From Candidatus Kaiserbacteria bacterium (lineage in GTDB: Bacteria > Patescibacteriota > Minisyncoccia > Phycocordibacterales > UBA2100), in contig PLSR01000019.1 in assembly GCA_003164215.1 (NCBI GenBank), positions 1 through 50,122 on the forward strand: a stretch of 50,122 nt of DNA. The letters are read 5' to 3'. Numbering within the stretch: the first letter of the stretch is position 1; each line of letters begins with the position of its first letter. Positions 1-50,122 of this stretch are shown one piece after another. Made by a program: the position numbers and the translations under genes. The notes below the pieces were generated by a model. The model was not told the DNA's origin, did not search any database, and worked only from the letters and a program-made list of their open reading frames with translations.

Positions 1-11
1 GTAGTTGGGAG

Positions 12-491
12 CTAAGTCAGCTCGGTGAGGAGATCTTCGAGATCCAAGGGTGCCGTGATCATTTCGACCATGCCGTCGTTGCCGACTTTCCACGTATCGC
101 GCGGCCGGTCCGCATAGAGCTCGACGCCGATCGAATCCGGATCATTGAGATAGATCGCCTCCGATACGCCATGGTCTGCCGTGCCCGTGAGCGGATACCC
201 GGCATCAATGAGCCGCTTCAAGACGAGCGCCAATTCTTTGCGCGTCGGGAAAAGTATCGCGAAGTGATACAAGCCCGAATGCCCCTGCGCCGGAGGCGTC
301 GCGCCCTTCCCCGCCCAGGTATTGAGACCGATGTGATGATGATACCCGCCGGCGGAAAGGAACACCGCCGAATCTCCGTAGCGCGCCGTGACCTCGAAGC
401 CGAGGATGTCGCGGTAGAACGCGAGCGAGCGCTCAAGGTCCGCGACCGTGAGATGCACATGGCCGATCGTCGTTTCAGGATGTGCTTTCAT
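12..491 (-). CDS. VOC/glyoxalase family protein (dioxygenase-like)
   Basis: ORF with typical VOC motifs: GHVHLTVADLERSLAFYRDILGF, HHIGLNTW, GVELYADRP. Confidence 0.85.
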   Translation of the reverse strand: MKAHPETTIGHVHLTVADLERSLAFYRDILGFEVTARYGDSAVFLSAGGYHHHIGLNTWAGKGATPPAQGHSGLYHFAILFPTRKELALVLKRLIDAGYPLTGTADHGVSEAIYLNDPDSIGVELYADRPRDTWKVGNDGMVEMITAPLDLEDLLTELT

Positions 492-492
492 A

Positions 493-1017
493 TCAATCCT
501 CTCGCTCTAAAACTGGAAAATATTTCTCGACGAGCGCCTCGTATTCCTCATACACCTCGGGCGATATATTCCACTCTGCTAACGACATCAAGGGTTCGAA
601 GACGAGTCCGCGCTTGGGCTGGCTGAAGTTCTTGAAGTAGGGCGGTCGGCAGATGCGGAAGTACGGCTTCTCGACGGAATTGATGAACACAATGAGCGCA
701 TTCCAATACTGCTCGACGCGCTCGAGCCGTTCGATCGTCTCATCATGCGGCGAATCAGTCGGATCGCGGCGGAATTTCACCTCCACCAAGGACGGCGTCC
801 CCGCCGTATCAATGACCACGAAATCCGGAATGGCCCGCAGACGCTCTCCCACTTCGCTCGTGCGATCAAAAGCTCCCTCGATCTGCGTGAGGTTCTGCAA
901 GACCGCCTCATACCCAAAGCGATACACCATATTCCCCGACCGTTTGAGCATCTCATCCACCAGCGTCTCCGCCATCCTCCCCTTCAACATATTCTCCGCC
1001 CAGTTTTGTTCCTGCAT
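493..1017 (-). CDS. Hypothetical protein with PD-(D/E)XK nuclease-like motif
   Basis: ORF 493..1059; likely start MQEQNW. Contains IPDFVVIDTAGTPSLVEVKFRR (PD...EVK pattern). Confidence 0.55.
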   Translation of the reverse strand: MQEQNWAENMLKGRMAETLVDEMLKRSGNMVYRFGYEAVLQNLTQIEGAFDRTSEVGERLRAIPDFVVIDTAGTPSLVEVKFRRDPTDSPHDETIERLERVEQYWNALIVFINSVEKPYFRICRPPYFKNFSQPKRGLVFEPLMSLAEWNISPEVYEEYEALVEKYFPVLERED

Positions 1018-1050
1018 ATCCCCATAGTACCATCCCGACTTATCCCCAGA

Positions 1051-1077
1051 AGTTACCAAGCTCTGAGCTTGGTAACT
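1051..1077. repeat. Perfect palindrome AGTTACCAAGCTC-T-GAGCTTGGTAACT (REP-like)
   Basis: 13-bp perfect arms; related copies at 1799-1819, 2774-2794 and 44690-44745. Confidence 0.85.
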
Positions 1078-1152
1078 GGCTTGCGCGATATAGCAATACT
1101 GCTATACTACAAAGAGGTCGGATTACAAGCTTCAATCGCATATTGGGGTCAT

Positions 1153-1452
1153 ATGCAGCTATATATGTTCGCCGACACAAGGGAATACCTTAATTCCCTT
1201 CAGGACTCGGCGCGTTCACAGGTAATGGAAGACATGCATCTGCTCGCTGTCACTGACGACAGAGCGGTGCGGACGAAACAACTGAAAGGTCAGATCCGAG
1301 AACTTATCGTCGGCGATCATCGACTCACCTACTTCAAAATCTTCGACACCTTGTATTTCGTCCGAGGATTCAGAAAGCAGAGCAGAAAGACGCCACCAGC
1401 GGAGATCGAATACGCGGAGAACGTTTACAAAATGGTAAAGCAAACGGTATGA
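1153..1452 (+). CDS. RelE/HigB-like (Gp49 family) toxin
   Basis: MQLYMFADTREYLNSLQDSARSQVMEDMHLLAV...RTKQLKGQIRELIVGDHRLTYFKIFDTLYFVRGFRKQSRKTPPAEIEYA; overlaps the downstream XRE gene by ATGA. Confidence 0.8.
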   Translation: MQLYMFADTREYLNSLQDSARSQVMEDMHLLAVTDDRAVRTKQLKGQIRELIVGDHRLTYFKIFDTLYFVRGFRKQSRKTPPAEIEYAENVYKMVKQTV

Positions 1453-1784
1453 AAAAGAAACAAAAGAAAACATGGAGAAGCATTCCATTCAAAAAAGAGG
1501 ACATGGTTTTGTATCGCTTCGAGGATGTCATAAAAGAGTCGATGAAAAGTCCGGAATTCCGACGCGAATATACCCAAGCCCTACAGCGTATCAAACTAGC
1601 AAAGCAGCTCTATGACATCCGCAAGGCCAAACGAATGACGCAAAAGAACGTCGCCGACAAAGCATCGATGCCGCAATCGGTCATCGCGCGGCTCGAAAGC
1701 GGCGAGCACAGCGCCTCCATCGCAACCCTCGGCAAAGTCGCAAGCGCCCTCGGCAAACAGATCGCCCTCGTGGATGCGACGTAG
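1449..1784 (+). CDS. XRE-family HTH antitoxin (HigA-like)
   Basis: LYDIRKAKRMTQKNVADKASMPQSVIARLESGEHSASIATLGKVASALGKQ; directly downstream of and overlapping the toxin. Confidence 0.85.
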   Translation: MKKKQKKTWRSIPFKKEDMVLYRFEDVIKESMKSPEFRREYTQALQRIKLAKQLYDIRKAKRMTQKNVADKASMPQSVIARLESGEHSASIATLGKVASALGKQIALVDAT

Positions 1785-1798
1785 TATTCCCCAGGTAG

Positions 1799-1819
1799 TA
1801 CCAAGCTCTGAGCTTTGTA
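1799..1819. repeat. Palindrome TACCAAGCTCTGAGCTTTGTA
   Basis: Same core as 1051-1077. Confidence 0.75.
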
Positions 1820-1820
1820 T

Positions 1821-2039
1821 TTAGGCAGTGCGACGCTTCCAACCTAATTCGGTAAGCACCTCGGTGAGCGTGCCTGCTTCTTGTAATTCTTCGAAAAAAA
1901 GTTCGACGACCTCGCTAAAGCGGCGCTTCACTTCGGCCATGTTCTTACCGCTCGTCGAAAGATCAAGCGCGGGCGTATAGGCAACGTAGCGCTTGCCATG
2001 CTTCGAAATATTGACGGAAAGAGATGTCTTGAGTTCCAT
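1821..2039 (-). CDS. HicB-like antitoxin (orphan)
   Basis: MELKTSLSVNISKHGKRYVAYTPALDLSTSGKNMAEVKRRFSEVVELFFEEL; no HicA ORF adjacent. Confidence 0.65.
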   Translation of the reverse strand: MELKTSLSVNISKHGKRYVAYTPALDLSTSGKNMAEVKRRFSEVVELFFEELQEAGTLTEVLTELGWKRRTA

Positions 2040-2085
2040 ACGAAGAATCGTAACAAAGTCTGTGTGGGCCTGCAATGAACCGCCG

Positions 2086-2125
2086 CTATTCGCCTATTCG
2101 CGCGAATTAGACTATAGAGAATTAG
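2086..2125. repeat. Short interspersed repeat CTATTCGCCTATTCGCGCGAATTAGACTATAGAGAATTAG
   Basis: Copy 1 of 3 within 600 bp, with central palindrome ATTCGCGCGAAT. Confidence 0.85.
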
Positions 2126-2427
2126 AGAAGAGACAGGAGAGAGCGAGTCAGTTTGGGGAGGGAGATGGAGCCGGAGATCCGGTAGAACATATTGAGGCTG
2201 CGCTGATCTCGCTCGAGAATAGCGGCCGATGTGAGGATCGTGAGATGTTTTGAGGTCGCCCTGAAGGAAAGTTTGATCTCGTGTGCGATATCCCCCACCG
2301 ACGCTTCCTTGTGCCCTTTCAGAAATCGCACGATCGCGATCCGGCGCCTGTTGGCGAGCGCCTTGAATATCCGCTCCGTCGCGGAGAGATCTTTCGCACT
2401 ATTGACCCCGTACATGACCCCATTCAT
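2122..2427 (-). CDS. ArsR-like winged-helix regulator
   Basis: ERIFKALANRRRIAIVRFLKGHKEASVGDIAHEIKLSFRATSKHLTILTSAAILERDQRSLNMFYRIS. Confidence 0.85.
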   Translation of the reverse strand: MNGVMYGVNSAKDLSATERIFKALANRRRIAIVRFLKGHKEASVGDIAHEIKLSFRATSKHLTILTSAAILERDQRSLNMFYRISGSISLPKLTRSLLSLL

Positions 2428-2487
2428 GCCTCACTATTCTACCACCGCGCGGCATGCACGCGGCCTGCATACCATTCGTGTGTTCAA

Positions 2488-2522
2488 CTATTCGCCTATT
2501 CGCTTATTCGCGCGAATTAGAC
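2488..2522. repeat. Short interspersed repeat, copy 2 (CTATTCGCCTATTCGCTTATTCGCGCGAATTAGAC)
   Basis: Matches 2086-2125 with an extra TATTCGCT unit; degenerate partial copy at 2564-2584. Confidence 0.8.
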
Positions 2523-2638
2523 CTCAGAAAAAATAGGGACAAGAAAGTACGAGACCGACTGGTACTATTCGCTTATCGCGCGCGACCTACATTTCTCGAT
2601 CACGACGTGATCTTAGAAATGGGAAGTGCCCTTACATA

Positions 2639-2679
2639 CTATTCGCCTATTCGCGCGAATTAGACTATAGAGAAATTAG
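2639..2679. repeat. Short interspersed repeat, copy 3
   Basis: Matches 2086-2125 with a 1-nt insertion. Confidence 0.85.
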
Positions 2680-2743
2680 GAAAGGAAGGACGGACGGAAG
2701 GGACGGGGCGAGGTGAATGGATGGTTCTCCTGCATATGCATCT

Positions 2744-2794
2744 ATAGTACCATCCCGACTTATCCCCAGAACCTACCAAGCTCCGAGCTTTGTA
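2744..2794. repeat. Direct repeat of 1024-1077 (ATAGTACCATCCCGACTTATCCCCAGAA plus palindrome)
   Basis: 28-nt identity to 1024-1051 followed by the related palindrome. Confidence 0.85.
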
Positions 2795-2803
2795 ATTGTG
2801 TAG

Positions 2804-3718
2804 CTATACCAGAAGTGCATTAAGCTTTTCGCGTATCAACTCCAAATCCCCTACCAGCGGGCTCTTGGGCCACTTCTCGATAAGCGCAGTCATCGTGCGT
2901 ATGTAGTTCCCGAGGAGATCCTTTTTTGGGGCATTGAATCGCGTGAATATCTCTTCCCCGTTCGTCTCAAAATCAGTGAGAATTTCAGACGTGTTACTGA
3001 TGACATCAGCGGATTTCAGGAGAACTGAGTTATTCGAGAATGTCTTGATATGTTCAAGAGCTTCTTGCTTGCGGTCCGCCCAGGGGAGATCCCTTTTCGT
3101 CTCGGTGACACTTCCGACGAGCAGCGCGACCTCCGCGCCAAAACGTTCTTCTATCATTTCCCGCGTGACCTTTTTCGCCGGAATACTATCCTCCATCGTA
3201 TCGTGCAGTATTCCAGCAACAATGGTATCTTCATCCGCCCCCGCCCGAGCCAGAATGAGGCCGACAGTCAGTGGATGCGTGATGTACGGGATGTCTTTAC
3301 CTTTTCGCTTCTGTTTCTGATACACCTCGTGCGTCTTCATCGAGAATCGTACGGCCTTCTGAATCGCGATTGAATAGATCATACCGTTGGGTCCATTGTA
3401 GCCGACTGCGGTCTCATTCATACATTCAGCAATGATCTCGGCGCACAGCTCATCGGTAATGTACTTTCTCGCAGAAAACGGCACTTCCCCATCACCTTCT
3501 GTGAACGGATCTTCACCGAACATCGACCATAGCGCACTAAGCTTTTCGGGCGTTATATCCGGTCCATACATCTCCTTTAGGCTATTTCGCGTTATCCGTT
3601 TGCACGCCTCGATCGCTTCCGGCAAGCTTTCATACGAACCCCCCTCGTAGCGTTCACTCTCGTCCATGTAGTGATAGTTATCGTCTACAAAGACCCTATA
3701 CTTCTTATTCGTTGTCAT
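2804..3718 (-). CDS. HD-domain (SpoT-like) phosphohydrolase
   Basis: YITHPLTVGLILARAGADEDTIVAGILHDTMEDS...AEVALLVGSVTETKR; likely start MTTNKKYRVF. Confidence 0.8.
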   Translation of the reverse strand: MTTNKKYRVFVDDNYHYMDESERYEGGSYESLPEAIEACKRITRNSLKEMYGPDITPEKLSALWSMFGEDPFTEGDGEVPFSARKYITDELCAEIIAECMNETAVGYNGPNGMIYSIAIQKAVRFSMKTHEVYQKQKRKGKDIPYITHPLTVGLILARAGADEDTIVAGILHDTMEDSIPAKKVTREMIEERFGAEVALLVGSVTETKRDLPWADRKQEALEHIKTFSNNSVLLKSADVISNTSEILTDFETNGEEIFTRFNAPKKDLLGNYIRTMTALIEKWPKSPLVGDLELIREKLNALLV

Positions 3719-3773
3719 ATTGCATTGTCTGTTTAATCTTTTAACGACTCTTAGACGTGCCGTTGCGACTACA

Positions 3774-3961
3774 ACAAACAAAAGCGGCTAAGAGAATTAG
3801 TCCAGCTCGATCGCTGAACGAAATCTCCCAACCGCTTTAGTGGTCAGTCATCTATCTCATGTGGCTCCTCGCAGATTTCCCAAGTTGCCTACCCTTTCGG
3901 GAGAGATAAACGGTTCGCAGACTGGCGAACTCAGTGGTAAGTAATCAAAGAACTACTCTTA
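3774..3961 (-). ncRNA. Candidate structured leader RNA or ncRNA upstream of the HD-domain gene
   Basis: Minus strand: extended -10 TGCTATACT; closing helix TAAGAGTAGTTC / GGACTAATTCTCTTA; hairpins GTTCGC-CAGTCT-GCGAAC and CCC-GAAA-GGG; terminator-like AAAGCGG...CCGCTTTTGTTTGTT. Confidence 0.55.
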
Positions 3962-4089
3962 TAGTATAGCACGATTTTCCCCTTCCCGCCATCCTCCCGT
4001 TCAACATATTTTCAGCGTAATGATTTTTGTTCATACGGTAATATTACAATTTGATTCCTTATCACGGAGGTTGCGGCTATAATGTGCCC

Positions 4090-4791
4090 ATGAGTGATTT
4101 CAGCATCTACTGCGACGAAAGCAATCATCTGGAAAGGGATGGTATATCTGCTATGGTTTTAGGGGCTGTATATGGACCTTCTGAAAAGATTAAGGCCGCA
4201 AATAAGCGCATACGGGAAATAAAGGAAAAGCACAAAATCGGCCCAACCACTGAAGTGAAATGGACAAAAGTTGCACCTAACAAGATAGCTTTTTATCTCG
4301 ATGTAATCGACTATTTCTTTGATAATGACGACCTTCACTTTCGAGCATTGATCGTAAACAAAGACAATCTTGATCATGAAAAATATAACCAAACGCACGA
4401 TGAGTTTTACTACAAAATGTACTTCGAGCTTCTAAGCAAGATTCTTGATCCTCAACAGAAGTATTACATTTATCTTGATATAAAAGACACACGAGGGAGT
4501 CGGAAAGTAAAAAAACTGAGAGACGTGCTGAGTAATAACATGTATGACTTCGGCGGAAATATCATCAAACGAATTCAGCAGGTACGGTCGAATGAAATTG
4601 AGATTTTGCAACTCACCGATCTGCTTATAGGCGCGATGCAATTCTTAAATCGATCAGACGTTAAAAGCGAAGCTAAAAAAACAATAGTCGAAAGAATGAA
4701 GGCACGATCCGGTTATGATCTCTCAAAGTCTACTCTCGTGCGGGAACCAAAGACAAACATTTTTTACTGGGGAGTATATAACCATGCGTAA
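4090..4791 (+). CDS. DUF3800 domain protein
   Basis: MSDFSIYCDESNHLERDGISAMVLGAVYGPSEKIKAANKRIREIKEKHKI...DLLIGAM; characteristic YxDES N-terminus. Confidence 0.8.
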   Translation: MSDFSIYCDESNHLERDGISAMVLGAVYGPSEKIKAANKRIREIKEKHKIGPTTEVKWTKVAPNKIAFYLDVIDYFFDNDDLHFRALIVNKDNLDHEKYNQTHDEFYYKMYFELLSKILDPQQKYYIYLDIKDTRGSRKVKKLRDVLSNNMYDFGGNIIKRIQQVRSNEIEILQLTDLLIGAMQFLNRSDVKSEAKKTIVERMKARSGYDLSKSTLVREPKTNIFYWGVYNHA

Positions 4792-5306
4792 TGTTTATGA
4801 GTTCCCCCCTCCCGGATTGGCTTGATCCTCTTGTGTGCCTTACAGATTTTGACGGAGACCCGAAGGCATATATAGAACACCTCTATACTCTATTCGTGAG
4901 GGATTTTATTACTACCAGGCCACAGTTTAAGGATGCCCCGGTGTTGTTCGACCGTATAATTGAAAGCGGAAAACCAAGAACGTTCACACACATCACTACT
5001 GAGGAGGACAGGGCGACCGGCGATAGAGTACTATCACTGCGAAGATGCGAACGTATCGGTTGGATAAAGGCAATCATCGAACACGTCAATGATCCTGCTA
5101 TTCTTTTTTGGGAGAAGGAACACTTTGCTCCACAAAGAAAAGCCAACCGACTCTACTTCTTTCTAGAGTGTGACAATTTTTTGGTAATTATTGAAGAGAA
5201 AAAGAGCGGACACTTTATGATAACGGCAATCTACGTCGACAATCCTAATCAGAAAAGAAAGCACTTAAAGGCTTACGAGGAGTATAGAAAAATCCAAGGA
5301 TCATAG
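4791..5306 (+). CDS. Uncharacterised protein, tentatively BECR/RelE-like nuclease fold by motif
   Basis: Start overlaps the DUF3800 stop; RRCERIGWIKAIIEH...RLYFFLECDNFLVIIEEKKSGHFMITAIYV pattern. Confidence 0.5.
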   Translation: MFMSSPLPDWLDPLVCLTDFDGDPKAYIEHLYTLFVRDFITTRPQFKDAPVLFDRIIESGKPRTFTHITTEEDRATGDRVLSLRRCERIGWIKAIIEHVNDPAILFWEKEHFAPQRKANRLYFFLECDNFLVIIEEKKSGHFMITAIYVDNPNQKRKHLKAYEEYRKIQGS

Positions 5307-5317
5307 CCAAAAGGCAA

Positions 5318-5356
5318 GAAACCGCCAAGATAGGCGGTTTCAAGAACTCTTTTTAC
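5318..5356 (+). terminator. Rho-independent-like terminator
   Basis: GAAACCGCC-AAGATA-GGCGGTTTC followed by AAGAACTCTTTTT, just after 5306. Confidence 0.6.
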
Positions 5357-5444
5357 ACTAGGTAAATGAGATAACCGAAGTATAGGCCATTTAGGGTTAA
5401 ATTTCAATGAACTGTGGATAAGTATGTGCTTATCAAAAGTCGCT

Positions 5445-8400
5445 CTAAAAGGTGGTAGTTTCATCAATTTCTTTCATTATGCGAACCGTTTCGGATAGTG
5501 CGACGATCATTTTTTGATAGTGTTCTATATCTTCATTGGAAAGTGTCCTCCCCTTTCGATCTTTAAGCCACTTCTGTGCTGGTTGATAGCCACCGATATA
5601 AAAATTGTATGCAATGGCAGGCACGTTGCCGAAAAATTGTTCTTTGTTGATATAGACATTTCCGTCTTTGTATTCGATTTTTTCTACCATATTGGAGCCG
5701 TCGATCGGATAAGTCGTGATGAACTGATTAACCTTTGGTGATTCGAGAAGATGTAGAGTACGTAATTCCCGGCCGAGTGTGACGAACCTCTCAAACTGCG
5801 TCTTATCAGTTGGATATGGAACGCGCGGAAAATCTACACGCAAAAACTCTTTGTACTTCTCCCGATATTCAGGAGAATGTAGGAAAGCATAAATATAATA
5901 AAGAATGTCCTCCGCATTAACTTTTCCAACAATTTCTTGAATACTTTCGACGATCGATTGCCTGAGATTCAATGTGCGAGTTCCATCCTCGTTAAAACAA
6001 TACAATGGAAAAACAACCCCACCTCCTCTCCGAAATATATTTAGATCGACGAGACTTTTGGAAATGAACAAAACATCCCAATTTGGTCCTCCAGCAGCAA
6101 CTGATTGACGTCCAATAATTAGAGCGACATTATCTCCCCTTACCATGTGTCGCATCACTCTATTTTGCCATTCCTGCACAAGATATTGCTGATAATAAAC
6201 TTGGCGATTATCAAATGGCCTTGCAAGGAAATTATTGATGAGATCTGATTGATAAGTGAACCTTTCTTTAAATTCCTTAATTACAAACTTCCTAAAATCT
6301 TTAATCGAAAAAACTTTTTTAACCTCATCGACTGAGGTATTTGGATCATAAAATCTCTTTATTCGTCCTGATAACTCATCGTGGAGCAGATCGGTCGCAA
6401 ACGCATCACGACCTGTCATAAAACCCAGTGAGTTTTCGAGAAATAGTTCCTTGATCAGGAATCCGCGTTCATAATCTGAATAACCAGTCTGGTCCTTAAG
6501 ATCAAAAAATATTTGTTTCTTATCAAGTTTAAGTGGCACCCAAGTAATATTTGAAGCATCTAGTGCACTGAATTTTGAAATTCTGCTCCCGTATAAATCT
6601 GAGTGTGACACCATGGCAAGATCCGAGGCTTTCTTCTCCCCTGTCTTTATTGCGAGTAATATTGCGACCCCCTGCATGATATCGAAAATATTTTCGTCTT
6701 TAGATCCATTTAACGATGTTTCCTGCCTCTTTGCATTGCCATGTAAATCTAAAATGAAAATTTTGTCGAACGTCTTGGCCAAATGCCATCGCATTCCCCT
6801 AAATGTTGGTCCATCCAGATAACTATGGTCCGTAATCATAGCAATGACTCCTGAGCCATTTTTTTCTATCATATCCTCAGCTAGCGCTATGAATTTCACA
6901 TAATCATTTTTCAGCCATATTTTTCTTTCTTTTAGCGGCAATACTCCCCCAGGTTCATAGCGATATTTATTAACAAGAGAATTTGCATATTCGGAGTCAT
7001 TACTACTTACTCCAGCATATGGTGGGTTACCCATGATAACCATGATGGGTAGTTCGTTTTTGACTTTATTTGCCTGATTAGATTCCTCCGTAATCGCCTT
7101 TCCAAAGCCGATATCGAACAGTGTTTTTTGTTCTTCCTCTCCTTTTTCGAGTGAATTTGTGAGATAAATTCCAAGCCGCGCATTTTCGATCTTTGCCCCC
7201 GACTCTTGAATTGTCGACGAGAGTTTGAGATGGGCGATGGTGTATGAAGCCATCATCAGCTCGAAGCCATGCAATCGCGGCAAAAGGTCGCTATTAACAT
7301 ATTGGCTCCAGCGGCCCTCTTGGCTCTCAAACGTTTTGCGAATATGGAGTATTACTTCGTTGAGAAATGTGCCGGTGCCCGTTGCGGGGTCAAGAATTTG
7401 CACTTTATGCACCTGCTCTTTCTTTTTCTTCCCCTGTTCTTCTCTCGTTATCTCAATCTTGGATGCATCGGCAAGACCTTGCGGAAGATCGAACTCTTTT
7501 TTAAGGATGTCATCGACTGCGCGGACGATAAAATGCACAACGGGTAGCGGCGTATAGAAAACGCCCATCTTCTTACGCTCGACAGAATCATATGCCTGCA
7601 GGAAGTCTTCGTAGAAATGGATGATTGGGTCGCGACTGCTGTCACGTTCCACTTTGTAGTAATTGTGGACGATTGCCTGCACATCAGCGTGTGTGAATTC
7701 TTCGCATAATTCGTTGACGATCATCTCGATGCGCGAATCGAACGACGGCCCCGCGATGTGGTCGAAAAAATGCCGTAGAAATGGGTTAGATGCGGGCACG
7801 AGATCGCGCGCCTTTTGGCGTGAGAACGTATCATCGGACTTTTCGTCATAATAACGAGCCGCGAAAAGCCCATAGACGAGCGTCTGTGCATACATATCGG
7901 CAAATTTTGCTTTGTCGAGATCGGCGAGCAGGAGTTTCTTGATCACTTCATAGACAGCCAAGAGATTCTCATTTTTTGCGTTGTTTTCGTCTGCGAGAAA
8001 TTTCTTGATGTTGTCGCGGATGCGGCGTGCTTTGCCCGCCATCACCTTTGCCAAGACTGTGCCTGATTTGATCGGTTCTTTGGATTCTTTGATGAAATCC
8101 TTGACGGTGTCTTCAAGGAGTTGGAATGACGATTCAAATGTCGCGATCGTGTCTCCCTGAAGTTTCCCAATGACTATCGGGTCGGCGTACGGCGCGGTGT
8201 TCCGATAGAACCGAAATTCAAGACCGTTGGTGAGAATAATATTTGAGTAGCCATAGTACCTATCCATCTGTTCGCTTTTTTCTATATCGTCGAGCACGAC
8301 ATTCACATCCTTTGCTTCGGCATAGGCGATGACAACTTTCCCTTTGAGAAATACGAAATCGGGCGCTCCGTATTCACTGCGCTTCGGTTCGTTGATTACG

Positions 8401-8522
8401 ATGAGTCCAGTGATGCCTTCAAACAGTTCCTTTAGAGCAGGGCGGTACGAATGTTCTCGCGCATGGCCACTCGCATGGGTTTCAATGACCTTGGCTATGA
8501 AAGTTCCGACCGGCTTAGGCAT
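5445..8522 (-). CDS. Single-polypeptide restriction-modification enzyme (type IIG / ISP-like, N6-adenine methylase plus PD-(D/E)XK)
   Basis: 1025 aa; N-terminal APDFVFLKGKVVIAYAEAKD; MTase motifs DPATGTGTFL and MGNPPY. Confidence 0.85.
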   Translation of the reverse strand: MPKPVGTFIAKVIETHASGHAREHSYRPALKELFEGITGLIVINEPKRSEYGAPDFVFLKGKVVIAYAEAKDVNVVLDDIEKSEQMDRYYGYSNIILTNGLEFRFYRNTAPYADPIVIGKLQGDTIATFESSFQLLEDTVKDFIKESKEPIKSGTVLAKVMAGKARRIRDNIKKFLADENNAKNENLLAVYEVIKKLLLADLDKAKFADMYAQTLVYGLFAARYYDEKSDDTFSRQKARDLVPASNPFLRHFFDHIAGPSFDSRIEMIVNELCEEFTHADVQAIVHNYYKVERDSSRDPIIHFYEDFLQAYDSVERKKMGVFYTPLPVVHFIVRAVDDILKKEFDLPQGLADASKIEITREEQGKKKKEQVHKVQILDPATGTGTFLNEVILHIRKTFESQEGRWSQYVNSDLLPRLHGFELMMASYTIAHLKLSSTIQESGAKIENARLGIYLTNSLEKGEEEQKTLFDIGFGKAITEESNQANKVKNELPIMVIMGNPPYAGVSSNDSEYANSLVNKYRYEPGGVLPLKERKIWLKNDYVKFIALAEDMIEKNGSGVIAMITDHSYLDGPTFRGMRWHLAKTFDKIFILDLHGNAKRQETSLNGSKDENIFDIMQGVAILLAIKTGEKKASDLAMVSHSDLYGSRISKFSALDASNITWVPLKLDKKQIFFDLKDQTGYSDYERGFLIKELFLENSLGFMTGRDAFATDLLHDELSGRIKRFYDPNTSVDEVKKVFSIKDFRKFVIKEFKERFTYQSDLINNFLARPFDNRQVYYQQYLVQEWQNRVMRHMVRGDNVALIIGRQSVAAGGPNWDVLFISKSLVDLNIFRRGGGVVFPLYCFNEDGTRTLNLRQSIVESIQEIVGKVNAEDILYYIYAFLHSPEYREKYKEFLRVDFPRVPYPTDKTQFERFVTLGRELRTLHLLESPKVNQFITTYPIDGSNMVEKIEYKDGNVYINKEQFFGNVPAIAYNFYIGGYQPAQKWLKDRKGRTLSNEDIEHYQKMIVALSETVRIMKEIDETTTF

Positions 8523-8608
8523 TAAGCCGAATCATCCCACAAATCTTCATGTTTGAAAATCTCCCCGGCGTACGGGTACAAAAGTATCAATCCGATGCAG
8601 CGAACGCT

Positions 8609-9340
8609 CTACTGCACGTAGAAATTCGCGCGGACGGTGACGGTCACTTGTTTGTCTATGCTCGACGTATCGTATTGGCCGTAGTCTTCGACGTTGGTGG
8701 AATTGGGCGCGAGCACTTGCACGACGCCGGAAGAGGCAGTCTCCAAGGCGCCGACCGTGGATCCCCCGCTCTGTGCGATCGCGCTGGCGCGTGCTTTGGC
8801 GTCTTTGATCGCGGCACCGAGTAACGACACGCGCAGTTGCGGAAGCGTCGAGATGTAATATTGCGGCTGCTCGGGAGAAAGGTTCGCACCGTCCGAGAGA
8901 AGGGCATCGAGCGCGGTGATGTCGTGCGAAAGCGTGTCGATCTTGTGCACGTCGCTCGTGGAGATCGTGACCGAGTCGTTCACCGAATAGCCGGAGATGG
9001 TGCCGTCTTTGGAAGAATAGTTGCCTGATGAGGAAACCGTCGCGCTCGTGATACTGGTCGAGGCGAGCTTTTGGTTGGCCAGGTATTTCGCGATGATGTT
9101 CGCATCGCTCACGACTCGTGCCGAGACCGAGGCGACCTCGCCTGGGTAAGCGTTCTCGTTGATATCAATGGTCCACGAAGCGGTGTCGGCGGTCGCGGCA
9201 GTCGATGCCGAGCCTGTGACCGAGATCGTATTTCCTTGTCCGCGGGCTGATATCCCCCACCCGACGAACGCAAGACCCGCGAATAATGCGACTCCGAGAA
9301 GTACGGCCGGAGCGACGAGGGGCCGATCAAAGAATTTCAT
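8609..9340 (-). CDS. SIMPL (DUF541) domain protein
   Basis: MKFFDRPLV TM segment, then ISVTGSASTAATADTASWTIDI...AIKDAKARASAIAQSGG. Confidence 0.8.
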   Translation of the reverse strand: MKFFDRPLVAPAVLLGVALFAGLAFVGWGISARGQGNTISVTGSASTAATADTASWTIDINENAYPGEVASVSARVVSDANIIAKYLANQKLASTSITSATVSSSGNYSSKDGTISGYSVNDSVTISTSDVHKIDTLSHDITALDALLSDGANLSPEQPQYYISTLPQLRVSLLGAAIKDAKARASAIAQSGGSTVGALETASSGVVQVLAPNSTNVEDYGQYDTSSIDKQVTVTVRANFYVQ

Positions 9341-9399
9341 GCCGCCAGTATAGCATTGGGTTCTTGTAATTTTCATCGTGGGTACGCTAGAATGTACGT

Positions 9400-9455
9400 A
9401 CTACGACGAAAAGGGCTCCGAACGGCTAACTACCTAAGGAGGCCTTTTCTTTTAT
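9400..9455 (+). ncRNA. Candidate small structured RNA, tandem unit A
   Basis: -10 TAGAAT at 9388-9393; GAAAAGG-GC-TCC-GAACGG...CC-TAA-GGA-G-GCCTTTTCTTTT terminator-like fold, parallel to unit B. Confidence 0.5.
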
Positions 9456-9464
9456 CACCCCCGG

Positions 9465-9492
9465 TTGACAGTCACTCCCAGCCTGCTACAAT
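9465..9492 (+). promoter_or_regulatory. Sigma70-type promoter TTGACA-N16-TACAAT
   Basis: TTGACA 9465-9470, TACAAT 9487-9492. Confidence 0.7.
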
Positions 9493-9498
9493 TCTGGT

Positions 9499-9553
9499 AT
9501 TACGACGGAAAAGGATCCGAAAGGTGTTGGTGCCTTAGGAGCCTTTTTCATTT
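9499..9553 (+). ncRNA. Candidate small structured RNA, tandem unit B
   Basis: GAAAAGG-A-TCC-GAA-AGG-TGTTGGT-GCCT-TA-GGA-G-CCTTTTTC directly downstream of a strong promoter; same fold as unit A. Confidence 0.55.
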
Positions 9554-10074
9554 ATGGCCCCTATGTAAGTTCTGAGATTCTCCAGATTATCGAAATATTC
9601 TGAGCCGATTTTCTTATACAAAGAAGATGCCCGCTTCCTGTCGGGAAATAACAGCTTCTTGAACCGCCCTTCTTCAATAAGAAAATCGACTAGATTTTTG
9701 TAATCACCATCACCCGACACGAGAACGATCTTCCCGAACGCTTCTCGTTTATATAACCGTTTCATTACCGAAAAGATAATGTCTGAATCGACATTCCCCT
9801 TTTTATTACCGATCATCGGTTCGCTATGTTGTCTGAATACCAGAATAAAACCCGCATTCTGGATCTTCTCATATAATTTCTCGGCGCTATCGGTATCTTG
9901 AACGTATCCCAAATGATAGAACGCTTTACTAACAGAGTATTTCTCCTTCAAGTAGATTCTGAATCGGTAGAGGTCGATCTCCCAGGGATTAAGATCCCGC
10001 TTCGCCGTACCCATATACAAATTTTGCCCATCGATAAAGGCGAAATTACCGACCCCGGTAGTGACCCCCGTCAT
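9535..10074 (-). CDS. NYN domain (LabA/DUF88-like) protein
   Basis: FAFIDGQNLYMGTAKRDLNPWEIDLYRFRIYLKEKY...KIVLVSGDGDYKNLVDFLIEEGR. Confidence 0.85.
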   Translation of the reverse strand: MTGVTTGVGNFAFIDGQNLYMGTAKRDLNPWEIDLYRFRIYLKEKYSVSKAFYHLGYVQDTDSAEKLYEKIQNAGFILVFRQHSEPMIGNKKGNVDSDIIFSVMKRLYKREAFGKIVLVSGDGDYKNLVDFLIEEGRFKKLLFPDRKRASSLYKKIGSEYFDNLENLRTYIGAINEKGS

Positions 10075-10098
10075 CGCACTATTGTAACACTGTCGTTA

Positions 10099-11772
10099 TT
10101 ACATTCTTTCTGGTGCGGGGATGGCGAGGATGGAAAGGCCGTTTTTGAGGGTATGCGAGAGGGCCTCGACGATCGCGACCTTGTGCGGTTCGTCTTTGGA
10201 CTGATCGAGGATTTGAACTTGTCCGTACCAGCTGTTGAATGCGCTCGCGACCTCGATCAAGTAGGTGGCGAGATGGTGCGGCTCATATTCGCGTGCGGCG
10301 CGGGCGACGATCTCCGGGAATCGGGCGAGCAGGCGCATGAGGTCCGTCGGCTCCGTTCCTGCATCGAAAGCGGGTTTGATATTGGCGACGTGTACCCTAT
10401 CGAGGATCGCATGTGTGCGCGCAAAGGTGTATTGCAGATAGGGTCCTGAATCGCCTTCCATCGAAAGCGCGCGTGCCGGATCGAAGATGATGTCCTTGCC
10501 TGCCGCTTGCTTCAGAATCTGATATTTGATCGCAGCAACGGCGATCTCTTGTGCCAACTTCTCGTGATCCTTGGCCCGGCTCTCGGCGGCGCGCGCCTTC
10601 GCCGCTTCGGTGAGCTCGGTGAGCAAGGATTCCCCGGTCACGACGTTGCCCTTACGGCTCGACATCTTCCCTTGCGCGAAACGCATCATGCCGTGCGTAA
10701 CGTGTTCGATCTTCGGTGCGATATCGGGCATGACGAATTCCATCACCTTCTTGATGACCTTAAAATAATCCATCTGCTCGCTCGCAGTGACCGTTATAGA
10801 AGTGTCGAAGGTGGCAGTGTCGGCCTTGAGCTTGGCGAGGCCGAGGTCTTTCGTCTCATACGTGGGCAATCCCAGGCCCGTGACGAAAACGCGCGTATGG
10901 AGGCCGTACTTCTCGCCGACGAATATAATGGCGCCTTCGCTTGGCGTAAATACTTCCGGGTGTGCGCGGACGATCTCCATGCCGATAGGCGCCGTCTCGC
11001 TCTCGAAGAAGTAATAATCGAATTTTGTGCCGAGGACCGTATAGATATCTTCGAAATGTGCGAGTGTGATCTCGCGGCCTTTGGCGTACATCTCATTAAC
11101 CTCAGGATCGGAGCGATCGTAGACCTTCTTGTTGATCTCGTTGATCGCAACCGCGATCTGGCCATCGGCTTCGTAGCGCGTCGAACCTTCGACATATGCG
11201 GAGGATATTTCTTCGATCGTGGGCTCGGTCGTGCCGCGCTCAAGAAGCACATAGAGCGCCTTCGCAACGTGCTGGCCGACATCGCCCTGGTAGTTGGCGC
11301 GCAGGACGGAGGCACCCGAGTGTTCGAGCAGACGCGTGATCGATTCGCCGATCGCGTTGCTCATGAGGTGACCGATATGAAATTGCTTGAAGGGATTTGG
11401 GTCGGTGTATTCGACCATGATGGTCTTCCCGACGAGCGCATCGCCCGTTCCCCACTTTTCATCCGTGCGGGCATGGTCGAGCCGCTCCACGATCGCGGCG
11501 GGAGATAATTTGAAATTGATGAAACCCGGGCCGGCGATGTCGACCTTCTCAACACCTTCGATCACACCGAGCGAGGCAACGATCGCTTCTGCAAGCTCAC
11601 GGGGATTCTTGCCCGATTGCTTCGCGAATTTCAAGGCGACGCCGGTCGCGTAGTCACCATGTGAGAGCTCGGCCGAGTGTTCGAGCGTTATGGTGCCTGA
11701 CGTGACGCCCAGCTCAGTAAGCGCCCGTTCGACGGCTTTTTCAATGCATCCCCGTACATCCATGAACGGCAT
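10099..11772 (-). CDS. argS: Arginyl-tRNA synthetase
   Basis: EYTDPNPFKQFHIGHLMSNAIGESITRLLEHSG; KMSSRKGNVV; C-terminal anticodon-binding domain ending in PERM. Confidence 0.95.
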   Translation of the reverse strand: MPFMDVRGCIEKAVERALTELGVTSGTITLEHSAELSHGDYATGVALKFAKQSGKNPRELAEAIVASLGVIEGVEKVDIAGPGFINFKLSPAAIVERLDHARTDEKWGTGDALVGKTIMVEYTDPNPFKQFHIGHLMSNAIGESITRLLEHSGASVLRANYQGDVGQHVAKALYVLLERGTTEPTIEEISSAYVEGSTRYEADGQIAVAINEINKKVYDRSDPEVNEMYAKGREITLAHFEDIYTVLGTKFDYYFFESETAPIGMEIVRAHPEVFTPSEGAIIFVGEKYGLHTRVFVTGLGLPTYETKDLGLAKLKADTATFDTSITVTASEQMDYFKVIKKVMEFVMPDIAPKIEHVTHGMMRFAQGKMSSRKGNVVTGESLLTELTEAAKARAAESRAKDHEKLAQEIAVAAIKYQILKQAAGKDIIFDPARALSMEGDSGPYLQYTFARTHAILDRVHVANIKPAFDAGTEPTDLMRLLARFPEIVARAAREYEPHHLATYLIEVASAFNSWYGQVQILDQSKDEPHKVAIVEALSHTLKNGLSILAIPAPERM

Positions 11773-11804
11773 TGTAGCAGGGAGTTATCCCCTTTGCTTG
11801 TGGC

Positions 11805-11832
11805 TTGACGGTGCGGGATACGGGCGTATGGT
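11805..11832 (+). promoter_or_regulatory. Putative promoter TTGACG-N16-TATGGT
   Basis: Located upstream of the sRNA candidate, divergent from argS. Confidence 0.5.
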
Positions 11833-11838
11833 GGGAGT

Positions 11839-11938
11839 AGGAACGAAGGCATTGCGTCTTCTGTCCATTTACATCGACTAAGCGTCGATGTACTGGGGCT
11901 TACTAAATTCATCTTTGATGAATTTAGTAAGCCCTTTT
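11839..11938 (+). ncRNA. Candidate small RNA between argS and rplK
   Basis: Promoter upstream; hairpin ACATCGAC-TAAGC-GTCGATGT; terminator GGGCTTACTAAATTCATC-TTT-GATGAATTTAGTAAGCCC-TTTT; no plausible ORF. Confidence 0.55.
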
Positions 11939-12001
11939 CCATTTGGATTAAAACAAAAAGCGCCCGATGGGCGTCTTTTCTTTTTTGTTTGCGTTTGGAA
12001 A

Positions 12002-12421
12002 TTATTCCGTATCTATCCCCATCGATCTTGCCGTACCCGCAATGATGCGCTTGGCGTGATCGAGGTCGTTGGCGTTGAGGTCCTCCATCTTTTCTTTGGC
12101 GACATTCTCAAGCTGGGCCTTGGTCATTTTGGCGACTTTGTTCTGCGCCTTCTCGGAACCCTTCTCCTTGCCGACGGCTTTGAGAATGAGGCGAGAGGCC
12201 GGCGGCTTCTTGACGATGAAATCGAAGGTGCGGTCGGAGTAGACCTTCATAACGACCGGCAGGATCGAGCCCATCAAGGGGCGCGTCTGGTTGTTGAATT
12301 GATTGACGAATTCGCCGATATTCACGCCCGCAGGGCCCAGCGCAGTGCCCACCGGCGGAGCTGGCGTCGCTTTGCCGGCTTCGATCTGCAATTTGATGAT
12401 CTTTGTTACTTGTTTAGCCAT
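12002..12421 (-). CDS. rplK: 50S ribosomal protein L11
   Basis: [36 protein letters not shown]. Confidence 0.97.
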
Positions 12422-12506
12422 GTGGGGAGACTATACCCTTTTACTCGCCAGAATTCAAGCTCCGCGCCATTTGGCGGTCCAGGGAACCTTTCGCGAGAGC
12501 CGGCGG

Positions 12507-12833
12507 CTACGAAAGCAGCAGCCAGAGCGCGAAGATCGCGAGCACAATACCGATGATCTGCCGAGGCGAAAGCACTTCGTGGAAAACGACAAGGCCGAGG
12601 AAGAGCGTCGTCGAAACGGCGACAAGATCCCAGGCGATGCCGATCGTTGAGAGTTGATCGCGGTACAAAAGTGCCGGAAGCCAGATGAGCGATGAGACGG
12701 CGTACGCGAGAACGGCTAAAGCAGCCATCGTCCACGTCGGTGCGAGTCCCCAGAGTTTCGAAAGATATTCGCCGAGCGCTTGGAAAACGCCCGACGCCAG
12801 GAGTGCCGCGATCGCCCCGCCAAGTCCTACCAT
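12507..12833 (-). CDS. EamA/SMR-like small multi-TM transporter
   Basis: Four hydrophobic segments; GIAWDLVAVSTTLFLGLVVFHEVLSPRQIIGIVLAIFALWLL. Confidence 0.7.
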   Translation of the reverse strand: MVGLGGAIAALLASGVFQALGEYLSKLWGLAPTWTMAALAVLAYAVSSLIWLPALLYRDQLSTIGIAWDLVAVSTTLFLGLVVFHEVLSPRQIIGIVLAIFALWLLLS

Positions 12834-12849
12834 GCGGGATATCGTAGCA

Positions 12850-12897
12850 TGAGAATAAACAAAGGTCGGTCCTTTGTACGAAACAAAGAACCGACCT
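12850..12897 (-). terminator. Rho-independent terminator downstream of nusG
   Basis: Minus strand ACAAAGGTCGGTTCTTTGT-TTCGT-ACAAAGGACCGACCTTTGT-TTATTCT. Confidence 0.75.
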
Positions 12898-12917
12898 TTG
12901 TACGATTTATTTTAAAT

Positions 12918-13463
12918 TTATACGCGCTGGACCTGATCGGCTTCGAGCTCGACCGGCGTCTCGCGGCCGAACATCGGTACGAGCACTTTGACCTTGCCGC
13001 GCTCTTCGTCGATCTCCCCTACCTTGCCTTCGAGATCCTTAAACGGTCCGTCGATGATGATGACTGCATCGTCCAAAGCGAGATCGATAGCGTGGCGTAC
13101 GACGTCGCCGCCGACGCGCTTCAAGATCTTGTCCACTTCGTCCTGTTCAAGCGGAACCGCCTGATTGGCCGTACCGACGAAGCCGGTGACCTGCGGTGTG
13201 TTGCGGACGACGCTCCAGGCGTCATCGGTCGCGATCATGTCGACGAGGACGTAGCCCGGGAAGGTCTTTTCCTTCATTTCGGTACGGCGGCCGTTCTTGA
13301 TCTTGATCTTCTTTTCGGTCGGGACGACGACGTTGAAGATCTGCTCGCTCATACCGAACGATTCGATGCGCGTCTTCAAGTTGCGGGCGACCGCGTCCTC
13401 ATAGCCCGAGTAGGTGTGGATCGCGTACCACTTGCGCTCCCCTCCGTGTGTTTGTTTTGCCAT
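12918..13463 (-). CDS. nusG: Transcription termination/antitermination protein NusG
   Basis: KWYAIHTYSGYEDAVARNLKTR; FPGYVLVDM; GPFKDLEGKVGEIDEERGKVKVLVPMFGRETPVELEADQV. Confidence 0.96.
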   Translation of the reverse strand: MAKQTHGGERKWYAIHTYSGYEDAVARNLKTRIESFGMSEQIFNVVVPTEKKIKIKNGRRTEMKEKTFPGYVLVDMIATDDAWSVVRNTPQVTGFVGTANQAVPLEQDEVDKILKRVGGDVVRHAIDLALDDAVIIIDGPFKDLEGKVGEIDEERGKVKVLVPMFGRETPVELEADQVQRV

Positions 13464-13464
13464 A

Positions 13465-13797
13465 TTATTTTGTGGGGGTCTTAACGGGCGTCGGTGTGGT
13501 CGGTGTGACCTGTGTGGTGAACGGCAAGGTCGGCGCGGTATTCGTAGTGGCCGGCGTCGGCGTGGTCTGCGCCTGTTGCGCCGGGGTGACCGGAATCGTT
13601 TGTGCGCTCGGAGCGGAGACCGGAAGATTCGTCACCAACTGCGAAAGTCCTGTGGTGAAAAGAAAGTCGAAGAACCCCAGGTAAGCGGCGGTGCCGAGTG
13701 AAATGCCGGCGACCAAGAGCGTGTAGACGATCGTCTGCGTCTGCGTCGGCCACGCGACGTGCCGTAATTCGGCGCGCGTGTCCTTCAAATATTGCAT
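13465..13797 (-). CDS. secE: Preprotein translocase SecE with Pro/Thr-rich C-terminal extension
   Basis: MQYLKDTRAELRHVAWPTQTQTIVYTLLV; adjacent to nusG. Confidence 0.88.
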   Translation of the reverse strand: MQYLKDTRAELRHVAWPTQTQTIVYTLLVAGISLGTAAYLGFFDFLFTTGLSQLVTNLPVSAPSAQTIPVTPAQQAQTTPTPATTNTAPTLPFTTQVTPTTPTPVKTPTK

Positions 13798-13904
13798 GAG
13801 GCCTCCCATAATGTTTCTTTTATTTTAGCGCCAATTTAGGCATTTTTAAAACCCCTCGCGGGGCTTAAAGAAATAGTAATCCAATTTCGGAGGAAGTCAA
13901 GGGC

Positions 13905-13933
13905 GCGGCACCCGCCCCTGGGGCGGGTGCCGC
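13905..13933. repeat. Perfect 14-bp-arm GC palindrome GCGGCACCCGCCCC-T-GGGGCGGGTGCCGC
   Basis: Read directly; lies just downstream of the SIMPL gene at 13945. Confidence 0.9.
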
Positions 13934-13944
13934 ACTCACATTCA

Positions 13945-14760
13945 CTATCGAATTTCGTACGTCACCGAAACGTCCGAGGTGATCGTGTTCTGGCCAACCG
14001 GGATCTGCGGCGCGACGGCAGCCGCACTCTCGGCGCCGCCGCTTTCCGCCGCGTACATCGGCATCGGTACGACGCCACCCGAATTTTCGCTGAAGCCAGT
14101 GACGCGAATGAGCGAAACTCCTAAAGCCCCCGCGAGTTCCTTCGCTTTCGATTGCGCATCTGCAATCGCCTTGTCGCGCGCCTGCGCATCAAGCGCATCC
14201 TGACTCGCGACGGTGAAGGTAAGGCCGCTTACATCTGAGACGCCGCGTGATCCGACTCCCGCGAGCAGATCGCCTGCCTTGGTGATGTCGGTCACTTTTA
14301 CGCTCACCGTCTGCGTGACCTCATAGCCGCTGATGGTCTGCTTCTGCGGCGGGCAGTAACCATTATTGGCACAGATCTGTGAACTGTATTCATACTGCGG
14401 ATTGACGTTGTAGTCGGTCGTCTGAATGTCGGTATCGGCGATGCCCTGGGATTTTAGATAATCGATGACCGCGTTGCCGGCGGTCGTCGCCTTCGTTTGG
14501 GCCGTTGCGACGTCAGCTGCGGTCTCGTCAACCGTGAAGGTGAAGGTCGCAGTGTCGGGAATCGCAGTCACCTTGCCCTCGCCAGTCACGGTAATCGTAT
14601 CGGCCGGCTGAATGCCCGCCCCGATGTAGTTGTACGAGCGAAGCTCACTGATCGTGCCCACCAGGAGAAAGAGCGCGAGCATGCCCAAGGCGAGCGCGCC
14701 CATTTTGCGCACACTGCGCGAGGCGTTGATAATCTTCTGCACTGATGATTGATCGTCCAT
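13945..14760 (-). CDS. SIMPL (DUF541) domain protein
   Basis: ITVTGEGKVTAIPDTATFTFTVDETAADVATAQTKATTAGNAVIDYLKSQGI. Confidence 0.9.
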   Translation of the reverse strand: MDDQSSVQKIINASRSVRKMGALALGMLALFLLVGTISELRSYNYIGAGIQPADTITVTGEGKVTAIPDTATFTFTVDETAADVATAQTKATTAGNAVIDYLKSQGIADTDIQTTDYNVNPQYEYSSQICANNGYCPPQKQTISGYEVTQTVSVKVTDITKAGDLLAGVGSRGVSDVSGLTFTVASQDALDAQARDKAIADAQSKAKELAGALGVSLIRVTGFSENSGGVVPMPMYAAESGGAESAAAVAPQIPVGQNTITSDVSVTYEIR

Positions 14761-14820
14761 ATGATTTTCTTTAAAATTTGACCCGTCCGGGACCTTTTAC
14801 CCTTTAATAATGTAATTGTA

Positions 14821-15546
14821 TCATGCCCTAAACTTGTGCGATCTGAGGGAGATGGGCTCGTCCATCGAGAATCGAGCATGTGATCGCGGAAAGAGATAGA
14901 GCGCTATATGATAGATCGCGAACGTGATGAAGAACGCCGCGAAGACGTCGATCGAGTAGTGGAGGTGCCCCAGAAGCACGACGACACCGAAAAATACCGA
15001 CCAGGCGAGAAAAATGTATCGGAGATATTTCTCGCGCCAGTAGACGAGGGCCATCAGGAAGGGCGAGCCCGTGTGGCCCGAGAAGAAGTAATCATCGCCG
15101 AAGAACATGCGTTGCACGGTCGCACCGAAATCTATCCCCGTCTGCGGAGTGAAGGGACCAAGGTGCGTCATAGTGACGAACGCGGCACGGATGACGAAGA
15201 AGAGCGCGAGCGAATAGAGCGTGAACGGGATGCGTTTCGGATATGCGAGGATGATGATCGCAATGAACACGATGAGGCAGATCGCGCCGTACACATAGAT
15301 CCCGTCGACATCGAAGGCCGGTGTATTGGAAAGAATGAGATCGGTAACTGGATTGCTCGCGCGATCAGTCGCGAACACGATCGCGTATGAACTTATGACA
15401 AGACTCAGGAGGAACGCGCCCAATGACAGAAAAACTGACAGGAGGTAGCGGGGCTCGGCGTACGCGGCATGATAACGGCGTCTCAGCAATGCAAAAATAC
15501 CGGTCTTCTCCGGGCGTATCGAGCTACCAACGCCTGCCGGTGGCAT
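14821..15546 (-). CDS. PAP2/sphingomyelin-synthase-like membrane phosphatase family protein
   Basis: DDYFFSGHTGSPFL ... GHLHYSIDVFAAFFITF. Confidence 0.7.
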   Translation of the reverse strand: MPPAGVGSSIRPEKTGIFALLRRRYHAAYAEPRYLLSVFLSLGAFLLSLVISSYAIVFATDRASNPVTDLILSNTPAFDVDGIYVYGAICLIVFIAIIILAYPKRIPFTLYSLALFFVIRAAFVTMTHLGPFTPQTGIDFGATVQRMFFGDDYFFSGHTGSPFLMALVYWREKYLRYIFLAWSVFFGVVVLLGHLHYSIDVFAAFFITFAIYHIALYLFPRSHARFSMDEPISLRSHKFRA

Positions 15547-15619
15547 ACAGGGTCAGTATACTCCCGCACAAGGGGTAAGCCACATACAAACTTCATGATG
15601 GTCGTGGTATCGTGGGCGT

Positions 15620-16312
15620 ATGGAAATAAAAAACAAGATCGCGATCGTGACGGGCGCATCCTCCGGCATCGGTCGTGCGCTCTCACATGAGCTTACCAAG
15701 CGCGGCGCGACCGTCGTACTTGCGGCGCGCTCCAGCGATACACTTTCCGCGCTCTCGGCGGAACTGCCGGGATCATTTGCGGTACCGACCGATATGACGA
15801 AGCTTGCCGATATACAGAATCTCATCGCACAAACGCAAAAGAAATTCGGACGCGTCGATCTTCTCGTCAATAACGCAGGGCAAGGCATGCGATCGGCCGT
15901 CGAGGACATCAAGATGGACGATTATCGGGCGATCATGGAGCTCAATGTCTTTGGCATCGTCGAGGCGATGCAGGCTGTCATACCGACGATGCGCGCACAA
16001 GGCAGCGGCATGATATTGAACATCAGCTCAATGGTATCGAAGAATTACTATCCCCTGCTTGCCGCGTATTCATCCACCAAATTCGCCCTGAATTCCATTT
16101 CGCTCACCGCGCGCCAGGAGCTCGCCGACGACAAAATAATCGTGAGCGTCTTCCATCCCAAAATGACCGCGACCGATTTCGGCAAGAACTCGCGCGGAGA
16201 AAAATACTCATCGTCGGCCGGTCGCCCCGGCATGACGGTTGATACTCCTGAAGAAGTCGCGCTACATATCGCGGATCAAATCGAGTCCGAAGACGCGGAG
16301 GCGAATATGTAA
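15620..16312 (+). CDS. SDR-family oxidoreductase
   Basis: IAIVTGASSGIGRALSHELTKRGA; NNAGQG; YSSTKFAL. Confidence 0.95.
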   Translation: MEIKNKIAIVTGASSGIGRALSHELTKRGATVVLAARSSDTLSALSAELPGSFAVPTDMTKLADIQNLIAQTQKKFGRVDLLVNNAGQGMRSAVEDIKMDDYRAIMELNVFGIVEAMQAVIPTMRAQGSGMILNISSMVSKNYYPLLAAYSSTKFALNSISLTARQELADDKIIVSVFHPKMTATDFGKNSRGEKYSSSAGRPGMTVDTPEEVALHIADQIESEDAEANM

Positions 16313-16330
16313 CGAAGGCGGCGGCACTGG

Positions 16331-16447
16331 GGCGTATCCCATAGGTATGTGTTCGACGGGGTCTTTGCAGCGCGACTGGCGCGAAACAGAGGGATTTTCC
16401 AGTAGGAAAATCCCGACCCCGACGAATACATACCTATGGGATACGCC
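16331..16447. repeat. Long inverted-repeat element with two internal hairpins (three-way-junction type)
   Basis: Arms 16332-16363 and 16415-16446 match with 2 mismatches; internal GCGC-GACTG-GCGC and GGGATTTTCC-AGTA-GGAAAATCCC. Confidence 0.9.
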
Positions 16448-16508
16448 GGCACACCATCCCCATCTCCCCTCTTGACGCGATAGCTGGCAGCATATATCAT
16501 TCAACTAT

Positions 16509-16832
16509 ATGGTTGAACATTGTTCGCCACTCGATTCGATATTTAGTTCGCTCGCTGATCCGACGCGCCGCGACATTCTGCGACGCGTGAGTCGTCACGA
16601 GCTCTCCATCAATGAGGTCGCCGCTCCCTACGACCTCACGCTCGCCGCGATCTCCAAGCACCTGATGGTGCTGGAACACGCGAAACTCATCAGTAAGCGT
16701 CGCGCCGGCAAGCAACACTTCATAGCGATCTCCCCGCCCGCCTTCAAGCAGGCTTCACAATTCTTACGCCATTATCAGGAAGTGTGGGAAGAGCGTTTGG
16801 ATCGTTTACAAGATCTTTTAGCAAAAAAATAA
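16509..16832 (+). CDS. ArsR-family regulator
   Basis: LDSIFSSLADPTRRDILRRVSRHELSINEVAAPYDLTLAAISKHLMVLEHAKLIS. Confidence 0.92.
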   Translation: MVEHCSPLDSIFSSLADPTRRDILRRVSRHELSINEVAAPYDLTLAAISKHLMVLEHAKLISKRRAGKQHFIAISPPAFKQASQFLRHYQEVWEERLDRLQDLLAKK

Positions 16833-16833
16833 T

Positions 16834-17295
16834 ATGGATGACGAGAATGTATTGACCATACATCGCACACTCGCTGCCTCGCGTGATCGGGTATGGCGCG
16901 CATGCACCGAGCCCTCGACGCTCGCGAAATGGTGGGGCCTGCCAAAAGGTGCCTCGATGCCGGTCGTCGAAGTCGATCTGTGTGTTGGAGGATCATTTCA
17001 CTTCAAAGTTGATCTACCAGACGGAACTTCGCTCTGGTTCAAAAGCATCTATCGAGAAATCGTTGACGGACAGAAGCTCATACTTGAAAGTCACCTTTCG
17101 GACGAGAACGGAAACATCGTCGATACCGCAGATATGCCAGTATCAATGATCACGCTGCTCTTCGAAGATTCGGGCGCTCGAACCGAGCTCACGGTCATTC
17201 ACGAAGGTATGACTTCTGCGGCGCATCAGATCGATCAATACAAAGAAGGGTGGTCACAATCTCTCGACCGACTTACGGGTAGTCTTATTAATTAG
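16834..17295 (+). CDS. SRPBCC/AHSA1-like protein
   Basis: TIHRTLAASRDRVWRACTEPSTLAKWWGLPKG. Confidence 0.9.
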   Translation: MDDENVLTIHRTLAASRDRVWRACTEPSTLAKWWGLPKGASMPVVEVDLCVGGSFHFKVDLPDGTSLWFKSIYREIVDGQKLILESHLSDENGNIVDTADMPVSMITLLFEDSGARTELTVIHEGMTSAAHQIDQYKEGWSQSLDRLTGSLIN

Positions 17296-17305
17296 CAATT
17301 AACAT

Positions 17306-17782
17306 ATGAGCGAAAAAGAATTAACGCTAACTCGCACATACGATGCCCCGATCGAAAAAGTCTGGCAGGCGTGGACGGAACCAAAAAAATTAATGCAGTG
17401 GTGGGGGCCGAATGATGTCTCGATCCCGGAGTGCGAAGTTGACCTGCGCGTCGGCGGAATGTTTTACATCGTGATGGAAGCCGGAGAAGCAATGGGTCAA
17501 TACAAAGGGACGAAGTGGCCAATGCGGGCAGAATTTACTGTGGTCGAGCCTCATACGAAGCTCGCCTATCACGCCAAAGCATGGACCGAAGGGGCATCGA
17601 AAGAGGACACCATGATCGATCAGACCACCGAGATAACATTCGCGGAGGAGAACGGCAAAACGAAAGTCGAGGTCAAAGCGGCCATACTTTCTACCGGTCC
17701 GATGGCCGGAATGGCCGTCCAAGGTATGGAATATGGTTTCAATCAACAGCTTGATAAGCTCGCTGCATTCATTACAAAGTAA
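17306..17782 (+). CDS. SRPBCC/AHSA1-like protein
   Basis: LTLTRTYDAPIEKVWQAWTEPKKLMQWWGPNDVS. Confidence 0.92.
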   Translation: MSEKELTLTRTYDAPIEKVWQAWTEPKKLMQWWGPNDVSIPECEVDLRVGGMFYIVMEAGEAMGQYKGTKWPMRAEFTVVEPHTKLAYHAKAWTEGASKEDTMIDQTTEITFAEENGKTKVEVKAAILSTGPMAGMAVQGMEYGFNQQLDKLAAFITK

Positions 17783-17785
17783 TTA

Positions 17786-18145
17786 ATGATAAAAAATATG
17801 AATACCTATTTTGTGCTATTTAGGATCCCGACGGAGAGCGTCGATGCGTGGATGAAAAATGTCACGCCGGAAGAACGCAAGAAGCAATCAGACGTCTTCA
17901 TGCAAGCGTGGCCGTTGTGGATGGAAAAATATAAAGACGCGATCGTTGATAAAGGTTCACCCTTAGGCAAGACGAAGACCGTCACCAAAGACGGCATCAA
18001 AGATTCACGCAACGACCTCAATTACTACATGTTGATCAAAGCGGATTCGCACGACGAGGCGGCGAAGGTCATCGCAAAAAATCCGCATATGCAGATCCCG
18101 ACATCGTACGTGGACGTCATGGAGATCCCGCACGGCGGGATGTAG
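17786..18145 (+). CDS. YCII-related domain protein
   Basis: NTYFVLFRIPTESVDAWMKNVTPEERKK...NDLNYYMLIKADSHDEAAKVIAKNPHMQIPTSYVDVMEI. Confidence 0.7.
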   Translation: MIKNMNTYFVLFRIPTESVDAWMKNVTPEERKKQSDVFMQAWPLWMEKYKDAIVDKGSPLGKTKTVTKDGIKDSRNDLNYYMLIKADSHDEAAKVIAKNPHMQIPTSYVDVMEIPHGGM

Positions 18146-18150
18146 AGCAA

Positions 18151-18732
18151 TCACAACACGAACGGGATCAACATCTTCGTGCGGCTTTTGTATGCGGGAT
18201 ATTCGTTCGGAAATCGTTCCGCCATATGTCTCTCTTCGATCGGAGCGCTATAGAAAAAGTACGCACAGTAGATGAGGAGCGGGATGAACCAGAGCACGTC
18301 GATCGTTATGGTCGATCCGATCGCCGCGAGAATGACGCCCGCGTAGATCGGATGGCGAATGTATGCATACGGCCCTGTGGTCACGAGCTCCGGATGCTCT
18401 CGCTGTGTCATCGGCATTCCCCAATTCCTGCCAAGGTATACGCGCGCCCAGATGGCGAGTGCAATGCCCGCAGCGCATAGAATGAGGCCGAACGTGAGAA
18501 TGAATGGGCCCGACGTGGTCGATCCATAGTGACCGACACCGTTCAGTACGTGTTCCCCTGCATAAAAACGGAAATATATAAAGATGAAAATTGCGACGAT
18601 CAAGTAACGGATAGCGAGGCTCCGCTGTAACCGCGTGTTGCGGACGCTCTTTTTTGCCGTAAAGGCGGATACGAACCATACGAGTAGAAATACGATCCAG
18701 CAATATCCGGTAAGTGCAGCGTAGCTAAACAT
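18151..18732 (-). CDS. Isoprenylcysteine carboxyl methyltransferase-like membrane protein
   Basis: LVTTGPYAYIRHPIYAGVILAAIGS; ERHMAERFPNEYPAYKSRTKMLIPFVL. Confidence 0.85.
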   Translation of the reverse strand: MFSYAALTGYCWIVFLLVWFVSAFTAKKSVRNTRLQRSLAIRYLIVAIFIFIYFRFYAGEHVLNGVGHYGSTTSGPFILTFGLILCAAGIALAIWARVYLGRNWGMPMTQREHPELVTTGPYAYIRHPIYAGVILAAIGSTITIDVLWFIPLLIYCAYFFYSAPIEERHMAERFPNEYPAYKSRTKMLIPFVL

Positions 18733-18753
18733 AGGTGAAATATTGTGACGCGC

Positions 18754-18945
18754 TTAATGCCACTGGTAGATGTGCGCCGCGATATACATCGTGATCATGC
18801 CGATGAAAAATCCTCCGCAAAATATCGCGAAGATGTCGAAGCGAGCGATGTCCCAGAACCACGTTCCGCCAAGTATGATGATCCACGCAATGATAACCGC
18901 CGTCACGTAAACCCAGAGCGGCCGTTTCGCAGGCATTTCAAGCAT
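18754..18945 (-). CDS. Small two-TM membrane protein
   Basis: 63 aa, paralogous to 22388..22570 (LWVYVTAVIIAWIIILG...CGGFFIGMITMYIAAHIYQWH). Confidence 0.6.
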   Translation of the reverse strand: MLEMPAKRPLWVYVTAVIIAWIIILGGTWFWDIARFDIFAIFCGGFFIGMITMYIAAHIYQWH

Positions 18946-18998
18946 GGCTAAATCGTATCATCGAATTGTGAAAGAAGAGTGAGTGCCGGCGCTACTAG

Positions 18999-19388
18999 CT
19001 AGGCTCTCGCCTCGATCTTGCGTCGGAGCACGATGGTTCCAAAGACGTGGTACACGATCAAGAGAGCAGCACCCGCGAGCATGCCGAGCACGGTCGCAAT
19101 TTCACTCATGGATACGAGCGGTTGCGCCGGCGCAGTGCCCATGAGCATCGCTTCGATGTATGGAGCGCCGAGTCCGATCGAATGTGCCGCCCAGAGCCCT
19201 ACTCCGGTGACGACCGCAAAAAGAACGGCATTCTGAAGCATCGACAGGAGTACCAGCTTTTGAAGAGACGCCTTGAGCGGTTTGCCGGACCCTTTCAGTA
19301 GTCGCAAACTATATGGCAGAACTGCCGTACTGCCGATCATGCAGGCAACGAACAGTATGCTGAATTCAAACCAGAAGTTGATAGTCAT
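18999..19388 (-). CDS. Multi-TM hypothetical protein
   Basis: 129 aa hydrophobic ORF in a compact operon. Confidence 0.6.
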   Translation of the reverse strand: MTINFWFEFSILFVACMIGSTAVLPYSLRLLKGSGKPLKASLQKLVLLSMLQNAVLFAVVTGVGLWAAHSIGLGAPYIEAMLMGTAPAQPLVSMSEIATVLGMLAGAALLIVYHVFGTIVLRRKIEARA

Positions 19389-19391
19389 CGT

Positions 19392-20009
19392 TTAGAGCAG
19401 GTGCGCAGCAACGAGCGCGATCCATATCCAGCCGATCGCAATGCAGAGCCGCTGCCACAAGCCGCCGTATGCGCCGAATCTCGGTCTGCCGCCGAAGCCG
19501 ATGCCGGCAAGCACAAAGCACAGAGCGAACGCGAGACCGGAGAGTATCGAATAGAGCGCCCACCCCCATTGCCCCGATCCGATAACGAGATGCGCGAAGA
19601 CGAAGAATGCTATGAAGAGTGCGAGAAAGACCGGCAAGGAAGAGAGGTCGTGGAAGATCCCGCTCTTTGTGCGTTTGACGATCACCCCTTTTTCTTTAGG
19701 TAGCCCCGTTACGTCAGTAGTGAAAAAGCCTGCGCCAATGAGACCGAGCGCATATATACCGATGAGTACCGGGAACCAGAAGGAACCACCATACGCGACG
19801 AGTGCCAAACGCAAACCGAACGCGCACGCAAACATGAGCACGCCGGTTATGAGAAAATTCGCCCGCTGTATCCAGCCGCGCGAACCGATCGCAAGCGCGC
19901 TCACGGGTTGGCGCATTGCATCATATCCGGGCCGTAGGAATCCTTCGATAAGAAAAATGATTATAAACAATGGGCCTGCAATCGCACCGCACAGTAGTAG
20001 GATTTGCAT
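19392..20009 (-). CDS. DUF998-like membrane protein
   Basis: GYDAMRQPVSALAIGSRGWIQRANFLITGVLMFACAFGLR. Confidence 0.75.
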   Translation of the reverse strand: MQILLLCGAIAGPLFIIIFLIEGFLRPGYDAMRQPVSALAIGSRGWIQRANFLITGVLMFACAFGLRLALVAYGGSFWFPVLIGIYALGLIGAGFFTTDVTGLPKEKGVIVKRTKSGIFHDLSSLPVFLALFIAFFVFAHLVIGSGQWGWALYSILSGLAFALCFVLAGIGFGGRPRFGAYGGLWQRLCIAIGWIWIALVAAHLL

Positions 20010-20010
20010 A

Positions 20011-20400
20011 TTATTTAAAAGACCTCCATTTCAATCCAATATAAATCGCAAAGATGATCGCGAGCGCGGTGCCGATGATGATGGAAATATCCTGGAGGTA
20101 TGAAGTGAGCGGATAAAGTCCGGTCAAGACCAAAGCGATACGGCCGATGATAACAAGGATGAGGCATGCCATTGAAAGCTTTGCCGCCCACTTCTTCCTA
20201 GTGAAAAGAAGCAGCCCGCCGATAGCGTAGAGTCCGCCCACCGCCGCAGCTCCATAGGTGGCACGTGCGACAGTGTTGGTAGAAACGAGACCCAGAAAAT
20301 TATGCGTGAATCCTGTCGCTACCTCTGCCAGGCCAAAAATGATCATCAGTATCGCGACAAGCGTAATTCCCCACGGACGACTTTGATTTGATGTATCCAT
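20011..20400 (-). CDS. Hypothetical membrane protein
   Basis: MDTSNQSRPWGITLVAILMIIFGLAEVATGFTHNFLG. Confidence 0.6.
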   Translation of the reverse strand: MDTSNQSRPWGITLVAILMIIFGLAEVATGFTHNFLGLVSTNTVARATYGAAAVGGLYAIGGLLLFTRKKWAAKLSMACLILVIIGRIALVLTGLYPLTSYLQDISIIIGTALAIIFAIYIGLKWRSFK

Positions 20401-20408
20401 AAAATGAC

Positions 20409-21083
20409 TTACCACACGAACGGCACCAAGTGATACGTAACTTTCTTTTGGTATTCTGTATAGCCAACCAAATCTCGAGCGAGTAACTTTTCTTCGTCGA
20501 ACAATCGCACGACGAATCCTAGCATGATAAGCACCGCAGGGATGAGCGCCCAAAAGGAACCGAGCGCCAAAGCCATGCCGATGAAATACATCGAAGCCCC
20601 GGTGTACATCGGGTTCCGTACGATTGCGTAGGGGCCGGTGGAAATCACTTTTTGTTCTTTTATGACCTCCACGGTCGCCGAACCGAATGAGTTCGCTCTA
20701 AAGACACGATAGACCATCCACATGCTGAAGAGGATCAGGATGTCTCCGAATATGCTGAGCCACAGCGGTACGCTCGACCAGCCAAAACGATGGTCGAGCC
20801 CCGGGAGAATGAACATGGTGATGACAGGAATCATCAAGCACCATACGATGAATTTTTGGAATGGCCGCTGTTCTACAGTCGGTCCGATCTTACTCCTGCT
20901 CTCAAGAAGGATCGGGTCTTTCGCTATGTACAGCACGAGAGGAACGCTCGTCAGGATGCCGACCACGAAATACACCCACGCCTGCCAATAGTCGATCGTC
21001 CCTGCAGAGAGGAACAGCGCGAGAGCTATCGGGATAAAAGTCGCGACGAACTGCAACCACATTTTTGTCTTGGGGTTCTTCAT
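20409..21083 (-). CDS. Isoprenylcysteine carboxyl methyltransferase-like membrane protein
   Basis: ISTGPYAIVRNPMYTGASMYFIGMALALGS. Confidence 0.85.
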   Translation of the reverse strand: MKNPKTKMWLQFVATFIPIALALFLSAGTIDYWQAWVYFVVGILTSVPLVLYIAKDPILLESRSKIGPTVEQRPFQKFIVWCLMIPVITMFILPGLDHRFGWSSVPLWLSIFGDILILFSMWMVYRVFRANSFGSATVEVIKEQKVISTGPYAIVRNPMYTGASMYFIGMALALGSFWALIPAVLIMLGFVVRLFDEEKLLARDLVGYTEYQKKVTYHLVPFVW

Positions 21084-21106
21084 ACCGTAATGGTAGCACT
21101 TGACTA

Positions 21107-21790
21107 CTAACTCGATCGGCTCGGGCTCGGCGGCGCGAGTTGTATCTGCCTGGCAAGATCGTAGGCATTAGGAAGATCGCTGTCGTCACTCACGAACACT
21201 CGTCCTATAACGAGCACTGAATTGTTCGGCGAAGAGATCTGTTTCATTCCCTGCGGCACGGTTCCTTTCGAGCCGGGGCCACTGATGAGGTAGTCGCCGG
21301 CTTTGGTTCCCGTGGTGCGTTTTCCGACGTAGGCGAAATTAGTGCCGTCGGATGGGTCGGTGAACTGCACTGCGTAATATCGGCCGGCCATGTCCGGCAC
21401 ATGCAGGACCTGTGATCCTTTGGAGAGGTCGAGACAACCGACGGTATAGAGCGTGTCGAGATTTGTGCCATAGCTCATGAGCGGTGAACTTCCGGGCGGC
21501 AGTGTTACATGGAGCGGGTCGGCAAAGAGCGCTTGCGGCTGTGTATAAAGTGTATTGATCTGAATGGGGCCGTCGCCAAAACCTTTAACGAGCGCCGCTT
21601 TCTTGTACACGCCCAAAATGAGGCGCGGCCAAAAGTAGATAAAGAGAAATGTGGCCGTCGGCCATACGATGACTGCCGCCACAGCGAGCGGCATGATCCC
21701 GGTAGATAGGTGTTGATAGACCACCCAGGCGAGGAGCATCAGAAGGGCGAATGTAAGCGGGTATGCATATTTCAGAATAAGTTTGTTCAT
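21107..21790 (-). CDS. DUF1254-like domain protein
   Basis: GTNLDTLYTVGCLDLSKGSQVLHVPDMAGRYYAVQFTDPSDGTNFAYVGKRTTGTKAGDYLISGPG. Confidence 0.8.
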   Translation of the reverse strand: MNKLILKYAYPLTFALLMLLAWVVYQHLSTGIMPLAVAAVIVWPTATFLFIYFWPRLILGVYKKAALVKGFGDGPIQINTLYTQPQALFADPLHVTLPPGSSPLMSYGTNLDTLYTVGCLDLSKGSQVLHVPDMAGRYYAVQFTDPSDGTNFAYVGKRTTGTKAGDYLISGPGSKGTVPQGMKQISSPNNSVLVIGRVFVSDDSDLPNAYDLARQIQLAPPSPSRSS

Positions 21791-21791
21791 A

Positions 21792-22364
21792 TCAATTTAC
21801 TTTGACGACCGGCGGCACTTGGTACAAGCCGTTGAGGATTGCCGCACCGGGTATATACACGCGTAGCCAGAGTATGAATCTGCCGGAGGGAGTGGGCAGC
21901 CAGTTGGATTCATGACCTGCCGGAGCGGATCTTTGGAGGTAAATGTCAGTCGAGCCGTCGGGATTTTGCACGAGGCCGGAGCGGTCGCCGACGAAGTATC
22001 GATCGATCGGATTCTCTACGAAGTCATTTTTTGCATCACTCATCGTCAGCGACCAGAATGCATCGTTGGGCGGCAGACCACCCGACGGGAAGTGCATAAT
22101 GTAGTTGCCCGCACCTGCGACGCTCGTCGTCCAATACATCGCCTCTTCCGGTACGTTTATGGGGCCGGGAAACAGTCGGTAGCTTGCAGCTCGCAGCAAT
22201 ATGCCGTTGCCGGGCACGCCGAATCCGTACATGGTGCGCCAGCCATTGATCTTCGTTACTTTGGTACGCGCGAGAACTTGGAACGTGATGAACGCCAACA
22301 CGGCGCCGATAATGATCCCCTGCACAACGCCGGAGGATGAAAGCCATGCGAGGATATTTGTCAT
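21792..22364 (-). CDS. DUF1214-like domain protein
   Basis: GNYIMHFPSGGLPPNDAFWSLTMSD...NPIDRYFVGDRSGL...DIYLQRSAPAGHESNWLPTPSGRFILWLRVY; likely start MTNILAWLSS. Confidence 0.8.
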   Translation of the reverse strand: MTNILAWLSSSGVVQGIIIGAVLAFITFQVLARTKVTKINGWRTMYGFGVPGNGILLRAASYRLFPGPINVPEEAMYWTTSVAGAGNYIMHFPSGGLPPNDAFWSLTMSDAKNDFVENPIDRYFVGDRSGLVQNPDGSTDIYLQRSAPAGHESNWLPTPSGRFILWLRVYIPGAAILNGLYQVPPVVKVN

Positions 22365-22387
22365 GTCTTGAGCATACGGGCCATAAT

Positions 22388-22570
22388 TTATTTCCATCGA
22401 TACAGGTGCACGGCGATGTACATCGCGAGCATTCCGAGGGCGAAACCTCCACATACTGAGACGACTTTATCAAAGGGTGTCCAGATGATCCCGAACCATG
22501 AAAGACCGAGAATGATCGCCCATACAACAGCAACTCCGATCACGTATACATACAGTGGGAGTTTGTTCAT
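22388..22570 (-). CDS. Small two-TM membrane protein (paralog of 18754..18945)
   Basis: MNKLPLYVYVIGVAVVWAIILGLSWFGIIW...CGGFALGMLAMYIAVHLYRWK. Confidence 0.6.
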   Translation of the reverse strand: MNKLPLYVYVIGVAVVWAIILGLSWFGIIWTPFDKVVSVCGGFALGMLAMYIAVHLYRWK

Positions 22571-22604
22571 GAGAACATCATATCAACCTTGCTATGATGA
22601 ATCC

Positions 22605-22709
22605 ATGAAGAATTGGTACTCATGGGGCACGCCAACAGGGTTGGGCTTTTGGCTCATCGCCTGCGGGCTGTTCCTCCTACTCCTGCACTACGCCGGGATC
22701 TTCCCCTGA
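22605..22709 (+). CDS. 34-aa single-TM microprotein
   Basis: MKNWYSWGTPTGLGFWLIACGLFLLLLHYAGIFP; divergent from 22570. Confidence 0.45.
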   Translation: MKNWYSWGTPTGLGFWLIACGLFLLLLHYAGIFP

Positions 22710-22781
22710 GCTATGAACGTGATCGTCTCCTTCTCGCGGCGTGCGTAGGCACGCCGCTCGCGCTCTTCTTCACTTCGTTCT

Positions 22782-22855
22782 GGGCGGTCGCAGGGAATCG
22801 AACCCTGATCGAGAGCTCCACAAGCTCCAGTGTTAACCGTTACACCACGATCGCC
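22782..22855 (-). tRNA. tRNA-His (GTG)
   Basis: Cloverleaf with anticodon GTG; GGTTCGATTCC T arm. Confidence 0.9.
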
Positions 22856-22908
22856 ATACTGCTGACCTGTGCTTTATAACAAATAAGCAGCTCCTACGCG
22901 AGAACTTT

Positions 22909-24006
22909 TCACTTGCTCGTGACGACGAGTGTCGGCTCCGTCGATACCTCGACCACACTGAAAGTGACGCGTCCGATGAGCTGGCCGTATTGTGTGATGA
23001 CGTTGACCCGCCAATCCCCTGCCGTCACATTGTCCTTCACCGTATATCCTTCATACCCCGCGCCGCGACCACCGAGGATAGGGAAAGTCAGCGTATCGGT
23101 CGTCACCCACTTGCCGCTTTCATTTTGTTGCCATTGATACTCGATCGTCGTCGAGAGATCATTCGGCGCGAAGATCGCGGTGTACACGTAGACTGGGTCC
23201 CCCGGCACCTGATGGAAGACGTCGTTATAGTTCAGGTATGCCTCGTACCACGGGAGAACTTCACCCGTGAGCTGATAGGTGCCGTCGGATTGATGGATCA
23301 CGCTGTGGTAGACGCCCGCATCTTTGATCGCGAGCGGCAGCGGCGGAATGAGATTGCCGAAGTAGAGCACGTTGAACACGATGTAAATGATCGCTATAGA
23401 GCGTGCGACGCGCGTGCGATTCTTCTTCACGATCTCAGGCACGAGCCGATAGAGCCCCATCAATAATATGGTGATGACAGCCAAACTGACCCCGCCGCTG
23501 ATGAGGAACATCTGCGGACCGATCTGGTGAAAGGCGACCGGCAGGTAGAAGATGAGGAACGAAAAGAGCGAGCCAAAGTAGAGCGAGATCTGGAACGGAA
23601 AATGCGAATAGAAACGCATGAAGCGTTCATTGCCCAAGAGGAGCGCCGCGAGCGCAATGACGAAGATCCAGCTCGTCGCCAGAGACGCGCTACGGCTATA
23701 GAGCGAAAGATAGCCGCTAAAGAGGCCGCCGAACGCGAACTGCATGAAGATCGATATCACGGGGGCAAAGCGTACTATCTTGAGATTTTTTACGCGCCCT
23801 GCCATGATGAGATTGATGGCAACGATGCCAAAGGCGCAGATGAGCAAATAAAATAAGAGGAGCAGATTAGTGCGCAAGAGATCGACGCGCTTCGTCAAAA
23901 AAAGATTGTCTGAAAGAAATCCCGCGACGAGCGAGAGCGGCGAGACGTAGTGCTGATACCACAGCACCATTTCCTCAACACTTTTGGGAAAGTACTTGCG
24001 GGCCAT
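22909..24006 (-). CDS. Multi-TM hypothetical membrane protein with C-terminal extracellular domain
   Basis: 365 aa, about eight hydrophobic segments followed by a beta-rich C-terminus. Confidence 0.65.
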   Translation of the reverse strand: MARKYFPKSVEEMVLWYQHYVSPLSLVAGFLSDNLFLTKRVDLLRTNLLLLFYLLICAFGIVAINLIMAGRVKNLKIVRFAPVISIFMQFAFGGLFSGYLSLYSRSASLATSWIFVIALAALLLGNERFMRFYSHFPFQISLYFGSLFSFLIFYLPVAFHQIGPQMFLISGGVSLAVITILLMGLYRLVPEIVKKNRTRVARSIAIIYIVFNVLYFGNLIPPLPLAIKDAGVYHSVIHQSDGTYQLTGEVLPWYEAYLNYNDVFHQVPGDPVYVYTAIFAPNDLSTTIEYQWQQNESGKWVTTDTLTFPILGGRGAGYEGYTVKDNVTAGDWRVNVITQYGQLIGRVTFSVVEVSTEPTLVVTSK

Positions 24007-24146
24007 GGGTGAATAATAGCAGTTGTTTATGAAGATGCGGCCTTAATAACAGAACAGATCGAGAGACATGCTTTCGGTCTGACCGTTTTTGTACAATCTC
24101 GCAAATAAAGTTTGAATCTCTCGCTTTGAATACTTCTTCAAAACCG

Positions 24147-24644
24147 CTATGGAACGTAGACAATAGATTTAATTGCGTAAGGAGTATAGAAATTTCTATC
24201 TTTCGCTGACAAATGAGTACCAAGTGTAGCTAATGCTTCATTGAATTGAGTGACATTGCTTGCAATGCAGTGAGCGACATTTTCAAAATCATCTCGAGAA
24301 GTCGTGCGAGCAAGAACATCGATTTCAAAGGGCCCATTGCCCACCGGCACAGTTTCGATAGGAGTCTCTGGCTGAGACGAAGTCGGATAATTTGGAATAA
24401 TATAGTTCGACAAAAGACGCCCATTGTAGTTGAAATCAAAAGACATCGCATCCCCCTCGAGCCAATTCGGGTTAACGTTGAGTACAAGCGATACTCCGCA
24501 CGAGGATGCATACAGCGTTTCATTTATTTGCTTCGGTTGCGATGAGTTCGACGACTTTACAGTGAACACGAGCACGACCACGATACCAACAACTAATAGC
24601 AATATTACTAGTAGCACCCGCGAAATAACCTTAAGGGTTTTCAT
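24147..24644 (-). CDS. Hypothetical secreted/membrane-anchored protein
   Basis: N-terminal TM MKTLKVISRVLLVILLLVVGIVVVLVF. Confidence 0.55.
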   Translation of the reverse strand: MKTLKVISRVLLVILLLVVGIVVVLVFTVKSSNSSQPKQINETLYASSCGVSLVLNVNPNWLEGDAMSFDFNYNGRLLSNYIIPNYPTSSQPETPIETVPVGNGPFEIDVLARTTSRDDFENVAHCIASNVTQFNEALATLGTHLSAKDRNFYTPYAIKSIVYVP

Positions 24645-24747
24645 GAAAACAACTCTATAATGGCACAAAGAAAATTACTACTCGCGGGTTGGGATAAGAA
24701 ACCGCCCCTGAGAAACTAAAACCTAGGGCCATGACTCTTCTCTGTTG

Positions 24748-24831
24748 TGCCCGGGAGAGGACTCGAACCTCCACGCCCTTACGGGCTATTCCACCTCAAG
24801 GAATAATGTCTACCAATTTCAACACCCGGGC
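24748..24831 (-). tRNA. tRNA-Leu (GAG)
   Basis: Long variable arm; anticodon loop TTGAGGT in ATTCC/GGAAT stem; GGTTCGAGTCC. Confidence 0.92.
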
Positions 24832-24862
24832 ATACTTTTGTCAAGAGCTATAAAAATTGCAG

Positions 24863-25534
24863 CTAGAGACGCTCCCCTACTATACGCAACATTTCCTCTA
24901 TTTTCAATCGTTTGCGCGAGAGACAGGGCACTTTCCGCGTGTGGTACATCTTTCGCAGTAGTTTCAATGAATCAGCTTTCGCGTATTTGAGTTGAAAGAA
25001 CACGCTGGCTTTTCCGCTCCGCGTGATATGTCATCGTATTTTGAGTCGCGCATAAATTTCCCTTCGCAACCAAAGAATATGCGCTTCACTGGCAGAAACA
25101 AACGCGGTGTAGAACATAAAACTCGATCGCCATCGGGGATCAAAATATGAGTAGGTTGAACCGTCTCCATCAAAAGAACCCCGAAGAAAATCAAAGAAGT
25201 ACTCAGCTGGGATATTTACCTTTCCTATGAGTTTCGATTTGTTGGACATTAAACCAATTAGCTCAAGGAATCGATAGAAGAGAACGTCGCTGAATTGCGA
25301 CACAAAATAATGCTTCGTTTTTGAGAAATTATTCGCTTTTTTGCCAATATGGATGACGATATCGAGAGACTTTTGGAACAGCCGGATCATCTCTAGATCT
25401 TTCGAAGTGAAGTTGATATGCCGACCGTCTGGAGAAAGGTTCCCATCAGAAACAATAAGGCCGACCGCATACGCGAAATTCGGCGACCACTGAATATTCA
25501 CTCTCCCTTTAGGTTTTGGACCCCTGACCCCCAT
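24863..25534 (-). pseudogene. LAGLIDADG homing endonuclease with one in-frame TGA
   Basis: YAVGLIVSDGNLS and FFDFLRGSFDGDGS motifs; TGA at 25031-25033, then the same frame continues HITRSGKASVFFQLKYAKADSLKLLRKMYHTRKVPCLSRKRLKIEEMLRIVGERL* to 24863. Confidence 0.85.
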
Positions 25535-25580
25535 CGCGGATAATTATATCATTCCGCGGCAGGACTATTCGTTTCTAGCT

Positions 25581-26009
25581 TTAGGCAACTGCCTCTTCTG
25601 AAACAACTTCTTCAGTAGGAGTTTCCTCGACGGCAGCATCCGCCGATGCGTGCACGGTGCGTGTACGGCGGAGCATGCGGCGCGCCTCGCGCGCGACCTT
25701 CTCACGAATGTAGTAGAGCTTGGCGCGGCGGACGCGGCTACGCTTTATGATCTCGATACTGTCGATCATCGGTGAATACAACGGGAAGATCTTCTCAACG
25801 CCCACACCGGAAGCGACGCGGCGTACCGTAAAGGTGCCACCGGCCTCGGTGCCGTGCTTGCGGGCCAAAACGAGTCCTTCAAATGCTTGGAGGCGGTATT
25901 TGCCCTTTTCCTCGATCTTCTGCCACACACGGACGGAGTCGCCGGCGCGCAGATCAAGCCCTTTGCGGGCTTCCATGTCGATCGGTGAAGTTGTAACCTT
26001 GTTTGTCAT
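25581..26009 (-). CDS. rplS: 50S ribosomal protein L19
   Basis: AGDSVRVWQKIEEKGKYRLQAFEGLVLARKHGTEAGGTFTVRRVASGVGVEKIFPLYSPMIDSIEIIKRSRVRRAKLYYIRE. Confidence 0.96.
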   Translation of the reverse strand: MTNKVTTSPIDMEARKGLDLRAGDSVRVWQKIEEKGKYRLQAFEGLVLARKHGTEAGGTFTVRRVASGVGVEKIFPLYSPMIDSIEIIKRSRVRRAKLYYIREKVAREARRMLRRTRTVHASADAAVEETPTEEVVSEEAVA

Positions 26010-26074
26010 ACGTGGCGGGCACTATAGCATTGCTTCGTTCGATGGGCAAATCCGGTGCTTCATTTGCGCTACAT

Positions 26075-27136
26075 TTACGCGTTTACTTCGGGAACAAGCA
26101 GATCAATGAGCCCCAGAAGGAATGCTTTGGTCTTATCGGGAACAGTTAGCTTTTGTGCGACTTTTCGGGCATCGGAAATATACGTTGTAATGTGATCGAG
26201 CACATACGCACGAGCATCGGTCGAGTTAATGATGTCGAGAGCTTCCTGTATTTGTGCCGCAGTCAGCTGGTCCGGCAGTGAATACAATTCCTTCAGTCGC
26301 GACTTCTTTTTGCCACTCACATGCGCGTATGCATACAAGAACGGCAACGTGCGCTTGTGCTCACGAATGTCGCTCTGTGGATCCTTGCCGGTCTCCGCCG
26401 TCGTGCTCCATACTGAGTGATAGTCATCGGCCATTTGGAACGCCGTGCCGAGTGAGTTGCTGAAGCGGCGCAAATTCGTGAGTTCTTTCGCGTTCTTCCC
26501 CGCTGCGATTCCAGCGGCCTCTGCCGCGATTCGAACTAAGGCGCCGGTCTTCTTCCCTGTCATGAGGATATATCGCTCCTCGGAGACGAGCCTTGAGCCG
26601 ATGGGCGCGGTCGCCATTTCAAAATCTAAATGTTGGCCTTCAATGACTTCGATGAAGGTGTCAGTGAGCGCCTTCGAAAGTTTCGCACCGACCTTGGGCA
26701 CTAATGCCGCGCGCGCAATACGCTCGGCGACAAGCAGATTCTGTGCGTCGCCCGAGTTGATCGCGTCGTTGATGCCCCACAGTTTCCAGACCGTTGGCTT
26801 GCCGCGGCGCGTTTCGTCGCGATCCTCCACATCGTCATGTATCAGCGTAAAATTATGGAAGAGTTCGATCGCGACAGCTGCGTCGAATGCGCGCGCGCGC
26901 GCTTTATACGCATCGGCGATGATGAGACACATGCCGGAACGGAATCGTTTTCCGGAATGCCGCCTGACCGGTTTGAGGTGCTCGTCCACATATCCCATGA
27001 AATAACCGAGCATGCCGTACATGCGCGCGGTCGGACCTTTTGCGCGTCCGGCGAAGGAATGGGCGATCTCCATATCAATGGCGGCGCTCGCCTTTCGCAA
27101 TATCACGTCGGATTCTGCAGTAGTTAATTTTTTCAT
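26075..27136 (-). CDS. Polyprenyl synthetase
   Basis: LIHDDVEDRDETRRGKPTVW; MADDYHSVW. Confidence 0.92.
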   Translation of the reverse strand: MKKLTTAESDVILRKASAAIDMEIAHSFAGRAKGPTARMYGMLGYFMGYVDEHLKPVRRHSGKRFRSGMCLIIADAYKARARAFDAAVAIELFHNFTLIHDDVEDRDETRRGKPTVWKLWGINDAINSGDAQNLLVAERIARAALVPKVGAKLSKALTDTFIEVIEGQHLDFEMATAPIGSRLVSEERYILMTGKKTGALVRIAAEAAGIAAGKNAKELTNLRRFSNSLGTAFQMADDYHSVWSTTAETGKDPQSDIREHKRTLPFLYAYAHVSGKKKSRLKELYSLPDQLTAAQIQEALDIINSTDARAYVLDHITTYISDARKVAQKLTVPDKTKAFLLGLIDLLVPEVNA

Positions 27137-27807
27137 ACACCAAATGTTCGCTCGGTCTCTGCGAATTCCGCAAGCACGCGATCAAGGTCAGCTTCGGAGA
27201 AATCCGGCCACAGCGTGTCGAGGAAAAAAAGTTCGCTATATGCCGCTTGCCAGAGAAGGAAATTTGAAAGTCGATGCCGGCCGCTCGTGCGAATGATGAG
27301 TGCGGGATCGGGCATATCGGCGCTCCAGAGATACTTCGAGAAATTCTCTTCGGTCACCGTCTCTCCCGCGTGAGCCGCGGCAGTTGCCGCGGCGGCGATC
27401 TCAGCGCGACTTCCATACGACATACATATCCATAGTGTAATGCCTGTGTTCGTGGCACTCGTCTCCTCAAGCCGTTTGATCGTCCTTTGAAGATCTTCCG
27501 GCAACATATCGAGCTTGCCGATGAAACGCACGCGCACGTTATCTTTGGCAAGCTCTTTGAGCGTCCGTTCGGCAGTCTCACGAAAAAGATCCATGAGGTA
27601 CGAAACCTCTTCCTCCATGCGATTCCAGTTCTCGGTCGAGAATGCGTAGACGACGAGATGTTTGATCTCGCGATCGCGGACCCACCGCACACACTCGATC
27701 AAACGATCGGCACCGCGGCGATGACCTTCGAGCGACGGAAGACCTTCGCGCTTCGCCCAGCGACGATTACCGTCGAGAATGATACCGATGCATTCAGGTG
27801 CTGACAT
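27133..27807 (-). CDS. uppS: Isoprenyl (undecaprenyl) diphosphate synthase
   Basis: IGIILDGNRRWAKREGLPSLEGHRRGADRL; ADMPDPALIIRTSGRHRLSNFLLWQAAYSELFFLDTLWPDF. Confidence 0.95.
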   Translation of the reverse strand: MSAPECIGIILDGNRRWAKREGLPSLEGHRRGADRLIECVRWVRDREIKHLVVYAFSTENWNRMEEEVSYLMDLFRETAERTLKELAKDNVRVRFIGKLDMLPEDLQRTIKRLEETSATNTGITLWICMSYGSRAEIAAAATAAAHAGETVTEENFSKYLWSADMPDPALIIRTSGRHRLSNFLLWQAAYSELFFLDTLWPDFSEADLDRVLAEFAETERTFGV

Positions 27808-27816
27808 CTAGACAAG

Positions 27817-28107
27817 TTAGAAGACAATCTCGAACGAGTCAAACGTTTTTTGTGTCATATCCGAAGGCGGAGCGACATTCCACTGCGCATCAACACGTTC
27901 AACATGTGCAAGCAACGGTCCGCGATGCACATATGCGAGCCAGCGTTCGAGATCTTCCTTCGTCCCTTCGCCGTATGCCTCGACGGAATCATCGGCGAGA
28001 TTGCGCACGTAGCCGACGATACGGCATCGGCGCGCCTTGCGCGTTGTGAAATCACGGAACATCACCATTTGAACGCGACCATAGATGCGGCAGTACAGAT
28101 GTTCCAT
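27817..28107 (-). CDS. Acylphosphatase
   Basis: CRIYGRVQMVMFRDFTTRKARRCRIVGYVRNLADDSVEAYGEGTKEDLERWL. Confidence 0.85.
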   Translation of the reverse strand: MEHLYCRIYGRVQMVMFRDFTTRKARRCRIVGYVRNLADDSVEAYGEGTKEDLERWLAYVHRGPLLAHVERVDAQWNVAPPSDMTQKTFDSFEIVF

Positions 28108-28131
28108 ATCTATGATTTGTATCATAAACAA

Positions 28132-28254
28132 CACATTTTGGTCAGGCGTATTTTTCTGCTGAAAAATCGCCGCGAAGTCTCCCGGCACGAATCTCTATTT
28201 GCCGGCTCGCCTCGTCAGGCTCCGGCTCACAAAATGTGCCCCGCACATTTTGTG
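28132..28254. repeat. tRNA-Val 3'-associated multi-hairpin element
   Basis: CACATTTTG arm 28132-28140; AT hairpin 28150-28167; GC hairpin 28201-28226; CACAAAATGTGC-CCC-GCACATTTTGTG 28228-28254. Confidence 0.8.
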
Positions 28255-28325
28255 CATCCTGTAGGACTCGAACCTACGACCTTCCCCGTGTAAAGGGGTT
28301 GCTCTACCAACTGAGCTAAGGATGC
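28253..28325 (-). tRNA. tRNA-Val (TAC)
   Basis: Acceptor GCATCCT/AGGATGC; anticodon loop TTTACAC. Confidence 0.93.
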
Positions 28326-28337
28326 ATTTATTCAACT

Positions 28338-28475
28338 CACAAATCGTGCCTCGCACATTTGGTCACGGATATTTTCCTGCTGGAAAATTCCGCGAAGTCT
28401 CCCGACATGAATTTCTATTCACCTGGCTCGGCCCGTCGGCCTGCGCCCCACAAATCGTGCCCCGCACGATTTGTG
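28338..28475. repeat. tRNA-Arg 3'-associated multi-hairpin element
   Basis: CACAAATCGTGC-CTC-GCACATTTG; AT hairpin 28371-28388; GGCC-CGTC-GGCC 28430-28441; CACAAATCGTGC-CCC-GCACGATTTGTG 28449-28475. Confidence 0.8.
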
Positions 28476-28545
28476 CCTTCGGTAGGAATCGAACCTACAT
28501 TAAGGCCTTAGAAGAGCCCTGTTCTATCCATTGAACTACGAAGGC
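28474..28545 (-). tRNA. tRNA-Arg (TCT)
   Basis: Acceptor GCCTTCG/CGAAGGC; anticodon loop CTTCTAA. Confidence 0.92.
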
Positions 28546-28618
28546 GTTCAGTCTCCCTCACCTCTTTCACAAAACACTTCACCAGAGTAGCCGTGCGCGG
28601 CGATGTGGTCAATCGATC

Positions 28619-28963
28619 TCACTGCGACGGGTCAGGTTCCGGCGGAATGGCGCCCGTCTGCAAGCTCTTGAACTTCTCTTGCCGCGCCGCAAAACCATTA
28701 AGCGTCGCGTCGAGTTGTGCGCGATCGAGATTTGATCCACCAGAAATAATGGGCGCCGTCGCAGATGTATCAGTATTCGACGACGGTAGCGCGTCGAAAA
28801 AAAAGATCGCACCATATATCGCCGCCCCGGCGACGACGACACATGCAGCCAACAGGAGCGAGCGCCAATAGAGATCCGCGAACGCCCGCACGTATTCCGG
28901 ATCGTACCGATGTTCGAAGGTCGCGCGAAAATGCATGAGCGTGCTTTTGTCGAACGAGATCAT
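28619..28963 (-). CDS. Hypothetical single-TM protein in the pilus operon
   Basis: Downstream of the pilO-like gene; FADLYWRSLLLAACVVVAGAAIYGAIFFF. Confidence 0.55.
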   Translation of the reverse strand: MISFDKSTLMHFRATFEHRYDPEYVRAFADLYWRSLLLAACVVVAGAAIYGAIFFFDALPSSNTDTSATAPIISGGSNLDRAQLDATLNGFAARQEKFKSLQTGAIPPEPDPSQ

Positions 28964-29517
28964 GATGATACGTTTGAGGCTGATAATATTTGCACTTGTG
29001 CATTCATTTGCCATACAGCACCCGCGCCGGTCGTGCCCGGCGAGGTCTGTGTGTGTGAGAGCCGTATCGCTTGTACCGAAGATGGTATCGGGAGCGACTC
29101 AAGAAGCGCGGCGGCTTGCATGGCGGACGCGAATTCCCCCTGCGAGGTCGCAAGAAAACTGAAGCCTTGCGCCGTCGTCTTGCCGTCCACGGACGATATA
29201 TTCTCCGCCGATGCGTTGCTGATCGTGAGACTGACGCCGGCTTGCGTTCCCGCGGAATCGATCATGTCGGCGAGCGACGCAGGGTCGACGGAGATCAGCG
29301 TGTCGAGTTGTGCGCGATCGGTAGCGCTACTTGAAACGATCCCGTGAAGGTACGATGCTTGCACGGATTGCTGCGAACGTTGCTGCGAGGACCGCATATC
29401 GGCGGCACGTGCGTTCTCAAGTGCGCCGATCTGATAGGCAAAAAATCCGACGCCCGCCCATGCGAGGACGGCGATTACCGCCAGGAACCATGCAAAGTTT
29501 ATCGTATTGCGTGACAT
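28960..29517 (-). CDS. PilO-like type IV pilus assembly protein
   Basis: N-terminal TM, coiled region, position after pilM and pilN-like genes. Confidence 0.55.
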   Translation of the reverse strand: MSRNTINFAWFLAVIAVLAWAGVGFFAYQIGALENARAADMRSSQQRSQQSVQASYLHGIVSSSATDRAQLDTLISVDPASLADMIDSAGTQAGVSLTISNASAENISSVDGKTTAQGFSFLATSQGEFASAMQAAALLESLPIPSSVQAIRLSHTQTSPGTTGAGAVWQMNAQVQILSASNVSS

Positions 29518-29524
29518 ATCGATC

Positions 29525-30049
29525 TCAAAATGTTCCCAAAAGGGTGACACTGAAGCGTCCGCCGTCGGTGCCAACGAGAGCACCGACCGGGATCGTGACC
29601 GACGCGAAGCGAGGGTCGTTCGACAATGCCCGCTGGTACGCGTTAATTTCGCTATTGGTGTCCGCCGATCCGGAGAGTATGAGGGACGATGGTGTCCCCG
29701 CTTGATAGATGATCTGATCGATACGAACTCCCGATGGCCGCAGGGAGAGCGCGTCTGTTATCACATCGGTGGGCGTTGAGCTCGCTTGAGCGATCGGTGC
29801 CAGTACCGCAATGAGCGCATTCGCATGGGCGATCGCAGCGCTGTCGCTCGTCTGTTGCGCAGGTGTGATCGGCGTGAGGCCAAGTGCCGCATGTTGCGCG
29901 TCCAGAAGCGTTGCAAGATAACTGGGCACGAGAAGTACGAATGTGATGCCTGCACAGACCAAGGCGACGAGGGCGCCGGCGAGAATGTATCGCGCACGTT
30001 CATAACGTTCTATATCGCGTCGCATTTCAGTTGGGATCACATTTGCCAT
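29525..30049 (-). CDS. PilN-like type IV pilus assembly protein
   Basis: Short cytoplasmic N-terminus, one TM, operon position. Confidence 0.6.
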   Translation of the reverse strand: MANVIPTEMRRDIERYERARYILAGALVALVCAGITFVLLVPSYLATLLDAQHAALGLTPITPAQQTSDSAAIAHANALIAVLAPIAQASSTPTDVITDALSLRPSGVRIDQIIYQAGTPSSLILSGSADTNSEINAYQRALSNDPRFASVTIPVGALVGTDGGRFSVTLLGTF

Positions 30050-30058
30050 AATTTCGTA

Positions 30059-31192
30059 TCAAAGGCCGCGCAGGGCGAGCCCTGCGGCGGTCGCGTATTC
30101 GAGCGAAAGATGACTGTCGATTGGCGGAATGTATTCATCGAACGAGAACATGCGGTGCCAGATGTCACCCAGGACCACGTTCGCCTGGACCCGCCCCGCG
30201 ACATAATCCGCGAGTCCGTAGAGATTTGAACTGCCACCGACCAAAACCACGCGACCGACCGGCGTGACGCGTTCGCCGTGTTCGTTCCGTCGCGTGTCCC
30301 AGTAGTTATAGTGACGCAAGATCTCGTCCGCGAGCGCAGAAGCGGTCCCGATGATCGCCTCGACGCCGGTAGTTTTTCCGTTGGTCGGTGCCATGAGACC
30401 CTGCTCATTTTTAAATATCTCAATGTCCGCGCCGGAAAGTCCTAATCCCTTCTCGACGGCGCGCGTGATCGCATCACCGCCGATCTCGACGGTCGACGTG
30501 AAGATCGGCACCCCGCGTTTAAGGACCGCGAACCCCGAGCGCGCACGTCCGAAATCGACGACGAGCTCCACCGGTTCATCCGGACGTCCGGTCGATACCG
30601 CGCGCCCGATCGAGCTCGCTTCAACTTCAAGCGACAGCAATGCGAATCCTGCACGGGTGAACGCCGATGCGTAGCTCTCGCAGAGATCACGTGGGAATAC
30701 AGTGACACCGATCTCCTGGTTGTTGTCCTCGTTGTTCTCACCGATCGCATCAAAATCATATACAGCAGCGGATGGCGGGATCGGTACACGCCCCTCGAAC
30801 TCAAATTCGATCAGGCGGAGCGTTTGTTCTCGCGACGTACCATGGGGCACTTGCATACTGAATACGTAGGCAGCTTCTTCCGGGAGCGCGGCATGAACGC
30901 TCACGATGCCGACAAGACGCTTTTTTAGTTCAGAAAGAGCGGATACGAACGCATCGGCATTTTGGATGATGCCGTGAACCACGATCCCATCGGGGAGTTT
31001 CTGGTCGCCATAAGAATGAATGCGGCACCCGTGCGGATCAGATTCGAGCGCAAGCCATTTGATCGACGTATCAGAAACATCGATCCCGGCGGCGGGTGGT
31101 ACGAGAAATTGCGGCGTCGGGAATGCACGCGTGATAATGTCCGCGGATGGTCGCGCCTGATCATCCGCCGCTGTCGCAGAGCGCTCACTCAT
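30059..31192 (-). CDS. pilM: Type IV pilus assembly ATPase-like protein PilM
   Basis: AGIDVSDTSIKWLALE; VVDFGRARSGFAVLKRGVPIFTSTVEIGGDAITRAVEKGLGLS; VVLVGGSSNLYGLADYVAGRV. Confidence 0.88.
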   Translation of the reverse strand: MSERSATAADDQARPSADIITRAFPTPQFLVPPAAGIDVSDTSIKWLALESDPHGCRIHSYGDQKLPDGIVVHGIIQNADAFVSALSELKKRLVGIVSVHAALPEEAAYVFSMQVPHGTSREQTLRLIEFEFEGRVPIPPSAAVYDFDAIGENNEDNNQEIGVTVFPRDLCESYASAFTRAGFALLSLEVEASSIGRAVSTGRPDEPVELVVDFGRARSGFAVLKRGVPIFTSTVEIGGDAITRAVEKGLGLSGADIEIFKNEQGLMAPTNGKTTGVEAIIGTASALADEILRHYNYWDTRRNEHGERVTPVGRVVLVGGSSNLYGLADYVAGRVQANVVLGDIWHRMFSFDEYIPPIDSHLSLEYATAAGLALRGL

Positions 31193-31253
31193 ACGAGAAG
31201 TATATCATCCGCCGTTGCGAACGAGACCACCATCAGCACATCATCTGATGCGA

Positions 31254-31583
31254 CTATCGAAGTTTTGTGCCTGGTAGTAATGCGCGCTCAGGATGTAAGA
31301 GCGCGACACCATCATCATCGCTCGCGGCGAGCAACATTCCCTGGCTCTCTACGCCGCGCAACATTTTTGGAGCAAGGTTCACGACGTACGGTAGTTGTTT
31401 TCCGATGAGTTCTTCGGGTTTTTTCCATTGTGCAATACCGGAAACGATCGTGCGAATCCCGATCTCGCCGAGATCGATCGTGCACTTGAGAAGTTTGTCG
31501 GTCTCCGGAACCGGCTCGACCGAAAGAACGGTTCCGATGCGGATATCAAGCTTCGCGAAGTCCTCGTATGAAATTTCAAGCAT
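31254..31583 (-). CDS. Stand-alone tRNA-binding domain (MetRS C-terminal/Trbp111-like)
   Basis: FAKLDIRIGTVLSVEPVPETDKLLKCTIDLGEIGIRTIVSGIAQWKKPEELIGKQLPYVVNLAPKMLRGVESQGMLLAA. Confidence 0.93.
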   Translation of the reverse strand: MLEISYEDFAKLDIRIGTVLSVEPVPETDKLLKCTIDLGEIGIRTIVSGIAQWKKPEELIGKQLPYVVNLAPKMLRGVESQGMLLAASDDDGVALLHPERALLPGTKLR

Positions 31584-31592
31584 GGTCCTATT

Positions 31593-31982
31593 CTACGCGC
31601 TTTTGCGCATATCCAAAAATCGCTGGAGGATGAAGGCGGCGGCGGCGGCATCGTCGTGTTCGCGGCCTTTAGGCGCGAGTTTGCTAACCTCTATTGAGCT
31701 CCATGCTTCCCAACTGCGTTCAACGGCCAATCCGGTCTGTTTTTTGAGGTTTTCTGCGAACGCATCGGCTTGTACGCTCACGGGGTTGGGCGCACCGCCA
31801 TGGGATTTCGTATCCCCGATGACGATAGCCTCAATTTTCTCGTCTCGAACTATCTCCTCGATCTTCCCTATCAACTGATCACCGTTATTGAGCGTCGTGC
31901 GGGGAAAGGCGATGGTGCCGTCAGTATCAGAAACTGCGTAACCGACACGTTTTGAGCCATAATCTATGCAAAGATACTTCAT
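31593..31982 (-). CDS. ruvX: YqgF/RuvX-type Holliday junction resolvase-like protein
   Basis: YLCIDYGSKRVGYAVSDTDGTIAFPRTTL; VIGDTKSHGG. Confidence 0.88.
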   Translation of the reverse strand: MKYLCIDYGSKRVGYAVSDTDGTIAFPRTTLNNGDQLIGKIEEIVRDEKIEAIVIGDTKSHGGAPNPVSVQADAFAENLKKQTGLAVERSWEAWSSIEVSKLAPKGREHDDAAAAAFILQRFLDMRKSA

Positions 31983-32008
31983 TGATGCCAGTATATCCTA
32001 CAAATGAG

Positions 32009-32124
32009 TACATATCCCCGCAGGCTATAATTTGGGGTATTTCGAGTGCGTCGGCACGAGAACGAAGGGAGTTTTCTAGCAAGAAAACGACCGACCCAAA
32101 ATTATAGCCTGCGGGGATATGTGC
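32009..32124. repeat. Long inverted-repeat element with two internal hairpins
   Basis: Perfect 24-bp arms 32010-32033 and 32098-32121; internal GTGC-GTCG-GCAC (32046-32057) and GTTTTCT-AGCA-AGAAAAC (32071-32088). Confidence 0.92.
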
Positions 32125-32200
32125 TTACCAATGACAAACCCTGCTCCGGGGTCTGGAGCAGGGTAGTCACACTATACTACATCCGGGTAAAAAAAATATT

Positions 32201-32932
32201 TCATTCGTCGGATTCACGCACACCGAACGCCTGTACGGTGCTACTGCCTACACGGTCACCCACGACCACGACATTGGTTCCGACGGAGAAATCGACGCCA
32301 TCTGGAAGCCTCGTTCGGTCGTTGATACGGACGGTCGTCGTACCGGCCCCATTTTGATCAACGATGATGAAGCCGCCGGTCGTCGTCGCCAGTATGATGC
32401 CGTGATACACGTCGGGCGGTGGCGGAGCACGAAATGACGCACCGTAGACGAATGCTAAGGGCGGCGGAAGTTCGTTATGATCCGCGTAAAATGCCATCTG
32501 GCGATGGAACGGTGTTGCGGCGATCAAGAATCCGCCGAGGAAAATGATAACGACGATGATCGCGGCCGAGAGCAACAGCGACTTGCGGTAGACGAATGCA
32601 TACCGGCGCACCAATACCTCAAGCAGCACGGCGAATACGACTATTAAAAATACTAAGAGCCACGGTATCGAGCGCAGGAACGAGAACCATCCTCGGCCGC
32701 CGAAGCTCGGGATGAGCCATGCACCGCTGTCATGCAAGAAAAAGACCGACAAGCTGACCATGTAAAAGAGCGACAGGAGCACGAAGAGCGCTCCGACCGC
32801 CACCAGTGCAGAGATCAGTATGAAATGCCAGCGCGGGCGCATCGTGACCCTCCCCTTCACGATCGCATCCATGACGCTCCGCCGGATCGCCGGTGTTTTT
32901 TCTGTATTCTGCTGTCGGGTGTCGTCATTCAT
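32201..32932 (-). CDS. Membrane protein, candidate anti-sigma factor or sigma-operon partner
   Basis: Three TM segments; start overlaps the stop of the ECF sigma gene. Confidence 0.5.
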   Translation of the reverse strand: MNDDTRQQNTEKTPAIRRSVMDAIVKGRVTMRPRWHFILISALVAVGALFVLLSLFYMVSLSVFFLHDSGAWLIPSFGGRGWFSFLRSIPWLLVFLIVVFAVLLEVLVRRYAFVYRKSLLLSAAIIVVIIFLGGFLIAATPFHRQMAFYADHNELPPPLAFVYGASFRAPPPPDVYHGIILATTTGGFIIVDQNGAGTTTVRINDRTRLPDGVDFSVGTNVVVVGDRVGSSTVQAFGVRESDE

Positions 32933-33488
32933 AGAGTGGCTGTGGTCCGGCGATCTTAAAGAGCGCGGCTCGGCCGCGCGCGAGCCGCACACCGACCGTT
33001 GAGACCGGGATCTGGAGGATCTCCGAGATCTCTTTATAATCCATTTCCTCTAGGTAATACAATACTAACGGCTCGCGATATTTCGGACTGACCTTGTCAA
33101 GATAGCGGTCGAGCGACGCGCGGGTATCACGCTCGATGGCCGCACTGTCGGCCGTGTCGGGTGCCGTGAGATGCGGAAAGAGCGTATCGAAGTCGATCGT
33201 GAAGACGGTGCCGCGCGATTGGCGCTTTTTCAAAGCGTTCACGAATTCATTGTGCGCAATGCGATAGATCCATGGCGAGAATCGTCGCGTCGCGTCGAAG
33301 CTTTGGATATTTTGGTATGATTTGATGAAAATATCTTGCACGATATCCGCGGCATCATCCGGATCCAAGAGGAATTTGTGCGCATAGCGCGAAAGCTTCG
33401 CTTGATAGCGCTCAATGAGCTCTCCAAAGGCTTCGCCGTCGCCCGCCTGCACGCGCAGTGCTATTGCTTCATCCGTTTCTTCGGCCAT
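32925..33488 (-). CDS. ECF-type RNA polymerase sigma factor
   Basis: HKFLLDPDDAADIVQDIFIKSYQNIQSFDATRRFSPWIYRIAHNEFVNALKKR; EEMDYKEISEILQIPVSTVGVRLARGRAALFK. Confidence 0.93.
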   Translation of the reverse strand: MAEETDEAIALRVQAGDGEAFGELIERYQAKLSRYAHKFLLDPDDAADIVQDIFIKSYQNIQSFDATRRFSPWIYRIAHNEFVNALKKRQSRGTVFTIDFDTLFPHLTAPDTADSAAIERDTRASLDRYLDKVSPKYREPLVLYYLEEMDYKEISEILQIPVSTVGVRLARGRAALFKIAGPQPLYE

Positions 33489-33520
33489 AGGGAGAAGAAT
33501 ACCGCAGACGGGGGCAAACG

Positions 33521-33931
33521 TTAACTCAGCAATTTTGAGGTCTTGAATTCCTCCGGCTTGTATGGGGCGAGTCGAACGACACGCGTCATGAGTCCGACGG
33601 CACGAAGATCGCGTTCAAGATCTTGTACATACTCGCCGTTTTGATCATACCCGAGCGCAATGATCTCCGGCGCGATCGTTTTGATGTGATCGATATAGCC
33701 GGATGAATCCCCGAGCAGTGCTCTATCAACGAGCGGATGTGCCTGTATTGCGGCGAGCCGTTCTGATTCCGAATGCCTCGGTATCGCTCCCTTGATGCGC
33801 GCGACGGACTCATCGCGTGCAAGCGAGACAACGAGATACGGATCGTCCGCAAGCGCTCGCGCCTGGTGAAAGAGATCCTCGTGACCCGCATGGATCATAT
33901 CGAAGGTACCGAAGACCATGATCTTCGTCAT
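33521..33931 (-). CDS. Stand-alone cytidylyltransferase-like protein (FAD synthetase RibL-like)
   Basis: [25 protein letters not shown]; adjacent to ribH and ribE. Confidence 0.75.
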
Positions 33932-33937
33932 AGGGGT

Positions 33938-34405
33938 CTAGAATTTGAGAAGCGCAGATTGAAGCGCCGCGATCGCCGCTTCCGGGCCTTTGTTGGTGTT
34001 GCCGGTCGAACGTATGACCGCTTGTTCGAGATCGTTGGTCGTGATGACGCCGAATGCGACCGGGATCGCGTGATCGGTCGAAAGTCGCATTAAGGCGTGC
34101 GACACGGCATCGGCAATATATTTGTCGTGATCAGTGTCGCCTTTGATGACACAGCCGAGCGCGATGACTGCATGCGGTTTTATTTTCTTGATGAGTTTCG
34201 CGCACGCAAAGGGCAGCTCGAAACTTCCCGGTACTTCAACGAGCGTAATATTCTTTTCCTTCACACCCCAGGCACGCAAGGTCTCTAGCGCACCATCACG
34301 CATTCGTCCTGTAATATCTTCATTAAATCGCGATACGACAACGCCGACTTTCAGCTTTGAGGCATCACGACTGGCGACTTTCTTTTTGTAGTGTTTTCTT
34401 TGCAT
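33938..34405 (-). CDS. ribH: 6,7-dimethyl-8-ribityllumazine synthase
   Basis: VGVVVSRFNEDITGRMRDGALETL; VPGSFELPFACAKL; ALGCVIKGDTDHDKYIADAVSHALMRLS. Confidence 0.96.
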   Translation of the reverse strand: MQRKHYKKKVASRDASKLKVGVVVSRFNEDITGRMRDGALETLRAWGVKEKNITLVEVPGSFELPFACAKLIKKIKPHAVIALGCVIKGDTDHDKYIADAVSHALMRLSTDHAIPVAFGVITTNDLEQAVIRSTGNTNKGPEAAIAALQSALLKF

Positions 34406-35003
34406 GCCCTACTCTACCACCACCTGCGATAGCGGCAACGATGTAGCGCGCCATGAGATCTGCTTCGATATTCACCATGTCGCCCTTTTTCAGCGCACCG
34501 AGGTTCGTGACGGTAAGTGTGTGCGGAATGAGGGCAACGGTCGCACGACCTTTTTCCAAGCGCGCAACGGTCAGGCTCACCCCATTGATCGCGATCGATC
34601 CCTGCGCGGCGACATAGCGGTGCAATGGTTTGGGAATCTCGATCGTAATGCGTCGGGTGGTTCCCTCTTCGATGACTTCGGCGACGCGAGCACGAGCATC
34701 TACATGACCCTGTACGATGTGGCCGTCTATGTAATCGTTCAGTGTGAGCGAGCGTTCTAGATTCACGACCGAACCTTTGGCGAATGAGCCAGCCGTCGTT
34801 TTCAAAAGTGTTTCAGGCATGTATTCGACTTCAAAAAAACCTTTGGGCAGTAGGGTGACCGTCGAACAGATCCCGTCGACGGAAATACTTTGACCGATCG
34901 TGAGTTTCCAGTCGCGCGGTTTCTCCAGGCGAACTTGAATAACACTTCCCTTCTTCTGTGTCGATACGACTTTGGCTTTCGATTGTATGATGCCGGTGAA
35001 CAT
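34365..35003 (-). CDS. ribE: Riboflavin synthase alpha subunit
   Basis: MFTGIIQSKAKV; SISVDGICSTV; HIVQGHVD; SIAINGVSLTV. Confidence 0.96.
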   Translation of the reverse strand: MFTGIIQSKAKVVSTQKKGSVIQVRLEKPRDWKLTIGQSISVDGICSTVTLLPKGFFEVEYMPETLLKTTAGSFAKGSVVNLERSLTLNDYIDGHIVQGHVDARARVAEVIEEGTTRRITIEIPKPLHRYVAAQGSIAINGVSLTVARLEKGRATVALIPHTLTVTNLGALKKGDMVNIEADLMARYIVAAIAGGGRVGHAKKTLQKESRQS

Positions 35004-35005
35004 AG

Positions 35006-35353
35006 TTATTGGTGCTGTGCACCATACTCCCGAACGCGGGCGATGTCATCTTTGATCGTCTCGCTCGCCTCAGCATCGTCTTTAAATTTCACTTTTTCGC
35101 GGATCTTCTCTCCGATCTCCACAGTGATCGTTTTGCCGTACAGGTCTCCCGCAAAATCAAAGAGATGTGCCTCAAGTATGCCCCGTGATGGATCGGCATA
35201 GAGCGCGGCAGTATAGGAATCATTATCCACGAGCACGCGGCCTACATAAATACCCGATAATGCTGCATTATCAAGCTGAATATTCGCGGTGGGATATCCG
35301 AGCACCGTCCCGCGCTTTTTTCCGACCTCAACGACTCCGGTCACCGTTTGCAT
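35006..35353 (-). CDS. Stand-alone riboflavin kinase domain
   Basis: VTGVVEVGKKRGTVLGYPTANIQLDNAALSGIYVGRVLV...EAHLFDFAGDLYGKTITVEI; no N-terminal adenylyltransferase domain. Confidence 0.88.
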   Translation of the reverse strand: MQTVTGVVEVGKKRGTVLGYPTANIQLDNAALSGIYVGRVLVDNDSYTAALYADPSRGILEAHLFDFAGDLYGKTITVEIGEKIREKVKFKDDAEASETIKDDIARVREYGAQHQ

Positions 35354-35465
35354 TGCCACATTGTAGCGACAAATGAAGTCGGACACCATTTCACGTAATT
35401 CCCGAGCGCATGGGCACCATGCGCAGCCCATGTAGTCTGTTGTTCGAGGGCGGCCCTTGTATTCC

Positions 35466-36482
35466 CTACGGTAAGTCCGACTTACTTTTGATCTTCTGAG
35501 AATCGATGAGATCGCGCATGTGGTCTTCCGCGCGGACCGCCGCCGCACGAATTTTTTCTGCATCCTGGGTCAGGCTTTGAATAGCATCGTCCGGATATAT
35601 CATCAGATATGGAATGCCACTTTCTTTCAAAAGGTGCCGACCCTGTGCGTAGTTCTCTTCTTTTGCAAGCCATCCTTTTCTATATTCGGTCGGTAAATAT
35701 ACGGACGACAGTGCATAATCTGCGGCTTGAGCCGAAAATGGAACTTTCGCTGATTTTGGATGGTTAGCTAGAACGAGAATGTGCGTCGGTTTGTAACGAT
35801 TGACGACTTCTTGCACAGGAAAATAAGCACCCGCACTTGCATCTCCGTATCGAACGTTATCGATGATAACCGGCTTCGTGTAGAGCGGGCCTGCTACAGA
35901 TGATGCCTCGATCTTGTCGATGATCGGTTCCTGCTTTCCATCCAACAATACTCCTTTGCCGGTTTCGTATTCCGTGGCAGCGATCAGAAAGTCCGGCTTG
36001 GCGCGCTTGATGCGTTCCGTATCAAGTTTTTTATGGCCTGCCTCGCCTCGATAGATCTGACTCAAGTATTCAACATCCATTCCGTAGCCATCGAGGATGC
36101 GCTTCTTCCGTATGAAGTCCGCTGTCGTGCATTCCTCCGAAAAGATCGTGGTGCCAAGCCGAGGGTTACCCGCTAATAACCAGCCTCCAATGTGGGCTCC
36201 GGTAGAGCCTCCGATCACCACTTTTATACCGTTGGTGAGCCCGGCATCATCTATTGCAGTGACTTCAGCGCCGCCCGACACGCCGCGAATTCCACCGGGT
36301 AAAATAAAAAGTGCGACCCGCGTGTCGGGGTCTTCTTTCCCTTGGTCGACGTATTCTGCCTGATGGATCAACGCTTGAATGACTTTCGGGTCACCTTCAA
36401 TTTCAATGTTTCCGTCCCGTTCAGGAATATACACATCTTCTCGCGCTGCTCGTGACATACCCTTTCCTAGTCGCTCGATCAT
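35466..36482 (-). CDS. Patatin-like phospholipase family protein
   Basis: FILPGGIRGVSGGAEVTAIDDAGLTNGIKVVIGGSTGAHIGGWLLAG (GxSxG context). Confidence 0.7.
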   Translation of the reverse strand: MIERLGKGMSRAAREDVYIPERDGNIEIEGDPKVIQALIHQAEYVDQGKEDPDTRVALFILPGGIRGVSGGAEVTAIDDAGLTNGIKVVIGGSTGAHIGGWLLAGNPRLGTTIFSEECTTADFIRKKRILDGYGMDVEYLSQIYRGEAGHKKLDTERIKRAKPDFLIAATEYETGKGVLLDGKQEPIIDKIEASSVAGPLYTKPVIIDNVRYGDASAGAYFPVQEVVNRYKPTHILVLANHPKSAKVPFSAQAADYALSSVYLPTEYRKGWLAKEENYAQGRHLLKESGIPYLMIYPDDAIQSLTQDAEKIRAAAVRAEDHMRDLIDSQKIKSKSDLP

Positions 36483-36550
36483 GGCTGGGATTATATCAGT
36501 ATTTCAAAAACCGGTGTCCTTAAGAGATGGGCCGACCAATAGACCGGACG

Positions 36551-37585
36551 ATGTATAATTCCTTGAATATGACACTTCGTCGCGGGGTCTCGCTCGGAAT
36601 CGCACTTGTTGCGCTCGTTGCATATGGATTCATGCGGGCGCCTGCGGCGCCCGCTATTACTGCCGTTCTCACACCACAGGTGTCGGGCAATGTGTCGCTC
36701 ATCATTGAGCCAGATGCTGGGGTCGCCCCAATACTTTCATATATCACTAACGCATCAACCTCCGTCGACCTCGTTATGTACGAACTCGAGGATACGAACG
36801 TCGAGCAGGCGCTCGCCAGTGATGCTGCGCGAGGTATTGCAGTACGTGTACTTTTGAACGAGGGTTATTACGGTAAGAAAGAAAATACTACCAATGATGC
36901 TGCATACCAATATCTAACCGCACATGACGTCTCCGTGCATTGGACGCCCGCCTATTTCGCACTCACGCATCAAAAGACGCTTATCATTGATGACAATACA
37001 GCGATCATCATGACGATGAATCTCACACCTCAATATTACGCTTCGAGCCGCGAGTTCAATATCGTGGATACCGATGCGAATGATATCTCGGCGATCGAAT
37101 CAACTTTCACCGATGATTGGAACGATGAGAATGTCGCTGCACAAAACGGTAACGACCTCATCTGGAGTCCCGGTTCAGAGAACGCCCTTCTTGCAATTAT
37201 CAACGGCGCGCATTCATCGCTCGACATCTACAACGAAGAAATGGCTGACGCGAAGGTCACGTCGGCGCTCGAGGCGGCCGCACAACGCGGCGTCGTTGTA
37301 CGAGTTGACATGACCTACGCGAGCGAATGGAAATCTACGTTCTCTGCGCTCACGCAAACCGGGGCGCAGGTGCGCACCTATGCCGCGAATGCTCCTTTGT
37401 ATATCCATGCAAAGATGATCATCGCCGATAATGCGCGCGCATTCGTCGGGAGCGAGAACTTCTCGTCCGGTTCGCTTCAAAATAATCGCGAGCTCGGCAT
37501 CATTACTTCTGATCAGACGACGGTCGGCTCCATCGAACAAACGTTTGAAAAAGATTGGACAGGGGCGAGCATCTTCACACCTTAA
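36551..37585 (+). CDS. Phospholipase D-like protein
   Basis: Two HxK motifs: LTHQKTLIIDDNTAIIMTMNL and YIHAKMIIADNARAFVGSENFSSGS. Confidence 0.9.
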   Translation: MYNSLNMTLRRGVSLGIALVALVAYGFMRAPAAPAITAVLTPQVSGNVSLIIEPDAGVAPILSYITNASTSVDLVMYELEDTNVEQALASDAARGIAVRVLLNEGYYGKKENTTNDAAYQYLTAHDVSVHWTPAYFALTHQKTLIIDDNTAIIMTMNLTPQYYASSREFNIVDTDANDISAIESTFTDDWNDENVAAQNGNDLIWSPGSENALLAIINGAHSSLDIYNEEMADAKVTSALEAAAQRGVVVRVDMTYASEWKSTFSALTQTGAQVRTYAANAPLYIHAKMIIADNARAFVGSENFSSGSLQNNRELGIITSDQTTVGSIEQTFEKDWTGASIFTP

Positions 37586-38280
37586 TTCCCTCCCGTTTCG
37601 ATCCCTTCGATCAACCCGTCCGAAAGACGGATCACGCGATCAACATATTGCTTATCGTCCGGTTCGTGCGTCACCATGATGATGGTCTGGCCGAACTCTG
37701 TCTTGAGCTTGGTGAAAAGATCGAGGACGATCTTCGCAGAAGCGGTATCAAGATTCGCGGTCGGCTCGTCGGCAAAAACGATCTTCGGGCTATTGATGAG
37801 GGCGCGGGCGATCGCGACGCGCTGTTGTTCACCGCCGGAAAGTTCGTTGGGATAATGTTCGAGTCGCTCGCCGAGCCCGACGATGTTCAGAAGTTCCGCT
37901 GCACGTTTTTTATATTGTGCGGAGTCCGTTCCCAGCGCCATCGCCGGCAAGAAAACGTTCTCGAGTGCATTGAGCTCAACAATGAGCGCGTACTCCTGAA
38001 AGATGAAGCCAAGATGGTCGAGCCGAAAAAGCGTCTTGTGCGAATCAGAAAGCGTGGCGGTGTCCAGTCCGTCGATGTGAACGGTACCGGAAGTCGGCGT
38101 ATCAATGAGATTGAGCTGGTGCAAGAGCGTTGATTTGCCGGAGCCACTTCTGCCCATGATGGCGACGAACTCCCCGCGTGCGACTTCAAAGGTGACGCCA
38201 CGCAAAGCCAGTGTCGGAATATCGCCCGGGTAGGTCTTTGCGAGATCCACAACTCCTATGATCGGTGCTGTTTTATCCAT
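37582..38280 (-). CDS. ABC transporter ATP-binding protein (MacB/LolD type)
   Basis: VAIMGRSGSGKSTLLHQLNLIDTPTSGTV; LSGGEQQRVAIARALINSPKIVFADEPTANLD. Confidence 0.96.
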   Translation of the reverse strand: MDKTAPIIGVVDLAKTYPGDIPTLALRGVTFEVARGEFVAIMGRSGSGKSTLLHQLNLIDTPTSGTVHIDGLDTATLSDSHKTLFRLDHLGFIFQEYALIVELNALENVFLPAMALGTDSAQYKKRAAELLNIVGLGERLEHYPNELSGGEQQRVAIARALINSPKIVFADEPTANLDTASAKIVLDLFTKLKTEFGQTIIMVTHEPDDKQYVDRVIRLSDGLIEGIETGGN

Positions 38281-38284
38281 ATAA

Positions 38285-39508
38285 TTAGCCCCAAATTGCT
38301 TTGAGGATATCTTCGCGCGCGACGATGCGCGCAGGAATGATCCCGGCGAAGAATCCCGCGATGAAGAACGCGGCAACACTTTCCGCGGCAAGATTGAAAC
38401 TGAATGTGAGCAACAGCGGGCCGAACGGCAGCTCGATGGGGTACGCGTGAAGCAGGGGTTCGACAATGAGAAATACGATCATGAGGCCGAGCGCAACGCC
38501 GCAGAGCACATAAAAGAGCGCCTGAAGCACGTACGAATACACAATGATATTCTCCTTGATGCCGATCGCCTTCAAGATACCGATCTGTCGCCGCTTCGCC
38601 ACCGCGTTGATGTAGATCATGACGAAGAGCGTGACGGTCGCGACCAAAACGGAGATCGCGCTCACGATCGCCGCGATGAGTGTGAACGCGTCGAGGACCG
38701 ATTGAATAACGGCGAGAAGTTCAGTGTACATTTGTACTTTCAAATTCGGCGCGAGCGATTGGATGCGCGCTTTGTAGTACGAAAGCGGATGAGTTGACGA
38801 ATCGACCTTCACAAGAATCTCCGACGCCTGGTCGGAAGCTGAGAGCACCGACTCGGCTTCGTGCGACGTGACATACGTATTCGAGAGCGCCGTGCCGAAG
38901 GTGATGCTGATGATGCCCTTCACGGTATATTGCCTCTCTACCCCGTTGCCGTAGACCATGTTCACCTTGTCGCCGACCTTAGCGCCGCCCAGGTCGCTCG
39001 GCACCGGGAGTCCATACCCGCCCGCGAGCGCAGCGGGAAGCAATACTTGATCGGTGTCGGAATCATCGAGAAATTGCCCTGCGACGAGATATTGTTTGAG
39101 CGAAAGTGCGTCATCGACTTGTGTCGGATCAATGCCGATGATCTGCGCCGACACCGTCTTGTAGACACCGTCCTTATTCTTGTCATAGGCGATCGATCCG
39201 GCAGTAAGATAGATGCGCGTTGTGCCAAGAACGCCGGGGATCGTCCGTATTTGCGCCTGCAGTTGCGCTTCGTTCTCGATGAACTCCTTCGGTACCGGTG
39301 ATTGTTGCGGAGTGACGACGATGTCGGAGGTCGATGTATTGGTAAGAAGCCCGGTGATCGTATCAAGCAGTCCCGAGAACACCCCCGGGATGAACATCAT
39401 ATTGAAGAATGAGAGGGAGAGAATGATGAGCATCAGCGCGAGCGTCCCTTTGCGCCCGCGCACGATCGACTTGTAGGCGATGAAGCATGCGGTCTGTATG
39501 GTATTCAT
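38285..39508 (-). CDS. ABC transporter permease (FtsX/MacB type)
   Basis: MacB periplasmic region plus C-terminal FtsX-like TM segments; next to the ATPase. Confidence 0.92.
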   Translation of the reverse strand: MNTIQTACFIAYKSIVRGRKGTLALMLIILSLSFFNMMFIPGVFSGLLDTITGLLTNTSTSDIVVTPQQSPVPKEFIENEAQLQAQIRTIPGVLGTTRIYLTAGSIAYDKNKDGVYKTVSAQIIGIDPTQVDDALSLKQYLVAGQFLDDSDTDQVLLPAALAGGYGLPVPSDLGGAKVGDKVNMVYGNGVERQYTVKGIISITFGTALSNTYVTSHEAESVLSASDQASEILVKVDSSTHPLSYYKARIQSLAPNLKVQMYTELLAVIQSVLDAFTLIAAIVSAISVLVATVTLFVMIYINAVAKRRQIGILKAIGIKENIIVYSYVLQALFYVLCGVALGLMIVFLIVEPLLHAYPIELPFGPLLLTFSFNLAAESVAAFFIAGFFAGIIPARIVAREDILKAIWG

Positions 39509-39523
39509 GCGCTCTTAAAAGCC

Positions 39524-41062
39524 TCAATTGCTCCCGGTCACTATTTGCTCGCCCTGCGAGAGACCGTCGGTGATCTCGACATTTCCGTTTTGATCTTTGA
39601 GACCGGTCGTGACCGGGACCGTCGTCATCGTACCGTTTTGATACACCTGCACGGATGTGCTCGCGCCATTTTGAGAAAGTGCGCTTGCCGGGACGATCAA
39701 GGTGCTCGTCGCGAATCCGGTATCGATCCAGACGTTCGCGGTCATGCCGGGTTTAACCCCTTGATATTGCTGGCTGAAAAGGAGCGTCGTTTGATAGTAG
39801 ATCGCCCCGCCGATCACGGTCTGTGCAGGGTCGATCTCGCTCACGGCGCCCATAAATTCCGTCCCGATTGGGAATGCATCAAGCTCGATCCGTGCCAACT
39901 GTCCCAGTGCAACGCCGACGATATTATCTTCAGAAACGTTGACTTTCACCTCCAAAACCCCCTGCGGCATGATCGAGACGACCGGAACATCCGGCGTGAT
40001 GACTTCGCCGACATTTCCGTTGGTCGCCGTAACGACACCATCCGAAGGCGCGATGATCTCAAGATCTTTGATCTGCGCCTCGATCACAGCGACGTTCGCC
40101 TGTGCCTGTGCAACGCCCGCTTGTGCGACCGCGATGTCGTTGCCCGTTGAACTTGCGCTGGTGAGCGTGAGCTGCGCTTGCGCTTGCGCGATCGCGGCCT
40201 TTTGTGAAGCGATCGTCTGCTCGAGCGCACGCACTTCGGTTATCGCCGCATTGGTCTCCGTCAAACCGGACGACGCGCTTGCACGGTACGCGGTCGCATT
40301 CACACTGGAAAGACCGGTACTGTCGGTGACTGCAGTCACCGCGGCACTAAGTAGCGATTGTATCGGCGCAAGATGTGCGTCTGCTTGCGCGAGCATCTGA
40401 TCAAGCGATGATGTGTTCAATGAGCTTTGCACGTCGGCGAGCTGTGATTGCCACACGGCAAGCTCGGTCCCCGCTTGAACGCGCTCGGCGACAGCGTTGC
40501 TTTCAACCTGCGAATCGCTGGTGGTAAAGGTAAGCTGCGGCGTGGCGGTCTGTGCATTGGAGAACAGCAGCGCGAGCTGGCTCGTGACCGCATCATTCGC
40601 TTTTGCATAGGCATCCGCAAGCGTAGTCGGGACGGTCGCGTATGAATTCTGAAGTCCTTGTTGCGCGGTCGTGAGCGCGGCATTCGATACGGCGATCGTC
40701 TGCGGCGTCGCGCCCGATTCAAGTTTTTGCAACGTTGCGGTCGCTCCCGCGACCGCCGCTTTCGCCTGGGCAAGCTGTGCATCGAGAATACTCGTATCCT
40801 GCTGCGCCAGTACTTCACCCGCGGACACCTGTTGATTGACCGAGACATTCAAGGCGGTCATGGTGCCGCTCGTTTGGAAATGCAGATCGGTCGTCGTCGG
40901 TGATTGCACGTTGCCGCTTGCGAGAACTTCCTGCGTGATACTGCTCTGTGTCACCGTCGCGAGCTGATACTTCGGCTTGCTCGCGGCGCGATAGTACAGC
41001 GCTCCGCCGATCCCGGCGAGAATGACGATTCCTACAAAGACAACGATGGTTCGTGTACGCAT
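39524..41062 (-). CDS. HlyD/RND-type periplasmic adaptor (membrane fusion) protein
   Basis: VTQSSITQEVLASGNVQSPTTTDLHFQTSGTMTALNVSVNQQVSAGEVLAQQD. Confidence 0.92.
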   Translation of the reverse strand: MRTRTIVVFVGIVILAGIGGALYYRAASKPKYQLATVTQSSITQEVLASGNVQSPTTTDLHFQTSGTMTALNVSVNQQVSAGEVLAQQDTSILDAQLAQAKAAVAGATATLQKLESGATPQTIAVSNAALTTAQQGLQNSYATVPTTLADAYAKANDAVTSQLALLFSNAQTATPQLTFTTSDSQVESNAVAERVQAGTELAVWQSQLADVQSSLNTSSLDQMLAQADAHLAPIQSLLSAAVTAVTDSTGLSSVNATAYRASASSGLTETNAAITEVRALEQTIASQKAAIAQAQAQLTLTSASSTGNDIAVAQAGVAQAQANVAVIEAQIKDLEIIAPSDGVVTATNGNVGEVITPDVPVVSIMPQGVLEVKVNVSEDNIVGVALGQLARIELDAFPIGTEFMGAVSEIDPAQTVIGGAIYYQTTLLFSQQYQGVKPGMTANVWIDTGFATSTLIVPASALSQNGASTSVQVYQNGTMTTVPVTTGLKDQNGNVEITDGLSQGEQIVTGSN

Positions 41063-41168
41063 GTTTGTGCCCGAATTAACTAACGGGCTGTTTCGTCAAT
41101 AATCGTAGCATGAAAAAACGGCGGGATTTCATCGCTGACAGATCCACCTGGTGTCGCTCATTATTTTG

Positions 41169-41302
41169 CGGGAGCTTGCGGGTACGCAACTCCACTTGGG
41201 TTTTCTAGCACGGAGTACCGTGAAGAAAATCTCGGCGGGAGCTTGCGGGTACGCAACTCCACTTGGATTTTTATAGTCGCTAGCACTCCTTAAAAATCTC
41301 GG
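41169..41302. repeat. Tandem pair of 67-bp two-hairpin units at the 3' end of tRNA-Ser
   Basis: Both units contain CGGGAGCTTGCGGGTACGCAACTCCACTTGG and end in AAAATCTCGG; unit 1 41169-41235, unit 2 41236-41302. Confidence 0.9.
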
Positions 41303-41387
41303 CGGATGGGGTGAGATTCGAACTCACGACACCTTGCGGTGTGACGGTTTTCAAGACCGTTGCCTTAGACCACTCGGCCACCCATCC
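41303..41387 (-). tRNA. tRNA-Ser (TGA)
   Basis: Class II tRNA; anticodon loop CTTGAAA; GAGTTCGAATCTC. Confidence 0.92.
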
Positions 41388-41452
41388 GGAACCCCTTTTG
41401 TACCATGGCGCGGCACTTTACGCACATGAGTAATGATACAATTATCGCATCT

Positions 41453-41923
41453 ATGCCGCAGTCACACGTGATTCTTCGTTGGAGCGCATTCGAGCACGAG
41501 CATATCGAACGCGGCAGCGATTGGTTTTTGGGATTGGGCATCGTCGCCGTCTCCATCGGGATCGTGAGCATCATATTCCACGATGTGCTCTTCGCGGTCC
41601 TCATCCTCGTAGCCGCGGTGACGATCGCGATCCTTGCGGTGCATCCGCCTGAACTCTCGGAATTCGAGATCTCGGAACGTGGCGTCAGGGTCGCGGGGCG
41701 TCTCCACCGTTACGAAGAGATCATTTCATTCTGGGTCGAAGACGAGAATGGTGATCGTCCGACACTGCTCATCGACACCGTGAAGTTCATGCATCCCAAC
41801 ATCATCATTCCGATCGATCATATCGATCCGCACGAAGTGCGTGCCTACCTTCGGGAACATGCCGAGGAAACGCCGATGAAGGAACCGATGGCGCACAAAA
41901 TACTGGAATTCTTCGGGCTATAG
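41453..41923 (+). CDS. Hypothetical membrane protein
   Basis: Two TM segments; ORF 41405..41923. Confidence 0.6.
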   Translation: MPQSHVILRWSAFEHEHIERGSDWFLGLGIVAVSIGIVSIIFHDVLFAVLILVAAVTIAILAVHPPELSEFEISERGVRVAGRLHRYEEIISFWVEDENGDRPTLLIDTVKFMHPNIIIPIDHIDPHEVRAYLREHAEETPMKEPMAHKILEFFGL

Positions 41924-41977
41924 TATGCACAAGCATGTGCCATTTTTACTCACCGAGGCCTAACAAGATATTAGTCG

Positions 41978-44056
41978 TTAGTCCGAAGCGGATGATGTAG
42001 TAATCGTACTAGTACTTGTCACGCCACTGACTGTGATCGGGGCGATCGCTTGCATTGTTGTACCGGTCGTCGACTGACATGTCAGTACCGCCGTCATCGG
42101 GGTTGTAAGCACGGGCGTTTGTACGACCCCATTGATACTCAAATTATTCGCATTCGCGGACGTGAACGCGTCGTTGTCCGGACTTGAGATGACGCAGGAT
42201 TGCATGCCGGTCGTCACCCATCCAACGGTCGACGACGCGCCGACGGCGATCGAGTTCGGATTGGCGATGATGACGATCGACGGCTGTGTGACCTGCACCG
42301 CGCACTGTGCACTTGCGGTCTGGCTTTGATTTGTGCAGGTCAATGCGTAATTAATCGAGGTGGCTCCGGAGGCGGGTGTTGTTACCGTCGCTGTTGCAGA
42401 ACCCGAGAGCTGATTGCTCGTACTAAACCCGGTACCCGATGAACCTGTCGCATTCCCGCACGAGTATGAGATCGATATCGACATGCCGACATTGGCCGTC
42501 TGTGGCTGACATGAGAGGGTCGCGGTCGGTGTGTTCGCGGTATTGGTTTGGCATGACCACGTAGTCGGACATCCATTCGACTGACGCTGTTGTTGCCATG
42601 TACCGACGTTGCATGACGAAGCGGCCGGTTGTTGCTGTGGTTGCGGACATGCGTTGCCATCAGAGCCGGTTCCGTAGGGAGCGTTGTTCGTGTTTTGCTG
42701 TTGTGCAGCTTGTTGCATCTGTTGCATCGCCATTCCGCGCGCCAGTCCCTGTGCGAGACCAGTGAGGAACGAGGTGAGGCCGGAGCCGAGACCATTTTGG
42801 GCAGGCGCAGCTGGCGTTTTTTGTTCCGGTGCGGCCGGCGCTGCCTGGTTTGGCGAGCAGGTGCCGCCTATGTTTGAGTAACCGGCATTACACGTGACAC
42901 ACTGGTTACCATTGGCCGTTTGGCAATTTGGCGGAGCGAAAGTGTTTGGAGGAGCTGCAGGGGTATTTGGCGAACAAGTGCCGCCTATGTTTGAGTAGCC
43001 GGAATCGCAGGTGGTACACGTACCGCTCGTGGAATTAGCACAATTTGGCGGTTGAGCTGCATCCGGACTTGCGGGACTTTGACCCGGTGTTTCAGGGGGA
43101 GGAGTCGGGTTACAGGAGCTACCCGATAGGCTGTACCCACCAGGACAAGTGCAGGTACCACCCGCTTCTAGATCACCGCAGGTAGGAGAAGGATTACCCG
43201 GAGTCAGATCGGGATTTGTAGAGATGGGTGATTCCAAATTTGAACAATTGCCAGTACTGCCGTCGGTGCACGTCGTTGGCGTTGGGGTATTCTCAAGTGC
43301 TTGGATCTGTTGCTGTGCCGTATCGATATTTGCCGTCCCACCCGTATTCACGGCACCAGTGCCATCTGTATTTTGCGCAGTCGCAGAAAGATCTGAGCTC
43401 AGTGCGGAAAGGTCACCGCCCTCACTTTTGAATTGGCTGATCTGATTCGGAATTGACGCCGCCGCAGAACCGGGAATGTTCTGGGCGACTGACGCGGTGA
43501 GGAGGCTTTTATCGTTCACACTACCCCCGGCCACACATTTCATTTGTGATGAGCACCCACCGGAACCTGGGGCACAAAACTGCACATAACCCGGCGGGGC
43601 TACTCCTCCTGGCCAGTTATTCCCTACATTAGGAGTCGACATCGTTTGTGTCCCTACAACTTCAACGGTGGGGCCTGTTGCACTCGCATTATCGGTCACC
43701 CTATATTGACATCCAGGTAAACATTGCTGATCGATCGTACCGGAGGACGATGTTGTTTTGTCGCTAGTGCACGGACATCCCTTTTCATTGGTCGTGCTCG
43801 TGTAATCGCAGGAAGGGGTCTTGCCTGCTCCCGAGTTACTTTGAGTAGCTGCCCCAGAATTATCTGTCATAGTAGTGAGACCAGGTTCCAGACGATCGTC
43901 GGTCGCCGCCGTCAGATCTGTCGGTGCATAGGCGAAACTGCCCGCCGAACGTGCATATTGTAGCGTTACGTAGATCGCTCCCAAGACCGCAATGAGTACG
44001 ATCGCCGCGAGAACCGAAGCTCCGCGTTTCTTCCTCCCGCCTACAGACGCATACAT
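41978..44056 (-). CDS. Large Cys-rich, low-complexity surface/secreted protein
   Basis: N-terminal TM (GASVLAAIVLIAVLGAIYVTLQY); repeated CxxCxxGYSNIGGTCSPN modules; Q/N/P-rich linkers. Confidence 0.7.
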   Translation of the reverse strand: MYASVGGRKKRGASVLAAIVLIAVLGAIYVTLQYARSAGSFAYAPTDLTAATDDRLEPGLTTMTDNSGAATQSNSGAGKTPSCDYTSTTNEKGCPCTSDKTTSSSGTIDQQCLPGCQYRVTDNASATGPTVEVVGTQTMSTPNVGNNWPGGVAPPGYVQFCAPGSGGCSSQMKCVAGGSVNDKSLLTASVAQNIPGSAAASIPNQISQFKSEGGDLSALSSDLSATAQNTDGTGAVNTGGTANIDTAQQQIQALENTPTPTTCTDGSTGNCSNLESPISTNPDLTPGNPSPTCGDLEAGGTCTCPGGYSLSGSSCNPTPPPETPGQSPASPDAAQPPNCANSTSGTCTTCDSGYSNIGGTCSPNTPAAPPNTFAPPNCQTANGNQCVTCNAGYSNIGGTCSPNQAAPAAPEQKTPAAPAQNGLGSGLTSFLTGLAQGLARGMAMQQMQQAAQQQNTNNAPYGTGSDGNACPQPQQQPAASSCNVGTWQQQRQSNGCPTTWSCQTNTANTPTATLSCQPQTANVGMSISISYSCGNATGSSGTGFSTSNQLSGSATATVTTPASGATSINYALTCTNQSQTASAQCAVQVTQPSIVIIANPNSIAVGASSTVGWVTTGMQSCVISSPDNDAFTSANANNLSINGVVQTPVLTTPMTAVLTCQSTTGTTMQAIAPITVSGVTSTSTITTSSASD

Positions 44057-44174
44057 GTCGCAATCATGGCGCCTAATGGCTTCATCTGCAATGGCATTTT
44101 GGGGGGTTTGTGGAAAAGAAATTAAAAGCAGGACTTCCACTTCCGATTTTGAAGACAACTCATGGTCACAGATA

Positions 44175-44258
44175 ATTTTCTACTGAAAATTTCGCCGGCC
44201 CCGGCTCGCACCGACGTGCTCCGCCGAGCACAAAACTGCGCTTACTCGTTTTGTGCTC
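44175..44258. repeat. tRNA-Arg(GCG) 3'-associated multi-hairpin element
   Basis: ATTTTC-TACT-GAAAAT 44175-44190; GTGCTC-CGCC-GAGCAC 44216-44231; GAGCACAAAA...TTTTGTGCTC 44226-44258. Confidence 0.8.
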
Positions 44259-44325
44259 CCGGCAGGAATCGAACCTACATCACGACCTCCGCAAGGTCGC
44301 GTCCTATCCGTTGAACGACGGGAGC
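44254..44325 (-). tRNA. tRNA-Arg (GCG)
   Basis: Acceptor GCTCCCG/CGGGAGC; anticodon stem CGACC/GGTCG with loop TTGCGGA. Confidence 0.9.
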
Positions 44326-44353
44326 ATTGAACAGCCGAACTATACCACGAACG

Positions 44354-44620
44354 TTATTTCGTTGCCGCGCCCAAATGCTTTGCGATGCGAGACTTCATTC
44401 GTGCGGCGGTGTTCTTCTTGATCGTGCCGTGCTTGGCGGCCTTATCGATCGCTTTGTAGAGAGCCGGCATGCTTGCCGCAGCGCCCTTCGTATCTTTACC
44501 AGTGATGAGTTTGCCGGTCTCTTTGACGGCATCCTTCATGACTTTCTTGCGGCGTATATTAAAAACCTTCCGTCGAGTGGAAACGCGAAGTGCTTTTTTT
44601 GCAGAACTTGTTTTTGCCAT
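44354..44620 (-). CDS. rpsT: 30S ribosomal protein S20
   Basis: MAKTSSAKKALRVSTRRKVFNIRRKKVMKDAVKE...MPALYKAIDKAAKHGTIKKNTAARMKSRIAKHL. Confidence 0.93.
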   Translation of the reverse strand: MAKTSSAKKALRVSTRRKVFNIRRKKVMKDAVKETGKLITGKDTKGAAASMPALYKAIDKAAKHGTIKKNTAARMKSRIAKHLGAATK

Positions 44621-44689
44621 TCCCGCGATACTACCCTTTTTCGCCGCGAGATGCAAGAAATGCCGCCCAATCGCCGCCTCTCGCGGTTA

Positions 44690-44745
44690 CCAAGCTCAGA
44701 GCTTGGTGACTTCTGTGGAAAACTACAGAGCTCTGAGCTTTGTAG
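44690..44745. repeat. Two tandem palindromes of the ACCAAGCTCTGAGCTTGGT family
   Basis: GTTACCAAGCTC-A-GAGCTTGGTGAC and CTACAGAGCTCTGAGCTTTGTAG. Confidence 0.8.
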
Positions 44746-44785
44746 GCGGCGGGACGCGGAATGCGCGGTGCGGTATGATACGGTC

Positions 44786-45370
44786 ATGATCGGCTATCTT
44801 GAGGGTACGGTTCGGGCGATTCGTGACAACCACTGCATCGTTCTCGCCGGTGGCGTCGGATACAAAGTATTCACGACTAAAGAGACGCTCGCACGACTCG
44901 TGCTGGAAAAACAAGTCGCCTTCTGGACGCATCTCGCCGTGCGCGAAGATGTCCTTGATCTCTACGGATTTCGCGGCGAGGAAGAACTTGCCTCGTTCGC
45001 CCTCCTCCTCTCCGTCTCGGGTATCGGACCGAAATCGGCACTCGGAATCCTTGATATCGCGTCTTCGGAAACCTTGCGCAGCGCGATCGCATCGGGCAAC
45101 GCCGCATATCTCACCAATGTCTCCGGCATCGGCAAGAAGACAGCCGAGAAGATCGTACTCGAGCTCAAAGACAAAGTGCAGGCCGGTGGAAGCGCCGGCC
45201 CCGCGATGCCCAAGGGCGACATGGAAGCGCTCGAGGCAATGCGCGCCTTGGGTTATTCCGCCGACGAAGGTCGTAAGGCGTTGCGCAACGTTCCGCCCGA
45301 AATCGAGGGTTCAAGCGAACGTTTGCGTGAAGCATTGCGAATTCTCGGGACACACAAAAATGACTCATGA
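44786..45370 (+). CDS. ruvA: Holliday junction branch migration protein RuvA
   Basis: MIGYLEGTVRAIRDNHCIVLAGGVGYKVF; SVSGIGPKSALGIL; SGIGKKTAEKIVLELKDK. Confidence 0.96.
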   Translation: MIGYLEGTVRAIRDNHCIVLAGGVGYKVFTTKETLARLVLEKQVAFWTHLAVREDVLDLYGFRGEEELASFALLLSVSGIGPKSALGILDIASSETLRSAIASGNAAYLTNVSGIGKKTAEKIVLELKDKVQAGGSAGPAMPKGDMEALEAMRALGYSADEGRKALRNVPPEIEGSSERLREALRILGTHKNDS

Positions 45371-46668
45371 GGAAGCTCGTCTGGAAATTGAAAACGACTC
45401 TACGAAGGCTCGCACCGCCGCCGGTAGTGAACAGCTACCATTTCTCGATAGCCATGCTCGGCACCTTCCTGTATGGATTCCCTTCCAACGGACTCCTCGT
45501 GATCGCGGTCACCGGGACAAAAGGAAAATCTTCGACGACCGAGATGATCAATGCGATCTTCGAGGGGGCCGGCTATAAGACGGCGATGATGAATTCGATC
45601 CGCTTCAAAACCGGCGGCGACTCGCGGCCGAATGAGTTGCGCATGTCGATGCCGGGAAGGTTTTTTATTCAACGATTCCTGGATCGCGCACGCAGATCGG
45701 GATGTACCGTCGCGATACTTGAAATGACATCCGAAGGAGCGCGACAGTTCCGTCATCGCGGTATCACGCTCGACGCCTTGGTCTTCACCAACCTCGCTCC
45801 CGAACACATCGAATCACATGGATCGCTGCAGGCGTATGCCGATGCGAAATACGAGATCGGCCTCCATCTTCTACGAAGTAGCAAGCGCCCGCGTGTGATG
45901 GTCGCCAATGCTGACGATGCGGAGAGCACGCGCTACCTGACGCTTCCCGTCGAGCAGGCGCTTCCCTTCTCGCTTTCCGGTAACACACCCTATGAAGCCA
46001 CCGAGACGGGCGGACATTTTCATTTTGATGATACCGACATCGCGATCCATCTGCCTGGAGAATTTTCGCTCAAGAACGCGATCGCGGCCGCCACGCTCGC
46101 GCGTGCGTTCAATATTCCTACCCCAACGATCAAGCGTGCCCTGGAAAAGCTCGCGCGCATACCGGGCCGCGCCGAACGCATTGAGGAGGGACAGAATTTC
46201 GCCGTCGTCGTCGACTACGCGCACACGCCGGATTCGCTCACGGCGCTCTATGATGCGTACGCGCATTCCCCCTCGACGACGCTCGGGGCAGGTCGCAAAT
46301 TAATCTGCGTTCTCGGTTCGACCGGCGGTGGCCGCGACTTATGGAAAAGGCCCGTCATGGGCGGCATTGCCGACACGCGCTGCGACGTCGTGATCCTCAC
46401 GAATGAAGACCCCTATGATGAAGACCCTCGGTCGATCGTCGACGGACTCGCACGCGGGATGAAGCGGCAACCGGTCATCATCATGGACAGGCGCGAAGCG
46501 ATCGCAAATGCCCTGGCACTGGCGCATGCGGGTGATGCGGTACTCATCACCGGCAAAGGAACCGATCCGTGCATCTGCGGACCACGTGGCGGCAAAGAGC
46601 CGTGGAGCGATGCGCGGGTGGCGCGTGAAGAATTAGCAAAGCGATCGATCGTTATGCCGGCGGTATAA
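45367..46668 (+). CDS. Mur ligase family protein (MurE-like)
   Basis: IAVTGTKGKSSTTEMINAIFEGAGYKTAMMNS; DYAHTPDSLTALYDAY; TNEDPYDEDP. Confidence 0.92.
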   Translation: MRKLVWKLKTTLRRLAPPPVVNSYHFSIAMLGTFLYGFPSNGLLVIAVTGTKGKSSTTEMINAIFEGAGYKTAMMNSIRFKTGGDSRPNELRMSMPGRFFIQRFLDRARRSGCTVAILEMTSEGARQFRHRGITLDALVFTNLAPEHIESHGSLQAYADAKYEIGLHLLRSSKRPRVMVANADDAESTRYLTLPVEQALPFSLSGNTPYEATETGGHFHFDDTDIAIHLPGEFSLKNAIAAATLARAFNIPTPTIKRALEKLARIPGRAERIEEGQNFAVVVDYAHTPDSLTALYDAYAHSPSTTLGAGRKLICVLGSTGGGRDLWKRPVMGGIADTRCDVVILTNEDPYDEDPRSIVDGLARGMKRQPVIIMDRREAIANALALAHAGDAVLITGKGTDPCICGPRGGKEPWSDARVAREELAKRSIVMPAV

Positions 46669-46684
46669 TGAAGATATTAGGTCT

Positions 46685-46987
46685 ATGATCAAACGTATAT
46701 TTATCGCGATCGTCATAGTCTTCGTGCTCGCGCTCATCGTCATTTGGGTCTTGGGCGGTGGTTATCAAAATATCAAGGCCGCCGTGAGTCACTATCGCAA
46801 TCCGTTCCAATACAGCAGCATTATCGATTATTTCTTCCAAATCGGTTCAACGACGGGCGAAACGTTCAAGATCCCCGGTACGCCGTCGACCTATCCGACG
46901 GTCTCGATGCCGGATTCAGCCGCGACCACATCTATCGGTCCGACGACGGTCTATCAGCCAGGATCGTCCGCACCGAGCGGCTACTGA
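46685..46987 (+). CDS. Small hypothetical membrane protein
   Basis: N-terminal TM IFIAIVIVFVLALIVIWVLGG. Confidence 0.5.
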   Translation: MIKRIFIAIVIVFVLALIVIWVLGGGYQNIKAAVSHYRNPFQYSSIIDYFFQIGSTTGETFKIPGTPSTYPTVSMPDSAATTSIGPTTVYQPGSSAPSGY

Positions 46988-47457
46988 AGCGTGCTGAAAA
47001 GAATGATCCCCGCGGCAACAGAGACGTTGAGCGATTCTTTCTTTCCATGCACCGGAATTTCGACGAGCACATCACATTGATCGCGTAATCCTTTGGAAAT
47101 ACCACGCACTTCATTGCCGAGGATGAAGAGTGTCGGACAGGTCATTTTAAATTCTCTATAATCGATCGCGCACGGATCCTGCTCGACCCCGACGATCTGC
47201 CAGCCGCCGGTTTTCAGTCTTGAAATGACGGACGATGGGCTTTTCTTATATTCCCACGCGACGCAAAGTTCCCCACCGAGCGCGGTCTTCCCGATCTCAC
47301 GACGCGGCCGACCAAAACGATCGATCGGTGTCGGTGTGTACCCGCTCAAATAGATTTTACTTACACCGGCGGCGTCCGCCGTACGAAATATCGCACCGAC
47401 ATTGTGTGCGCTCCTGATGTTGTGCAACAGCACTGCTGTCTCTGCCATAGCCGGCAC
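46981..47457 (-). CDS. TrmH/SpoU-family RNA methyltransferase
   Basis: LLHNIRSAHNVGAIFRTADAAGVSKIYLSGYTPTP; ILGNEVRGIS; IPVHGKKESLNVSVAAGIILF. Confidence 0.95.
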   Translation of the reverse strand: MPAMAETAVLLHNIRSAHNVGAIFRTADAAGVSKIYLSGYTPTPIDRFGRPRREIGKTALGGELCVAWEYKKSPSSVISRLKTGGWQIVGVEQDPCAIDYREFKMTCPTLFILGNEVRGISKGLRDQCDVLVEIPVHGKKESLNVSVAAGIILFSTLQ

Positions 47458-47477
47458 ACTATCACAAGAACAGGGCT

Positions 47478-47897
47478 TTGATGTATACTCCTGTCATGCT
47501 TTCACTATTCCCTGGAATACTCTATCTGGCACCGTTCACCTCTACTATCCTGCGCCTCGGCGCCGGGGCAGCGTTCATTTATGCCGGTTATTTCATGTTC
47601 GTACACCGCGATGATTTCACGAAGATCCGCCTACCGATCATCGCCCATCCGGCGCTCTGGATGCTGTGGGTATCCGGTGTTATCACTATCGCCGACGGCG
47701 TAGCGATCGTCCTGGGCTATGGCACACAGCTCGCCGCCATTATCGGTATCATTATCGCGGTCAAACATATGTCGCTCTCGAAACAATATGAATCACTGCG
47801 CCCGCTTCCGCGCAGTACGTATGCATTGCTCTTGCTCATGTGCCTCGCATTGCTCATCTCCGGCGCCGGTCCATTCGGTCTTGACCTGCCGCTCTAA
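47478..47897 (+). CDS. DoxX-like membrane protein
   Basis: Four TM segments; LRLGAGAAFIYAGYFMF. Confidence 0.65.
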   Translation: MMYTPVMLSLFPGILYLAPFTSTILRLGAGAAFIYAGYFMFVHRDDFTKIRLPIIAHPALWMLWVSGVITIADGVAIVLGYGTQLAAIIGIIIAVKHMSLSKQYESLRPLPRSTYALLLLMCLALLISGAGPFGLDLPL

Positions 47898-47979
47898 CCC
47901 TCCTCGGTACTCGCCGAGAAAAACGCGCGATGCTATAGTAGCTCGCAATCCCCCTTCGCTAAAGCTTCGGAGGACACAG

Positions 47980-48052
47980 CCGCCCATAGCTCAGTTGGTA
48001 GAGCAGCTCCCTTTTAAGGAGTTTGTCCCTGGTTCGAATCCAGGTGGGCGGA
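47980..48052 (+). tRNA. tRNA-Lys (TTT)
   Basis: Acceptor CCGCCCA/TGGGCGG; anticodon loop CTTTTAA; GGTTCGAATCC. Confidence 0.95.
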
Positions 48053-49612
48053 CTGGAATGGACTTACTATACTCCCGTTTGTTTGTGCGATATCTTGCGG
48101 TTTCGCATCTTCACTGGTGCGATAGTACACCGCTTCGAACTTCGAAATGGCATCGAAAAGAAGGGCAGGATGTGAACTTATTATAATTCCGTTCTGCACT
48201 TCGAAGTGATCCCAGAAGAACAGTAGGTATTTGCGCTTCAGGTCTGGCGATGCTTTTTTGTATGCCTTGTGGATGTCTTTTGTGATGAGAAGTACCTCCT
48301 GTGCGACATCGACACTGACGCCTCGTTGGTCTTCAAGCAGCAATAATTCATCGTCGATCTGCGTGATGTCTTTCTGAATATCACTGCTGATACGAGTGAA
48401 ATCCTCGTCGGATAGAACCCCTTTGAGGAGCTTGTCTTCTGCCGTCTTTCGTCTGTTATCGAGCGCAGAGCGGCGATTGATGTATCCTTGTCGCCGCGCA
48501 TCGTAGGTCTTACGTCTGTCCATGAATATCCGCTGCGCCTTCTCTATGACCATGGAGATGAACTCGTCCGAGAAGTTGAGGTCTCTGAATTTGTCCGCGA
48601 CCATGCCTTCAAGGAGTGTTTGTTCGATGTACTTGCCGCACCCTTTGGGATTCGAGCAATGGTAATAGGCTATGTTCTTCTTACCCATGTGCCATTCCGC
48701 ACAGTACCGATTACCATGCGTTGGGCAGACCACGAGCCCCTTGAGAAGCCAGTCATATTTCCTACGACGGCATCCGCGCTTGTTCTTGTCTTCAAGCGTC
48801 TTCTGCACGCGGTCAAAGGTTTCCTCGTCGATGAGTGCTTCGTGCTTCCCTTCCTTCACGTGTATGCCTCCCCAATGAATCTCGCCGAGGTAAATGCGAT
48901 TGCGCAACAGCGAGTACATTGAGGTTGAGAGCACTCTATGCCCTTGCTGGTTGCGTAAGCCTTTCGCGTACATGATGTCAGAAAGTTCATACACATTCAC
49001 GTCACCTCGTGCGTAACGATGAAAACAGTCCGTGATGAGCGGCCCCATGACAGGATCGATTGCGAGTATGTTCCTGCCAATTCTCGTGAAGCTCGGATTT
49101 GGATTCCGTGCGTTGTAATAGCCTGCGGGTGGATACGTCGGAAAGTATCCTGCTTTTGCAATCTCTCGCATGACACCTTGCACTTTCTCGGATGTGATGA
49201 GGCGCTGCATTTCCGAGAAAGCCATCATCATGGAGTCCATCGTGCGTCCGGTTGCCGAGTCATCGAGCATCGGTTGGTAGATGCAGTTGAGAACAACGTC
49301 CTGCTTGCGAAGGAGTTCTTTGAAAACAAGGTAATCCTTGAGGTTGCGCCCGATGCGATCACTGTGAACGACGTATACCGCTTGAATCTTCTTTTCATTG
49401 ATGAGCCGAATGAGTTCGCGCATCGCCGGACGGTTCATGTCTTTGCCGCTCTTACCTTCGTCCTTAAGCGTCGGGAGCGGCACATAACCATCTTTAACTA
49501 AATGTTCGTTACAGACCTTCTCCTGTGTGTCGATTGATAATCCTTCTTTGGCCTGCTCGTCAGTCGAGACGCGACAGTATGTAACTGCGGTTTTCTTTGA
49601 ATCGATATCCAT
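48014..49612 (-). CDS. Large serine recombinase
   Basis: AVTYCRVSTDEQAKEGLSIDTQEKVC; VYVVHSDRIGRNLKDYLVFKELL; recombinase domain and Zn-ribbon (CPTHGNRYCAEW...YYHCSNPKGCGKYIE). Confidence 0.95.
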   Translation of the reverse strand: MDIDSKKTAVTYCRVSTDEQAKEGLSIDTQEKVCNEHLVKDGYVPLPTLKDEGKSGKDMNRPAMRELIRLINEKKIQAVYVVHSDRIGRNLKDYLVFKELLRKQDVVLNCIYQPMLDDSATGRTMDSMMMAFSEMQRLITSEKVQGVMREIAKAGYFPTYPPAGYYNARNPNPSFTRIGRNILAIDPVMGPLITDCFHRYARGDVNVYELSDIMYAKGLRNQQGHRVLSTSMYSLLRNRIYLGEIHWGGIHVKEGKHEALIDEETFDRVQKTLEDKNKRGCRRRKYDWLLKGLVVCPTHGNRYCAEWHMGKKNIAYYHCSNPKGCGKYIEQTLLEGMVADKFRDLNFSDEFISMVIEKAQRIFMDRRKTYDARRQGYINRRSALDNRRKTAEDKLLKGVLSDEDFTRISSDIQKDITQIDDELLLLEDQRGVSVDVAQEVLLITKDIHKAYKKASPDLKRKYLLFFWDHFEVQNGIIISSHPALLFDAISKFEAVYYRTSEDAKPQDIAQTNGSIVSPFQSAHLDSNQGQTP

Positions 49613-49632
49613 ATACGTTTTGCGATATTAAG

Positions 49633-49678
49633 TCCCATCGAGGATGAACCACAACCGAGTTTTCCACACTCGATGGGA
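49633..49678. repeat. Inverted repeat TCCCATCGAG / CTCGATGGGA upstream of the recombinase
   Basis: Perfect 10-bp arms, 26-nt spacer. Confidence 0.8.
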
Positions 49679-49683
49679 ATTCT

Positions 49684-49727
49684 TTATAGCGAAGCTAATA
49701 ATAAATTGTTTATAAACTTCGTTATAA
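49684..49727. repeat. Inverted repeat TTATAGCGAAG / CTTCGTTATAA
   Basis: 11-bp arms with one mismatch and an AT-rich spacer. Confidence 0.75.
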
Positions 49728-50114
49728 TTAATTATGGGAACGCTGCCTGTTCGTTCTGTCGATTAGCACCTTGAAGTGCTTCGCAGACTCGCGGACATGG
49801 CCCGTGAGCTTCCAACCATTTGTGCTTTTCATCCGAGCCCTCTCAATGAGCTGTCGACTTTCAAGATCGTGAAGGGCGGTCTCGACTTCCGATATATCCC
49901 CACCTGAATATGCGACCAATTTTGCGGGCGGATATAGGCAGAGCCTTCCGCCACGAGACATGTTCTCGATGATTGAGAATACATGCCTCTCCAGTGGCTT
50001 TCTCACGGCATATTTCTTACAAAGACCATGCATCACAAGGGAGTACTTCGCTTCATCGGGATCGTTTTCTTTATCTTTAGATGTATCGGGATGAGGCGGT
50101 AAAGGGGGCATCAT
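49728..50114 (-). CDS. Hypothetical winged-helix-like protein
   Basis: IIENMSRGGRLCLYPPAKLVAYSGGDISEVETALHDLESRQLIERARMKSTNGWKLT. Confidence 0.5.
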   Translation of the reverse strand: MMPPLPPHPDTSKDKENDPDEAKYSLVMHGLCKKYAVRKPLERHVFSIIENMSRGGRLCLYPPAKLVAYSGGDISEVETALHDLESRQLIERARMKSTNGWKLTGHVRESAKHFKVLIDRTNRQRSHN

Positions 50115-50122
50115 ATCTCCTA

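Follow-up and report, generated by a model that had tools for sequence, protein, structure and literature searches.

The window analysed here, a 50,122-nt stretch of contig PLSR01000019.1 from Candidatus Kaiserbacteria bacterium, carries on its minus strand (3962-3773) a leader RNA followed by the gene of a 304-aa protein, in which a small N-terminal module (FHYMDE, ~residues 7-92) is fused to a SpoT-like HD hydrolase domain (~residues 121-247) (Table 1). The leader is a real RNA element and a member of a new structured RNA family. In 5' to 3' order it consists of a -10 box, a pseudoknotted hairpin, a three-way core with the loop GGGAAAUCUGC, and an intrinsic terminator. A DUF3800 gene (4051-4791, plus strand) is divergent from the RNA, and TTCGCGCGAATARGCGAATAG is present in three copies (2086-2106, 2496-2516 and 2639-2659, minus strand), where none is expected by chance.

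Table 1. Features of the leader RNA and its downstream gene, numbered by position in the window.
Feature	Position	Strand	Basis or remark
Extended -10 promoter TGCTATACT	3963..3971	-	sequence
PK0 5' strand ACTG, partner CAGT in the P0 loop	3932..3935	-	Watson-Crick pairing among members (see text)
P0 hairpin GTTCGC-CAGTCT-GCGAAC	3913..3930	-	upstream of P1
Core (candidate aptamer): P1 CGTTTATCTC/GAGATAGATG around P2 and P3, three-way junction	3849..3912	-	covariation
P3 loop region GGGAAATCTGC, near-invariant	3871..3881	-	GAAATCT at 3879-3873
Antiterminator strand CTGACC (CURAYC), pairs with GGTTGG	3842..3847	-	6/6 pairs in 49/51 members
Intrinsic terminator hairpin; 5' arm GGTTGGGAGATTTC frozen, 3' arm drifting with pairing kept	3781..3838	-	folding, alignment
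T-rich tract TTTTGTTTGTT after the terminator stem	3773..3783	-	sequence
Controlled gene, 304-aa protein (FHYMDE module and SpoT-like HD hydrolase)	2804..3718	-	profile and structure matches

Discovery and distribution of the RNA family

The family was assembled from a starting pair identified by DNA comparison, the window and a relative in the same genus (G018, 75% identity over 140 nt), whose copy of the RNA also lies directly 5' of an HD operon. Of the other short BLAST matches, the two inspected (L003, L005) are not homologue-like. A covariance model of the two sequences, searched over 383 genomes of the class without regard to gene context, yielded six further strong members (E 5e-26 to 3e-16). 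A pattern made of the two best conserved blocks was then scanned over 84,980 species genomes, giving 60 stretches in these genomes and 3 more in IMG/VR, and a second covariance model confirmed 51 distinct loci, the window included. A third model contributed a few additional members (379 phylum and 397 order genomes). The pattern matches left unconfirmed by the model come from scattered phyla (Marinobacter and Algoriphagus among others), and their number is close to the ~14 estimated to arise by chance.

The 51 loci are nearly all titled as Patescibacteria, the record titles comprising Nomura-, Uhr-, Magasanik-, Falkow-, Peregrini-, Staskawicz-, Jackson-, Taylor-, Moranii-, Niyogi-, Ryan-, Sungii-, Pace-, Veblen- and Buchananbacteria. 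Among the few loci titled otherwise, the contig of a 'Micavibrio' matches a genome (G389) placed in the window's own class by genome search, and one titled 'Gastranaerophilales' is possibly mis-binned. Strong matches to the RNA occur in ~1-2% of genomes, spread over many genera, and two genomes carry two copies each (L095 and L134 in CALDDM; L154 and L163 in G962). No such leader precedes the HD paralogues in G016, G001 and G029. Patescibacteria thus seem to possess a riboswitch-like control element of their own.

The initial annotation had recognised no Rfam class in the window, and a search of Rfam 15 likewise returned no family at gathering or relaxed thresholds, only sub-threshold chance matches; the ykkC types, T-box and 6S families gave no score at or near their curated thresholds over the RNA. 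In the open-access literature (subscription papers lying outside the search) we found no riboswitch of the candidate phyla radiation, no class typical of Patescibacteria and no matching motif. The ykkC-family riboswitches, including the (p)ppGpp and PRPP classes, are cis-regulatory RNAs tied to nucleotide signalling, as is the case here, but differ in their core and in the genes that they control, and the leader does not match them in Rfam even at a relaxed E-value. T-box leaders, in which an antiterminator opposes a terminator as it does here, likewise give no Rfam match to the RNA, and the genes controlled here are not amino-acid or tRNA genes.

Conserved fold of the leader

The new family is well supported, its members sharing a conserved structured core with covariation. 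In the window, the 193-nt RNA has a minimum free energy of -72.9 kcal/mol (z = -5.4), and none of 200 shuffled sequences is as stable. An alignment of 8 sequences has 97% of its pair cells paired, with double changes in 13 pairs. With 51 sequences, 96.1% of pair cells are paired (slid controls, 36-52%) and 27 of 45 pairs have changed on both sides; double-change cells number 284, compared with 71 for shuffled and 23-55 for slid partners, and covariation is 0.441 versus 0.185 when shuffled. The alignment was fitted to the model; this gives the structure some advantage, though not one as large as the difference seen. In helices P1, P2 and P3, 93-99% of the cells are paired, with many double changes. 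The P3 loop region is identical in the six relatives that were found without any pattern, and a single variant, GGGAAATCTGT, is seen in L156. Conservation also extends to unpaired positions outside the scan pattern, including T12, T48, A49, A80, A98, C100 and T101 (alignment A7).

Upstream of the core, a -10-like box is found in 45 of the 51 members, and in the window transcription is expected to start near 3956-3958. The P0 hairpin has a 5-bp stem in 39 of 50 members, compared with 24% for mismatched partners, and is formed from 32 distinct stems among 45. Its loop is engaged in the pseudoknot PK0, for which at least 3 Watson-Crick pairs are available in 38 of 45 members; with shuffled partners the number is 22.7 on average and at most 32 in 1000 shuffles. 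The paired sequences vary from member to member, with ACTG/CAGT in the window and ATGC/GCAT, AATTG/CAATT, GCTCT/GGAGC, ACGTCA/TGACGT and others elsewhere.

Much of the structure drawn by the initial annotation from the window alone is recovered across the family. The extended -10, the hairpin GTTCGC/GCGAAC, the helix TTATCTC/GAGATAG around CCC-GAAA-GGG and the terminator AAAGCGG...CCGCTTT, to which a T-run is now added, are all present and conserved, and the covariation it had set as a check is strong on 51 sequences. The complementarity it saw between GAAATCT and AGATTTC is the same in 51/51 aligned members, the GAAATCT half having been required by the pattern scan for most of them, and not for the six model-only finds. 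Two of its pairings fared differently. The loop of the hairpin had been paired with a downstream GACTG; this loop instead pairs, through CAGT, with the ACTG just 5' of the hairpin, and other members have this pairing with different sequences. The outer closing helix TAAGAG.TAGTTC/GGACTA.CTCTTA exists in the window and finds no support in the family, where it does not outperform mismatched partners (its own value is reached in 32 of 200 shuffles). Helix P3 (GGC..CTTG/CGAG..GCC) had not been described.

Two further candidates were rejected. Pairing of the GACTR region with sequence past the terminator is weak, with 10 of 200 shuffles reaching it. Translation-coupled attenuation through an upstream open reading frame is contradicted by many members, in which the ATG after GCC is missing or is followed by different codons.

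Terminator, antiterminator and proposed mechanism

The terminator is strong (-35.7 kcal/mol, z -7.3 in the window) and is followed by at least 7 T in 9 nt in 46/51 members. Its 5' arm GGUUGGGAGAUUUC is frozen, reading GGTTGGGAGATTTC in 51/51; the scan required only the first nine letters of the arm, and the ATTTC after the scanned GGTTGGGAG is identical in every member though the scan did not require it. The 3' arm varies within the limits of pairing, mostly by exchange of GC and GU, such that 10 of the 18 pairs of helix 5 change on one side only. A fixed strand opposite a drifting partner usually has a second partner, and 13 of the 14 bases of the 5' arm have an alternative one, CURAYC pairing with GGUUGG and the P3 loop GAAAUCU with AGAUUUC. 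The first of these pairings (CTGACC/GGTTGG in the window), absent from the initial annotation, is represented by a dozen variants of CURAYC, nearly all of them kept paired through R/R and Y/Y changes. The strand is CTAACC in L134, and in L157 a change of the arm to GATTGG is matched by the partner CTGATT, with all six pairs kept. The second pairing is almost invariant and therefore lies beyond the reach of covariation. When the window RNA is folded up to the point before the 3' arm is made, the CUGACC/GGUUGG hairpin forms in the minimum free energy structure and AGAUUUC is free.

Since the 5' arm is shared between the terminator on one side and CURAYC and the P3 loop on the other, terminator and antiterminator are mutually exclusive. 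A mutually exclusive, riboswitch-like terminator had been foreseen in the initial annotation, and this part of its proposal stands; the partner it named does not, as the terminator 3' arm competes with CURAYC and the P3 loop and not with the outer closing helix. Sequence and folding together predict an expression platform of exclusive structures before the gene. At equilibrium the antiterminator is much weaker than the terminator, and switching would therefore need to be kinetic. Some members (L085, L095, L099, L108, L121, L134, L139) have an extra hairpin inserted in the terminator, with a loop resembling GAGGTATAAATC that recurs among them.

Attenuation by the RNA very probably governs the transcription of SpoT-like hydrolase operons, and the leader is likely to be a cis-acting, riboswitch-type attenuator, a reading for which the fold, the exclusive pairings, the promoter-like and terminator sequences and the gene association are all drawn from sequence comparison. 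Transcription would start right after the -10 box, and the 5' pseudoknotted hairpin and the P1/P2/P3 core would fold before the polymerase reaches the decision region. With the terminator 5' arm (GGUUGG G AGAUUUC) held jointly by the P3 loop GAAAUCU and the upstream CURAYC strand, the terminator would be blocked and the hydrolase operon transcribed (ON state); in the OFF state, the 5' arm would pair with the 3' arm and transcription would end at the T-run before the gene. The signal choosing between the states would most likely be a small molecule at the three-way junction, with ligand binding presumably favouring read-through. This arrangement resembles transcription-terminating riboswitches in having a 5' leader, a conserved folded core, an exclusive antiterminator and terminator and a downstream gene for an enzyme of nucleotide-metabolism type, and differs from them in that the ligand is a candidate only and in that the 5' arm is held by two partners, one of them the core loop.

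Controlled genes and the candidate signal

The protein encoded downstream in the window contains an HD_4 domain (PF13328, E 4.5e-17), and its best match among solved structures is 7qoe (E 6e-26), followed by 7qoc and Lmo0812 (4yf1) and, further off, by RelA/SpoT proteins and MESH1 (5vxa/3nr1). We take 7qoe, 7qoc and Lmo0812 to be small alarmone hydrolases or their kin. The R, K, H, HD, ED, D and N residues are invariant among the controlled HD proteins compared, and the window protein has the HD_4 domain and catalytic-type residues of a small alarmone hydrolase or RelA/SpoT HD domain. It shares the HD domain with the small alarmone hydrolases, including MESH1, but unlike them is preceded by a conserved RNA and has its HD domain fused to or paired with small uncharacterised modules.

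The RNA is consistently associated with this class of genes. Downstream sequence is sufficient at 49 loci; 34 of these have an intact SpoT-like HD hydrolase within ~1 kb on the same strand (two more have a broken one), and seven others have a small gene of a type that is elsewhere fused to HD, so that the hydrolase or a linked module is found in 43/49. The position upstream of a SpoT-like HD hydrolase, as originally annotated, is confirmed and conserved before homologous HD genes. Even in the searches that ignored gene context, an HD gene was present at nearly every locus having downstream sequence. HD_4-type genes number only about one or two per megabase-sized genome, so that a randomly chosen site would seldom have one within 1 kb (well under 1% of cases), and the association is not due to chance. 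The modules recur fused to HD, beside it or without it: FHYMDE is part of the HD protein in the window and a separate gene in G018, L093 and L111; CGQLYF forms the C-terminal portion in L082, L084, L135 and L140 and is encoded separately in L085, L120, L124 and L137; and two zinc-ribbon-like modules and NLLDAYIYAD are likewise fused or separate. None of these small modules has a convincing match in Pfam or NCBIfam, and the RNA-led operons reveal small uncharacterised domains swapping places around the hydrolase.

The same gene arrangement bears on whether the RNA acts in cis. A promoter-like sequence, a strong terminator of its own and a conserved exposed loop would suit a stand-alone, trans-acting small RNA of ~190 nt, lying before the operon by accident. 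We consider this very unlikely, because a gene starts shortly past the terminator in nearly all loci, with HD or a linked module in 43/49, and because such an RNA would not need an antiterminator strand opposite a frozen 5' arm. Attenuation might alternatively be governed by a protein (an accessory module, or the hydrolase acting autogenously) or by a tRNA in place of a small molecule. The modules recurring with or without HD suggest that an operon product could bind its own leader, the conserved unpaired nucleotides would suit binding by a protein no less than by a ligand, and other terminator leaders with different 5' halves exist, so that the platform may be shared by several sensors or be used by a protein factor. 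Nevertheless, the downstream modules are mutually unrelated (several families, besides HD-only operons) whereas the RNA core is near-identical, and for the window no T-box match is obtained in Rfam at E up to 10, which makes protein or tRNA control unlikely.

Within the small-molecule attenuator that we favour, the type of hydrolase suggests (p)ppGpp as the ligand, and in this special case the alarmone would cause read-through and thereby production of the hydrolase that removes it. The resemblance of the controlled genes to small alarmone hydrolases is in line with such a new (p)ppGpp riboswitch, as is the long RelA/SpoT (RSH) protein with a synthetase domain encoded in the window's genome. 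However, a RelA_SpoT synthetase is present in 12/16 RNA-positive genomes versus 151/188 in the class, which is no enrichment, and has no match in 4/16 versus 37/188. Three of these four (G320, G863, G091; completeness 92-100%) have both the RNA and HD, and such near-complete genomes with no recognisable (p)ppGpp synthetase weaken the alarmone idea; the fourth, G962, has RNA copies at contig ends only. Together with the lack of an Rfam match to the known ppGpp, PRPP or guanidine riboswitches, this renders a (p)ppGpp riboswitch doubtful, and the nucleotide-alarmone ligand proposed in the initial annotation remains speculation. Other candidates for the ligand are a different nucleotide, a nucleotide coming from a host or invader, and a compound that is not a nucleotide. 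A wider possibility, which we hold only tentatively, is that of a new, largely Patescibacteria-confined riboswitch class responding to an alarmone, or to a related nucleotide of stress or infection, by turning on interchangeable hydrolase-plus-module operons, which may form part of defence islands. A large, covariation-supported family tied to SpoT-like hydrolases offers a testable handle on signalling in these mostly uncultured bacteria, and supplies natural variants ready for ligand screening.

The defence-island link is a lead only. Restriction-modification genes adjoin several of the RNA loci, as in the window (type ISP, 5445-8522) and in L144 (type I by inspection, 3724-7789), an IMG/VR contig whose second ORF begins like the HD protein and continues as something else. 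The 130 neighbouring proteins include six ResIII, three N6_N4_Mtase, three RE_endonuc and five DUF2779 members, and in PADLOC the HD proteins matched no defence system apart from one weak Csx1 hit.

A second type of Patescibacteria leader occurs near 1501-1680 of each of L066, L159, L161 and L162 (also L149 and L150), before non-HD genes. Upstream of its terminator stands a AGAGGAGAGAGTCT-like element that is complementary to the 5' arm (CTTTAGAGGAGA complementary to TCTCTTCTAAAG in L159), and none of the four examples tested reached an Rfam threshold. In L160 (1501-1585, minus strand), the CTGACC/terminator platform of the new family lies before an HD gene with the conserved core absent upstream, a possible case of sensor swap or decay.

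Follow-up and report, generated by a model that had tools for sequence, protein, structure and literature searches.

An apparently RNA-forming family of folded elements in Patescibacteria with a conserved junction and a drifting outer stem

The stretch of DNA analysed here, called the window below, comprises 50,122 nucleotides of a Candidatus Kaiserbacteria contig. It harbors an element of 117 bases at 16331-16447, with an SDR gene (adh_short, 15620-16312) on one side and, on the other, an ArsR-type gene (16509-16832), which is followed by AHSA1-type genes. A repeat search recovered the ends of this element as an inverted repeat with arms of 33 nt (16331-16363 and 16415-16447; 94% complementary, two mismatches) around a spacer of 51 nt. 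Folded as RNA, it is predicted to form a three-way junction of an outer stem (P1), a GC hairpin (P2; GCGC-GACTG-GCGC, 16370-16382) and an AT-rich hairpin (P3), with a minimum free energy of -87.6 kcal/mol compared with -41.7 +/- 3.8 kcal/mol for shuffled sequences (z = -11.96). Small ORFs crossing the element have no Pfam match. Arms with two mismatches, a small GC hairpin, an AT hairpin with an AGTA loop and a non-coding location between the SDR and ArsR genes had all been part of the original prediction and are present. It had also noted a likeness to an element at 32.0 kb and to hairpins beside tRNA genes, and TTTTCYAGYARGAAAA, with at most two mismatches, indeed matches six times in the window where 0.1 matches are expected. 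The element at 32007-32125 has the same fold (z = -11.8). The features are given below, where the E-values of the covariance models made in this analysis, including model R1, are rough.

16331..16447, plus strand: entire element, with plus as the core (folded) strand; covariance-model match of 106 bits
16331..16363, plus strand: left arm of P1, with junction-side GGGGTC (inverted-repeat search)
16364..16390, plus strand: P2 arm TTTGCA-GCGC-GACTG-GCGC-GAAACAGA (fold and covariation)
16391..16414, plus strand: AT-rich P3 hairpin GGGATTTTCC-AGTA-GGAAAATCCC (fold and covariation)
16415..16447, plus strand: right arm of P1 (inverted-repeat search)
28132..28233, minus strand: variant directly 3' of tRNA-Val, in sense direction (P2/P3 features)
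28345..28455, minus strand: variant with P2, an extra stem and P3 directly 3' of tRNA-Arg(tct), in sense direction (R1 model only E 0.52)
32007..32125, plus strand: second copy with other arms, the same P2/P3 plan and an AGCA loop (model match 60.7 bits, E 2.6e-13)
44164..44225, minus strand: P2 and P3 module with AGTA loop 3' of tRNA-Arg(gcg), in sense direction (inspection)

Two perfect or near-perfect simple hairpins of 18-19 bp and of other sequence (11896-11934 and 12859-12901) are also found in the window and are probably ordinary terminators.

A DNA search detected related cores on other contigs of the same genome, each within its own long inverted repeat, and in 13 of the 52 genomes of the genus. 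The covariance model R1, built from 18 sequences, extended this to 47 of the 52 genomes of this Kaiserbacteria-type genus, with about 12 copies in the own genome (E <= 0.01). At E <= 1e-7 it matched 43 of the 52, compared with none of 18 genomes from five other genera of the family, which served as negative control. In addition, the exact P2-P3 pattern was found in at least 118 stretches of the genome collection. The lineages named among the matches listed belong to the Patescibacteria (Kaiser-, Nomura-, Taylor-, Wildermuth-, Yonath-, Zambryski-, Niyogi-, Adler-, Moran- and Uhrbacteria); the sole other name among them, Ruminococcus, is without the P2 hairpin. The pattern-found loci given to R1, all outside its building set, were matched by this model at a rough E of about 2e-6 or better. 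A second covariance model was positive in 14 of 287 genomes of the phylum, mostly of the own order and with 1-11 copies each; many of the compared sequences come from metagenome-assembled genomes. The structure-based search proposed in the original prediction thus returned many homologs, and the element is neither unique nor a bidirectional terminator without relatives, the two outcomes named there as counting against it. No covariance model of Rfam 15 matched the element (only tRNAs exceeded the gathering score, with weak matches far below threshold), viral contigs held no match to the exact P2-P3 pattern, and the literature searched contained no description of such an element family. The window element represents a previously undescribed family of folded elements, apparently RNA-forming, in Patescibacteria, a large and mostly uncultured group in which RNA regulation is little explored. 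Most of this family would be missed by sequence-based repeat or RNA searches.

Within the family, the core keeps sequence features: P2 follows the pattern GCGC-GACNG-GCGC and frequently contains tandem G.A pairs, and P3 is an AT-rich stem with a C-AGYA-G loop. For P1 (median 28 bp), pairing is kept and sequence is not. In an alignment of 109 distinct sequences, standard pairs filled 92% of the pair cells and 42 of 43 pairs had changed on both sides. The covariation score was 0.773, compared with 0.196 for shuffled and at most 0.16 for slid controls, both drawn from the same rows of the structure-fitted alignment; 77 members from across the Patescibacteria, likewise fitted to the structure and controlled, gave the same result. 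Covariation is therefore present in all helices, as is asked of a structured RNA. When core similarity was grouped by genome or by locus, the difference was not significant.

Comparison of flanks identified 17 gene borders that are occupied by an element in two to five species and have homologous neighbours on either side. Same-border pairs agree in orientation in 41 cases and are inverted in two, and flank identity at shared borders has a median of 73%. Identity over the 20 junction-side arm nucleotides is 0.33 for same-border copies, compared with a background of 0.32 for unrelated copies, and pairing amounts to 0.90 with an element's own arms and to 0.35 with arms swapped between same-position partners. 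Covariation, the wide alignment and this comparison agree with the earlier proposal that geometry and loops are conserved and arm sequence is not. The best explanation for the shared borders is vertical inheritance with compensatory drift; insertion of elements there several times, each time in the same direction, is a less likely alternative. Identity between species of the genus is only about 70%, so that empty sites are not alignable at base level in intergenic DNA. A shape that is kept while the sequence of its stem is fully replaced lends itself to tests of selection on structure alone. The border neighbours include KhpA (five species), RNase III and 3-dehydroquinate synthase, and further SecA and methionine aminopeptidase, the latter two named by eye from sequence. 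In three species (L171, L179 and L209), the element follows the RNase III gene by 4-10 nt, and the product of this gene could cut the element's long duplex. One border (L033 and L100) carries the element in opposite orientations in two species, which may reflect an inversion between the arms or a separate insertion.

Mismatches in P1, all scored alike, were counted on the core strand. G.T exceeded A.C by 179 to 47, and 88 elements favoured G.T and 17 A.C, the counts being taken over related elements and thus not fully independent. The excess occurs in every class of neighbouring genes ('<E<' 60:22, '>E>' 30:6, '>E<' 30:2 and '<E>' 25:9), so one strand folds whatever the direction of the neighbours, most likely as RNA. 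Equal numbers are predicted by a cruciform or by strand-symmetric repair, whereas an excess is predicted by folded RNA or by folded single-stranded DNA, and the bias could also come from the latter. Correction of the arms purely at the DNA level was discarded, since it leaves the G.T excess unexplained.

A sister form of the element is linked to tRNA genes. Three tRNA genes of the window are directly followed on their 3' side by a structured trailer with P2 and P3 in sense direction (28115-28475 and 44164-44225, minus strand), built from the same P2 and P3 plus one further stem, or with P3 lengthened. The 170 nt after each of the genes for tRNA-His, -Leu, -Ser and -Lys in the window contain no P2-P3 module. 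In other genomes of the genus, the variant stands beside Val, Ser, Cys, Lys and Arg tRNAs, and at about half of the related loci examined a sense variant is located directly 3' of tRNAs. The P2 and P3 features common to both suggest homology of the stand-alone and the tRNA-linked form, the R1 score being weak (rough E 0.52). Judged from its position, the tRNA-linked form is very likely to be transcribed. This speaks for RNA in the family as a whole, and the tRNA-linked form in particular suggests a role in RNA 3'-end biology that is concrete and open to testing.

Where a neighbouring gene has its 3' end at the element, the gap is small (median 3-11 nt); gene 5' ends are mostly located farther away (median 18-48 nt by class). 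TATA is over-represented 11-20 nt upstream of the P1 5' end (19 compared with about 5.6 expected), which fits either a promoter of the element or one of the neighbouring gene. The neighbouring genes run against the core strand more often than with it ('<E<' 58, '>E>' 28), so that many members would depend on a promoter of their own or on a divergent one. The T-runs after either element end do not exceed background, and this lack of a U-tract counts against the reading favoured next.

Tentatively, and with confidence that stays short of even, we favour a new structured RNA at the edges of transcription units, with a core read via P2 and P3 and a P1 duplex of defined length, that has been mobilised in some lineages. 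The plus (core) strand would fold, most likely as RNA, into the three-way junction of P1, P2 and P3. P1 would be a long outer duplex of fairly constant length and free sequence in which pairing is all that matters, and it might for instance serve in processing or protection. The GC hairpin P2 with its GACNG-type loop and the AT hairpin P3 with its AGYA loop would probably be read by a protein. Positioned just after stop codons at the edges of transcription units, or just 3' of tRNAs in the sister form, the element may, on the core strand, form 3' boundaries, take part in processing or block read-through, and it would have gained mobility in some lineages. A more far-reaching version, which we rate as rather unlikely, is a Patescibacteria-specific, protein-read RNA class with a conserved junction head and a drifting stem, occurring as tRNA 3' trailers and as stand-alone border copies, that gave rise to a mobile element with ends defined by structure and by a constant stem length instead of by terminal sequence.

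The main rival, somewhat unlikely in our judgement, is a purely mobile, non-autonomous element similar to REP or MITE sequences, the conserved positions of which would be old insertions inherited vertically. Here, an enzyme would recognise the folded single DNA strand at the P2/P3 junction, measure about 31-33 nt along the stem and make an 8-bp staggered cut. Flanking direct repeats of at least 8 bp occur at 12% of the genus copies compared with 0.3% of controls, all of them in two species (G046 and G038). By inspection of these copies, duplication and core lie a set distance apart (32/33 nt in G046, 30-31/32 nt in G038) and the terminal bases vary; nine copies of G038 share an identical 34-nt core and have different yet pairing arms. 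From the fixed distance together with varied termini and arms it follows that the mobile unit includes the arms, is of near-constant length and lacks conserved ends, and the young copies therefore pose the question how an enzyme finds such an element. Multiple copies in intergenic positions likewise suit mobility, and the strand bias is obtainable from single-strand folding. As the target duplications of recent copies show, part of the family is simply mobile, a point against the RNA reading. On the other hand, no autonomous partner with the same ends was found among the arm matches of the genome with 12 copies, and the tRNA-linked form lies in the transcribed sense orientation. At the 17 shared borders pairing is intact and the arms are fully drifted, which argues for continuing selection in place. 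The element is a short non-coding unit with terminal inverted repeats, as is typical of MITEs, but arms and termini differ between copies rather than being common to them and a partner IS. The MITE-like nature originally suggested, with its expected target duplications, holds only for the young copies of two species, which have duplications of 8 bp; most copies have none, no convincing one surrounds 16331-16447, and many are fixed at gene borders.

Two other views of the ends were rejected. Arms made from the locus at insertion do not fit young copies of one species that share arms and have their duplications outside them. A direct repeat GCGAG/CGAGCG at many ends, considered as a target duplication, is really a self-complementary GCGAGC/GCGAGC with tandem G.A pairs. 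In the flanks of L040-L055, the target duplications of young copies often have TNTC as their last bases, with CACA following, and there may be an insertion preference for TATC-CACA-like sites. Many left-arm-only fragments, some including P2 and truncated at varying points, were observed in G046 (L088-L098; about nine left-arm versus two right-arm fragments).

The bacterial MITEs ERIC, Correia/NEMIS, RUP and QMITE are intergenic, multicopy sequences of about 100-200 bp with long inverted repeats and stable stem-loop transcripts; young copies carry target duplications (direct repeats of 7-9 bp in QMITE2), and ERIC and NEMIS act on mRNA via RNase E or RNase III (PMC2229807, PMC10969869). The family resembles them in size, intergenic site, long inverted repeats, copy number and duplications of young copies. 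In contrast to these MITEs, which keep their terminal inverted repeats, its arms and ends drift and only pairing persists, many copies hold gene position and orientation between species, and a tRNA-linked sister form exists.

An intrinsic, possibly bidirectional, transcription terminator is improbable. Such a terminator would share the location immediately behind stop codons and close to promoters, the conservation of this position and the freely drifting stem. However, neither end is followed by T-runs beyond background, P1 with about 28 bp is far longer than the stem of an intrinsic terminator, the conserved loops of the branched P2/P3 core are unneeded for termination, and the wobble pairs favour one strand even against the direction of the neighbouring gene.

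REP/RAYT palindromes are dispersed near gene 3' ends and fold as single strands with a preferred strand. These properties recur in the present element, and Y1-family (RAYT-like) proteins occur in 44 of the 52 genus genomes, with as many as 15 in a single genome, an unusually high number for genomes of this small size. Nevertheless, a REP-type substrate of these Y1/RAYT transposases is highly improbable. Copy numbers of elements and Y1 proteins are uncorrelated (Spearman -0.03); 10 elements occur in a genome devoid of Y1 matches, and a genome with 15 Y1 proteins lacks the element. Moreover, no clustering near RAYT genes was seen among the matches listed, the three-way junction is larger than a REP palindrome, and the 8-bp duplications of young copies are at odds with Y1 transposition. 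A cruciform-forming double-stranded DNA element, also part of the original prediction and in keeping with the long near-perfect inverted repeat, is the least credible, as both strands would then fold and G.T should equal A.C, which the ratio of 179:47 contradicts.

In integron attC sites, too, structure is kept over sequence and one folded strand matters. The conserved core boxes of attC are located at the outer ends, and attC sites go together with an integrase and gene cassettes; here no conserved ends were seen, the arrangement appears reversed, with an internal conserved part and free ends, and the sites do not seem to border gene cassettes.

Some members deviate from the common plan. Large, species-specific nested hairpins lie inside P2 or P3 of L134 (142024-142182 of contig C14), L033, L057 and L058. 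In three genomes, elements form head-to-head pairs, with their 5' ends facing each other at a distance of 8-57 nt (G039:C13:37784-37995, G308:C4:55010-55239 and L202:1214-1471).

Follow-up and report, generated by a model that had tools for sequence, protein, structure and literature searches.

REP/REPIN-RAYT sequences and the MITEs derived from IS200/IS605 are small dispersed hairpin elements that carry no gene. Behind E. coli tyrT lie the RtT RNA repeats, in which the tRNA 3' end is copied; they occupy one locus and are not dispersed. Elements of the CTX-phi type use the Xer recombinases of their host by way of a forked single-strand hairpin, the target being dif. Islands and phages with a tyrosine integrase are described as integrating in tRNA and tmRNA genes, with attL and attR sites (Williams 2002, as cited in PMC9897764). 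The attC strands on which integron integrases act are recombined in folded form and have structure, not sequence, in common (PMC4792948).

We analyzed a 50,122-nucleotide stretch of Candidatus Kaiserbacteria DNA (contig PLSR01000019.1, here called the window) together with related genomes, and describe a family of elements of roughly 100–200 bp that hold no ORF of note. The family probably consists of small, gene-free, putatively mobile cassettes that insert at gene ends and carry a copy of the target end. In its workings it resembles site-specific integrative elements and integron cassettes and, by the tests made, belongs to neither group. As in tyrosine-integrase islands, the target lies in the 3' part of a tRNA or tmRNA gene, a copied 3' end restores the gene, a displaced tRNA fragment stands at the far end (31 of 86 tRNA-linked copies, and the tmRNA of locus L310) and integration can be head to tail. 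In contrast to such islands, the elements are very short, have neither integrase nor any other gene, possess a conserved covarying fold, reach dozens of copies per genome and hit many targets (5S rRNA, rplL, a pilB-like gene and 5' ends). As with attC sites, fold ranks above sequence and unpaired bulged bases are present, and, as with integron cassettes, a short crossover sequence is duplicated and arrays run head to tail (PMC4792948). Unlike integron cassettes, the elements come with no ORF, no attI platform and no integron integrase above cut-off; the GTT/AAC triplet of attC is missing, the junction being TGAC/C56, and the conserved part is inside with the variable arms outside. The resemblance to CTX-phi lies in an outer stem matching the target, inner hairpins and a host Xer as the sole tyrosine recombinase at hand, whereas the targets are tRNAs, 5S and gene ends rather than dif, and a role for Xer here would be by analogy. 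The likeness to REP/REPIN-RAYT and IS200/IS605 MITEs stops at a copy number out of step with Y1, the gene-end duplication and stems that covary instead of being conserved in sequence. Like RtT, the elements lie downstream of tRNAs with a tRNA 3'-end copy, although they are dispersed and match no Rfam family.

Copies in the window

tRNAs were called with ARAGORN and Rfam and the minus strand was inspected directly. A preliminary description made from the DNA letters had reported that tRNA-Val and tRNA-Arg run straight into a hairpin, and a perfect 12-bp P0 is indeed fused to the ends of tRNA-Val and tRNA-Arg(tct) (Table 1). The order it gave was borne out by reading the minus strand: tRNA, P0, a GC hairpin (hpA), GGGAGACTTCGCGG, an AT hairpin (hpB, TTTTYC-AGCA-GRAAAA), TGACC and a CAAA..TGTG arm. 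It had also remarked on the lack of a U-tract, and none follows in the window copies, whether after hpB or after the distal arm; an intrinsic terminator, defined by a GC hairpin plus a U-tract, was rejected on this ground. The Val and Arg(tct) units are 80% identical when aligned, and both fold more stably than 200 of 200 dinucleotide shuffles (z = −3.5 and −6.9, respectively). A small additional hairpin, missing from most relatives, lies between hpA and hpB in both of these focal copies (reaching ~28404 in the Arg(tct) copy), so that the enclosed junction proposed earlier is not simply three-way. The distal arm behind tRNA-Arg(tct) probably marks where a second, truncated unit begins.

Table 1 Features of the element copies in the window
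Feature	Position	Strand	Basis and detail
tRNA-Arg(tct), target gene	28473–28545	−	ARAGORN, Rfam
P0 hairpin fused to tRNA-Arg end, CACAAATCGTGC-GGG-GCACGATTTGTG	28449–28475	−	Perfect 12-bp inverted repeat; arms 28449–28460/28464–28475
hpA (GGCC-GACG-GGCC), Arg(tct) copy	28430–28441	−	Sequence reading and folds
hpB, Arg(tct) copy, 3' end GTGACC	28363–28395	−	R1 match, E 6e-6
Distal arm, Arg(tct) copy, P0-like hairpin remnant	28338–28363	−	Direct repeat D2 and inverted repeat I1
tRNA-Val(tac), target gene	28252–28325	−	ARAGORN, Rfam
P0 hairpin fused to tRNA-Val end	28228–28254	−	Perfect 12-bp inverted repeat; arms 28228–28239/28243–28254
hpB, Val copy, 3' end TGACC	28142–28175	−	R1 match, E 6e-4
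Distal arm, Val copy, AAAATGTG	After hpB to ~28132	−	Sequence reading
Third tRNA-linked copy, behind tRNA-Arg(gcg) 44253–44325	44163–44256	−	R1 match, E 3.7e-12
Divergent copy, ~30-bp outer stem	16326–16451	+	R1 match, E 8.5e-4; fold z −12.7; 13 bp past the stop codon of a short-chain-dehydrogenase-like gene
Divergent copy, ~28-bp outer stem	32003–32128	+	R1 match, E 0.0075; fold z −12.3

The two focal copies are outlying members of the family, whose covariance model (R1, below) matches mainly their hpB, and an exact pattern taken from the window copies alone gave no matches. For the divergent type II/III copies, membership is suggested by weak model scores and motif likeness, since alignment yielded hpB alone as consensus. 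Long-armed relatives (arms of roughly 20–33 bp) comprise the two divergent window copies and intergenic loci L018, L022, L023, L026 and L037; their arms are near-perfectly paired yet different at each locus, and no duplicated gene end was recognized in them.

Two further observations concern other elements near tRNAs of the window. Behind tRNA-Ser(tga), at 41168–41305 on the minus strand, a 67-nt unit (GAGATTTT-hairpin-AAAATCC-CAAGTGGAGTTGCGTACCCGCAAGCTCCCGCC) occurs twice in tandem, the two units being separated by 13 nt copied from the end of tRNA-Ser(tga). This is apparently a further cassette family, unrelated in sequence, that follows the same principle. Near tRNA-Leu (25031–25534, minus strand) there is an ORF judged by eye to resemble a LAGLIDADG-type homing endonuclease. 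Elsewhere, the 23S rRNA genes of L297, L366 and others contain group I introns, one above the Rfam cut-off and several below it.

Distribution and fold of the family

Of 60 genomes searched by BLAST with one unit, 38, its own among them, gave matches, chiefly to the hpB region, and 16 of the copies so found were used to build R1, a covariance model of hpA plus hpB. R1 found 1 to 40 copies (E ≤ 0.1) in each of 51 of the 52 same-genus (Kaiserbacteria) genomes, as well as 47 copies in genome G025 under more permissive settings. In an even sample of the phylum searched with strict filters (E ≤ 1e-4), 43 of 380 genomes matched; the spread is therefore patchy. The hpA-region pattern is present in named genomes of Kaiser-, Adler-, Nomura-, Taylor-, Yonath-, Taga-, Berkel-, Peregrini- and Peribacteria, and three matches in GC-rich genomes outside the CPR look like chance. 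Cores within one genome diverge strongly, and thus the copies are not recent bursts. Copies are borne by tRNA, tmRNA, 5S rRNA, rplL, pilB-like and other protein genes. No exact core match occurred in viral contigs, so viral carriers are not supported. Rfam 15 contained no match, and a known RNA family was dismissed for that reason. A literature search of partial coverage, with preprints outside its scope, returned no description of such elements; the family is apparently undescribed so far.

The fold was examined in 88 phylum-wide copies and 20 pairs. These copies had been selected by hpA and its flanks alone, with hpB excluded. Standard pairs made up 98.7% of the pair cells in an alignment that was fitted to the model, a bias in the model's favor. 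Double-sided changes numbered 343 cells versus 84 ± 7 in shuffles, and slid structures reached at most 50% standard pairs. Conserved unpaired positions are GGAG..CGAG flanking hpA, two features of hpB (its AGCA-type loop and a bulged A) and the 3' end GTGAC. The family fold is under selection.

Target genes, duplicated ends and insertion

Enrichment at tRNAs was derived from the search matches in G000, G025 and G028. Of the 59 copies there, 31 follow a tRNA of the same strand at a distance of at most 200 nt, where ~0.3 were expected (about 100 times chance), and none of the 59 occupies that interval on the opposite strand. In an independent phylum-wide set, 38 of 85 copies stand behind a tRNA. 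At 5S rRNA genes we found at least four distinct loci on the same strand and at least five on the opposite strand. If the target were recognized at the DNA level through a G-rich 5' arm, such as T-arms and the 5S stem have, this would account for the single orientation at tRNAs as well as for the occurrence of both orientations at 5S. The frequencies at tRNAs, with the related-genome copies and the covariation, support well the earlier proposal of a non-autonomous mobile element with tRNA 3' ends as its target; the interpretation offered at that time is, overall, partly supported.

In the main tRNA class the 3' end of the core, TGAC, is joined directly to a second tRNA 3' half that runs from C56 of the T-loop to the 3' end. 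This sequence (S1) is at least 80% identical to the 3' half of its own tRNA in 31 of the 86 tRNA-linked copies, compared with 0.3% for other tRNAs, and the identity ends 0–2 nt beyond the tRNA end in 29 of the 31. The arm that precedes the core is nearly complementary to the T-arm and can therefore pair with both tRNA 3'-half copies. We take the direct repeat to mark an insertion by which the tRNA was not disrupted. Gene ends are likewise duplicated at tmRNA (L310), at rplL (encoding L7/L12, the target gene ending in KVTLK*) and at a pilB-like gene (L132), and in mirror-form (type B) copies it is the 5' part of the gene that is duplicated, at tRNA-Glu (L327, L340) and at a beta-glucosidase-like gene (L142, L355). 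A long target duplication is unclear in many copies, among them the two focal ones and most intergenic ones; in the window class, which sits at the extreme tRNA end, the duplication comprises a few bases only.

Rather than a conserved switch, the distal arms are for the most part target duplications. The preliminary description had proposed that the middle arm pairs with either the tRNA-proximal or the distal arm. Both pairings can form in the window, but across the family only 29 of 151 copies show middle:distal pairing stronger than the 99% level of mismatched controls, and a switch of alternate arms was rejected as a family feature. This bears on the other function then suggested, a tRNA-processing or tRNA-transcription element, by which a cis-acting RNA of tRNA operons would control 3' processing or termination through alternative arm pairing in the read-through transcript. 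Such an RNA would suit copies that always lie on the same strand 20–200 nt behind tRNAs, their strong, RNA-like covariation and the two-way pairing in the window, yet it is hard to reconcile with the siting of about half of all copies away from tRNAs, the 5S copies on both strands, the distal arms decayed in several copies and the terminator-like hairpins that often separate tRNA from element. We consider it very unlikely.

At rplL, four species have nearly identical P0 sequences with differing cores and differing displaced ends. Comparison of translated with displaced ends at nine loci (rplL and pilB-like) gave 19 synonymous and 3 non-synonymous codon differences, where ~23% synonymous was expected, several of the rplL loci sharing one S0 and hence being partly non-independent. 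The displaced rplL and pilB-like ends nevertheless look recently coding, and on the simplest reading the present gene end arrived with the cassette. The empty site is seen in G008, whose rplL end lacks an element: the displaced rplL end of L038 and its downstream flank align with it along 68 nt, a stretch that takes in the terminator stem. Head-to-tail units occur at L363, L349, L338, L310, L316 and others.

Head-to-tail units would go unexplained if a useful RNA or DNA element, selected behind certain genes, had spread by homologous recombination after DNA uptake, as would the core-to-C56 junction in many different tRNAs and the 5S copies on both strands. Strong selection on the structure agrees with such exchange, as does the outcome of searches for Y1, tyrosine recombinase and reverse transcriptase (RT), in which no dedicated mobility enzyme was identified; we nevertheless hold it to be improbable and retain insertion of cassettes as the preferred reading. 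A tRNA intron was also rejected: joining the type B flanks produced no tRNA, and L327, L329 and L340 each have an intact tRNA of that kind next to them. Nothing convincing as an autonomous version, with cargo between duplicated ends, was seen in 20 neighborhoods of ~16 kb.

Other composite loci were noted. A second recurrent mini-element, TTGGGAAGGGGTCGGG-hairpin-CCCGTATCGGAGAGCAG..GAGAACCGAGGGTTCTC, lies behind rplL at L241, L256, L258 and L259 and occurs also at L161 and L064; at some rplL loci it is found together with an additional copy of the rplL end. At L329 and L314 a degenerate tRNA-Ile is split in the anticodon loop by a unit holding a complete tRNA-Ile between inverted repeats, and is split again, in the T-loop, by an hpA/hpB element.

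Proposed mechanism and candidate enzymes

In the proposed mechanism, a cassette would consist of a target-specific 5' part and the conserved folded core (hpA, hpB and the GTGAC 3' end). The core meets the target through its 3' end at one set position, which in the main tRNA class directly precedes C56 of the T-loop, and the 5' part would copy the target sequence downstream of the junction, so that the gene would stay intact. The duplicated gene end would travel with the cassette, and the displaced original end would remain behind the core as a direct repeat. The mirror form would carry a copy of the 5' part of the gene, and units may insert head to tail.

Exactly one tyrosine recombinase, a Xer, was found in most of the 16 genomes checked, among them most of the element-rich ones. 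The three single Xers tested were XerA-like above that model's cut-off and scored 123–137 bits as integron integrase, below the cut-off of 265. Reverse transcription was rejected, RT being missing from 14 of the 16 genomes, most of the element-rich ones included. Movement of the folded cassette as single-stranded DNA, with a host enzyme such as the lone Xer recombining it in trans by analogy with integron cassettes or Xer-integrated phages, is speculative, and we rate it as unlikely. Somewhat less doubtful, though still tentative, is the broader picture of a new type of mobile element: putative gene-free micro-cassettes whose one-strand fold would be recognized and which a host recombinase would insert in trans, with stem-loops of tRNA, tmRNA, 5S and other genes as targets, each lineage with its own replacement gene end, forming head-to-tail arrays and widespread in Patescibacteria.

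The enzyme might instead be an IS200/IS605- or RAYT-type Y1 (HUH) transposase; such enzymes recognize bulged hairpins, and the element would then be a MITE- or REP-like sequence that they move. The hairpins do carry a bulged base, type B copies show no evident target duplication and Y1_Tnp was found in 45 of the 52 genomes of the genus. However, Y1 number does not keep step with element copy number (47 elements versus 1 Y1 in G025, 25 versus 0 in G004 and 4 versus 16 in G072), and duplication and restoration of a gene end are, to our knowledge, not features of that family. We rate Y1 or RAYT mobilization as very unlikely.

These are very small genomes, yet a gene-free family is present in nearly every sampled species of the genus, and patchily across the phylum, where it occupies some of the most essential genes. 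For annotation there is a warning, in that many tRNA fragments here would be displaced ends left by such cassettes. The family offers a compact system for asking how DNA that has no genes moves, whether a single host Xer integrates folded strands and how the ends of essential genes get replaced harmlessly.
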